A stretch of 43,476 nucleotides of DNA, taken from the NCBI RefSeq assembly GCF_029978005.1, contig NZ_JARKOZ010000013.1, positions 1 through 43,476 on the forward strand, given 5' to 3'. The position numbers and the translations under genes were made by a program. Positions within the stretch are counted from its first letter, which is position 1. The number at the start of each line of letters is the position of its first letter. Source of the DNA: Solidesulfovibrio sp. (GTDB taxonomy: Bacteria > Desulfobacterota > Desulfovibrionia > Desulfovibrionales > Desulfovibrionaceae). The notes below the pieces were generated by a model. The model was not told where the DNA came from. It saw only the letters and a list, made by a program, of their open reading frames with translations, and made no database searches. Below, one piece after another: positions 1-43,476 of this stretch.

Positions 1-122
1 CCGGGCGGTGCTGGCCGGCTTTGCGGCCTGCGTCGCCCGGCCCATTTCCGCGACCGCACCGGCCGACGCCCCGCCGCCCGCCGTTCCCACACACCTCCCC
101 ACCCGCACCCGTCGGGGAGGGT

Positions 123-147
123 CCGGGAGGGGGTCACCCCCTCCCGG
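123..147. repeat. Perfect GC-rich hairpin at the left edge
   Basis: An 11-bp perfect inverted repeat (123-133 pairing with 137-147, loop tca) lies 28 bases beyond the stop of the peptidase gene that ends at 176. Neither strand has a clear T-tract after it, so it is not a textbook intrinsic terminator. It may slow transcription leaving the minus-strand gene, or be one copy of a dispersed palindromic repeat. No second copy was seen in this window. The rest of 1-175 holds no gene I can support. Confidence 0.6.
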
Positions 148-175
148 CCGCCGGAGGCATTCTTCCTCTCCGCTC

Positions 176-1564
176 TTACCGTCCAAGCTCCAGTTCGCCG
201 CTTTTTTGCAGCTTGCGCAGCAGCTTGTCGCCGCCGGCCATCGCCGGGGGCTTGGCGTCGAAGGCGGTGAGGATCATGCCGCAGAATTTGTCGCCCTTGT
301 AGACTTCGACGCGGTAGATGGAGCCGGCCTTGTCCACGGAGTAGTTGGTCTGAAGGTCGGCGCGGGTGAGGGTGACGCCGGACTCGTCGGCCATGCCCGG
401 TTTGGAGAAGCCGATGACGTTGGTGCGGTAGTCCCGACTTGGTTCGACACGGAAGGATTTGGCCACGGGCACGACCCGGCCGAAGGGGACGACGCGTTTG
501 ACGCCGTCGATTTCCATGGGCACGGCTTCGACGCTGCCGTCGTATTCGCAGTATTGGGGATCGAGTTCGGTGACGTTTTTGTTGCCGAAGTAGACCTTGA
601 GGCTTTTGTCCGCCGAGACCAGGGCCATGATGGGGCTGCCGGGGCGGTATTCCACGGCGCTGTCTTTCTTGAGGGGGATGTAGCGCAGCCGTTCCCTGGC
701 GTTTCGCAGGTCGAGGTAGACCTTGTTGTCGAAAAACGACACGGCCACGTTGCTTTGCAGGGCTTCGGCCACATTGGGCGTGGTCAGTTCGAAGCTGCGT
801 TCGAACCCGATGCCGAAGGAGTGCAGGAAGCTCTCGACCACGGCCAGATGGTAATAGGCCGACATGAAGGGGCTGACGTTCTTGCTGCCTTCGATGCCGA
901 AGGCCGGCTTGCCGTGGTTGATGGCGAAGAAGGTCAGGGTCTTGGACATCTCTTTGGCGGTTTCGTCGTCGAGGTCACGGGTGTGGGTGTTTTTGACGTG
1001 GTAGGCGTGCATGGGGTCGTAGAGGCGTGCGGTGGCGTCGGCGGCGGCTGTTTCGGCCCGGGCGGCCAGGTCGCCGACGCGCGAGGCGGCCACGGTGGGC
1101 TGGTCGATGATGACGGACTGTCCCCAGCGCTTGGGATTCTGCCACTCGGAGACGTAGGTGGGGCTGAAAAAGCCCCAGCCGTCGTGGAGGTGCAGCACGG
1201 CCTCGACGCGGGAGTCGGTGATGATGGACTTGATCTTTTGGACGGCTTCGTATTCCGGGTCCTTGGGATCGAGATCGGCGAACTTGCGGTTCATGTCGCC
1301 GTGCATGCCCCGGGAGTTGTGGATCATGGACAGGAAGTTGAGGTTGGGTACCACCCACACGGCCCCGCTGGTGATCTTGTAGTGGGAGACCAGCAGGGCG
1401 GCGGTAAAAAAGCCGCCGGGCTCGTCGCCCTGGATGCCGCCCACGACGAGGATGGTCGGTCCGGGGCGGCCGGACTCGAGCTTGTGCAGGGTGAAATCCA
1501 GATTGCCGCCGTGCGCGGCCGACGCCAGAGCCAGAAGCAGGAGCGTGGTCAGGAAAAGGCGCAT
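176..1564 (-). CDS. M99-family (Csd4-like) zinc carboxypeptidase, secreted
   Basis: This 462-residue protein is predicted to trim peptidoglycan stem peptides in the periplasm. The N-terminus is a Sec signal peptide (Arg2, then a hydrophobic run to about residue 18). The motif GGIQGDEPGG (residues 42-51) supplies Gln45 and Glu48, and HLHDG supplies His127. This matches the unusual Gln-Glu-His zinc site known for Helicobacter Csd4, which has Gln where ordinary M14 peptidases have His. Glu225 in FGIEGS fits the catalytic glutamate. The C-terminal half (about 250-462) should be the beta-rich accessory domains of this family. Csd4 homologues set helical or curved cell shape by converting tripeptides to dipeptides, which would suit a vibrioid cell. 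An ATG start directly precedes the signal peptide. A succinylglutamate desuccinylase-like M14 annotation is the alternative. Confidence 0.8.
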   Translation of the reverse strand: MRLFLTTLLLLALASAAHGGNLDFTLHKLESGRPGPTILVVGGIQGDEPGGFFTAALLVSHYKITSGAVWVVPNLNFLSMIHNSRGMHGDMNRKFADLDPKDPEYEAVQKIKSIITDSRVEAVLHLHDGWGFFSPTYVSEWQNPKRWGQSVIIDQPTVAASRVGDLAARAETAAADATARLYDPMHAYHVKNTHTRDLDDETAKEMSKTLTFFAINHGKPAFGIEGSKNVSPFMSAYYHLAVVESFLHSFGIGFERSFELTTPNVAEALQSNVAVSFFDNKVYLDLRNARERLRYIPLKKDSAVEYRPGSPIMALVSADKSLKVYFGNKNVTELDPQYCEYDGSVEAVPMEIDGVKRVVPFGRVVPVAKSFRVEPSRDYRTNVIGFSKPGMADESGVTLTRADLQTNYSVDKAGSIYRVEVYKGDKFCGMILTAFDAKPPAMAGGDKLLRKLQKSGELELGR

Positions 1565-1674
1565 GGGACCTCGACGGGGTGGTTTTGCCTGACGTCCCCC
1601 GGGGAAGCCGGCGTTTTTCCCCTAGCCCAAAAGGGGCCGGAAGTCACCCGTGTCCGTCCTGGCGCGGCCCGACG

Positions 1675-2475
1675 TCACTGGGCCTTGCGATCCTTGCGCC
1701 GCTGTTCCAGGGCGGCCTTGAATTCCTGCGAATTGAGCCGGTTGAGAATCAGCATGTCCTCGGTCTCCAGGGACCGGCGCAGCTCGTTGATGTCGCTTTT
1801 GAGCAGCTTGCGCAGGGCGAGCATGGTGGCCACCTGCGGCTCCTGGTAATAGGCCGCGACCTTGAGCGCTTCCTCCTCCAGCCTGGCTCCCGGCACGATC
1901 TTGTCCACGATGCCGAGGGTGAGGGCCTCCTCTGCCGTGAAGCGCGGCCATTGCAGCACGTCCGCGGCCCTGGCCCCGCCGAGCAGGCGCGACAGGAAGT
2001 AGCCGCCGCCGCCCTTGGGGATGGTGCCGAGCTGGGCCGAGGCGTTCTCGAACACGCTCTGCTCGGCCACGATGCGGTAGTCGCAGGCCAGGCTCAGGTT
2101 GAGGTGGAAGGCGGAGATATGGCCGGCGTCGGCGTGGATGGTGACCTTGTTGAGGCCCGCCATCGTCACGGTGTAGTTGTTCACGAGGTTGAACAGCCGC
2201 TGGAGCAGGAAGTCCTCGCGCCGGGAGACCAGGAACTCGTCGAAGAATTCCAGGGTGTCGGCCGCGCCTTCCTTCTGGGGACAGCCGATGAAGACCACCA
2301 CGCGCACCTGGTCGGTGTGGGCGATGATCTCCAGGTGGTCGAAGAAGGTGTCGATCTTTTTGAGGTCCCGGGCGTGGCGGGTGAAGTGGGGCTTGCCGCG
2401 CACGATGAGCACGGCGTCGCGCCGCTCGGCGGAGAAGAACTCGTTGTCCGTGACCAGGCTGGTGGCGGCTTGCAT
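1675..2475 (-). CDS. Divergent crotonase-fold (enoyl-CoA hydratase/isomerase-like) protein
   Basis: The protein has 266 residues and a crotonase-type core: the segments LACDYRIVAE and LGTIPKGGGG align with the central helix and active-site loop of enoyl-CoA hydratases, followed by a helical C-terminal domain. The start is the ATG at 2475, preceded by AAGGAGG at good spacing. The open frame extends further upstream but without a ribosome site. The usual Gly-rich oxyanion-hole segment is replaced by SAFHLN, and the Pro-Glu pair carrying the first catalytic glutamate (before xLG) reads Ala-Ser. True hydratase activity is therefore doubtful. It could be a different acyl-CoA enzyme or a CoA-binding regulatory protein. 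It is divergent from the Pat-type gene at 2693, with 217 bases between them. Confidence 0.75.
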   Translation of the reverse strand: MQAATSLVTDNEFFSAERRDAVLIVRGKPHFTRHARDLKKIDTFFDHLEIIAHTDQVRVVVFIGCPQKEGAADTLEFFDEFLVSRREDFLLQRLFNLVNNYTVTMAGLNKVTIHADAGHISAFHLNLSLACDYRIVAEQSVFENASAQLGTIPKGGGGYFLSRLLGGARAADVLQWPRFTAEEALTLGIVDKIVPGARLEEEALKVAAYYQEPQVATMLALRKLLKSDINELRRSLETEDMLILNRLNSQEFKAALEQRRKDRKAQ

Positions 2476-2627
2476 GGTGCCCTCCTTGCGGACTCGAGGC
2501 CGTTTCGCGGCACGCCGGCGGCAGGCCTGATGCAAGCCGGCGTCTTTATTGGAAGCTGCCACCGCCGCCGGGTCCTGTCAACACGTCCGCCCCTTCCCGC
2601 GCCCGGTGCCGAAATCCGCGAAACCCC

Positions 2628-2656
2628 TTGCCTTGCCCGGGCGGGCCTTCTATCCT
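2628..2656 (+). promoter_or_regulatory. Candidate sigma-70 promoter for the Pat-type gene
   Basis: TTGCCT (2628-2633) and TATCCT (2651-2656) are separated by exactly 17 bases and lie 36 bases upstream of the chosen TTG start. Each hexamer matches four of six consensus positions. It is the best promoter-like pair in the divergent region 2476-2692. Confidence 0.4.
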
Positions 2657-2692
2657 TGGGCGCAACCCTGCAACATACCCACGGAGCCCCTG

Positions 2693-5389
2693 TTGAGCGC
2701 CCGAAGCCTCGATCCCCTCTTCCGTCCCAACTCCGTGGCCGTGATCGGCGCGTCCGCGGACCCCAGGCATCCGGGCGCGGTGATCATGAAGAACCTGCTC
2801 GGGGGCAAGTTCCTGGGCCCGGTCATGCCGGTCAACCCGGCCCTGGACGCCGTCTCGGGCGTTTTGTGCTACAAGTCCGTGGACACGCTGCCCCTGACGC
2901 CGGACATCGGCGTCATCGCCACGGAGCCGGCGACCGTTCCGGAATACCTGCGCGAGCTCGGCCGCCGGGGCGTGGGCGCGGCCGTGGTGCTGCCCCCGGG
3001 CTGGGCCAAGCTGCCCCGCCACGACAAACGGGTGCTCCAGGCCCGCATGCTGGAGGCCGCCGCGCCCTCGGGCATCCGCATCCTCGGCCCTTCCGGCCTT
3101 GGCCTCGTCGTGCCGGGCATCGGGCTCAACTGTTCCCTCGCCGCCTCCGACGCCCTGCCCGGGAAGATCGCCTTCATCTCCCAGTCCGCCTCGCTTTTCA
3201 CCGCCGTCCTCGACTGGGCGCGCACCAAGGGCTTCGGCTTTTCCCACATCCTGTCGCTCGGCGACCGGGTGGACCTCAAGTACGCCGACATCCTGGACTA
3301 CATGGCCCAGGCCCCCAACACCCGCTCCATCCTGCTCTACGTCGAATCCATCACCGACGCCCGGTCGTTCATGAGCGCCTCCCGGGCGGCGGCGCGCAAC
3401 AAGCCCGTGCTCGTCATCAAGCCCGGCCGCAAGCTGTGGTCGGTCTTTCCGCCCGACCCTTCCGAGGGCCGCGACGAGGTCTACGACGAGGCCTTCCGCC
3501 GGGCCGGCATGCTGCGCGTGGGCGAGATCGACGCGCTCTTCGACGCCGCCCAGACCCTGGCCCGCTCCAGGCCCCTTCGCGGCGAGAACCTGGCCATCCT
3601 GACCAACGGCGGCTCCATCGGCATCATGGCCGCCGACGCGCTCCTGGAGGGCGGCGGAAACCTGGCCGCCTTCGACGAGGAGGCGCGCGAATCCCTGTCG
3701 CGGCTGCTCGGCCCCAACTGGCTGCGCCACGGCGTGGTGGACATGAGCTTCGACGCCGCCCCGGCCGACTACGCCGAGGCCCTGCGGGCGCTTTTGCGCG
3801 CGCCCGGGGTCAACGCCGTGCTGGTCATCCACGTGCCCTTCCCCGGGGTGAGCGCCGACGAGGCGGCCAAGGCCATGGCCGAGGTGCTGGCCAGGACCAA
3901 CCGCACGGTGCTGGCCTGCTGGATGGGCTACGACCCCGCCTCGGGCGCGGCGCTGACCACGCTCAACAACGCCGGCGTACCCACCTACGAGACTCCGGAC
4001 CAAGCCGTGTCCGCGTTTCTGCACCTGCTGCGCTACCGCCGCAACCAGGAACTGCTCATGGAGATGCCGGCCAGCCTGCCCCTGGAATACGCCCCGGACC
4101 CGGACGCCGCCCGGGCCGTGGTGGAGCGGGCCTTCGCCGAGGGCCGGCTGATCCTGACCGACCCCGAGGCCAAGGAGGTGCTCGGCTACTACGGCGTGCG
4201 GGCCGTGGCCTCGCAGTTCACCGAGGACGTGGACGACGCCGTGGCCGCCGCCGAGGCCCTGGGCTTTCCCGTGGCGGTCAAGGTCGTTTCCCCGGACGTG
4301 CCCCAGCCCTTCGACGTGGGCGGCATCGTCCTGGACCTGGCCGGGCCCGAGGCCGTGCGCGAGGCGGCCGAGGCCGCCCGCCAGCGCGTGTGCGAGCACG
4401 TGCCCGGCGCGCGCGTCGAGGGCTACGTGGTCCAGGAAATGGGCCGGCGGGCCGGGGCGTACGAGGTGACCATCAAGGCCCGGGTGGACCCGGTGTTCGG
4501 CCCGTACATCGTCTTCGGCCAGGGCGGGCTGGCCGCCAGGATCACCCGGGACCGGGCCGTGGCGCTCACGCCGCTCAACATGTCCCTGGCCCGGGACCTC
4601 GTCTTTCGCACCCGGGTGGCCGCCTCCTTCGGCGGCGAGGCCGGGCAGCCGGCCGTGGACGTTTCCGCGCTTTGCCTCACCCTCAACCAGGTCTCCCAGT
4701 GCGTGGCCGACCTGGAGCGCATCGCCGCCATCGACCTCAACCCGGTGCTGGCCCAGCCGGACGGCGTACAGGTCATCGGCGCGGCCATACGCCTCACCGC
4801 CGAGGCCGAGCCCGACGCCCACCGCCTGGCCATCCGGCCCTATCCGCGCGAGCTCGAGGAGTGCGTGACGCTGCGAAACGGCCGCCACGCCCTTCTTCGC
4901 CCCATCCGGCCCGAGGACGAACCGGCCCATTTCGAATTCTTCAAGCACCTCTCGCCCGAAGACCTGCGCTTCCGCTTCTTCGGCGTCGTGCGCGAGCTGA
5001 CCCATACTGAAATGGCCAAGCTCACCCAGATCGACTACGAGCGCGAAATGGCCTTCATCGCCACGGCCCCGGGCGAGGACGGCAAGCCCGAAACGCTCGG
5101 CGTGGTGCGGGCCTCGACCCGGCCGGACAACGCCTCGGCCGAGTTCGCGGTCATCATCCGCTCGGATTTGAAGGGCCTGGGGCTTGGCCGGCTGCTCATG
5201 GAGAAGATCGTGCGCTATTGCAAGGGGCGCGGCACGCGGGAACTGACCGGCCAGGCGCTCATGGAAAACGGCGGCATGCAGGGGCTGGCCGAGAAGCTCG
5301 GCTTTTCCGTGGTGCGCAACTACGACGAGGACGTCGTGGAAATGCGCCTGCCCCTCAATGAACCGGGCTCCGGGGGAGGCGCGTCGTGA
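2693..5389 (+). CDS. Pat-type protein acetyltransferase: inactive acyl-CoA ligase (ADP-forming-like) fused to GNAT
   Basis: About 898 residues. The order is a CoA-binding Rossmann domain (residues about 5-130, with AVIGAS near the start), succinyl-CoA-ligase-like flavodoxin folds (about 130-460), an ATP-grasp domain (about 475-690) and a C-terminal GNAT domain (about 725-890, acetyl-CoA loop LKGLGLGRLLM). In ADP-forming acetyl-CoA synthetases the phosphorylated histidine sits in an SHTGxxAG motif before a DExxDAAFxRAG block. Here the block is present (DEVYDEAFRRAG, about 263-274) but the preceding stretch is PPDPSEGR and has no histidine. Loss of this residue is typical of Pat/YfiQ lysine acetyltransferases, which acetylate and inactivate AMP-forming acetyl-CoA synthetase. 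I chose TTG at 2693 because GGAG lies 6 bases upstream and the homologous N-terminus begins there. A reader lacking this detail would call it an acetate-CoA ligase. Confidence 0.8.
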   Translation: MSARSLDPLFRPNSVAVIGASADPRHPGAVIMKNLLGGKFLGPVMPVNPALDAVSGVLCYKSVDTLPLTPDIGVIATEPATVPEYLRELGRRGVGAAVVLPPGWAKLPRHDKRVLQARMLEAAAPSGIRILGPSGLGLVVPGIGLNCSLAASDALPGKIAFISQSASLFTAVLDWARTKGFGFSHILSLGDRVDLKYADILDYMAQAPNTRSILLYVESITDARSFMSASRAAARNKPVLVIKPGRKLWSVFPPDPSEGRDEVYDEAFRRAGMLRVGEIDALFDAAQTLARSRPLRGENLAILTNGGSIGIMAADALLEGGGNLAAFDEEARESLSRLLGPNWLRHGVVDMSFDAAPADYAEALRALLRAPGVNAVLVIHVPFPGVSADEAAKAMAEVLARTNRTVLACWMGYDPASGAALTTLNNAGVPTYETPDQAVSAFLHLLRYRRNQELLMEMPASLPLEYAPDPDAARAVVERAFAEGRLILTDPEAKEVLGYYGVRAVASQFTEDVDDAVAAAEALGFPVAVKVVSPDVPQPFDVGGIVLDLAGPEAVREAAEAARQRVCEHVPGARVEGYVVQEMGRRAGAYEVTIKARVDPVFGPYIVFGQGGLAARITRDRAVALTPLNMSLARDLVFRTRVAASFGGEAGQPAVDVSALCLTLNQVSQCVADLERIAAIDLNPVLAQPDGVQVIGAAIRLTAEAEPDAHRLAIRPYPRELEECVTLRNGRHALLRPIRPEDEPAHFEFFKHLSPEDLRFRFFGVVRELTHTEMAKLTQIDYEREMAFIATAPGEDGKPETLGVVRASTRPDNASAEFAVIIRSDLKGLGLGRLLMEKIVRYCKGRGTRELTGQALMENGGMQGLAEKLGFSVVRNYDEDVVEMRLPLNEPGSGGGAS

Positions 5390-6513
5390 CCCGCGACGCC
5401 TGCGCGGCCGAAGAGGCCGTGTCCGCCCAGGAGCTCAAGTCCTACCTGCCCGTCAAGACCCTGTCCCTGCGTCCCTGGGGCAAGGGGCGCTTTTCCCTCT
5501 ACGTGCGCAAGGGCGGCGGCCTCGTGCTCTACGCCACGCGCGGCGCGGCCTTCACCGCCGAGCAGCTGGCCAGGCTGCGGGCCATGGGCGTGGGCACGGT
5601 CTACATCCACAAGGGCGAGGAGCGCCACTACGAGAACTACCTGCGCGAATCCCTGGGCGAGCTTTTGCTCGACGAATCCATCCCCCTGGCCGCCCGGGCC
5701 GAGGTCTGGCACGCCAGCGCCGTGACCCTGGTCCGGGGCGTGCTCGAGGAAAAGCTCCCCCACAACATCAGCCGCGCCCGCTTCGACCAGGTCGGCAAGC
5801 TCGTGCGCCAGTCCATCGGCTTCCTCCAGGCCCAGGACGCCGTCAAGAACGTGGGGCGGCTCATCAGCAAGGGCTACCAGGAATACCAGCACGGCCTGGC
5901 CGTCATGGTGCTCACCTCGCTCGTGCTCATGGACCGGCCCGGGGCCGACGAGGACCTCATGGTCAAGGTCGGCGTGGGGGCGCTGTTGCACGACGTGGGC
6001 AAGCTCGGACTGCCGACCGGGCTGCTGGAGCGCCGGCCCGAGACCTGGACGCCCGAGGACGAGGTCGCCTTCCGCTCCCATCCGGCCCTTGGCGTCGGCA
6101 TGTGCGTGGGCCTGCCCCTGCCGGCCGAGACCATGCACTGCATCCTCTTCCACCACGAGCAGGAGGACGGCCGGGGCTTTCCCGCCGGCCTGCCGGGCAC
6201 GGGCATTCCGCCCTACGTCAAGGCCCTTTGCGTGTGCAACACCTACGACGCCCTGACCCGGGCCTGCGTCTGGCGGCCGGCCTACCCGCCCTTCGAGGCC
6301 CTGCGCAAGATGGAGGCGCGCAAGGAGACCCTGGACCGGACCATGTTCAAGCGGCTCATCATGATCCTGGCCGATGCCGAGATGCTGCCGGGCGGCGGCC
6401 AGGCGGCCAGGAAGGGCGAACTGCCCCCGACGCCCCAGCCGGCCCCGTCCGCCCCCACGGGCCAGACAGGCCAGACGCCGGGGCCGGGCGAGGCCGCGCC
6501 CGGAGACGGCTAG
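5386..6513 (+). CDS. HD-GYP domain protein (cyclic di-GMP phosphodiesterase-like)
   Basis: 375 residues, starting with GTG inside a GTGA overlap with the preceding Pat-type gene, so translation is probably coupled. Residues 1-80 form a DUF3391-like small beta domain, followed by a helical stretch and the HD-GYP domain (about 140-340). Seen motifs: QHG (first His), HDVGK (His202-Asp203), HHEQEDGRGFP (the HH-DG-GYP motif with Tyr to Phe) and NTYDALT. In canonical members the last motif reads VADxYDA and its Asp is a metal ligand. Here that position is Asn, so hydrolysis of cyclic di-GMP may be weak or absent and the protein might act as a sensor. The C-terminal 40 residues are a Pro/Gly-rich low-complexity tail. 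It precedes three glycosyltransferases, so a role in controlling glycan production is plausible. Confidence 0.8.
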   Translation: MTRDACAAEEAVSAQELKSYLPVKTLSLRPWGKGRFSLYVRKGGGLVLYATRGAAFTAEQLARLRAMGVGTVYIHKGEERHYENYLRESLGELLLDESIPLAARAEVWHASAVTLVRGVLEEKLPHNISRARFDQVGKLVRQSIGFLQAQDAVKNVGRLISKGYQEYQHGLAVMVLTSLVLMDRPGADEDLMVKVGVGALLHDVGKLGLPTGLLERRPETWTPEDEVAFRSHPALGVGMCVGLPLPAETMHCILFHHEQEDGRGFPAGLPGTGIPPYVKALCVCNTYDALTRACVWRPAYPPFEALRKMEARKETLDRTMFKRLIMILADAEMLPGGGQAARKGELPPTPQPAPSAPTGQTGQTPGPGEAAPGDG

Positions 6514-6516
6514 GCC

Positions 6517-7728
6517 GTGTCCCAGGCCGCGCGCTACGATCCGGGCGTGTTCGCCGCCACGGTCCTCGACCCGGCCAGGCTTCGCCTGGAGTCCGGGCCG
6601 CGCCCGCCGCGCCTGACCGTGTGCCTGCCCCACCTGCACAAGGACCACGTCTTCGGCGGCCTCGGCTCCGTGCTGGAACTGGCCCGGTTCCTGGCCCCGC
6701 ACTACCCGGAGGTGCGTTTTTTAAGCCTCACCCCCCTGCCCGGCCAAGCCGACCGCCTCGACGCGGCCGCCTGCCTCGGCCGCCGGGACGGCCCGCCGCC
6801 CGAGGTCGTCTCCCTGCACGACGACGCGACGCTCACCGTCCACGGGGGCGACGTTTTCCTTTGCACCTTCTGGCGGGCCGTGCCGGTCTGGGAGGCTTTC
6901 TCCGACCTGCTGCGCCGGGCCGGGCGGCCGGTCAATCCCTTCTACTACTTCATCCAGGACTGGGAGCCGGGCTTTTATCCCATGAGCCTCGACCACATGC
7001 TGGCCGAGGCCACCTACGGCCACGGCCAGGCCTGCACGGCCGTGGTCAACTCCCTGGAGCTGGCCCGGTTTTTGGCCAAGAAACGCTACGCCCTTGGGCA
7101 GGTCGTGGCCCTGCGGCCATCGCTCAATCCCGTGCTGGCCGAGGCGCTGTCGGCCCTGGGCCGCCGCCTGCCGGCGCGCCCGGCGGACCGGCTCAACATC
7201 CTGGTCTACGGCCGGCCCGGGCACCACCGCAACTGCTTCCCGGCCCTGCTCGCCTGCCTGTGGGCCTGGTTGTCCGCCTTCCGGCCGGCCCGCGCCCTGC
7301 CCGTCAACCTCGTGAGCGCCGGCACGCCCCACGAGGACGTGGCCTTTCCCGACGGCTCGACCCTGGTCAGCCACGGCATGCTCTCCCTGCCGGACTACGT
7401 CGCGACGCTGCTCCAGTCCCATGTCGGCCTGTCCTTCATGGCCTCCCCCCATCCGTCCTATCCGCCGCTGGAAATGGCGGCCTTCGGCCTGGAGGTCGTG
7501 ACCAACGCCTACCCGTGCAAGGACCTGTCCAAGGGCCATCCGGCGGTGCGCAACGCGCCCATGCACCGCCCGGCCGCAGCGGCGGCCGTCCTCGACCAGG
7601 CCGCGGCCGCCGCCCTGGCCGGGGCGGGCGCCCCCCGGCGCTCCGTGCTGCCGGAGTCCCTCAGCCCGGACGGCTGGCAGGCCAACTTCCGCCGGGCCGG
7701 CATCCCCATCCTGGCCCCGGCCGTCTGA
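6517..7728 (+). CDS. WsaF-like rhamnosyltransferase (GT-B, GT4-type)
   Basis: 403 residues with a GTG start 3 bases after the HD-GYP stop. The central motif YYFIQDWEPGFYP (about residues 146-158) and the later FMASPHPSYPPLEMAAFG are characteristic of WsaF-type rhamnosyltransferases, known from S-layer glycan and rhamnan synthesis. There is no signal peptide or membrane span, so it is cytosolic and would act on nucleotide-sugar donors. The acceptor and the sugar cannot be read from sequence. It belongs to a compact cassette with the next two genes, separated by only 11 bases from the following start. Confidence 0.75.
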   Translation: MSQAARYDPGVFAATVLDPARLRLESGPRPPRLTVCLPHLHKDHVFGGLGSVLELARFLAPHYPEVRFLSLTPLPGQADRLDAAACLGRRDGPPPEVVSLHDDATLTVHGGDVFLCTFWRAVPVWEAFSDLLRRAGRPVNPFYYFIQDWEPGFYPMSLDHMLAEATYGHGQACTAVVNSLELARFLAKKRYALGQVVALRPSLNPVLAEALSALGRRLPARPADRLNILVYGRPGHHRNCFPALLACLWAWLSAFRPARALPVNLVSAGTPHEDVAFPDGSTLVSHGMLSLPDYVATLLQSHVGLSFMASPHPSYPPLEMAAFGLEVVTNAYPCKDLSKGHPAVRNAPMHRPAAAAAVLDQAAAAALAGAGAPRRSVLPESLSPDGWQANFRRAGIPILAPAV

Positions 7729-7739
7729 ACCGGATCGCC

Positions 7740-8561
7740 ATGCACGCGAAGATCGACCTGACCCAGGCCACCGTCCTCGTGACGCTCAAGTTCGATTCCG
7801 TGGAGCGCGTGCGCAACCTCATGGTCGTGCTGCGCTTCCTGGAGCGCCACGTCGCCACGCGGGCGCTGCTCCACGAAACGGGAGACGCTCCCCGCTTCCA
7901 GGCCCACCTCGGGGCGCTGCCGGCCTGCGCCAGCTATGCCTTCGTGCCGGACGACAGCCCCTTTTTCCACCGCACGCGGCTGCTCAACCGGATGCTCCGC
8001 CAGGTCGCCACGCCCCTGGTCGTGGTCTACGACGTGGACGCCATCTGCCATCCGGCCCAGCTGAGGAGAGCCCGGGACGCCGTCCTTGGCGGGGCCGACG
8101 TCGCCTTTCCCCACGACGGCCGCTGCCTGGACGTGCCGGAAGCGCTCATCCCGCGGCTCCTCGGCCCGCCGGCCGGCTTTCCCGGCCCCGGGGAATGCCG
8201 CACGCTCTACCCGGACGCGACCGGAGGCGTGGTGTTTTTCCGCAAGGCCAGCCTGGTCGCCGCCGGCCTCTACAACGAGCGCTTCCGGTCCTGGGGCCAC
8301 GAGGACCGGGAACTGCTCCACCGCATGACGACGCTCGGCTACGCCGTCGCGCGCATCCCCGGCTGCGTCCTGCACATGCGCCACCCGCGCCATGCCGACA
8401 GCCATCCCGAAAAAAACCCCCATTACGCCGCCAACACCGCGGAATACGAACGCGTCAAGGCCATGGACGAGACGGAGCTGCGCGCCGTCGTGGCCGGCTT
8501 TCCCTGGCTTCGCGAGGAGGCCGTCATGGAAGGGGACGCAGGGGGAGGGCAGCGGCCGTGA
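7740..8561 (+). CDS. GT-A glycosyltransferase (GT2/GT7C-like)
   Basis: 273 residues, ATG start. VVYDVDAI (about residues 95-102) provides the metal- and nucleotide-binding DxD, and FRSWGHEDREL (about 180-190) matches the W-G-x-E-D block of the galactosyltransferase C-terminal family (Glyco_transf_7C). The N-terminus lacks the usual GT2 Rossmann start, but VLVTLKFDSVERVRN resembles the truncated forms found in polysaccharide clusters. The stop overlaps the next gene by 4 bases (GTGA), which suggests the two glycosyltransferases are co-translated. Donor and acceptor are unknown. Confidence 0.75.
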   Translation: MHAKIDLTQATVLVTLKFDSVERVRNLMVVLRFLERHVATRALLHETGDAPRFQAHLGALPACASYAFVPDDSPFFHRTRLLNRMLRQVATPLVVVYDVDAICHPAQLRRARDAVLGGADVAFPHDGRCLDVPEALIPRLLGPPAGFPGPGECRTLYPDATGGVVFFRKASLVAAGLYNERFRSWGHEDRELLHRMTTLGYAVARIPGCVLHMRHPRHADSHPEKNPHYAANTAEYERVKAMDETELRAVVAGFPWLREEAVMEGDAGGGQRP

Positions 8562-9577
8562 AGCGCCTGGCCTGGCTGGCCAACCCTCTGTTCGCCCCGG
8601 ACCTGGGGCCGGCGCTGGCCCCCCACGGCTGGAGCGTGACCCACGTGCACGTGCCGGCCCACCGCTTCTTCGCCTGGGACGATCTGGTCGCGGCCTTCGG
8701 CTTCGCGCCGGACGCCCTGGTCTACGGCGACATGAGCGTGCCGCCCATGCTGCTCGGCCTGGAGCGCTACCCCTGCCCCACGGTCTTCGCCTGCGTGGAT
8801 TCCCACATCCACGCCTGGTATCCGCTCTACGCCCAGGCCTTCGACCTGTGCCTGGTCGGGCTGGCCGATCATCTGCCCGCCTTTGCCGGGCCGCGTGGCG
8901 ACGCCTCGCGGCTTTTGTGGTCGCCGCCCTTCGCCGCCGCCGCCGACCGGCCGGGCGAGGCGGGCCTTGACGGCCCCAAGCGCCACGACATGGTGTTCGT
9001 GGGCAAAGACGACCCGATCCTCACCCCGGTGCGAAGCGCCCTGCTGGCGCGCCTGCGGGAGCGCCTCCCGGGATTCGCCGCCATGACCGGCCCCTTTCGC
9101 CAGGCCTTTCGCCAGGCGCGGCTGGTACTTAACATCGCCGAGCACGGGGACCTCAACTACCGGGTGTTCGAGGCGCTCGGGTGCGGGGCCTGCCTGGTCA
9201 CGCCGCGCATCGGCCACGGCCTGGACCGGCTTTTCACCGACGGCCAGGACCTCTTCCTCTACGACCAGGGGGATTTCGAAGGGCTGTGCCGACTCGTGGA
9301 GGGGCTGCTGGCCGATCCCGAACGCCGGCGGCGCGCCGCGGCCTCGGGCCTAGCCAAGGTGGACGCCGGGCATCGGGCCGTCCACCGGGCCCGGGCCTTC
9401 GCCGACTGGTTCCTGGAAAAGCCCTTGTCCGCCCTGGCCGCCGGGCGCGTCGCCCGGGCACGGGACATTCACGAACGCGTGCTGCGCCGGCTCTACCTGC
9501 ACTGGGCCGAGGCCAGCGGCGGGAAGGAGCTGGCCGGGCGGTTTCTTGCGGCCGCCCGGGCCGTGACCGGAAATTGA
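8558..9577 (+). CDS. GT-B glycosyltransferase family protein
   Basis: 339 residues with a GTG start overlapping the previous stop. The C-terminal part carries the pattern YRVFEALGCGACLVTPRI (about 203-220), typical of the donor-binding region of CgeB-like and GT1/GT4-like transferases that resemble Glyco_trans_1_2 proteins. AEHGDLNYR before it fits the nucleotide-sugar loop. The N-terminal half is a weakly conserved acceptor-binding domain. It is the third member of the cassette starting at 6517. The final about 60 residues are helical and of unknown role. Confidence 0.7.
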   Translation: MKRLAWLANPLFAPDLGPALAPHGWSVTHVHVPAHRFFAWDDLVAAFGFAPDALVYGDMSVPPMLLGLERYPCPTVFACVDSHIHAWYPLYAQAFDLCLVGLADHLPAFAGPRGDASRLLWSPPFAAAADRPGEAGLDGPKRHDMVFVGKDDPILTPVRSALLARLRERLPGFAAMTGPFRQAFRQARLVLNIAEHGDLNYRVFEALGCGACLVTPRIGHGLDRLFTDGQDLFLYDQGDFEGLCRLVEGLLADPERRRRAAASGLAKVDAGHRAVHRARAFADWFLEKPLSALAAGRVARARDIHERVLRRLYLHWAEASGGKELAGRFLAAARAVTGN

Positions 9578-9589
9578 CGGACCGGGGCA

Positions 9590-9617
9590 TCGACAACGCC
9601 GCTGCGCAGCGTATGCT
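9590..9617 (+). promoter_or_regulatory. Candidate promoter for the SDR gene
   Basis: TCGACA (9590-9595) and TATGCT (9612-9617) are spaced 16 bases apart, 45 bases upstream of the SDR start. The -35-like box matches five of six positions. It would separate the SDR gene from the glycosyltransferase cassette. Confidence 0.35.
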
Positions 9618-9661
9618 CGGGGCGCGCAACCCGCGCGAACCCGCTCCCAAAGGAGGCCTTC

Positions 9662-10414
9662 ATGAAAATCGCGCTCGTCACCGGCGGCAGCCGGGGCCTT
9701 GGCAAAAGCATGTGCCTGCATCTGGCCCGCAAGGGCCGAGGCGTGGTCCTGACCTATCGGGAAAAGGAGGCCCAGGCCCGGGAGGTCGTCGCCGCCGTGG
9801 AGGCCATGGGCCGCAGGGCCGCGGCTCTGCCCCTGGACGTGGCCGACAGCGCGGCTTTCCCGGCCTTCGCCGAAGCCCTCGGCCGGACGCTCGGCGACGT
9901 CTGGGGACGAACGGACTTCGATTTCCTGGTCAACAACGCGGGCTTCGGCATCGACGCGCCCTTTGCCGACACCACAGAGGAGCAGTTCGACCGGATGGTG
10001 GCCGTGCACCTCAAGGCCCCCTTCTTCCTGTCCCAGGCCCTGCTCCCCCGGCTGCGCGACGGCGGGCGCATCGTCAACATCTCTTCGGGCCTGACCCGCT
10101 TTTCCTTTCCGGGCTACGCCGCCTACGCCTCGTGCAAGTGCGGCGTGGAGGCGCTGACCCGCTACATGGCCAAGGAGCTCGGCCCGCGCGGCATCGCCGT
10201 CAACGTGCTGGCCCCGGGGGCCATCGCCACGGATTTCGGCGGCGGCGTCGTGCGCGACAACCCGGGAGTCAACGCCTTCATCGCCTCCCAGACCGCCCTG
10301 GGGCGCGTGGGCGAGGCCGACGACATCGGCGCGGCGCTCTCCCTGCTCCTCGACGACGACGCCGGCTGGATCACCGGCCAGCGCATCGAGGTCTCGGGCG
10401 GCATGCTCCTGTAA
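9662..10414 (+). CDS. Short-chain dehydrogenase/reductase (FabG-like)
   Basis: 250 residues, strong ribosome site AAAGGAGG before the ATG. The cofactor loop TGGSRGLGKS (residues 6-15) and the NNAG motif mark a classical SDR. The catalytic set is Ser in NISSG, and Tyr and Lys in AYASCKCG (YxxxK). The C-terminal DAGWITGQRIEVSGGMLL is the usual FabG ending. It should catalyse an NAD(P)H-linked carbonyl/alcohol conversion. As a monocistronic paralogue outside a fatty-acid operon, its substrate is open. A 3-oxoacyl-ACP reductase role is possible but not shown. Confidence 0.85.
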   Translation: MKIALVTGGSRGLGKSMCLHLARKGRGVVLTYREKEAQAREVVAAVEAMGRRAAALPLDVADSAAFPAFAEALGRTLGDVWGRTDFDFLVNNAGFGIDAPFADTTEEQFDRMVAVHLKAPFFLSQALLPRLRDGGRIVNISSGLTRFSFPGYAAYASCKCGVEALTRYMAKELGPRGIAVNVLAPGAIATDFGGGVVRDNPGVNAFIASQTALGRVGEADDIGAALSLLLDDDAGWITGQRIEVSGGMLL

Positions 10415-10450
10415 TGGAGCGAAAAAGAGGGAGGAAACCGCCTCGGGCGA

Positions 10451-10475
10451 CCAGGAGGGACGATGTCCCTCCTGG
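10451..10475. terminator. Hairpin between convergent SDR and rnhA genes
   Basis: A perfect 11-bp stem (10451-10461 with 10465-10475, loop gat) sits between the SDR stop at 10414 and the rnhA stop at 10500. On the plus strand it is followed by a modest gcctttc tract. It probably ends SDR transcription and may serve both directions. Confidence 0.55.
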
Positions 10476-10499
10476 GCCTTTCGGTCGGGAAGGCGCGGC

Positions 10500-10979
10500 C
10501 TAGCCCGGGTAGCCCTCATCGGCGGGCAGCCCCCGCGAATTGGCCGCCTGCTTGGCCAGCACGTCGCAACGTTCGTTGTCGGCGTGGCCGGCGTGGCCGC
10601 GCACCCACTGGAACCGGACGGCGTGGCGGGCCAGCAGCGGGATGAGCCGCTGCCAGAGGTCCTGGTTTTTGACCGGCTTCTTCTCGGCGTTGACCCAGCC
10701 GCGCTTCTGCCAGCCGACCAGCCAGCGCTTCTCGATGGCGTCATGGACGTAGCGCGAATCCGTGACCAGGATGACCTTGGTCGGTTCGACCAGCGCCTCC
10801 AGGGCCACTATGGCGGCGAGCAGTTCCATGCGGTTGTTGGTGGTGAGCTTCCTCCCGCCGAAAAGCTCCATCCGCTCGCCGTCCGCTTCCCACACCGCCG
10901 CGTAGCCGCCCGGGCCGGGATTGCCCAGGCACGCCCCGTCGGTGTGGATGACAAGCGGCGGCATCGTCGTCTCAGTCAT
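10500..10979 (-). CDS. rnhA: Ribonuclease HI
   Basis: 159 residues, the normal length for bacterial RNase HI. It hydrolyses the RNA strand of RNA-DNA hybrids. Active-site residues are visible: Asp in [14 protein letters not shown], Glu in NNRMELLA, Asp in VTDSRYV, the flexible-loop His in [11 protein letters not shown] and the final Asp in ERCDVLA. The start is the second ATG region at 10979, preceded by AAAGGAG; the frame extends further upstream through the neighbouring gene. It overlaps the end of the TPM-like gene by 8 bases, so it is probably co-transcribed with that gene and the ABC ATPase. Confidence 0.95.
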
Positions 10980-11493
10980 GTCGTTCTCCTTTGCCCCGGC
11001 CCGCCGCTGCGTCCAGGGCGTCGACAAGCAGTCCCACGGCGGCCAGCGCCCCCTCGCGCAGCCGCCCTTCCCGGCAGGCCGCGTCGAGGTGCTCCCGGCC
11101 GAGGTCCTCGGCGAATCCCGGCGGCAGGGCCGAGACGGCCAGGGGCGCGAGGATCGCCCGGCTGGCCCGGCAGTCGGGGTCGGCGTAGACGAGGGCGGTG
11201 TTCGCCCCGGGGACGACGTCGTCCGGGGGCGCGCCACCCAGGCGCAGCCGCAGTTCCAGCCCGAAGCGCGATCGCAGGGCACCGGCCAGGTCGCGAACCA
11301 GGTCCCGGTCGGCGGCGTCGAGCACGCCCGTCGCGTCGGCCACGGTCCCCTTGGTCCGTGCCTTTTCGATCACGGCGTTGAAATGTCTCTGATAGGCCAC
11401 GACGACCAGGAGGAACACGCCCGCCAGGAGCGCCCCCCGGGCCAGACGCTCCAGGGGCCGGCCGCCGCGCGGCGAAAAGAAAAACCGCCTCAC
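10972..11493 (-). CDS. TPM-domain-like single-span membrane protein
   Basis: 173 residues with a GTG start overlapping the stop of the ABC ATPase gene. The N-terminus is basic, followed by one transmembrane helix (about residues 18-36, [15 protein letters not shown]). The rest resembles a TPM domain (YgcG/Psb32-type): [27 protein letters not shown] is close to the GxVND/L-xxxxxxLxxxLxxxExxTGxE core of that fold, without its downstream enzymatic signature. TPM domains occur in membrane-anchored proteins linked to envelope or photosystem maintenance. Its translational coupling to an ABC ATPase suggests a shared envelope role. The exact function is unknown. Confidence 0.65.
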
Positions 11494-12182
11494 CCGTCCG
11501 CCGCTCCGCCGTCCTCCACCCGGCCGTCGCGCACCCGGACCATGCGGCCGCAGCGCCCGGCCAGGCCAGGATCGTGGGTGACGAGCACGAGCGTGGCCGC
11601 CTCGGACAGGGAAAAAAGCAGGTCCATCACCATCTCGCCCGTGGCCCCGTCGAGGTTGCCCGTGGGCTCGTCGGCCAGAAGCAGGCGCGGCCGCGGGGCC
11701 AGGGCCCGGGCCAGGGCCACCCGCTGCTGCTCGCCGCCGGAAAGCTCGGCCGGGTAGTGGCCCAGCCGGTCCTTAAGCCCGACGGCCGCCAGCGCCTCCC
11801 CGGCCCGGGCGAAGGCGTCGCGCCGGCCGGAGAATTCCAGGGAGAGGGCGGCGTTTTCCAGCGCCGTCATGGCCGGGGCCAGATGGAAGGCCTGGAACAC
11901 GATGCCCACGTTTTCCCGGCGAAAGGCCGCCAGCCCGTCCTCGTCAAGGGCCGAAAGGTCGTGCCCGGCCACCCGCACCGTGCCCGAGGACGCCCGTTCG
12001 AGGCCGGCCAGGAGCATGAGCAGCGTGGTCTTGCCCGCTCCGGAAGGCCCCATGATGGCCAGCCGCTCGCCCGGGGCGGCCCGAAGGTCCACCCCGCGCA
12101 GGATGTTGACCGTGCCGGCCCGGCTCTGTAACGTCAGGCGCACGTCGGACAGCGAAATGATGTCTCCGGCTCCGGCATCCAT
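11490..12182 (-). CDS. ABC transporter ATP-binding protein, YbbA/LolD/MacB type
   Basis: 230 residues. Walker [10 protein letters not shown] (45-53), Q-loop region IVFQAFHL, signature LSGGEQQR, Walker B LLLADEPT and H-loop VTHD are all intact, with the spacing of the LolD/YbbA/FtsE subfamily that partners with FtsX/MacB-type permeases. The ATG at 12182 is preceded by GGAGG 11 bases upstream. It lies divergent from the TesA-type gene, the same neighbour relationship as ybbA-tesA in Escherichia coli, where a YbbP permease follows. No permease follows here: a TPM-like protein and RNase HI come next. It must find its permease elsewhere or work in a different complex. Confidence 0.85.
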
Positions 12183-12258
12183 GCGAAAAAAAACCTCCGG
12201 CCACGTCGCCGTCAAAGGATACCAGCTTGTCGGCAAAAGACAAACCCGGTTCGCGGCC

Positions 12259-12897
12259 ATGGCCGCGCTCCTGGCCTGCCTGCTTTGGGCGGGCCCGGTG
12301 ACGCCGCCAGCCCTGGCCGCCGGCCCCCGCATCGCCGCCCTCGGCGACAGCCTGACCGCCGGCTACGGCCTGCCGGCGGACGAGGCTTTTCCGGCCCAGT
12401 TGGAAAAGGCCCTGGCCGCCAGGGGCCGGCAGGCGACCATCGTCAATTTCGGCGTCTCGGGCGACACCACGGCCGGCGGCCTGGCCCGGCTCGGCCAGGT
12501 GCTGGCCATGCGCCCGGACGGCGTGATCCTGGAGCTCGGGGCCAACGACATGCTGCGCGGCCAGGACCCGGAATCGGCCCGGGCGGGCCTCGAGGCCGTC
12601 ATGAAGCGCCTGTCCGAGGCCGGCATCCCGGTCCTCGTGTGCGGCATGCGCGCGGCCAGGAATTTCGGCGCGGACTACGCCGCCGAGTTCGACGCCGTCT
12701 ATCCCGAACTGGCCAAAAAATACGACGCCCTGCTCTACCCCTTCTTCCTGGACGGCGTCGCCGGCCGGCCCGACCTGACCCAGCCCGACGGCCTGCACCC
12801 CACGGCCCGGGGCGTGGCCGAGGTCGTGGCCCGCATCCTGCCCACGGCCGAGGCCTTCCTGGACCGCATCGACCGGACGAAAGCCCAAAACCCCTGA
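12259..12897 (+). CDS. tesA: TesA-type GDSL esterase/lysophospholipase, periplasmic
   Basis: 212 residues. SGNH/GDSL blocks are all present: GDSLTAG (block I), GVSGDTTAGG (block II Gly), GANDML (block III Asn) and DGLHPT (block V Asp-x-x-His). The N-terminus is hydrophobic and ends in ALAAG, a good signal-peptidase site, so the enzyme acts in the periplasm on acyl esters or thioesters. The start is uncertain. ATG at 12259 leaves a divergent intergenic region with the ATPase gene. An in-frame ATG at 12181 would add a basic stretch, but its codon would share a CATG with the neighbour's start. Confidence 0.85.
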   Translation: MAALLACLLWAGPVTPPALAAGPRIAALGDSLTAGYGLPADEAFPAQLEKALAARGRQATIVNFGVSGDTTAGGLARLGQVLAMRPDGVILELGANDMLRGQDPESARAGLEAVMKRLSEAGIPVLVCGMRAARNFGADYAAEFDAVYPELAKKYDALLYPFFLDGVAGRPDLTQPDGLHPTARGVAEVVARILPTAEAFLDRIDRTKAQNP

Positions 12898-12906
12898 CGC
12901 ACAGCC

Positions 12907-13716
12907 ATGCCAGCCCTGCTCATCGACGTCGGCAACACCAACATCAAATTCGGCCTGGCCGAGCGCCAGGGCCTCGGGCCGTCCTTCGCCGTGCCCACGG
13001 ACCGCGCGGCCACGCCCGACAGCCTGGGACTGACCCTGGTCACGGCCCTGGCCCTGCACGGCTGCGCCCCGGCCGACGTGGAGACGGCCGTGGCCTCGTG
13101 CGTGGTGCCGCCCATGGCGCCGGTCCTGGCCGGGGCCGTGTCGCGCTACCTCGGCGTGCGGCTGCGCTTCGTGCCGACGGACGTGCCGGTGCCGCTCAAA
13201 AACCTCTACGGCCGGCCTCACGAGGTCGGGGCGGACCGGCTGGTCACGGCCTATGCCGGACGCATGGCCGTGGATGCCGCGGGGGTCATCGTCATCGATT
13301 TCGGCACGGCCACCAATTTCGACTGCGTACGGGACGACGCCTTTCTCGGCGGGCTCATCTGCCCGGGCCTACTGACCTCGCTTTCGGGCCTGGTCAGCAA
13401 GACGGCCAAGCTGCCCCACGTGGCCCTCGATCCCCCGGCCGACGGGGCCCTGTCCATCGGCCGGTCCACCTCCGAGTGCATCAACCAGGGCTTCGTGTTC
13501 GGCTTCGCGGACATGGTGCAGGGCGTGACCACGCGCCTGGCCGCCCACCTCGGCGGCGAGGTGCGGGTGCTGGCCACGGGCGGGTTCGCCGAAAAGCTGG
13601 CCCCCATCTGCCCGGTGCTGCGCGACGTGCGCCCGGATCTTCTCCTCGAGGGCCTGCGCCGGCTGTGGCTCGGACACCAGCCGCCGCGGGCAGGGACAAA
13701 AAAGGGATTGTCATAA
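12907..13716 (+). CDS. coaX: Type III pantothenate kinase
   Basis: 269 residues. It phosphorylates pantothenate, the first step of coenzyme A synthesis. The ASKHA-fold phosphate loop DVGNTNIKFG (7-16), the GADR motif around residues 109-112 and DFGTATNFD (about 130-138) are diagnostic of CoaX rather than CoaA. It begins 9 bases after the tesA stop and is probably co-transcribed. The C-terminus ends with TTG TCA TAA, bases that also form the -35 box of the next candidate promoter. Confidence 0.93.
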   Translation: MPALLIDVGNTNIKFGLAERQGLGPSFAVPTDRAATPDSLGLTLVTALALHGCAPADVETAVASCVVPPMAPVLAGAVSRYLGVRLRFVPTDVPVPLKNLYGRPHEVGADRLVTAYAGRMAVDAAGVIVIDFGTATNFDCVRDDAFLGGLICPGLLTSLSGLVSKTAKLPHVALDPPADGALSIGRSTSECINQGFVFGFADMVQGVTTRLAAHLGGEVRVLATGGFAEKLAPICPVLRDVRPDLLLEGLRRLWLGHQPPRAGTKKGLS

Positions 13717-13736
13717 TCTTCTCCCCGTCGCACAAT
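13708..13736 (+). promoter_or_regulatory. Candidate sigma-70 promoter for the TPR gene
   Basis: TTGTCA (13708-13713) and CACAAT (13731-13736) are spaced 17 bases apart, overlapping the coaX stop codon and lying 62 bases upstream of the start at 13799. The match is five of six and four of six. Confidence 0.45.
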
Positions 13737-13746
13737 CGAACGATAG

Positions 13747-16005
<2,259 letters not shown>

Positions 16006-16027
16006 GCGCTTGGCCGTTCCCCTTTCG

Positions 16028-16068
16028 GCGCGCCGGGCAGGTCAGGCCTCCCGGCGCGCTTGTTTTTT
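16028..16068 (+). terminator. Intrinsic terminator after eno
   Basis: A perfect 10-bp GC stem (16028-16037 with 16050-16059, 12-base loop) is followed by TTGTTTTTT, 23 bases after the enolase stop. It is a classic rho-independent terminator. Confidence 0.9.
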
Positions 16069-16085
16069 CCCCGGAGGTTGCGCCC

Positions 16086-16868
16086 TTGGCCCCAGCGAAC
16101 CCGCGCGCCCTGTGGCTTGGCCTGCTCCCCTGCCTGTGTCTGCTGCTGGTTTCCCCGGTCGCCCGCGCGGCCGGCGAGGACATCGCGACCCGGACCGTGA
16201 CCCTGCCCGCCGCGCGGCATCCGGTGACCGCGACGCGCTTTGTCGCGGCCGGTGACGCGCCGCGTCCGGCCGTGCTCCTCCTGCACGGCCGGCAGGGGCT
16301 TACGCCCTTCGCGGACTTCTACCGCCGGCAGGCCTTGGCCCTGGCCCGGGCGGGCCTGGACGCCTATCTCTTCACCTACTACGACGAGACGGACCCGGCC
16401 CGGGCCAACGACCCGGTCGCCGCGACGCGGCAGGCGCTTTTCCGGGAACGGGCCCCTGCCTGGGCCGCGCTCGTGCGCGACGTCGTCGGCGACGTCCTGG
16501 CCGACGCCAGGTCCTCGGGGCGCGTGGGACTCCTGGGGTTTTCCCAGGGCGGCTTCCTGGCCGTCGGCGTCGCCGGCGCGGACCCGCGCATCGACGCCCT
16601 CGTGGTTTGCTACGGCGGCGTCCCGGATGTGTTTCGCGACGCCGTCAGGCGGCTGCCGCCGCTTCTGGAACTGCACGGCGACGCCGACGACGTCGTCCCC
16701 CCGGCGCAAGGGAAGGCCCTGGTCGATCTGGCCCGGCGACTCGGGCAATCGGCCGCGATGACTGTCTTTCCCGGGGCCGGACACGGCTTCTCCGGCGAGG
16801 ACGCCCGCAAGGCCCAGGCCCTGACCGTGAACTTCCTCGGCCGCAGGCTGGGCGAAAACGCCGACTGA
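16086..16868 (+). CDS. Secreted dienelactone-hydrolase-like alpha/beta hydrolase
   Basis: 260 residues. The start is TTG at 16086, chosen because GGAGG lies 8 bases upstream and it gives a proper signal peptide: a hydrophobic run [16 protein letters not shown] then ARAAG. The alpha/beta-hydrolase core shows the oxyanion/entry block [10 protein letters not shown], the nucleophile GFSQGG, the acid in [10 protein letters not shown] and the catalytic His in GAGHGF. The nucleophile elbow has Ser rather than the Cys of true dienelactone hydrolases, so esterase or peptidase-like activity is more likely. Substrate is unknown. It acts in the periplasm or envelope. Confidence 0.82.
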
Positions 16869-16981
16869 AGGGTGGACGCGGGCCGGGCTTGGCGGCTAAT
16901 GGAGGGAAGACGCGCAAGCCTTCCGGTCGCGCCGTTTTCGCCCGCGACCCCGGGTCGCGGCCACGCAAAGGAGAAACCGCC

Positions 16982-17863
16982 ATGCTGCTCATCGATGGAA
17001 AGAAAGTCGCGGCCGAACTGCGCCTGAAAGTCCGAAGCGAGGTGGACGCCATCGCCCGGGAATACGGCCGCCCGCCGCATCTGGCCGTCATCCTCGTCGG
17101 CGACGACCCGGCCTCCCAGGTCTACGTGCGCTACAAGGAAAAGGCCTGCGAGGAAGTGGGCATCGCCTCGCGCATCTGGCGGCTCGACGCCGGGACCACC
17201 CAGTGCGCCCTGGAGCGCCACCTCACCGAGCTTTGCGAAAGCGACGACATCGACGGCATCCTGCTCCAGCTGCCCCTGCCCCGGGGCCTGGACGCCAACC
17301 GCTGCCTGGCCCTGGTCGACCCGAGAAAGGACGTGGACGGCTTCCACCCGGAAAACGTGGGCCGGCTGTCCATCGGCCTGCCGGGGCTCAAGCCCTGCAC
17401 GCCCTACGGCGTCATGAAGCTCCTCGAATACTACGGCCTCTCGCCGGCCGGCAAACAGGCCGTGGTCGTCGGGCGCAGCAACATCGTGGGCAAGCCCATG
17501 GCCATGCTCCTTTCCGCCCAGACGCCCTTCGGCAACGCCACCGTGACCCTGTGCCACTCGCGCACCCCGGACCTGGCCGCCGTGTGCCGCCAGGCCGACC
17601 TGCTCGTGCCGGCCATCGGCAAGGCGAAGCTCATCACCCGCGACATGGTCAAGCCCGGGGCGGTCATCGTGGACGTGGGCATGAACCGCCTGCCCGACGG
17701 CAAGCTCTGCGGCGACGTGGACTACGAAAACGTCCTGGACCTCGTCTCGGCCATCACCCCGGTGCCCGGGGGCGTGGGGCCCATGACCATCGCCACGCTC
17801 ATGGCCAACACGGTGGAGGCCTTCCGCTGGCGGCGCGAAAAACCCCTTTGCCCGGCGGGCTAG
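16982..17863 (+). CDS. folD: Bifunctional methylenetetrahydrofolate dehydrogenase / methenyltetrahydrofolate cyclohydrolase
   Basis: 293 residues. It interconverts 5,10-methylene-, 5,10-methenyl- and 10-formyl-tetrahydrofolate, feeding one-carbon metabolism. [18 protein letters not shown] carries the catalytic Tyr and Lys (YxxxK), LLQLPLP and DVDGFHPEN are signature blocks, CTPYGVM lies in the folate site, [11 protein letters not shown] binds NAD(P), and [20 protein letters not shown] closes the protein. AAGGAG precedes the ATG at 16982; the open frame upstream is not coding. The ubiB-like gene begins 11 bases after its stop. Confidence 0.96.
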
Positions 17864-17874
17864 GCCGGGGCTCC

Positions 17875-19551
<1,677 letters not shown>

Positions 19552-19577
19552 CGCCCGCGCCCCGGCCTCCCCTCCTC

Positions 19578-19616
19578 AAAAAAAGAAACGGGGCCGCTCC
19601 CGAGGGAGCGGCCCCG
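19578..19616 (-). terminator. Intrinsic terminator of the hydCBA operon
   Basis: A perfect 13-bp stem (19589-19601 with 19604-19616) is followed, reading on the minus strand, by a T-rich run (A-tract 19578-19588 on the plus strand). It lies 63 bases past the hydA stop. On the plus strand no T-tract follows, so it does not obviously terminate the kinase gene. Confidence 0.85.
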
Positions 19617-19636
19617 CCAGCAGGCCCGCGCGGCGG

Positions 19637-19659
19637 CCGGACGGTCACCGACCGTCCGG
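19637..19659 (-). other. Second perfect hairpin downstream of hydA
   Basis: A 10-bp perfect inverted repeat (19637-19646 with 19650-19659, loop acc) lies 20 bases after the hydA stop, just before the T-tailed terminator. It may protect the mRNA end or strengthen termination. Confidence 0.5.
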
Positions 19660-19678
19660 GCCGTCCGGGCGAGGAGTC

Positions 19679-21748
19679 CTAACCCTTGCCGCAGCCGCAG
19701 CCGTGGCCGCAGGCGTCCCCGACCGCGGCGTGGGGCAGGGGGTTTTGCAGGTGGCGGTCCAGAGCGGCCAGGACCGTTTCCAGGGTGCAGTGGCTGAGCA
19801 TCTCGGAGCCGACCTGCACGTTGGGGCCGCTGGCGCACAACTCGTGGCAGAACGAGGCCTTGACCACCACGGCGTTTTCCAGACCCTGTTCGATGATGTG
19901 GGCCAACAGGCCGTTTAAGATGTCCTGGGCCCCGCGCAGGTGGCAGCTCGTGCCCAGGCACACCTGCACCTGGATGCGCGGCTCCCGGGCGTCGCCGAGC
20001 AGCACCAGCGTCTCGTCGGTGATGCGGCGGCGGCTCTGGTAGGCGGTGTGAAGCAGTTCGTGGGCCTTGTGCCCGCCGATGTCGCCCAGAAACTTGGCGT
20101 AGCACTGGTTGACGAAGATGTTGTCCTGGGCCTTGTGCAGCTGGCGGCCCTTGTCGCTCTTGTACAGGCCCAGGGCGCGGCGCTTGCGCACGGCCAGGTC
20201 CAGGTTGACCGGCTGGCCCGCGCCGCCGACGCAGCCGCCGGGGCAGGCCATGACCTCGATGAGGTCGTAGTCGCATTTGCCGGCCTTGACCTTCTCGGCC
20301 ACCACCCGGGCGTTGGCCAGGCCGTAGACCACGGCCAGGCGCAGGGTCGCGCCGCCGACTTCGATATTGATCTCGCGCAGGCCGGAATCGCCGCGCACGT
20401 CGGTGAAGTCGGTGTCGTAGAGGGTCTGGCCGGTCACCTTCTCGGCGGCGTAGCGCAGCACGGCCTCGGTGACGCCGCCGGACGCGCCGAAGATCACGCC
20501 CGCGCCCGTGCCGAAGCCGAAGGGCATGTCGCGCGCCTGGGGCTCCAGGTCGTTGAAGCGAAGGCCGGCCTGCTCGATCATGCGGGCCAGCTCCTGGGTG
20601 GTCAGCACGTAGTCCACGTCCTGGACGCCGTCATGGCCGAACTCGGGGCGGCGCGCCTCGAACTTCTTGGCCGTGCAGGGCATGACCGAGACGATGGCCA
20701 GTTTCTTGCGCGGAATGCCCATCTGCTCGGGCAGCATCTCCTTGACCAGGGAGCCGAACATCTGCTGGGGCGAACGGCAGGAGGACAGGTTGGGCAGCAG
20801 TTCGGGGTAGTACTGCTCGGCGAACTGGACCCAGCCCGGACAGCAGGAGGTGAACTGGGGCAGCTTCTCGCCCTTGGCCTTGCGGGCCAGGAACTCCTCG
20901 GCCTCCTCGATGACCGTGAGGTCGGCGGAGAAGGTGGTGTCGTAGACCTGGTCGAAGCCGATGGTCTTCATGGCCGCGACCACCTTGCCCATGACGGGCT
21001 CGCCGGCCGGGGTGCTGAAGCACTCGCCGATGCCCACGCGCACGGCCGGGGCGATCTGGGCCACCACGGTCATCTCCGGGTCGGCGAGCAGATTCCACAC
21101 GTCCTCGATCTCGGACTTGGGCGTGAGCGCGCCTGTCGGGCACACGCTCGAGCACTGGCCGCAGTTGACGCACTCGACGTCGGCCAGGCCCTTGCCGAAG
21201 GCCGGCAGCACGGCGGTCTTATGCCCGCGGTAGGCGAAGCCGATGGCCCCGATGCCCTGGATCTCCGAGCACATGCGCACGCAGTCGCCGCACAGCACGC
21301 ACTTGTTGGGGTCGCGCACCAGCGACGGCGAGGACACGTCCACGGCCACGGGCTCCTGGATGGGCTTGAAGCGCACCTGGGACACGCCGAGCTTGCGGGC
21401 GATCTCCTGGAGCTTGCACATGCCGTTGCGAAAACAGGTCGGGCAGCTCTGGTCGTGGTTGGCGAGCAAAAGCTCCACGGCGATCTTGCGGATCTCGCGC
21501 AGCTCCTTGGTGTGGATGCGGATCTCCATGCCCGGTTCCGGCGGCGTGGAGCAGGCCCCCATGATGCCCCGGTTCTTGACTTCCACCAGGCACAGCCGGC
21601 AGGCCCCGTAAACCGACAGATCGGAATGGTAGCAGAAGGTCGGCAGGTCGATGCCCACCTTGCGGATGATCTCGAGCAGGTTGCGCTCCCCTTCGATGGG
21701 GACGACCTTGCCATCGATGACGACGGAGTTCTGGGTATTCCTGGTCAT
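19679..21748 (-). CDS. hydA: [FeFe]-hydrogenase catalytic subunit HydA (bifurcating trimer type)
   Basis: 689 residues. Visible cofactor sites in order: plant-type [2Fe-2S] (Cys39, 50, 53, 66); His-ligated [4Fe-4S] (His97, Cys102, 105, 111); two-cluster ferredoxin domain (Cys150, 153, 156, 160 and 193, 196, 199, 203); the H-cluster motifs TSCCPGW (Cys302 proton relay, Cys303 ligand), MPCTAKKFE (Cys358) and MACPGGCVGGAGQP (Cys502, Cys506); and a C-terminal thioredoxin-like [2Fe-2S] domain (Cys597, 602, 634, 638). That last domain is absent from the shorter HndD of Desulfovibrio fructosovorans but present in Thermotoga-type HydA. A final Cys/His/Gly tail has Cys680, 684 and 686. No Tat signal, so cytoplasmic. 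It should couple H2 to ferredoxin and NAD(P)H together with HydB and HydC. Confidence 0.95.
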   Translation of the reverse strand: MTRNTQNSVVIDGKVVPIEGERNLLEIIRKVGIDLPTFCYHSDLSVYGACRLCLVEVKNRGIMGACSTPPEPGMEIRIHTKELREIRKIAVELLLANHDQSCPTCFRNGMCKLQEIARKLGVSQVRFKPIQEPVAVDVSSPSLVRDPNKCVLCGDCVRMCSEIQGIGAIGFAYRGHKTAVLPAFGKGLADVECVNCGQCSSVCPTGALTPKSEIEDVWNLLADPEMTVVAQIAPAVRVGIGECFSTPAGEPVMGKVVAAMKTIGFDQVYDTTFSADLTVIEEAEEFLARKAKGEKLPQFTSCCPGWVQFAEQYYPELLPNLSSCRSPQQMFGSLVKEMLPEQMGIPRKKLAIVSVMPCTAKKFEARRPEFGHDGVQDVDYVLTTQELARMIEQAGLRFNDLEPQARDMPFGFGTGAGVIFGASGGVTEAVLRYAAEKVTGQTLYDTDFTDVRGDSGLREINIEVGGATLRLAVVYGLANARVVAEKVKAGKCDYDLIEVMACPGGCVGGAGQPVNLDLAVRKRRALGLYKSDKGRQLHKAQDNIFVNQCYAKFLGDIGGHKAHELLHTAYQSRRRITDETLVLLGDAREPRIQVQVCLGTSCHLRGAQDILNGLLAHIIEQGLENAVVVKASFCHELCASGPNVQVGSEMLSHCTLETVLAALDRHLQNPLPHAAVGDACGHGCGCGKG

Positions 21749-21750
21749 GG

Positions 21751-23640
21751 CTAGATTCCCTCCACCGCGCCGAACTTGCAAGCCGCCGCGCAAGCGCCGC
21801 ATTTGACGCAAAGCCCCTCGTCGATGCTGTGGGGCTGCTTTTTCTCGCCCATGATGGCCCCCACCGGACAAGCCTTGACGCACAGGCGGCAGCCCTTGCA
21901 GACGGCGGGATCGATGCTCGGACGGGCCAGCGCCTTGCAGCGCCCGGCCCGGCAGCGCTTCTCGAAGACGTGCTCCTCGTACTCGTGGCGGAAGTGCCTG
22001 AGGGTGGAGAGCACGGGGTTGGGCGCGGTCTTGCCCAGGCCGCACAAGGAGCCGATCTGCACGGCGTGGCCGAGGGTTTCCAAAAGCTCCAGGGTCTTGG
22101 CCGTGCCCCGGCCCTCGATGACGTCGTCAAGCAGCGCCAGGAGCTGCTTGGTGCCCTCGCGGCAGAGCACGCATTTGCCGCAGGACTCGCGCTGGGTGAA
22201 CTCCATGAAGAACCGGGCCACGGAGACCATGCAGGTCTTCTGGTTCATGACGACCAGGCCGCCGGAGCCGACCATGGCCCCGACGGAGCGCAGGGAGTCG
22301 AAATCCATGGGCAGATCGAGCATGTCCGGGGTCAGGCAGCCGCCCGAGGGGCCGCCGATCTGCACGGCCTTGAAGCCGGCCTTCTCGATGTTGCCACGGT
22401 CGTCGGTGACGCCGCCGCCGATGTTGAGCACGATCTCGCCCAAGGTGGTGCCGAAGGGCACCTCGATGAGGCCCGTGTTGCAGACGTGGCCGGTGAGGGC
22501 GAAGGTCTTGGTGCCCGGGGACTTCTCGGTGCCGAGCTGGCGGTACTTGGCCGCGCCGCCGAGGATTATGCGGGAAATCTGGGCCAGGGTCTCGACGTTG
22601 TTGATGATCGTGGGCTTGCGCCACAGGCCCTTCTGGGCCGGAAAGGGCGGCTTGGGCGCGGGCATGCCGCGGCGGCCCTCGATGGAGGCCATCAGTGCCG
22701 TCTCCTCGCCGCACACGAACGCGCCGGCCCCTTCCATGACTTCCAGGCGGAAGGACTGGCCCGAGCCGAACAGATCGTCGCCGAGGAACCCGGCGGCCTC
22801 GGCGTCGGCCACGGCCTTGCGCATGCGCTTGACCGCCAGGGGATATTCGGCGCGCACGTAGATGTAGCCCTCGTCGGCGCCGATGCCCCGGGCGGCGATC
22901 ATCATGCCTTCGATGACGCTGTGGGGGTTGCCCTCCATGACCGAGCGGTCCATGAACGCGCCCGGGTCGCCCTCGTCGCCGTTGCAGATGACGTATTTCT
23001 TGGCGCTGTCCTGGACGCGGGCCGCCTCCCACTTGCGGCCGGTGGGGAAGCCGCCGCCGCCGCGGCCGCGCAGGCCGGACTCGGAAACGACGTCGCACAC
23101 GGCCTTGGCGTCCATTTCGGAAAAGGCCTTGCGGGCGGCGGCGTACCCGCCGTGGGCCACGTATTCCTTGATCTCGTCGGGGTCGATGAAGCCGCATTCC
23201 TTGAGCACGTCGCGGCTTTGGCGCTGGTAGAAGGGAATCTGGTCCGGGCCCAGGCACTTCTCCCTGGACCGGGGCTCGACGTAGAGCAGGCGCTCGACGG
23301 GCTCGCCCTTAAGGAGCGTCAGGCCCACAATATCGGCGACGTCCTCCTCGGTGACTTTCGTGTAGAGGATGTTCTCGGGCAGGATGGTGACGAGGGGGCC
23401 CATCTGGCAAAAGCCCTGGCAGCCGCTGTGGGACAGGCGCACGCCGTCGCCGTGGCCCTCGGGCTTGAATTCGAGAACCACGTCGAGGCCGGCCTCGGCC
23501 ATCTGTTTCTCCAGGGCGTCGAGCACCTTCCTGGAACCGTTGGCCACGCAGCCGGTGCCGGCGCAGACGATGACCCGGCGCAGACCCGAGGCCGCTTCGC
23601 TGCCCGGGGCCTTGGCGGAATCCTGAATGGGACCTTCCAT
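21751..23640 (-). CDS. hydB: HydB: NuoF-like flavin subunit of bifurcating hydrogenase
   Basis: 629 residues. An N-terminal thioredoxin-like [2Fe-2S] domain (Cys26, 31, 74, 78) corresponds to the separate HndB of four-subunit enzymes and is fused here. The NuoF-like core follows, with GLRGRGGGGFPTGRKW for the FMN/NAD site and ESCGKCVLCREG for a [4Fe-4S] cluster. A C-terminal two-cluster ferredoxin domain (CKGCRLCVKACP and CVKCGACAAACK) ends the protein. This is the HydB layout of Thermotoga and Moorella trimers, where electron bifurcation takes place. Stop and next start are 2 bases apart; the ATG overlaps the HydC stop by one base. Whether NAD or NADP is used cannot be decided by eye. Confidence 0.94.
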   Translation of the reverse strand: MEGPIQDSAKAPGSEAASGLRRVIVCAGTGCVANGSRKVLDALEKQMAEAGLDVVLEFKPEGHGDGVRLSHSGCQGFCQMGPLVTILPENILYTKVTEEDVADIVGLTLLKGEPVERLLYVEPRSREKCLGPDQIPFYQRQSRDVLKECGFIDPDEIKEYVAHGGYAAARKAFSEMDAKAVCDVVSESGLRGRGGGGFPTGRKWEAARVQDSAKKYVICNGDEGDPGAFMDRSVMEGNPHSVIEGMMIAARGIGADEGYIYVRAEYPLAVKRMRKAVADAEAAGFLGDDLFGSGQSFRLEVMEGAGAFVCGEETALMASIEGRRGMPAPKPPFPAQKGLWRKPTIINNVETLAQISRIILGGAAKYRQLGTEKSPGTKTFALTGHVCNTGLIEVPFGTTLGEIVLNIGGGVTDDRGNIEKAGFKAVQIGGPSGGCLTPDMLDLPMDFDSLRSVGAMVGSGGLVVMNQKTCMVSVARFFMEFTQRESCGKCVLCREGTKQLLALLDDVIEGRGTAKTLELLETLGHAVQIGSLCGLGKTAPNPVLSTLRHFRHEYEEHVFEKRCRAGRCKALARPSIDPAVCKGCRLCVKACPVGAIMGEKKQPHSIDEGLCVKCGACAAACKFGAVEGI

Positions 23641-24146
23641 TATTGCAGCTCCTTGGCGCGGATGGCGTCGACAAGCGACACGGCGCGGTCCGGGGTCATC
23701 TGGCCGTAGACGTCCTCGTTGATGACCATGACCGGGGCCAGGCCGCAGGCCCCCAGGCAGGCCACGGTCTCCACGGTGAACAGCATATCCGGGGTGGTGC
23801 CCTTTTCCTCGGTCACGCCCAGGCGGGCGCGCAGGGCGTCCAGGATGGGGATGGAGTGCTTGACGTGGCAGGCGGTGCCGTCGCACAGGCGCACGATGTA
23901 CTTGCCCTTGGGGGTGAGCGCGAAGTGGGCGTAGAAGGTGGCCACGCCGAAGACGTTGGCCTCGGGGATGCCCAGGGAGGTGGCCACGTAGGAGAGCACT
24001 TCCTCGGGGAGGTAGCGGTACTCTTCCTGCAGGGCCTGCAGAATGGGCACCAGCCGGGCGGGGTGGCGACCGTAGTGGTCGAGAATGCCGCACAGCTTCT
24101 GGAATTTGGTTGTTTCCGCCAGGGAGGCGGCCATGTTCGGCTCCAT
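23640..24146 (-). CDS. hydC: HydC: NuoE-like [2Fe-2S] subunit of bifurcating hydrogenase
   Basis: 168 residues, first gene of the operon. The NuoE/thioredoxin-like [2Fe-2S] site is formed by Cys88 and Cys93 (CDGTAC) and Cys130 and Cys134 (CLGAC). The N-terminal helical part (YLPEEVLSYVATSLGI, VATFYAHF) is typical of the family. Ribosome site AAAAGGAGATC lies just before the ATG. Its stop TAA overlaps the hydB ATG. Short-form members are subunits of NAD(P)-linked hydrogenases and formate dehydrogenases. The adjacent HydB and HydA genes define its role here. Confidence 0.93.
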   Translation of the reverse strand: MEPNMAASLAETTKFQKLCGILDHYGRHPARLVPILQALQEEYRYLPEEVLSYVATSLGIPEANVFGVATFYAHFALTPKGKYIVRLCDGTACHVKHSIPILDALRARLGVTEEKGTTPDMLFTVETVACLGACGLAPVMVINEDVYGQMTPDRAVSLVDAIRAKELQ

Positions 24147-24735
24147 CCGTTGATCTCCTTTTCGACTGCAAGCGTTTATCGGAGTCTACACGCCGGGTAT
24201 TTCGTCACTCGCCTCCGCCCTGGCCGCCGTGTCCGCGCGCCTGGCCATGCGGCGGCCGGGGCGCAACACCCGAAAACGCCTCGCCGCCGTCGCCGCCCGA
24301 AAGCCCCCGGGTACGACGCAAGGCAGCGCCGCCCCTCACGGGGAGCATCGGGAATCGATCGTTTCATCGAACCAGGGTCATTTGCCGGCGGGGGCGCGAA
24401 GGATAGGCTGCGCAACCGCCGGTATGCAGTGCAGCAAAATGCATGCTACGGGCGGGAGCGCCGGTTGCGGGCTCGGGTTAGCGCTCTTTTTTCATTGATG
24501 AAATTGACCGGAAAGCCGTCACGGACCGCATCGGTTTCCGGGGCTGGCGGGGAGGCACTTGTTGCGTATTCGCATCATACCATGCAAATATGCAACATAC
24601 CTGACCGCGTCGATGGTGTTTCTGCAACACGACATGGCGGCTGGCAGACGATTCTGCGGCAAATCTGCAACGCGTCGCACCCCCCGATCACCGGCTCCCG
24701 GACGAGCCCCGGGTTCCCGGTCGCCCCATGCCGCG
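24147..24735. other. Gene-free upstream region of hydCBA
   Basis: 589 bases separate hydC from the stop of the GT-C-like gene. The part 24480-24680 is clearly more AT-rich than its surroundings. It contains an imperfect 16-bp inverted repeat (24560-24597), a small palindrome TTTCATTGATGAAA near 24490 and three copies of TGCAAC (24591, 24623, 24666). Open frames here have no ribosome site or recognisable sequence. I read it as the leader and control region of the hydrogenase operon. I could not identify a confident promoter. Confidence 0.6.
24560..24597. promoter_or_regulatory. Imperfect 16-bp inverted repeat, candidate operator or RNA hairpin
   Basis: Arms 24560-24575 and 24582-24597 match at 14 of 16 positions around a 6-base spacer, in AT-rich sequence about 415 bases upstream of hydC. 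On the minus strand one arm contains two direct TTGCAT-like half sites. It does not fit Rex (TTGTxA..TxACAA), HcpR/CRP (TTGTGA..TCACAA) or CooA (TGTCR..YGACA) boxes. Confidence 0.5.
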
Positions 24736-26811
24736 TCAGGGTCCCTCACGATCGCGCAGCGTCAGCAGCATGGCCGCGCCGTCGCCGGTCCACAGCCTGG
24801 CGCTGCCGGACAGCGTGAAGCGGACGAAGAAGGAGGCCGCGTCGGGCGCGAAGCCGGCCTCCAGGCAGGGCTCGAAGAGCCCGGTGGCGTTGTCGTTTCC
24901 CGACCCGGCGTAGCGGGCGAAGGGGTGGTAACTGACGCCGTCGGCGGACCAGGAGGCCTCGACGAAGCTCTCCGGTCCGGGCGAGGACACTTTGGGGTAG
25001 AAGGTCAGCCCGGCCCGGGCCACCGGTCGCGGCGCGGCCACGGCGTAGACGATCTCGGCCGTTTGCGCCTCGGCGCGCCGGCCGACGAAGCGCGCCCCGA
25101 AGCCCGTCCCGGCCTCGACGCCCCGGCTTTCGGCCAGGCGCACCGGCCCGGCCGCCGCCGGGGCCAGGGGGTCGGCCAGCACCACGATGTCCCCCTGCTT
25201 TGGCCGGTAGACGGCGTAGTCGGGCAGGGTCTCGGCCAGGGCGTAGGTGTTCTCGATGGCGCGCAGGACCTGCGGGTCCTGGAAGGTGGGGCGCAGCACC
25301 ACCACCGGGAACCGCCGGGCGGCGATGTCCCGGGCCAGCCGGGAATCCCCGAAGGACCACAGCCCGACCCGCTCGAAGAACTGGCTTTCCGTGGCGTCGA
25401 AGAAAAAGAGCTTCCCGCCGCCGCCGGCCAGAAGCGGCGCTGCCCCCTCGGCGTTGACCAGGGCCTCGGCCCCGCCCACGGCGCGCCTCAGAGCCTCGTC
25501 CCGGGCGGCGGCCGCGGCCGCGCCCCCCTCCCCGGCCGCGTCCCGGGGCACGGGCGTCAGGGGCGAGAGGAGCAGGGCCAGGGCCAGGGCCGCAGCCCGG
25601 CCGCGCTCCCCGGCCGCCCGCAATTCGCCCAGGAGCGCGCCGGCCCGCAGGGTCAGGATGATGCAAAAGCCCAGGAAATAGTTGGTGTCAGCGCCCCAGG
25701 TCGCCACGAGCTTGACTAGGAAGGGCGCATGGACCAGGGCCAGCCAGTCCAAAAGATGCAGCCGACGCCGCCGGACGTCGTCGGCCAGGGCCAGGAGAAA
25801 AAGGGCGAGAAGCCCCCAGTAGGCCCGGGCAAAGGCGGCCAGGCGCGGCCAGGCGTTGTCCAGGTTGGTGATGGAGGCGTCGGCGGCGAGCCGGGCCGGG
25901 TAGATGACGCAGTGGAGCAAAAAGGCCCCGTCCGTGATCCGGTACAGGGCCGCGCCGGCCGCCAGGCCCATGACCCCGGTCAGCGCGGCGAAACGCAGGC
26001 AAAGGCCCACACTCGCCTGCCCGACCAGACAGGCGGTGACCAGTCCGCAGCACACGGCCACGGTCTGCTGCTTGGTGAAAAGCGCGGCGGCCATGCACAC
26101 GGCGGCGGCCACCGGCCAGTCCCGGGTCACCCGGTCCCTGGCCTTGGCCGCGAAAAGCCCCGTCGCGGCGAAGGCCAGGGACCAGGCGAGCAGGTCCGGC
26201 CGGATCTGGCGGATGTAGCCGGCCATGTAGGGCCCGGCAGCGAAGCTCAAGGGGACTAGGGCGGCCAGAAACAGGCTTCGCGCCTCGCGGCGGGTGATCC
26301 AGGCCATGACGCCCAGAAGCCCGGCCCAGCCGACGTAGCTCACCAGATGCCCGCCGCCGGCCACGTCGCCCGGGACCACGGTCCGGGCGGCCAGGGCGGC
26401 CAGGGAATGGTAGATGGGCGTGTAGAGCGTCACCAGGAACGGGTAGTCCCGCATGTCCGGATAGATGCCGCGCCCCTGGGTCAGGAGCCAAATCTTGACC
26501 GTTTCGCGGCCGTCGATGAGGGAGGGCACGAGGCCGTGGACCAGGGCGTCGCGGGCGCCGCGCAGCTCGGCGACCACGTCCGGCGCGATGCCGAGGAGCA
26601 GCCAGGCGCACAGGAAGCCGCCAAGGCCCGAAAGCAGCGCCCGCCGTCCCGCGAACGCGCCCGTGAAGGACAGGGCGAGGCCGGCCAGGGCGCAGGCGGC
26701 GTAGAAGGTCGGGAAACGTCCCGCCAGGAAACCGGGGACGGCCCAGGCAAGGGTCAGGGCGAGGCCCGCGCCGATCCAGGGGATGGCGCGTCGCGGCATG
26801 CGGTCGTCCAT
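24736..26811 (-). CDS. Polytopic membrane protein, GT-C-like glycosyltransferase candidate
   Basis: 691 residues. The N-terminal about 430 residues hold roughly ten hydrophobic spans separated by short Arg-rich loops, the layout of GT39/GT83/DUF2029 transferases that use polyprenyl-phosphate sugars. The luminal-type segment RGIYPDMRDYPFLVTLYTPIYH resembles the conserved P-x-Y block of such enzymes. A long Ala-rich linker (about 435-460) leads to a periplasmic mixed domain with an apparent beta-sandwich end (ARAGLTFYPKVSSPG onward). The start ATG at 26811 could also be the ATG four codons later. It follows the ThDP-like gene by 39 bases on the same strand. Sugar and acceptor unknown. Confidence 0.65.
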   Translation of the reverse strand: MDDRMPRRAIPWIGAGLALTLAWAVPGFLAGRFPTFYAACALAGLALSFTGAFAGRRALLSGLGGFLCAWLLLGIAPDVVAELRGARDALVHGLVPSLIDGRETVKIWLLTQGRGIYPDMRDYPFLVTLYTPIYHSLAALAARTVVPGDVAGGGHLVSYVGWAGLLGVMAWITRREARSLFLAALVPLSFAAGPYMAGYIRQIRPDLLAWSLAFAATGLFAAKARDRVTRDWPVAAAVCMAAALFTKQQTVAVCCGLVTACLVGQASVGLCLRFAALTGVMGLAAGAALYRITDGAFLLHCVIYPARLAADASITNLDNAWPRLAAFARAYWGLLALFLLALADDVRRRRLHLLDWLALVHAPFLVKLVATWGADTNYFLGFCIILTLRAGALLGELRAAGERGRAAALALALLLSPLTPVPRDAAGEGGAAAAAARDEALRRAVGGAEALVNAEGAAPLLAGGGGKLFFFDATESQFFERVGLWSFGDSRLARDIAARRFPVVVLRPTFQDPQVLRAIENTYALAETLPDYAVYRPKQGDIVVLADPLAPAAAGPVRLAESRGVEAGTGFGARFVGRRAEAQTAEIVYAVAAPRPVARAGLTFYPKVSSPGPESFVEASWSADGVSYHPFARYAGSGNDNATGLFEPCLEAGFAPDAASFFVRFTLSGSARLWTGDGAAMLLTLRDREGP

Positions 26812-26850
26812 GCGTTCCGAAGGGTTGGAGTTGGGGAAGCAGCGCCTGCC

Positions 26851-28485
26851 TTACCCCGAGGCCGGGGCCGCGTCCACTCCTTGGGGGAGCCCCGGCGACG
26901 CCGGGGCGGCGCAACGCACCTGCGCCAGGCACGGTCCCGGCCCGGCCAGGCCCTCGGCCAGGGCGGCGTCGAGCTCCCCGGCGCGGGCCACGGTCAGGCC
27001 CCGCGCGCCCAGGGACCGGCCCAGCGCGGCGAAGTCGACCCCGCACGCGGCCGGCGAGCCCTGGCCGAGCACCACGAACAGGACCGGCAGGCCGAGGCGC
27101 GCCGCCGTGACGACCTCCGCGCCGAGGGACAGCATGCCCGATACGTCCGTCACGCAGGCCACGGGGCGTTGCGGCAAGGCGAGCCGGACGCCCACGGCCG
27201 CCGCCACGGCCCAGCCCGCCGGCGCGACCTCCGAGGCCGTGAAATAGGCTTGGGGCCGATAGACCGTAAAGGCGCGGGTGAAGACCTGCCGCACCGGCCC
27301 CGGATCGACGACGAGACAGCCGTCGCGGGATAGCGCCCGGCGCAGGGCCTCGGCCACGGCAGGCGGGGACGGCGCGGCCTCGTCCCCGGCCGGGTCCGCC
27401 GGTTCAGGACGGCCCGGGACTTCGCCGCGCAGTTGGCGCAGCCAGGCGGCACGGGCCTGGTTGCCCGCCCGCAGCCGGTTGATCCTGGCCGAGCCGCCCT
27501 CCAGCATGAGCGTAAGCGCCGTGCGGCAGTCCCCGGCCACGGGCACGTCCACGCCGAAGGAACGGCCGATGACGCCGGGGTCCGCGTCCACCTGGACCAG
27601 CCGGCGCGAAGGAGCGGCCAACCTCTCCCAGTCCGGGCCGTCCTCCTCGGGCAGGCCGCAGCCGAGGACCACCAGGGTCTCCAGACGCGGCGACAGCAGC
27701 GCCCCGGCCGCCGGATCATGTCCGCCCGGGCCGAAGACGCCGAGATGCAACCGATGGTCGCCGGGAAAGGCCCCCTTGCCCCGCGCCGTGGTGGCCACGG
27801 GAATCTCGAACTGCTCGGCAAAGGCGATGAGCCGCCGCACAGCCCCGTCCCGTTCCACCCCGGCCCCGGCCAGCACGGCCAGGCGCGTCGGCGTGAAATC
27901 GCCGCCTTCCGGCACGAGGACGCGCCACAACCGCTCCACGGCCGCCGCGTCCGCGTAGCGCGGCCGGTAGACGGCCTCGTCCAGGGGCGTCCAGGCCCCG
28001 TCCCCGGGCGCGTCCGGCGTGCCGTCGGCAGGCAGGCCAAGGAGCGTCGGCCCCTGCGCCCCGGCCAGCATCCGGGTCAGGGCGGCCCGCAGACGGCCCT
28101 GGAGCCGGCGCGGGTCTTCCACGATGTAAGACGCCGCCATGGCCGGAGCCAGCAAGGAAGGCCCGTTTGCGAGGGACGCGGCAAGATCGGGAGACGCGGA
28201 AATGAAAAGCACGGGCGAGGCGTCGGCCCGGGCCGCTGCCGCCGCCGGGGCCATGGCCGCGGCCTGCGCGGCGTCTGCCGCCAGGCAGACGCCGAAGCGG
28301 CCCGTGGCCCGGGCGTGGCCGTCGGCCATGCAGGCCGCGCCCAGGGGCTGGGCGGCCTCGACGAGGACGACGGAGCTTTGCGCCGCATCGGGCGGGCAAG
28401 AGCCGGCCATGCTTCGCGACGCGGCGAACGCGTGGCGCAGGCCTTCGGCGGCGAGGACAGGAAAGAGGCTGACGGCGGCGCGCAT
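26851..28485 (-). CDS. ThDP-enzyme-fold protein (acetolactate-synthase-like) with degenerate cofactor motifs
   Basis: 544 residues, full length for the family. Order: PYR-like N-terminal domain (1-165, ADGHARATG at 54-62), central domain (about 175-330, VLAGAGV and LVQVDADPGVIGRSFG) and PP-like domain (about 370-525, ASEVAPAGWAVAAAVGVRLA). Three expected residues differ. The catalytic Glu position before ADG is Pro47 (nearest Glu is 43), the GDG of the Mg-ThDP motif reads near TDVSG (446-450), and the following NN reads GQ (474-475). It may not bind ThDP, or may bind it abnormally. ATG 28485 has GGAGG 5 bases upstream. The gene lies just before the GT-C-like gene, so it could serve envelope chemistry rather than branched-chain amino acid synthesis. 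Confidence 0.8.
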   Translation of the reverse strand: MRAAVSLFPVLAAEGLRHAFAASRSMAGSCPPDAAQSSVVLVEAAQPLGAACMADGHARATGRFGVCLAADAAQAAAMAPAAAAARADASPVLFISASPDLAASLANGPSLLAPAMAASYIVEDPRRLQGRLRAALTRMLAGAQGPTLLGLPADGTPDAPGDGAWTPLDEAVYRPRYADAAAVERLWRVLVPEGGDFTPTRLAVLAGAGVERDGAVRRLIAFAEQFEIPVATTARGKGAFPGDHRLHLGVFGPGGHDPAAGALLSPRLETLVVLGCGLPEEDGPDWERLAAPSRRLVQVDADPGVIGRSFGVDVPVAGDCRTALTLMLEGGSARINRLRAGNQARAAWLRQLRGEVPGRPEPADPAGDEAAPSPPAVAEALRRALSRDGCLVVDPGPVRQVFTRAFTVYRPQAYFTASEVAPAGWAVAAAVGVRLALPQRPVACVTDVSGMLSLGAEVVTAARLGLPVLFVVLGQGSPAACGVDFAALGRSLGARGLTVARAGELDAALAEGLAGPGPCLAQVRCAAPASPGLPQGVDAAPASG

Positions 28486-28569
28486 CTCCCCTCCGGGATG
28501 AACGTTGCACCTCAAGCGACATGATGCGCCCGGGGAGACAGCGGCGTCAAGGCCGCCCCATGCCGGCCG

Positions 28570-28597
28570 TTGCCTGGCCCCGGCGACCAATGCTAAT
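28570..28597 (+). promoter_or_regulatory. Candidate promoter for the hybrid histidine kinase
   Basis: TTGCCT (28570-28575) and GCTAAT (28592-28597) are 16 bases apart with TG just upstream of the -10 box, in the divergent region 28486-28673. Flanking GTTGCAC (about 28503) and GTGCAAC (about 28602) form a distant inverted pair. Confidence 0.35.
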
Positions 28598-28673
28598 GTA
28601 AGTGCAACCCGTCTTGAAAAAAGGTCGTCGTGTGCGGCCGGATGTTTTCGTGCACGAAGCGGAGGCAGGAGGC

Positions 28674-31928
<3,255 letters not shown>

Positions 31929-31940
31929 CCCGACCGGCCA

Positions 31941-31970
31941 TTGCCCGGGGCCCTGTCATTGGGATATGCT
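31941..31970 (+). promoter_or_regulatory. Candidate promoter for the zinc-ribbon gene
   Basis: TTGCCC (31941-31946) and TATGCT (31965-31970) are 18 bases apart and lie 36 bases before the ATG at 32006. The -10 is four of six. Confidence 0.3.
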
Positions 31971-32005
31971 CGCCGGCGGGGCATTCCCCCGCCAAGGAGG
32001 ACGAC

Positions 32006-32215
32006 ATGTCGCACGAGAAAGCCGTTTTCGAGGCCACCTGCCCGGGTTGCGGCGAAAAGGTCCGCGTCGAGGCCGGCCGAAAGGACGTGGCCGGGAGCCA
32101 GGCCCGCGTGGAAACGACCTGCCAGCGCTGCCTGGGCCGGTTCGAGGCCATCGCCGAACTCGACTGCCTGGAGTGGGACGACGCCTGCAAGACCGAGATC
32201 GGCCGCCTGGGCTAG
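32006..32215 (+). CDS. Small zinc-ribbon protein (69 residues)
   Basis: Two CxxC knuckles (CPGC at residues 12-15 and CQRC at 42-45) make a probable four-Cys zinc ribbon in a 69-residue acidic protein. The ribosome site AAGGAGG is 5 bases from the ATG. The fold suggests nucleic-acid or protein contact, but I do not recognise the family and assign no function. It lies between the hybrid kinase and the EVE-domain gene with its own candidate promoter. Confidence 0.8.
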   Translation: MSHEKAVFEATCPGCGEKVRVEAGRKDVAGSQARVETTCQRCLGRFEAIAELDCLEWDDACKTEIGRLG

Positions 32216-32241
32216 ACCGACATTTTTTCCGAGAGGACTCC

Positions 32242-32718
32242 ATGCCGCGCCACTGGCTGCTCAAGACCGAACCGGGCTGCTTTTCCATCGACGACCTGGC
32301 CGCCGCCCCGGGCCAAACCACCGCCTGGGACGGGGTGCGCAACTATCAGGCCCGCAACTTCCTGCGCGAGATGGCCGTGGGCGATCTGGCGCTTTTCTAT
32401 CACAGCGTCGTCAATCCCTCGGCCGTGGGCGTGGCGGAAATCGTGCGCGAGGCCTACCCGGACCCCACGGCCCTGGACCCGGACGACCGCCATTTCGACC
32501 CCAGGGCCACGCCCGAAGACCCGGTCTGGTTCATGGTGGACGTGCGTCTCGCCGCTCGCTTCGCCGCGCCGGTGACGCTTGCCGCCATGCGCCGTGAGCC
32601 GGAGCTTGCCGGCATGGAGCTTTTGCGCAAGGGCTCGCGCCTGTCGGTCATGCCCGTTTCGGCCGAGGAGTTCGCCCTGGTCCGCCGCCTGGGCGGCCTT
32701 GGGCCACAAAAGGCTTGA
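32242..32718 (+). CDS. EVE-domain (PUA-like) protein, THYN1 family
   Basis: 158 residues covering a single EVE domain: the N-terminal HWLLKTEPGCFSIDDL, WDGVRNYQARNFLREM, GDLALFYHS and later VDVRLA and LLRKGSRLSVMPVS are family hallmarks. EVE domains bind modified bases in DNA or RNA, such as 5-methylcytosine-type marks, in proteins studied elsewhere. No partner restriction or modification gene is nearby, so this may be a free-standing housekeeping member. It begins 26 bases after the zinc-ribbon gene. Confidence 0.9.
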   Translation: MPRHWLLKTEPGCFSIDDLAAAPGQTTAWDGVRNYQARNFLREMAVGDLALFYHSVVNPSAVGVAEIVREAYPDPTALDPDDRHFDPRATPEDPVWFMVDVRLAARFAAPVTLAAMRREPELAGMELLRKGSRLSVMPVSAEEFALVRRLGGLGPQKA

Positions 32719-32796
32719 CGCCGCCCCCGGACCGGGGTGTAGCGCGGTCGTGCGCATGACGCCCCGGCGTCGAATCCGCGCCCAAAGGCCCTTTCC

Positions 32797-33603
32797 GTGC
32801 ACTGCGACGCAACCTGCCCCATCGGCATCTTCGACTCGGGCGTCGGCGGCCTCACCGTGGCCCGCGCCGTCATGGACCGCCTGCCGAGCGAACGCATCGT
32901 CTATTTCGGCGACACCGCCCGCGTGCCCTACGGCGTCAAGTCCCCGGACACCGTGGCCCGCTACGCCGCCCAGATCACCCGTTTCCTGCTGGCCAAAAAC
33001 GTCAAGCTCCTGGTCGTGGCCTGCAACACCATGGCCGCCGTGGCCCTGCCGGCCATCGCCTCCATCTCGCCCGTGCCCGTCATCGAGGTCATTTCGGCCG
33101 GCGCGAAAAGCGCCCTGGCCGTGACCAAGACCCGGCGCATCGGCATCATCGCCACGCCCTCCACCGTGGCCAGCCGGGCCTACGAAAAGGCCCTGGAACT
33201 CTACGGCGGGCCGGACGTCCAGGTGATCGCCAAGGCCTGTCCGCTCTTCGTGCCCCTGGTGGAGGAAGGCTGGCTCGACCATCCGGCCACCCGCATGGTG
33301 GCCGAGGAGTACCTGCGCCCGGTGCTCGAGGAGCGCCCCGACACCCTGATCCTGGGCTGCACCCACTATCCGCTTCTGGCCCCGCTTCTGGCCTCGGTGA
33401 CCGGGCCGGAGGTGCGCCTGCAAGACTCGGCCACGGCCATGGCCGACCGGGCCGCCGCCGTGCTGGCGGAGCTCGGCCTGGCCCGAAACGACGGCCCGCC
33501 GCGCCACGTCTTCCACGTCACGGACATGCCGCTACGCTTTCGCGAGATCGGCGAACGGTTCCTGGGTCGTCCCATGGAGGACGTGCGCCTGGAGAAGATG
33601 TAG
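32797..33603 (+). CDS. murI: Glutamate racemase
   Basis: 268 residues. It makes D-glutamate for peptidoglycan. The paired catalytic cysteines are visible in VVACNTM (about residue 77) and GCTHYPL (about 188), with the substrate loops GIFDSGVGGLTV and YFGDTARVPYG. The GTG start at 32797 has AAAGG 8 bases upstream. It is convergent with the lipoprotein gene, with a 16-base gap between stops. Confidence 0.95.
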   Translation: MHCDATCPIGIFDSGVGGLTVARAVMDRLPSERIVYFGDTARVPYGVKSPDTVARYAAQITRFLLAKNVKLLVVACNTMAAVALPAIASISPVPVIEVISAGAKSALAVTKTRRIGIIATPSTVASRAYEKALELYGGPDVQVIAKACPLFVPLVEEGWLDHPATRMVAEEYLRPVLEERPDTLILGCTHYPLLAPLLASVTGPEVRLQDSATAMADRAAAVLAELGLARNDGPPRHVFHVTDMPLRFREIGERFLGRPMEDVRLEKM

Positions 33604-33619
33604 CCGGAAGGTTCGGGTC

Positions 33620-34345
33620 CTACGGATGCGTGGCGCCGCCGGCTCCCTGGGCCGGGGCGGGCGCGGCGGCGGCCGGCGCGGGCGCGCCTTGGGGCTGGGG
33701 CTTTGGCGCGGGTTTCGGCCCGGGCTTTAGCGCGGGCGGCTCGGCCGGAGGGGTTTCGGCCCGGGCGCAGGACACGCGGGCGTTTTTGTATTCCGTCACG
33801 GCCGGGGCGTAGGATGGGTCGAGGATCATGGCCTTGCGATAGGCGGTCAGGCCCTCGCGGCAGTCGCCGGCGATCATGGCCAGATTCCCGAGATAATACT
33901 GGACTTGGGCGCTCCTGGAGCCGCGCCGGACGGCCTCGGCCAGCCGCTGCCCGGCGGCGTCGCGGCGGCCGGCCGCGTACAGGGCGATGCCCAGGGCCTC
34001 CAGTGGCCTGGGGTCGTTCGGGTCGCGCGCGGCGGCCTCGCCCAGCGCGTTTTCGGCCCGGGCGAGGTCGCCCGTCTTGGCCGCGCACAGGCCGAGGTAG
34101 AGCCGGGCCTCGACCGAGCCGTCGTCCAGGCGCGCCGCCTCGGCCAGCTCGTCCATGGCCTTGGCGCAGTCCCCGGCGGCGGCGGCCCGCTTGCCCGCCT
34201 CCAGGCGCGAGGCGGCCGCGGGCGCGGCCGGGACCGCGGCCGTCGTCCCCACGGGCGCAGACGAAGGCTGCTTCTGGCAACCGCAAAGGACAAGGGCCAG
34301 AGCCGCCGCCACAAGGGCGAACCTGGGAAAAGTGCCACCGTGCAT
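33620..34345 (-). CDS. TPR lipoprotein
   Basis: 241 residues. The N-terminal hydrophobic segment ends in LVLCGC, so Cys23 is the likely lipid-attachment site and the protein sits in the envelope. Residues about 50-190 contain three to four TPR units (for example CAKAMDELAEAARLDDGS, DLARAENALGEAAARDPND, CREGLTAYRKAMILDPSY). A Pro/Ala/Lys-rich tail follows. Such proteins usually scaffold envelope complexes. It is divergent from the membrane sensor kinase at 34593. Confidence 0.85.
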   Translation of the reverse strand: MHGGTFPRFALVAAALALVLCGCQKQPSSAPVGTTAAVPAAPAAASRLEAGKRAAAAGDCAKAMDELAEAARLDDGSVEARLYLGLCAAKTGDLARAENALGEAAARDPNDPRPLEALGIALYAAGRRDAAGQRLAEAVRRGSRSAQVQYYLGNLAMIAGDCREGLTAYRKAMILDPSYAPAVTEYKNARVSCARAETPPAEPPALKPGPKPAPKPQPQGAPAPAAAAPAPAQGAGGATHP

Positions 34346-34439
34346 GCGCGCCTCCCGATAGCGCCGCCCCGTCCCCGCGACGGCGTGGCGCGGCCTGGGC
34401 TGTAGCGCCGGCCCCGGGCCGTGTCAACGACCGCCCCCC

Positions 34440-34466
34440 TTGACCCCTGGACCGCCTCCCCATAAT
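34440..34466 (+). promoter_or_regulatory. Candidate promoter for the membrane sensor kinase operon
   Basis: TTGACC (34440-34445) and CATAAT (34461-34466) are separated by 15 bases, a little short, in the divergent region 34346-34592. Matches are five of six each. The following ATGAGAAT is partly Fur-like, but only as a half site. Confidence 0.4.
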
Positions 34467-34592
34467 GAGAATCGAGACTCCGGTTCCTGCGGACCGGGTC
34501 GCCGTCCCTGGAGTCGCCGTGAATCGTCGCATAGCTTCGCCCACTTCCCTTGCCGGACGTCGCCGCCACGACGCCCCCGCTTTTCCGTCTGC

Positions 34593-37500
34593 ATGAACGG
34601 CCCCGGCGACGCGCCCAAACCGTCCCCAGCCCGAAACGCGGCCCTCCTTCCCGTCCTGGCCGGCCTGGCGGCCCTGGCCGCGCCGGCCGTGCTGGCCGCC
34701 TGCGGCCTGCTGGACCGCGCCGCCTTCCATGCCCTGACGCAAATGGCCTGCCTTGCCGCCGCCGCGGCGATGTTTCTGGTGCTGTGGAACGCCCGCCGCT
34801 ACCTGGAGCGCAATTTCTTCGTGCTGCTGGGGCCGGCCTTCCTGGCGGCGGCCGGCATCGCCGCCCTCCACGTCCTGGCCGCCCCGGGCCTGCTGCGCCT
34901 TCCCCTGTCCCGGGACATGGTCCAGGCCCTGCCCGTGGCCGGCGACCTGGGGCTGGCCGTCGCGCTGTGCGCCGGGGCCTGGATTTCGCCGAAAGGACAC
35001 CTGGACGCCTGGGCGGCCCTGGCTCTGGTGGCCGGAGGCGACCTCGTTCTGTGGCTGCTCCTGGGCCTGGCCCCGGCGATCGACCCCCAGGCCGGCCCCT
35101 CCCTGGCCGGCCTGGCCCATCCGGCCGCCCTGGCGCTTTTCGCGGCGGCCGCCCCGGCCCTGCTCCGGGACCGGGCCAGCCTCGGCCGGGACGTGACCCG
35201 GCCGGTCCTCGGCATGCTGACCTGCCTGGCCCTGGCCGAGGCGGCCTCCGTCTTGGGGGACCGCTCCTTGTGGCCCGACCTCCTCGGCCACACGGCCAAG
35301 CTCGTGGGCTATTGCCTGGGCTGCCGGGCGGCCGTTGTGGCCGCCGTGGCCCGGCCCCATCAGCGCCTGCGCCACGAAATCGCTCTGCGCGAGACGGAGC
35401 TGGCCGCGCGCCTGGCCCGCCTGGGGGCCCAGTCCCAGGCCGTGCTCGAACTGACCCGGCTCAAGGCCCTGGAGGGCGGCGCATTCGACGATTTCGCCCG
35501 CACGCTTCTGGCCCGGGCCATGGCCGTGCTGCACCTGGAAAGGGCCAGCATATGGCTCCTGTCTCCGGACGGGGACCGCCTGGTCTGCGCCCTGGGCGTC
35601 GGGGCCGCCGCCATCGAGGAGGGCCAGGTCCTGGACCTGGCCGGCCTGTCGGATTATCGCGACGCTCTGACCCACGAACGGGTGTTGGCCGTCCACGACG
35701 CTGCGACCTGGCCCCTGGCCGGGCCGGTGGCCGCGACCCTTCTGACCGCGCGCGGCGTGACGGCCTGCATCGACGCCCCCCTGCGTTTTTCCGGCCGCCT
35801 GGCCGGCGCGCTCAAGCTCGAACAGGGCGGCGGGGCCCGCCGCTTCGACGCCGACGAACTGGCCTTCGCCGGCAACCTGGCCGACCTGCTCGTCCTGGCC
35901 CGGGAATCTTCCGAGCGCCGCCTGGCCGCCCGCAACCTGGCCGAAAGCGAGCAGCGCCTGCGCTCCCTGGTCGAGGCCATGCCCGACCCGGTCTGCTTCA
36001 AGGACGCCGGCGGCCGCTGGGTGGTGGCCAACCAGGCCATCCTCGGGGTGTTCGGCCTGGCCGGCAGGGACTGGGCGGGGCTGACCAGCCGCGAGCTGGC
36101 CGAGCGCTGCGCCGGCGACCGGCAGGCCCTGGAAACCCTGGAGGCCGCCGATTTTCGGGCCTGGGCCGCCCGCAGGCCCGACGTCTTCGGCCTGTCCCTG
36201 ACCACGGCCGGCGGCGAGGTCCGGCACTTCGACGTCATCAAGGCCCCGCTCTTCCACGAGGACGGCCGTCCCAAGGGCATGGTCATCCTGGGGCGCGACG
36301 TCACGGCCTACCAAAACGCCCTGGCCCGTCTGGGCGAGACCAACGCCGAGCTGGAGGCCATCTACAACGAGACCTCCGACGGCCTGGTCATCGCCGACAT
36401 CGGCAGCCGCACGGTGGTGCGCGTCAACGCCGCCGCCTGCCGCATGTTCGGCTACGATTCCCGGGCGCTGACCGCCCTTTCGCCCTGGGACCTGCACCCG
36501 GCCGAGGATCGGGAACGCTCCCTCGAACTGTTCGGGGCGATCGCGGCCGGCCGGCTGCGCCTGCTGGAGGACATCGCCTGCCTGCGCGCCGACGGCACGA
36601 TCTTTTTCACGGACATCTCCGCCCAGTCCATCAGCTACGGCGGCCGGCCGGCCATCCTGGGCTTCTACCGGGACATCACCGAGCGCAGGGCCGCGGACGC
36701 GGCCCTGCGGGCCTCGGAGGAACGCTTCCGCCGGGTGTTCAACAGCACCTACGACGCCATCTTCCTGCACGACGCCCGAGGCAACGTCCTCGACCTCAAC
36801 GACAAGGCCCTGGAACTCTTCGGCCTGCGCCGGGAGGACGCCGCCACGCTCTCCATCGAGCGGGACATCTCCGCGCCGGACAGCCCCATGCAACGGCTGC
36901 GCGAAGCCTGGGAGGCCGTCATGGCCGGCCAGGAACGCTTCTTCGAATGGAAGGCCAGGCGGACCCACGACGGCGGAGCCTTCTACGTGGAGGTCTACCT
37001 GCGCCGCATCCTGCTCGGCGACCGGCCGGTGATCCTGGCCAACGTGCGCGACGTCACGGAGAGAAAGCGCGTGCTGGCCACCCTGGCCGCCCGGCAGGAG
37101 GAGATCACGGCGCTCAACCGGAGCCTGGCCCGCCGGGTGCGCGAGGCCACGGAGAAAAACCGCCAGAAGGACATCCTGCTCCTCAACCGCACGCGCCTGG
37201 CCGCCATGGGCGAGATGATCGGCAACATCGCCCACCAGTGGCGCCAGCCCTTAAACGCCCTGTCCATCCTGCTGGCCAACATGCGCTTCGAGCAGGAGGC
37301 CGCCTGCGGGGGAGAAACGCCCGAGCTGGCGACCGCCCACCGCCAGGCCGGGGACATCCTGCGCAAGATGTCCGCCACCATCGACGACTTCCGCAACTTC
37401 TTCCGGCCCGACAAGCAGCCCGAGGCCTTCTCCGTGGTGGAGGCCGCAAGCGACTCCCTGCTCCTGATCGAGGCGAGCCTGGCCCAGCACGGCATCGCCG

Positions 37501-37919
37501 TGCGTTTCACGGCCCGCAGCGACCCGCGTGTGGTGGGCTTTCGCGGCGAATTCTCCCAGGTCGTGCTGAACCTCCTCGGCAACGCCAAGGACGCCATAAA
37601 GGCCCACCGCGACCGGGGCGGCATCATCGCCATCCGGGTCATGGAACGCCGGGGCATGGCCGTGGTCCATGTCCGCGACAACGGCGGCGGCATCCCCCAA
37701 GACGCCCTCCCCCGCGTGTTCGACCCCTACTTCACCACCAAGAGCGACACCGGCGGCACGGGCCTTGGCCTGTACATGTCCAAGATCATCATCGAGGAGC
37801 ACATGCAGGGCGGCCTGACCGCGGCCAACTTCGCCGGCGGGGCCAGGTTCGCCGTGCGCGTGCCCGTGGCCCCGGCCGCCCCCGGGACGGAACCCAGCCC
37901 CCTTTCACCAGGAGAATGA
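34593..37919 (+). CDS. Membrane-bound PAS/GAF sensor histidine kinase
   Basis: 1,108 residues. The first about 240 residues carry roughly seven hydrophobic helices resembling a MASE3-type sensor domain. A GAF domain (about 275-440), then three PAS domains (about 450-570, 580-695, 705-820; PAC motifs such as DVTERK and DITERR), and the kinase core follow. The phosphoacceptor is His881 in NIAHQWRQPLN, and the ATPase has NLLGNAKDAI, DNGGGIP and TGGTGLGLYMSKIIIEEH. I start at ATG 34593; the frame is open from 34440 without a better ribosome site. Four bases separate its stop from the response regulator/diguanylate cyclase, so they form a two-gene signalling operon. Confidence 0.9.
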   Translation: MNGPGDAPKPSPARNAALLPVLAGLAALAAPAVLAACGLLDRAAFHALTQMACLAAAAAMFLVLWNARRYLERNFFVLLGPAFLAAAGIAALHVLAAPGLLRLPLSRDMVQALPVAGDLGLAVALCAGAWISPKGHLDAWAALALVAGGDLVLWLLLGLAPAIDPQAGPSLAGLAHPAALALFAAAAPALLRDRASLGRDVTRPVLGMLTCLALAEAASVLGDRSLWPDLLGHTAKLVGYCLGCRAAVVAAVARPHQRLRHEIALRETELAARLARLGAQSQAVLELTRLKALEGGAFDDFARTLLARAMAVLHLERASIWLLSPDGDRLVCALGVGAAAIEEGQVLDLAGLSDYRDALTHERVLAVHDAATWPLAGPVAATLLTARGVTACIDAPLRFSGRLAGALKLEQGGGARRFDADELAFAGNLADLLVLARESSERRLAARNLAESEQRLRSLVEAMPDPVCFKDAGGRWVVANQAILGVFGLAGRDWAGLTSRELAERCAGDRQALETLEAADFRAWAARRPDVFGLSLTTAGGEVRHFDVIKAPLFHEDGRPKGMVILGRDVTAYQNALARLGETNAELEAIYNETSDGLVIADIGSRTVVRVNAAACRMFGYDSRALTALSPWDLHPAEDRERSLELFGAIAAGRLRLLEDIACLRADGTIFFTDISAQSISYGGRPAILGFYRDITERRAADAALRASEERFRRVFNSTYDAIFLHDARGNVLDLNDKALELFGLRREDAATLSIERDISAPDSPMQRLREAWEAVMAGQERFFEWKARRTHDGGAFYVEVYLRRILLGDRPVILANVRDVTERKRVLATLAARQEEITALNRSLARRVREATEKNRQKDILLLNRTRLAAMGEMIGNIAHQWRQPLNALSILLANMRFEQEAACGGETPELATAHRQAGDILRKMSATIDDFRNFFRPDKQPEAFSVVEAASDSLLLIEASLAQHGIAVRFTARSDPRVVGFRGEFSQVVLNLLGNAKDAIKAHRDRGGIIAIRVMERRGMAVVHVRDNGGGIPQDALPRVFDPYFTTKSDTGGTGLGLYMSKIIIEEHMQGGLTAANFAGGARFAVRVPVAPAAPGTEPSPLSPGE

Positions 37920-37923
37920 CCTC

Positions 37924-39216
37924 GTGCCCAGAAACGCCGCCTACCAGCAGAAGTACCGACAGCTTTCACGCCTGCACATCCTGGTCGTCGAGGACGACCT
38001 CCTCGCCCGGGAGCAGATGGGGCTCATGCTGTCGCGCTTCGCCGGCCGTCTGAGCACGGCCGGGGACGGGGCCGAGGGCCTGGAGCTCTTCAAGCAGGAG
38101 CGGCCCGACATCGTGGTCACGGACATCAACATGCCCCGCATGGACGGACTGGACATGGCCGAGGCCATCAAGACCATGGACAAGGCCGTGCCGGTGGTCA
38201 TGGTCACGGCGCACAGCGACGCCTCCTTCTTCCTGCGCTCCATCGCCATCGGCATCGACGGCTACGTGGTCAAGCCCGTAGAGGCCGAAGCGCTGCTCGG
38301 GCTGCTCACCCGGCTGGGCAAGGGACTGGCAGAGGCCCGGGCGGCGGCCAGTCGGGCCCAGCTCTTCCAGTTCACCCTGGACATCAACCCCAACTTCATC
38401 CTCACCTGCGACGCGGGCGAGGTGGACTACATCAATCGAACCTTCCTGAATTTCCTGGGCGCGCCGAGCCTGACCGCGCTCAAGGCCGGCAGCCACGCCG
38501 GCCGCTTCCTGGAGATCGACGGCCGCCGCCACGATCCGGCCGACCTGGCCTGGGTCAGGCTCATCGGCTCGCGCGAGGGGGCCACGCACCAGGCCGTCTT
38601 TTCGCTGCTGCCCGGCGAGAAGGGCCGCCAGCGCACCTTCCTCGTCTCGGCCTCGGACTTCCCGGAACTGGAGCGGCGCATCCTGACGTTCACCGACATC
38701 ACCCCCCTGGCCGAGGAGCGCCGTGCCCTGCTGCTTCGCGCCGTCACCGACGCCCTGACCGGCATCGCCAACCGGGCCGGCCTCGACGACGTGCTCGAAT
38801 CCGACCTGCGGCGCGCCATGGCGGAGGACCTCCCCCTGTCCGTGGTCATGTTCGACATCGACCACTTCAAGGCCATCAACGACACCTACGGCCACCAGGC
38901 CGGGGACGCGGTGCTGGTGGAGCTGACGCGGCTCGTCGGCGGACACGTTCGGTCCGGGGACACGCTCGGCCGCTACGGCGGCGAGGAATTCCTCATCGTC
39001 GCGCCCGGCGCGGACCGGGACGTGGCCGCGCGCCTGGCCGAGCGGCTGCGGACGGTCGTGGAGAAGCACCTGTTCCCGGTCGCGGGCAGCCTGACCTGCA
39101 GCTTCGGCGTGGCCCAGGCCACGCTCGGGGAATCCCCCGCCGCCCTGGTGGGCCGGACCGACGAGGCGCTCTATCGGGCCAAGGAGGCGGGTCGCAACCG
39201 GGTGGCCGCCGGCTGA
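37924..39216 (+). CDS. Response regulator with PAS-like and GGDEF domains (diguanylate cyclase)
   Basis: 430 residues, GTG start with AGGAGA upstream. Receiver domain at about 18-135, with phospho-Asp67 in VVTDINMP and the lysine in VVKPV; a PAS-like segment (about 145-260); and a GGDEF domain (about 265-430). The active motif is GGEEF (residues 352-356), and RSGD exactly five residues before it is the inhibitory site, so it should make cyclic di-GMP with product inhibition. Metal-binding VVMFDIDHFKAINDTYGH is intact. It is the natural target of the membrane kinase next to it. Confidence 0.95.
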   Translation: MPRNAAYQQKYRQLSRLHILVVEDDLLAREQMGLMLSRFAGRLSTAGDGAEGLELFKQERPDIVVTDINMPRMDGLDMAEAIKTMDKAVPVVMVTAHSDASFFLRSIAIGIDGYVVKPVEAEALLGLLTRLGKGLAEARAAASRAQLFQFTLDINPNFILTCDAGEVDYINRTFLNFLGAPSLTALKAGSHAGRFLEIDGRRHDPADLAWVRLIGSREGATHQAVFSLLPGEKGRQRTFLVSASDFPELERRILTFTDITPLAEERRALLLRAVTDALTGIANRAGLDDVLESDLRRAMAEDLPLSVVMFDIDHFKAINDTYGHQAGDAVLVELTRLVGGHVRSGDTLGRYGGEEFLIVAPGADRDVAARLAERLRTVVEKHLFPVAGSLTCSFGVAQATLGESPAALVGRTDEALYRAKEAGRNRVAAG

Positions 39217-39728
39217 GGCCCCGCCGGGACGGATGCGGCGACGGCTGCTCCGCGAGGGCGGGGCACTCGCAGCACTCGATTCATTTCAATCTGGAAATAA
39301 TTTTATTTTTATAACAATTCGGCTTTGTTAACGACAGAAGCGGCCGGCGCTCCGCCTGCGAATGTGATTTATTTCCCATGAAACCCTTGCCAGCCGGCCG
39401 GGCCGGGCGTAGCCCTGGACTTGCGCCCGCCCGACCGGGCGTCCGGCCTGTCGCGTCAGGACAGGGCCGGACGCCGACAAGGCGGCGCGCCGGGTTGTGG
39501 GGATGTCGGCCGGCCCTGGAAGCAGCTAACGCGACAACCAATGCCCCTCGTGTCACGTTTTTTTGACCGGAAACCCGCCCCTCGCGGGGCGCAAGCCTGA
39601 TCGACGAGACCCGGACTCCTTCGAAGGCGCGCCCGGGCCGCGGACGCCACACGAGATCGCCGGACAAAAACCCGGTGGACGACGGCAGCCGCCCGCCGGC
39701 GACTTGGGGACGCCCCAAGGAGTCGGAC
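39217..39728. other. Gene-poor leader before the 29-residue protein
   Basis: 512 bases between the diguanylate cyclase and the small gene. An AT-rich island (about 39280-39340, with TAACAA and TTGTTA seven bases apart) and then several GC hairpins are visible. Around 39566-39605 a hairpin flanked by GGAAACC and GCGCAAGCC looks a little like the core of class I cyclic di-GMP riboswitches but lacks two core bases. The other open frames have no ribosome sites. It may be a long regulatory 5' leader of the small gene. Confidence 0.5.
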
Positions 39729-39818
39729 ATGAGTCTGATGGATGTCGGCGCCATAGCTGGCGCAGTGGTGTTTCTGGCTCTCTTCGGATTGTTCTTCTGG
39801 AAGCGCTGCCTCAAGTAG
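39729..39818 (+). CDS. 29-residue single-span membrane protein
   Basis: ATG at 39729 with AAGGAG 6 bases before it, ending at TAG 39818. The peptide MSLMDVGAIAGAVVFLALF continues to a Trp and a basic Lys-Arg-Cys-Leu-Lys end: one transmembrane helix with a positive C-terminal side, so the N-terminus should be outside. Too short for most gene finders. The good ribosome site, the codon bias and a terminator immediately after it support expression. It resembles the small accessory subunits of membrane complexes (KdpF- or CydX-like size), but I do not recognise the family and give no function. Confidence 0.7.
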   Translation: MSLMDVGAIAGAVVFLALFGLFFWKRCLK

Positions 39819-39826
39819 CGGCGTCA

Positions 39827-39866
39827 CGGGCGTCCGTCCCTCCCGGGGCGGACGCCCGCCTCCTTT
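39827..39866 (+). terminator. Terminator of the 29-residue gene
   Basis: A 10-bp stem (39827-39836 with 39849-39858, 12-base loop) followed by cctccTTTT lies 9 bases after the small gene's stop. It ends where the cooC stop begins. Confidence 0.6.
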
Positions 39867-40670
39867 TCAGGCCGCCGAACGTTCCCGCTCCAGCCTGGCC
39901 AGGAGCGCGGCGCAGGCCGCGTCGGCCACCGCCACGGCATTGAGCGACAGCACCGAGCCGTCCTCGGCCTGTCGGGCGGTCAGCTCCGCCACCAAGGGCA
40001 CACGCGTGACATCTTCCGGCAGCCCCGGCCGGGCGGCCAGGGCCGTCGCCGCGACGGAAGAAACGCCCCGGGTCAGGGCCAGCGCCTGCCGCGCCAGACC
40101 GATCTCGCGCCCCATGGCCGACACCCGCGCCGCCACGTCCAGGGACCGGCGGCTCTCCTCGCTGACCACCACCAGCGCGTCCAGGTCCCCGGCCGTGCCC
40201 CGGCCCAGGTGTTCCACGCCGGCCTCGAAGTCGACGAGCACGTGGCCGGGCATGGCCCCGAGCACGTGGCGCAGGACGGCCCGCAGCAGCGTGCCGGCGG
40301 CGCAGGCGCAGCCCGACCCGCCCGAAACGACGCCGCCCATGACCAGCAGGCGCTTGCGGCCGACCGTCGCGGCGTAGCGCGGCCCGAGCCCCACGGGCAC
40401 GTCCACGCCGAGCGCCTCCGGCAGGTCGCCCACCTCCGGGGTAAGCGCCAGAAACGCCCCCTCCCCGATGCGCTCGCGCACGAGCCGCTCGCGCGCGGCC
40501 AGGGGGGGCGGCAGCGCCTCGGGCCCCAGGCCGCAGGCCGCGCCGAGCGAGCCGGCCGTGTCCGCATCCACCAGATAGACGTCCTCCCCGCGCCGGGCCA
40601 GGTAATCGGCCATCCAGGCGGCCAGGGTCGTCTTGCCCACGCCCCCTTTTCCGGCAAAGGCGATCTTCAC
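39867..40670 (-). CDS. cooC: CooC, nickel-inserting ATPase for CO dehydrogenase
   Basis: 267 residues. A MinD/SIMIBI ATPase: deviant Walker A GKGGVGKTT (7-15) with the signature lysine, Asp in VDADTAG, and VDFEAGVEHLGRG. Cys121 and Cys123 form the CxC motif through which the CooC dimer binds nickel. It matures the C-cluster of CooS, encoded 25 bases upstream on the same strand. No CooT or CooJ is seen. Confidence 0.93.
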   Translation of the reverse strand: MKIAFAGKGGVGKTTLAAWMADYLARRGEDVYLVDADTAGSLGAACGLGPEALPPPLAARERLVRERIGEGAFLALTPEVGDLPEALGVDVPVGLGPRYAATVGRKRLLVMGGVVSGGSGCACAAGTLLRAVLRHVLGAMPGHVLVDFEAGVEHLGRGTAGDLDALVVVSEESRRSLDVAARVSAMGREIGLARQALALTRGVSSVAATALAARPGLPEDVTRVPLVAELTARQAEDGSVLSLNAVAVADAACAALLARLERERSAA

Positions 40671-40695
40671 GTGAACCTCCGCAACCGGTCTGCGC

Positions 40696-42606
40696 CTAGG
40701 AATAGACCGCGCCGTCGTAGCGGTCGTTGAGCCCCAGGGCCAGGCGCTTGGCCGTGATGCTCCGGCCGATGGCCTCGGCCGCCTTGGCCGCGTCGGACTC
40801 CACCATAAAGGCCGCGCCGTAGACGTCCTCCAGGCCGCGCAGGGCCAGGTCGCTCACGAGCGGGCTGCCCAGGATGTTGGGCGGCAGGCCGAGGTGGGTG
40901 GGGATGCCGCTGGCCACGGCGTAAAGCCCGATGGCGGCGGCCTTTTCCGAATACCATTCCGGGGCGCTGGCGGCCACGGGCAGGTCGGCGATGTCCACGT
41001 CCAGGGCGTCGGCCAGCAGGGCGCACAGGTGGAGGATGCGGGAATTGTCCACGCAGCTGCCCACGTGCAGGACCGGCGGGATGCCGAGGTGGCCGCAGAA
41101 GTCGGCCAGACCCGCGCCGGCCTGCTCCGCGCCCGAGGCGTCGAGGAGCCCGGCCTTGCCCATGGCCACCGTGGCGCAGCCCGTGACCAGGACCAGGATG
41201 TCCTGCTTGATCAGCTCCCGGGCCAGGCCCACGAGCAGGCTGTCGTGCTTGATCTTGGGGTTGTTGCAGCCGACGATGCCGACCACGCCGCGCACCATGC
41301 CGATCTTGACCGCCTTGAGCAGGGGCTCGGGCGTGCCGCCGCAGGCTTCGAGGATGGCCTCGTTGGAAAAGCCGGTGGTGACGGAGACCGGCTCGGCCGG
41401 GATCTCCACCCGGGCCGGGTCGCGGCGGGGAAAGGCCTCGATGGCGAGGGCCACCGCCTCGCGGGCCTTTTCCAGGGCGTTTTCCAGGGTGAATTCCAGG
41501 TGCGTGGCCCCGGGGAAGCGGGCCTTGTCCGACGTGGTCACGAACCGGGTGTGGTAGCAGGCGCTTATGGGCACAAGGCTCGGCATGACGCACTGGTAGT
41601 CCACCACGATCATTTCCACGGCCCCGGTGACCAGGGCCAGCTCGGTCATGAGGTGGTTGCCGGCCAGGGGCACGCCCTGGCGCATGAGCATCTCGTTGCC
41701 GGTGCAGCAAAGCCCGGCCACGTTGATGCCCTCGGCCCCGGCCGCCCTGGCGGCGGCGAGCATGTCGGGCTCGCCCGCGGCGGCCAGGATCATTTCCGAA
41801 ACCACGGGGCTGTGGCCGTGGACCAGGATGTTGACCTTGGTCTTCGAGAGCACGCCGAGGTTGGCCTCGGCCTTGGCGGGCTTTGGCGTGCCGAAGAGCA
41901 CGTCCGAGAGCTCGGTGCCGATCATGGAGCCGCCCCAGCCGTCGGCCAGGGCCGTGCGGGCGGCGTGCAGGCAGATGGAGGCCGGGTCGCAGTCCACGCC
42001 CATGTGGGTGCGGTGGAGCATCTCCACGCATTCGCGGTCGATGCCGCGCGGGGTGGAGCCGGTCTTTTCCCAGATGGCGCGTCGCTTTTCCGGCGCCCGG
42101 GAGACGAAGGCGAGCGCCTTGCCGCGCATGGCGTAGTCCGCGAAGAGGACCTCGGCCAGGGCGCGGGCCTGCGCGGCCGTGTCCAGGCCGGCGACGTCGA
42201 TGCCGCACTCGACGCACAGGCGCGCGAGCTTTTGCGGATCGCGCACGGCATAGGCCGGGGCCGTGCCCGTGCCGACGCCGTGCAGGGCCTCCAGGAGGTC
42301 GCGGCCGTGGTCGCTGTGGGAGGCCGCGCCGGCGGCGATGAACCGGCCGAAATTGCGGGCCACGGTCAGGTCCGCGTCGGCCCCGCACACGCCAAGCCGG
42401 CGCTTGGGGCCCTTGGTGTTGATGCGGCAGGGGCCCATGACGCACTTGTTGCACGTCAGGCCCTGGTCGCAGAAAGCGCACTGGGGGGTCTGCTCCTCGA
42501 GCCTGTCCCAGACGGTGGTCACCCCGTCGCGGGCGGCCTTTTCGAGCATCCTTTGGGCGTCCTCCCAGAGGGAGCGTTCCTCGACGGATTTCGGTTCCTT
42601 GGCCAT
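40696..42606 (-). CDS. cooS: Carbon monoxide dehydrogenase CooS
   Basis: 636 residues. It oxidises CO to CO2 and passes electrons to ferredoxin. N-terminal cysteines: Cys43 and Cys46 form a CxxC D-cluster site, and Cys52, 55, 60 and 74 the B-cluster. Candidate C-cluster ligands are His265, Cys301, Cys339, Cys447, Cys477 and Cys518 in VHGHSP, LCCTGNEM, DYQCVMP, GIVGCNN, VTGCATV and GSCVDNS. The CxxC pattern at the D-cluster is that of the Desulfovibrio vulgaris enzyme, where the cluster is [2Fe-2S]; most homologues have CX7C. ATG 42606 has GGGAGG upstream; an upstream in-frame ATG lacks one. Monofunctional type: no acetyl-CoA synthase gene nearby, and no cooF. Confidence 0.97.
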   Translation of the reverse strand: MAKEPKSVEERSLWEDAQRMLEKAARDGVTTVWDRLEEQTPQCAFCDQGLTCNKCVMGPCRINTKGPKRRLGVCGADADLTVARNFGRFIAAGAASHSDHGRDLLEALHGVGTGTAPAYAVRDPQKLARLCVECGIDVAGLDTAAQARALAEVLFADYAMRGKALAFVSRAPEKRRAIWEKTGSTPRGIDRECVEMLHRTHMGVDCDPASICLHAARTALADGWGGSMIGTELSDVLFGTPKPAKAEANLGVLSKTKVNILVHGHSPVVSEMILAAAGEPDMLAAARAAGAEGINVAGLCCTGNEMLMRQGVPLAGNHLMTELALVTGAVEMIVVDYQCVMPSLVPISACYHTRFVTTSDKARFPGATHLEFTLENALEKAREAVALAIEAFPRRDPARVEIPAEPVSVTTGFSNEAILEACGGTPEPLLKAVKIGMVRGVVGIVGCNNPKIKHDSLLVGLARELIKQDILVLVTGCATVAMGKAGLLDASGAEQAGAGLADFCGHLGIPPVLHVGSCVDNSRILHLCALLADALDVDIADLPVAASAPEWYSEKAAAIGLYAVASGIPTHLGLPPNILGSPLVSDLALRGLEDVYGAAFMVESDAAKAAEAIGRSITAKRLALGLNDRYDGAVYS

Positions 42607-42696
42607 GCGATCCTCCCGTGATGCCGTCTCCGCAGCGCGGTCGCGCCCGGAGCGTCGAATGCGGGCCAAGGGTTACTTTTTTGGCAAAACGGCGTC

Positions 42697-42712
42697 TGTC
42701 AGATGGCCGACA
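42697..42712 (-). promoter_or_regulatory. CooA operator upstream of cooS
   Basis: TGTCA-N6-CGACA at 42697-42712, a near-perfect dyad matching the known CooA site TGTCR-N6-YGACA. It is 91 bases from the cooS start, with the cooA gene just beyond it, so CO-bound CooA should activate cooS from here. A weak -10-like GTAACC lies about 30 bases downstream. Confidence 0.8.
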
Positions 42713-42815
42713 AATGGCCGCATCTCCAGGCCCGTCGGCGGGACAAGGAAAGAGATGCCTCATGATTCAGGGCTATTGCCCGGATCGTGGGGAGCAAAAA
42801 TTTCCGAGAAAAAAA

Positions 42816-43466
42816 CTAGGATTCCGCCAGGGCTTCCAGGGCGGGCAGGTCGGGCACGCAGATGACGCCGCGCGCCTTGAGGGTGATCACGCCCTCGCGC
42901 TCCAGGACGTTGAGCAGCGAGGACACGGTCTGGCGCGAGGAGCCCACGATGCTGGCCAGCTGTTCGATGCTGAGCCCATGGTCGAAGCAGACGGCCCCCT
43001 GCCCGCCGGCCTGGGCGCGCCTCGCCTCCAGGAGCAGAAGCTGCACCAAGCGCTTGCGCACGTCGTGGAAGGCCAGGCCGTCGATGACTGTGAAGGCGTG
43101 GGAAAGCAAGTCGCCGAGCACCTTGACCATGGAAGTGGTCAGGGCCGGCATGGCGGCCAGGAAGCGGCGCACGGCGGCGATGTCGGCCACCAGGATCTCC
43201 AGGTCGTCCAGGGCCGAAACGTGGGCCCGGGTGTGGGTGGTGTAGACGTCGCCCACATCCAGGATGGCCATGGTGAATTCCTTGTCCCGGTAGGCCAGGT
43301 AGACCCTGGCCCGGCCGCGCACCACGATGAAGAGCCGGTTTTTCGCCTCGCGCGGGGAGAAGACCTGCCGGCCCTTGGCGTAGCGGCGCGTCACGAAGGC
43401 CCGCCGCACCTCGGCGAATTCGGGCTGGTCGAGTTCCGCCAGCAGGTCGGCGTCGGTCAGGCGCAT
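42816..43466 (-). CDS. cooA: CooA, CO-sensing CRP/FNR-family regulator
   Basis: 216 residues. CRP-type beta-roll sensor domain, dimer helix (residues about 105-135) and a helix-turn-helix LSIEQLASIVGSSRQTVSSLLN (about 165-186). The heme region reads GDVYTTHTR: His78 aligns with the essential His77 of Rhodospirillum CooA, while the Cys75 position is Thr76. FHDVRKRL after the long helix is CooA-like. It sits upstream of cooS on the same strand with a CooA box between them. The ATG at 43466 lies 10 bases from the window end with GGGGAA just before it. Heme dependence is inferred from the family. Confidence 0.85.
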   Translation of the reverse strand: MRLTDADLLAELDQPEFAEVRRAFVTRRYAKGRQVFSPREAKNRLFIVVRGRARVYLAYRDKEFTMAILDVGDVYTTHTRAHVSALDDLEILVADIAAVRRFLAAMPALTTSMVKVLGDLLSHAFTVIDGLAFHDVRKRLVQLLLLEARRAQAGGQGAVCFDHGLSIEQLASIVGSSRQTVSSLLNVLEREGVITLKARGVICVPDLPALEALAES

Positions 43467-43476
43467 GGGCTTCCCC

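Follow-up and report, generated by a model that had tools for sequence, protein, structure and literature searches.

A ThDP-enzyme-like gene in Solidesulfovibrio

We analysed a stretch of 43,476 nucleotides from Solidesulfovibrio sp. (contig NZ_JARKOZ010000013.1), which is referred to in its whole length as the window. It contains a gene for a ThDP-dependent-enzyme-like protein, together with a GT-C-like membrane ORF, an hndA-like gene, a divergent hybrid kinase gene and a murI-like gene (Table 1); the hnd and murI names are provisional. A GGAGG-type run precedes the ThDP-enzyme-like gene in all seven genus orthologues, four degenerate and three intact. A chance long ORF in this DNA of about 70% GC is excluded by synteny, in-frame indels and codon constraint.

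Table 1 Coordinates of the gene, its coding features and its neighbours (window positions unless another locus is named)
Feature	Position	Strand	Basis or remark
Degenerate ThDP-dependent-enzyme-like protein P0001, 544 aa	26851..28485	-	Pfam, alignment, structure match; ATG at 28485, stop ends at 26851
Shine-Dalgarno run ggaggggag, directly 5' of the ATG	28486..28494	-	
N-terminal PYR domain, about residues 1-164	27994..28485	-	Pfam and codon fits
Central TH3 domain, about residues 165-339	27469..27993	-	Pfam and codon fits
C-terminal PP domain, about residues 360-534	26884..27408	-	Pfam and codon fits
Pro47 in the catalytic Glu column (E51, standard numbering)	28345..28347	-	Alignment; numbering from excerpts of PMC3534367
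Asp447-Val448-Ser449 replacing the GDG metal motif, Val448 at the Asp position	27139..27147	-	Alignment, AlphaFold2 models
Gly474-Gln475 replacing the Asn-Asn pair	27061..27066	-	Alignment
GT-C-like membrane ORF, 691 aa, 39 bases downstream	24736..26811	-	No Pfam or NCBIfam match; outside the system
hndA-like subunit, NADP-reducing hydrogenase operon; flank in four degenerate-form species	23640..24146	-	Name presumed
PAS / histidine kinase / response regulator hybrid, divergent neighbour	28602..31928	+	
murI-like glutamate racemase gene; syntenic anchor, also beside the intact G012 and G004 copies	32797..33603	+	Name presumed
Gap ORF of genome G013, 649 aa	L037 7081-9030		

The original prediction had assigned the protein the three-domain acetolactate-synthase layout with an ADGHARATG block, and both hold. 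All three Pfam TPP-enzyme domains score above their cut-offs (N 51.0 bits, M 88.3 and C 54.6), and the block occupies residues 54-62. The PYR-TH3-PP order of the ThDP-dependent decarboxylase superfamily was recovered by Pfam, by the AlphaFold2 model and by structure comparison. The protein misses the cut-off of TIGR00118, acetolactate synthase large subunit, with 142 bits against 538.35 (an intact orthologue scores 325), and it is far under every NCBIfam equivalog cut-off among the 25 matches listed.

Orthologues share one locus and fall into intact and degenerate forms

We searched 14 Solidesulfovibrio genomes, the window genome included, and found the gene in six others, as five full-length copies and one fragmentary copy (G011). 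Three of these (G005, G012 and G004) keep every motif; they are 53-54% identical to the window protein, collinear with it over the full length, and have the same start and Shine-Dalgarno run. The copies of the window, G002, G013 and G011 are degenerate. That of G011 consists of residues 1-59 and a 29-residue C-terminal piece at contig ends, and the catalytic Glu is already lost in the first 59 residues.

The genus divides into two halves of seven species each in the murI tree and likewise in a second marker tree, of a protein provisionally named IlvB-like; every species of one half carries the gene, and no species of the other half does. Both trees unite the degenerate species in a single clade, with support of 99/96 from murI and a weaker 91/91 from the IlvB-like protein. 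In the gene tree the three degenerate members group at 100/100, a value that comes with a flag from the tree program for odd composition.

In all four degenerate species the gene is flanked by hndA on one side, with the kinase, zinc-ribbon, EVE and murI genes at its opposite flank; the locus is spread over two contigs in G011. The intact gene is accompanied by zinc-ribbon and murI in G012, by kinase and murI in G004, and by zinc-ribbon only in G005, where murI is on a different contig and murI-side synteny thus fails. The common locus shows that the gene descended vertically in place and is no stray paralogue. In six of the seven gene-less species the hndA-murI interval lies on one contig, and no ThDP-like sequence was found in it at E 1e-3. 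Homologues in the same neighbourhood that retain Glu, GDG and NN had been named as evidence against the original prediction, and this came half true: G012 and G004 keep all of these motifs at the shared murI-side locus. Their orthologues are the sister lineage that reveals what was lost.

Outside the genus we collected 12 close members, four from the family, one from the order and seven from the phylum; the phylum matches G613 and G464 (34-35%) were left out of the sequence set. Glu, Asp and NN are kept by all 15 close non-degenerate members (these 12 and the three intact genus orthologues), one of which has SDG for GDG, and a distant member (G362) has Glu, GDG and ND. A further contig search added one orthologue record (S. 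alcoholivorans) and one distant relative. A class-level search with the window protein, sampling 297 genomes, found no degenerate member outside the genus. Within the genomes searched, degeneration is confined to one clade of one genus. The window genome itself encodes two other relatives, 26 and 30% identical, one of them the IlvB-like protein on contig C14; no intact copy of the ancestral enzyme was found there.

Cofactor and catalytic residues are lost in the degenerate form

Excerpts of PMC3534367 assign the catalytic and metal positions of the superfamily to E51, the GDGX24-27N motif and N471; Gly443 is found in 98% of members, Asp444 in 91% and Glu51 in 94%, and 3% have Val at position 51. 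With intact orthologue G012 as the reference for a residue-by-residue comparison, H47-E48 has become Q46-P47 in the window protein, N485-N486 has become G474-Q475, and G458-D459-G460 aligns ungapped with D447-V448-S449. Furthermore, DSGAH of the PP domain reads DPGPV, GPMGW reads APAGW and GGPGVTN reads DAAQAAA, while the FQDSS loop (GQVPTDWEGRGGFQDSS) and the loop after NN are mostly deleted. In contrast, the intact orthologues and relatives keep Glu, Asp, NN, the FQDSS and post-NN loops, DSGAH and GPMGW. The alignment therefore bears out the Pro at the active-site Glu position and the Gly-Gln in place of the paired Asn that had been read from the window alone. The reading of GDG as TDVSG was right in that the motif is lost, and its register is now refined: Val448 holds the place of the metal Asp, and Asp447 stands at the first Gly.

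Pro47, TDVSG and GQ had also been expected to mark a conserved orthologous group, which they do not. The catalytic Glu column reads Pro in the window, Ala in G002 and in G011, and Glu in G013 alone, so that the Glu51 of an active enzyme is missing from three of the four; the GDG column reads DVS (window), DAR and DAS. The GDGX24-27N motif is absent throughout, with DVS plus GQ, DAR, and DAS plus NA in its place. G013 (L037) is an intermediate, having the catalytic Glu and the first Asn and lacking the metal Asp and the second Asn. Common to all three full-length degenerate members are the loss of the metal Asp and the changes G458D, G432A and P439A. These shared changes are best placed on the stem of the clade, and the constraint measured below thus postdates the loss.

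Replacements at the lost sites vary by species, so no new catalytic motif is visible there, with one exception. Loop 446-451 (window numbering) reads T-D-[VA]-[SR]-G-[ML] in all three degenerates in place of T-G-D-G-C-M, and the derived Asp and Gly of its D-[VA]-[SR]-G segment are the one indication that anything new has been conserved where residues were lost. Judged from the residues missing, binding of ThDP and Mg would be gone from the degenerate protein.

Other parts of the protein are better preserved. The three degenerates keep 16, 19 and 20 of 33 family-conserved positions in the N domain, 21, 20 and 22 of 25 in the M domain, and 14, 13 and 15 of 24 in the C domain, and all of them keep LAGAGV. 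The helix after the lost Glu (GAACMADGHARATGRFGVCLA), which presumably lies at the dimer interface, is nearly unchanged in all degenerate forms. The RDT loop of TH3 (R292, T294) is lost in all three full-length degenerates, and a flavin site of the AHAS kind has thus not just been carried over. The TH3 motif running from [DE]280 to G286, plus G219, as excerpted from PMC3534367 and compared by eye, is present: ETLVVLG of the window and DVLILLG of G002 fit it, and EGLVLLG of G013 fits at all but one position.

The predicted structure retains the ThDP-enzyme fold

An AlphaFold2 model of the window protein, built from a 29-row alignment, has a mean pLDDT of 83.4 and a pTM of 0.88. Its low-confidence stretches are residues 25-33, 100-109, 477-480 and 530-544, three of which lie at or beside deleted or rewritten active-site loops. 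The model has a strand at 442-447 followed by a helix from 448, and that of the intact protein has a strand at 453-458 and a helix from 459; these matching positions agree with the register of the GDG/DVS alignment. The best fold match is HKA synthase 8x3x (Foldseek E 1.9e-35, TM 0.77; VIA Z 39.5 over 486 residues at 2.5 A), glyoxylate carboligase 2pan gives a TM of 0.84, and TM-scores to HKA synthase, glyoxylate carboligase and AHAS structures span 0.77-0.84. The window protein is thus predicted to keep the ThDP-enzyme fold.

Purifying selection returned after the motifs were lost

We fitted a purpose-written codon model with MG-type rates and F3x4 frequencies to nine species, each fit being run from several starts. 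The fragmentary G011 was omitted from the main fits, and G043, with its low third-position GC, from the nine-species tree. Background branches had an omega of 0.117 and those inside the degenerate clade one of 0.314, and for the stem of that clade the estimate was 1.31. Fixing the stem omega cost a 2dlnL of 0.1 at 1, 39.2 at the background value and 8.9 at the inner value, and fixing the inner degenerate branches at 1 cost 153.8. The degenerate trio taken alone gave an omega of 0.302, with a 2dlnL of 159.8 against 1. Among 40 data sets simulated at omega 1 the estimates ranged from 0.82 to 1.25 with a 2dlnL of at most 4.5, and 20 data sets simulated at 0.3 returned 0.24-0.34. Pairwise omega was 0.06-0.12 between intact copies versus 0.27-0.30 between degenerate ones (the G000-G012 pair was not used).

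The constraint differs by domain. Inside the degenerate clade omega was 0.430 for N, 0.187 for M and 0.349 for C (2dlnL against 1 of 26.0, 96.7 and 38.4), and the corresponding values in intact relatives were 0.086, 0.091 and 0.116. For the first half of M the degenerate value of 0.161 does not differ significantly from the 0.097 of the intact form (2dlnL 1.7). Within the trio, M at 0.185 stands against N and C together at 0.377 (2dlnL 11.0). Entry into the clade was thus near-neutral and was followed by a return to purifying selection, strongest in the TH3 domain. The indels before the C-terminal tail, 14 distinct patterns at seven sites, are all multiples of three, and the three full-length degenerate copies have no internal stop.

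The intact form is clearly under tighter constraint than this. Synonymous divergence of the gene is 5.0, compared with 2.1-2.6 for murI, hndA, hndD and EVE and 5.0-5.1 for two other neighbours (neighbour fits from a single start), and rescaling to the synonymous divergence of murI would bring omega to about 0.6 and not 0.3. At codon positions 1 and 2 the GC content is 0.81-0.83 and 0.60-0.62 in the degenerate form versus 0.71-0.74 and 0.52-0.54. Both the raised synonymous divergence and the raised GC fit a partly relaxed constraint.

A putative cofactor-free pseudoenzyme

Of the marks of a pseudoenzyme, this gene shows the loss of catalytic residues under continued purifying selection; the non-catalytic role that would go with it is putative. 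We put the probability that it is a conserved pseudoenzyme, descended from an intact carboligase that lost its cofactor residues and then came under purifying selection for a ThDP-independent role, at roughly 0.57. In this reading the ancestral gene encoded an intact ThDP-dependent carboligase of the acetolactate-synthase / HKA-synthase type, and descent from it was vertical. A burst of change in the common ancestor of the four species removed the metal Asp, the glycines of GDG, two active-site loops, the second Asn and the His of the PP domain; the catalytic Glu also disappeared in three of the four. Purifying selection has preserved the gene ever since, presumably as a pseudoenzyme that needs no cofactor. 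The residue losses, the descent, the locus and the renewed selection are observed; that cofactor binding has gone and that the role is new are inferred. Its present work would be done through the retained fold and the TH3 domain, as a binding or regulatory protein and not by thiamine catalysis; the candidate target is either a protein partner or a ligand of small-molecule or nucleotide type. A narrower form of this reading is offered tentatively: a conversion in place, without duplication, into a cofactor-free sensor or regulator of a metabolite or nucleotide type, with the former TH3 domain as its working part, the sisters still active and G013 half way.

The original prediction held that genes losing all these motifs while keeping length and domain order are rarely simple decay. 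An omega of 0.31 after the motif loss, with a 2dlnL of 153.8 against 1, agrees with this and makes its cofactor-free role the likeliest reading. Slow decay, with function lost on the stem, erosion since then and a residual constraint that reflects avoidance of misfolding or some remnant use, would nevertheless account for the near-neutral stem and the threefold relaxation of omega, the GC rise at positions 1 and 2, the deletion of several active-site loops, the species-specific replacements at lost sites and the absence of a copy in the other half of the genus. We regard it as unlikely, as neutrality fits the post-loss branches so poorly, three full-length copies have gone without an internal stop and with their indels in frame, the constraint is focused in one domain, and all four descendants keep at least part of the ORF and the Shine-Dalgarno run.

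The protein might instead have kept the dimer or tetramer of ThDP enzymes and pair with an active paralogue, such as the IlvB-like protein of C14, as a non-catalytic regulatory or stabilising chain. The near-invariant helix after the lost Glu and the presence of paralogues in the genome are compatible with such a role. We hold it quite unlikely, however, since the gene is the orthologue, and no duplicate, of a self-sufficient enzyme of which the genome has no intact copy left, the paralogues are just 26-30% identical, and no partner gene is adjacent. The same helix helps build the active site in the superfamily, as stated in excerpts of PMC3534367.

Comparison with known ThDP enzymes

The closest match among solved structures is to the HKA synthases BbmA (8x3x, 8xod) and CsmA (8x3z), with a sequence E of 4e-51; they are about 30% identical to the window protein and are listed as ThDP enzymes. 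We know them from the database listing, as no paper on the BbmA and CsmA structures was found in the literature searched. Acetolactate synthase (IlvB) and glyoxylate carboligase have the same three-domain layout (Foldseek TM 0.79-0.84).

Continued catalysis, through an atypical mode of ThDP binding or a chemistry that dispenses with ThDP, has precedents for the loss of single motifs: glyoxylate carboligase has Val for Glu (excerpts of PMC3534367), JanthE has CDG for GDG (excerpts of PMC12247030), and G013 itself has the Glu. Unlike the state proposed for the window protein, however, glyoxylate carboligase keeps ThDP catalysis without the Glu. Here the losses are combined, taking in the loops and the PP-domain His as well as the metal Asp and the second Asn, and since the replacements vary from species to species, these positions give no sign of a new active site; we therefore consider an enzyme improbable.

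The nearest described analogue that we found is TKTL1, likewise a ThDP enzyme homologue with an active-site deletion; according to excerpts of PMC3485151, a deletion model of it folds and has no specific thiamin binding and no catalysis. TKTL1 belongs to the transketolase superfamily and is a paralogue beside an active enzyme, whereas in the window genome the orthologue itself degenerated and no active copy is left. In the literature searched, which covered few subscription journals and gives no proof of novelty, we found neither the combined motif loss nor a paper on ThDP pseudoenzymes of this superfamily or on Solidesulfovibrio acetolactate synthase.

To our knowledge, most pseudoenzymes arose by duplication, beside an active copy. 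The present case differs in that the orthologue itself lost the cofactor site, in a dated step, with intact sisters, an intermediate (G013) and measurable renewed selection. What a ThDP enzyme without its thiamine site is good for can thus be tested directly on four natural proteins and three active controls. The window protein is probably neither a dead gene nor a normal enzyme but a lineage-specific pseudoenzyme that acts without ThDP through its fold and central domain. There is also a warning for annotation: the degenerates clear the Pfam cut-offs for each of the three TPP-enzyme domains and might be labelled as acetolactate synthase.

Neighbouring genes

A carboxymuconolactone-decarboxylase-like ORF adjoins the intact gene in five of 11 neighbourhoods outside the genus (L067, L068, L132, L133 and L136); that of L068 (8372-9100) was scanned with Pfam and the other four were recognised by eye. 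Homologues occur in two of the 14 genus genomes, G005 and G012, both carriers of the intact enzyme, where the gene is not adjacent. This protein may have been a partner of the ancestral enzyme, the genus cases being too few for proof.

We rejected a link to the divergent histidine kinase: a kinase of the same type stands at the locus in all seven gene-less species, and the kinase is therefore no evidence for the sensory role once suggested. The hybrid kinase varies in length and domains between species, with ORFs of 1108 (window 28602-31928), 1538 and 1821 aa (the others in L033 and L036).

An envelope or glycan role shared with the GT-C-like gene had been suggested from the 39-base spacing, which is as described, and from the common strand; it is hardly credible, since the two genes adjoin in the window genome alone (one of seven genus carriers, none of the six other orthologues, so that a group always neighbouring the GT-C gene does not exist), the corresponding gap of G013 contains another gene, and the nearest homologues of the GT-C gene (61, 54 and 52% identity in G010, G007 and G003) lie at other loci in species without the ThDP gene. 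The closest of them (L101, G010:C29) has one TGA within the match.

The hndA match of G011 (L120 7207-7697) is broken into two parts, which looks like a frameshift; the genome is 69% complete, and an assembly fault is possible. The gap between hndA and the ThDP-enzyme-like gene is an insertion hot spot, being occupied by the GT-C-like ORF in the window, by the different 649-aa ORF in G013 and by about 0.5 kb with no called ORF in G002.
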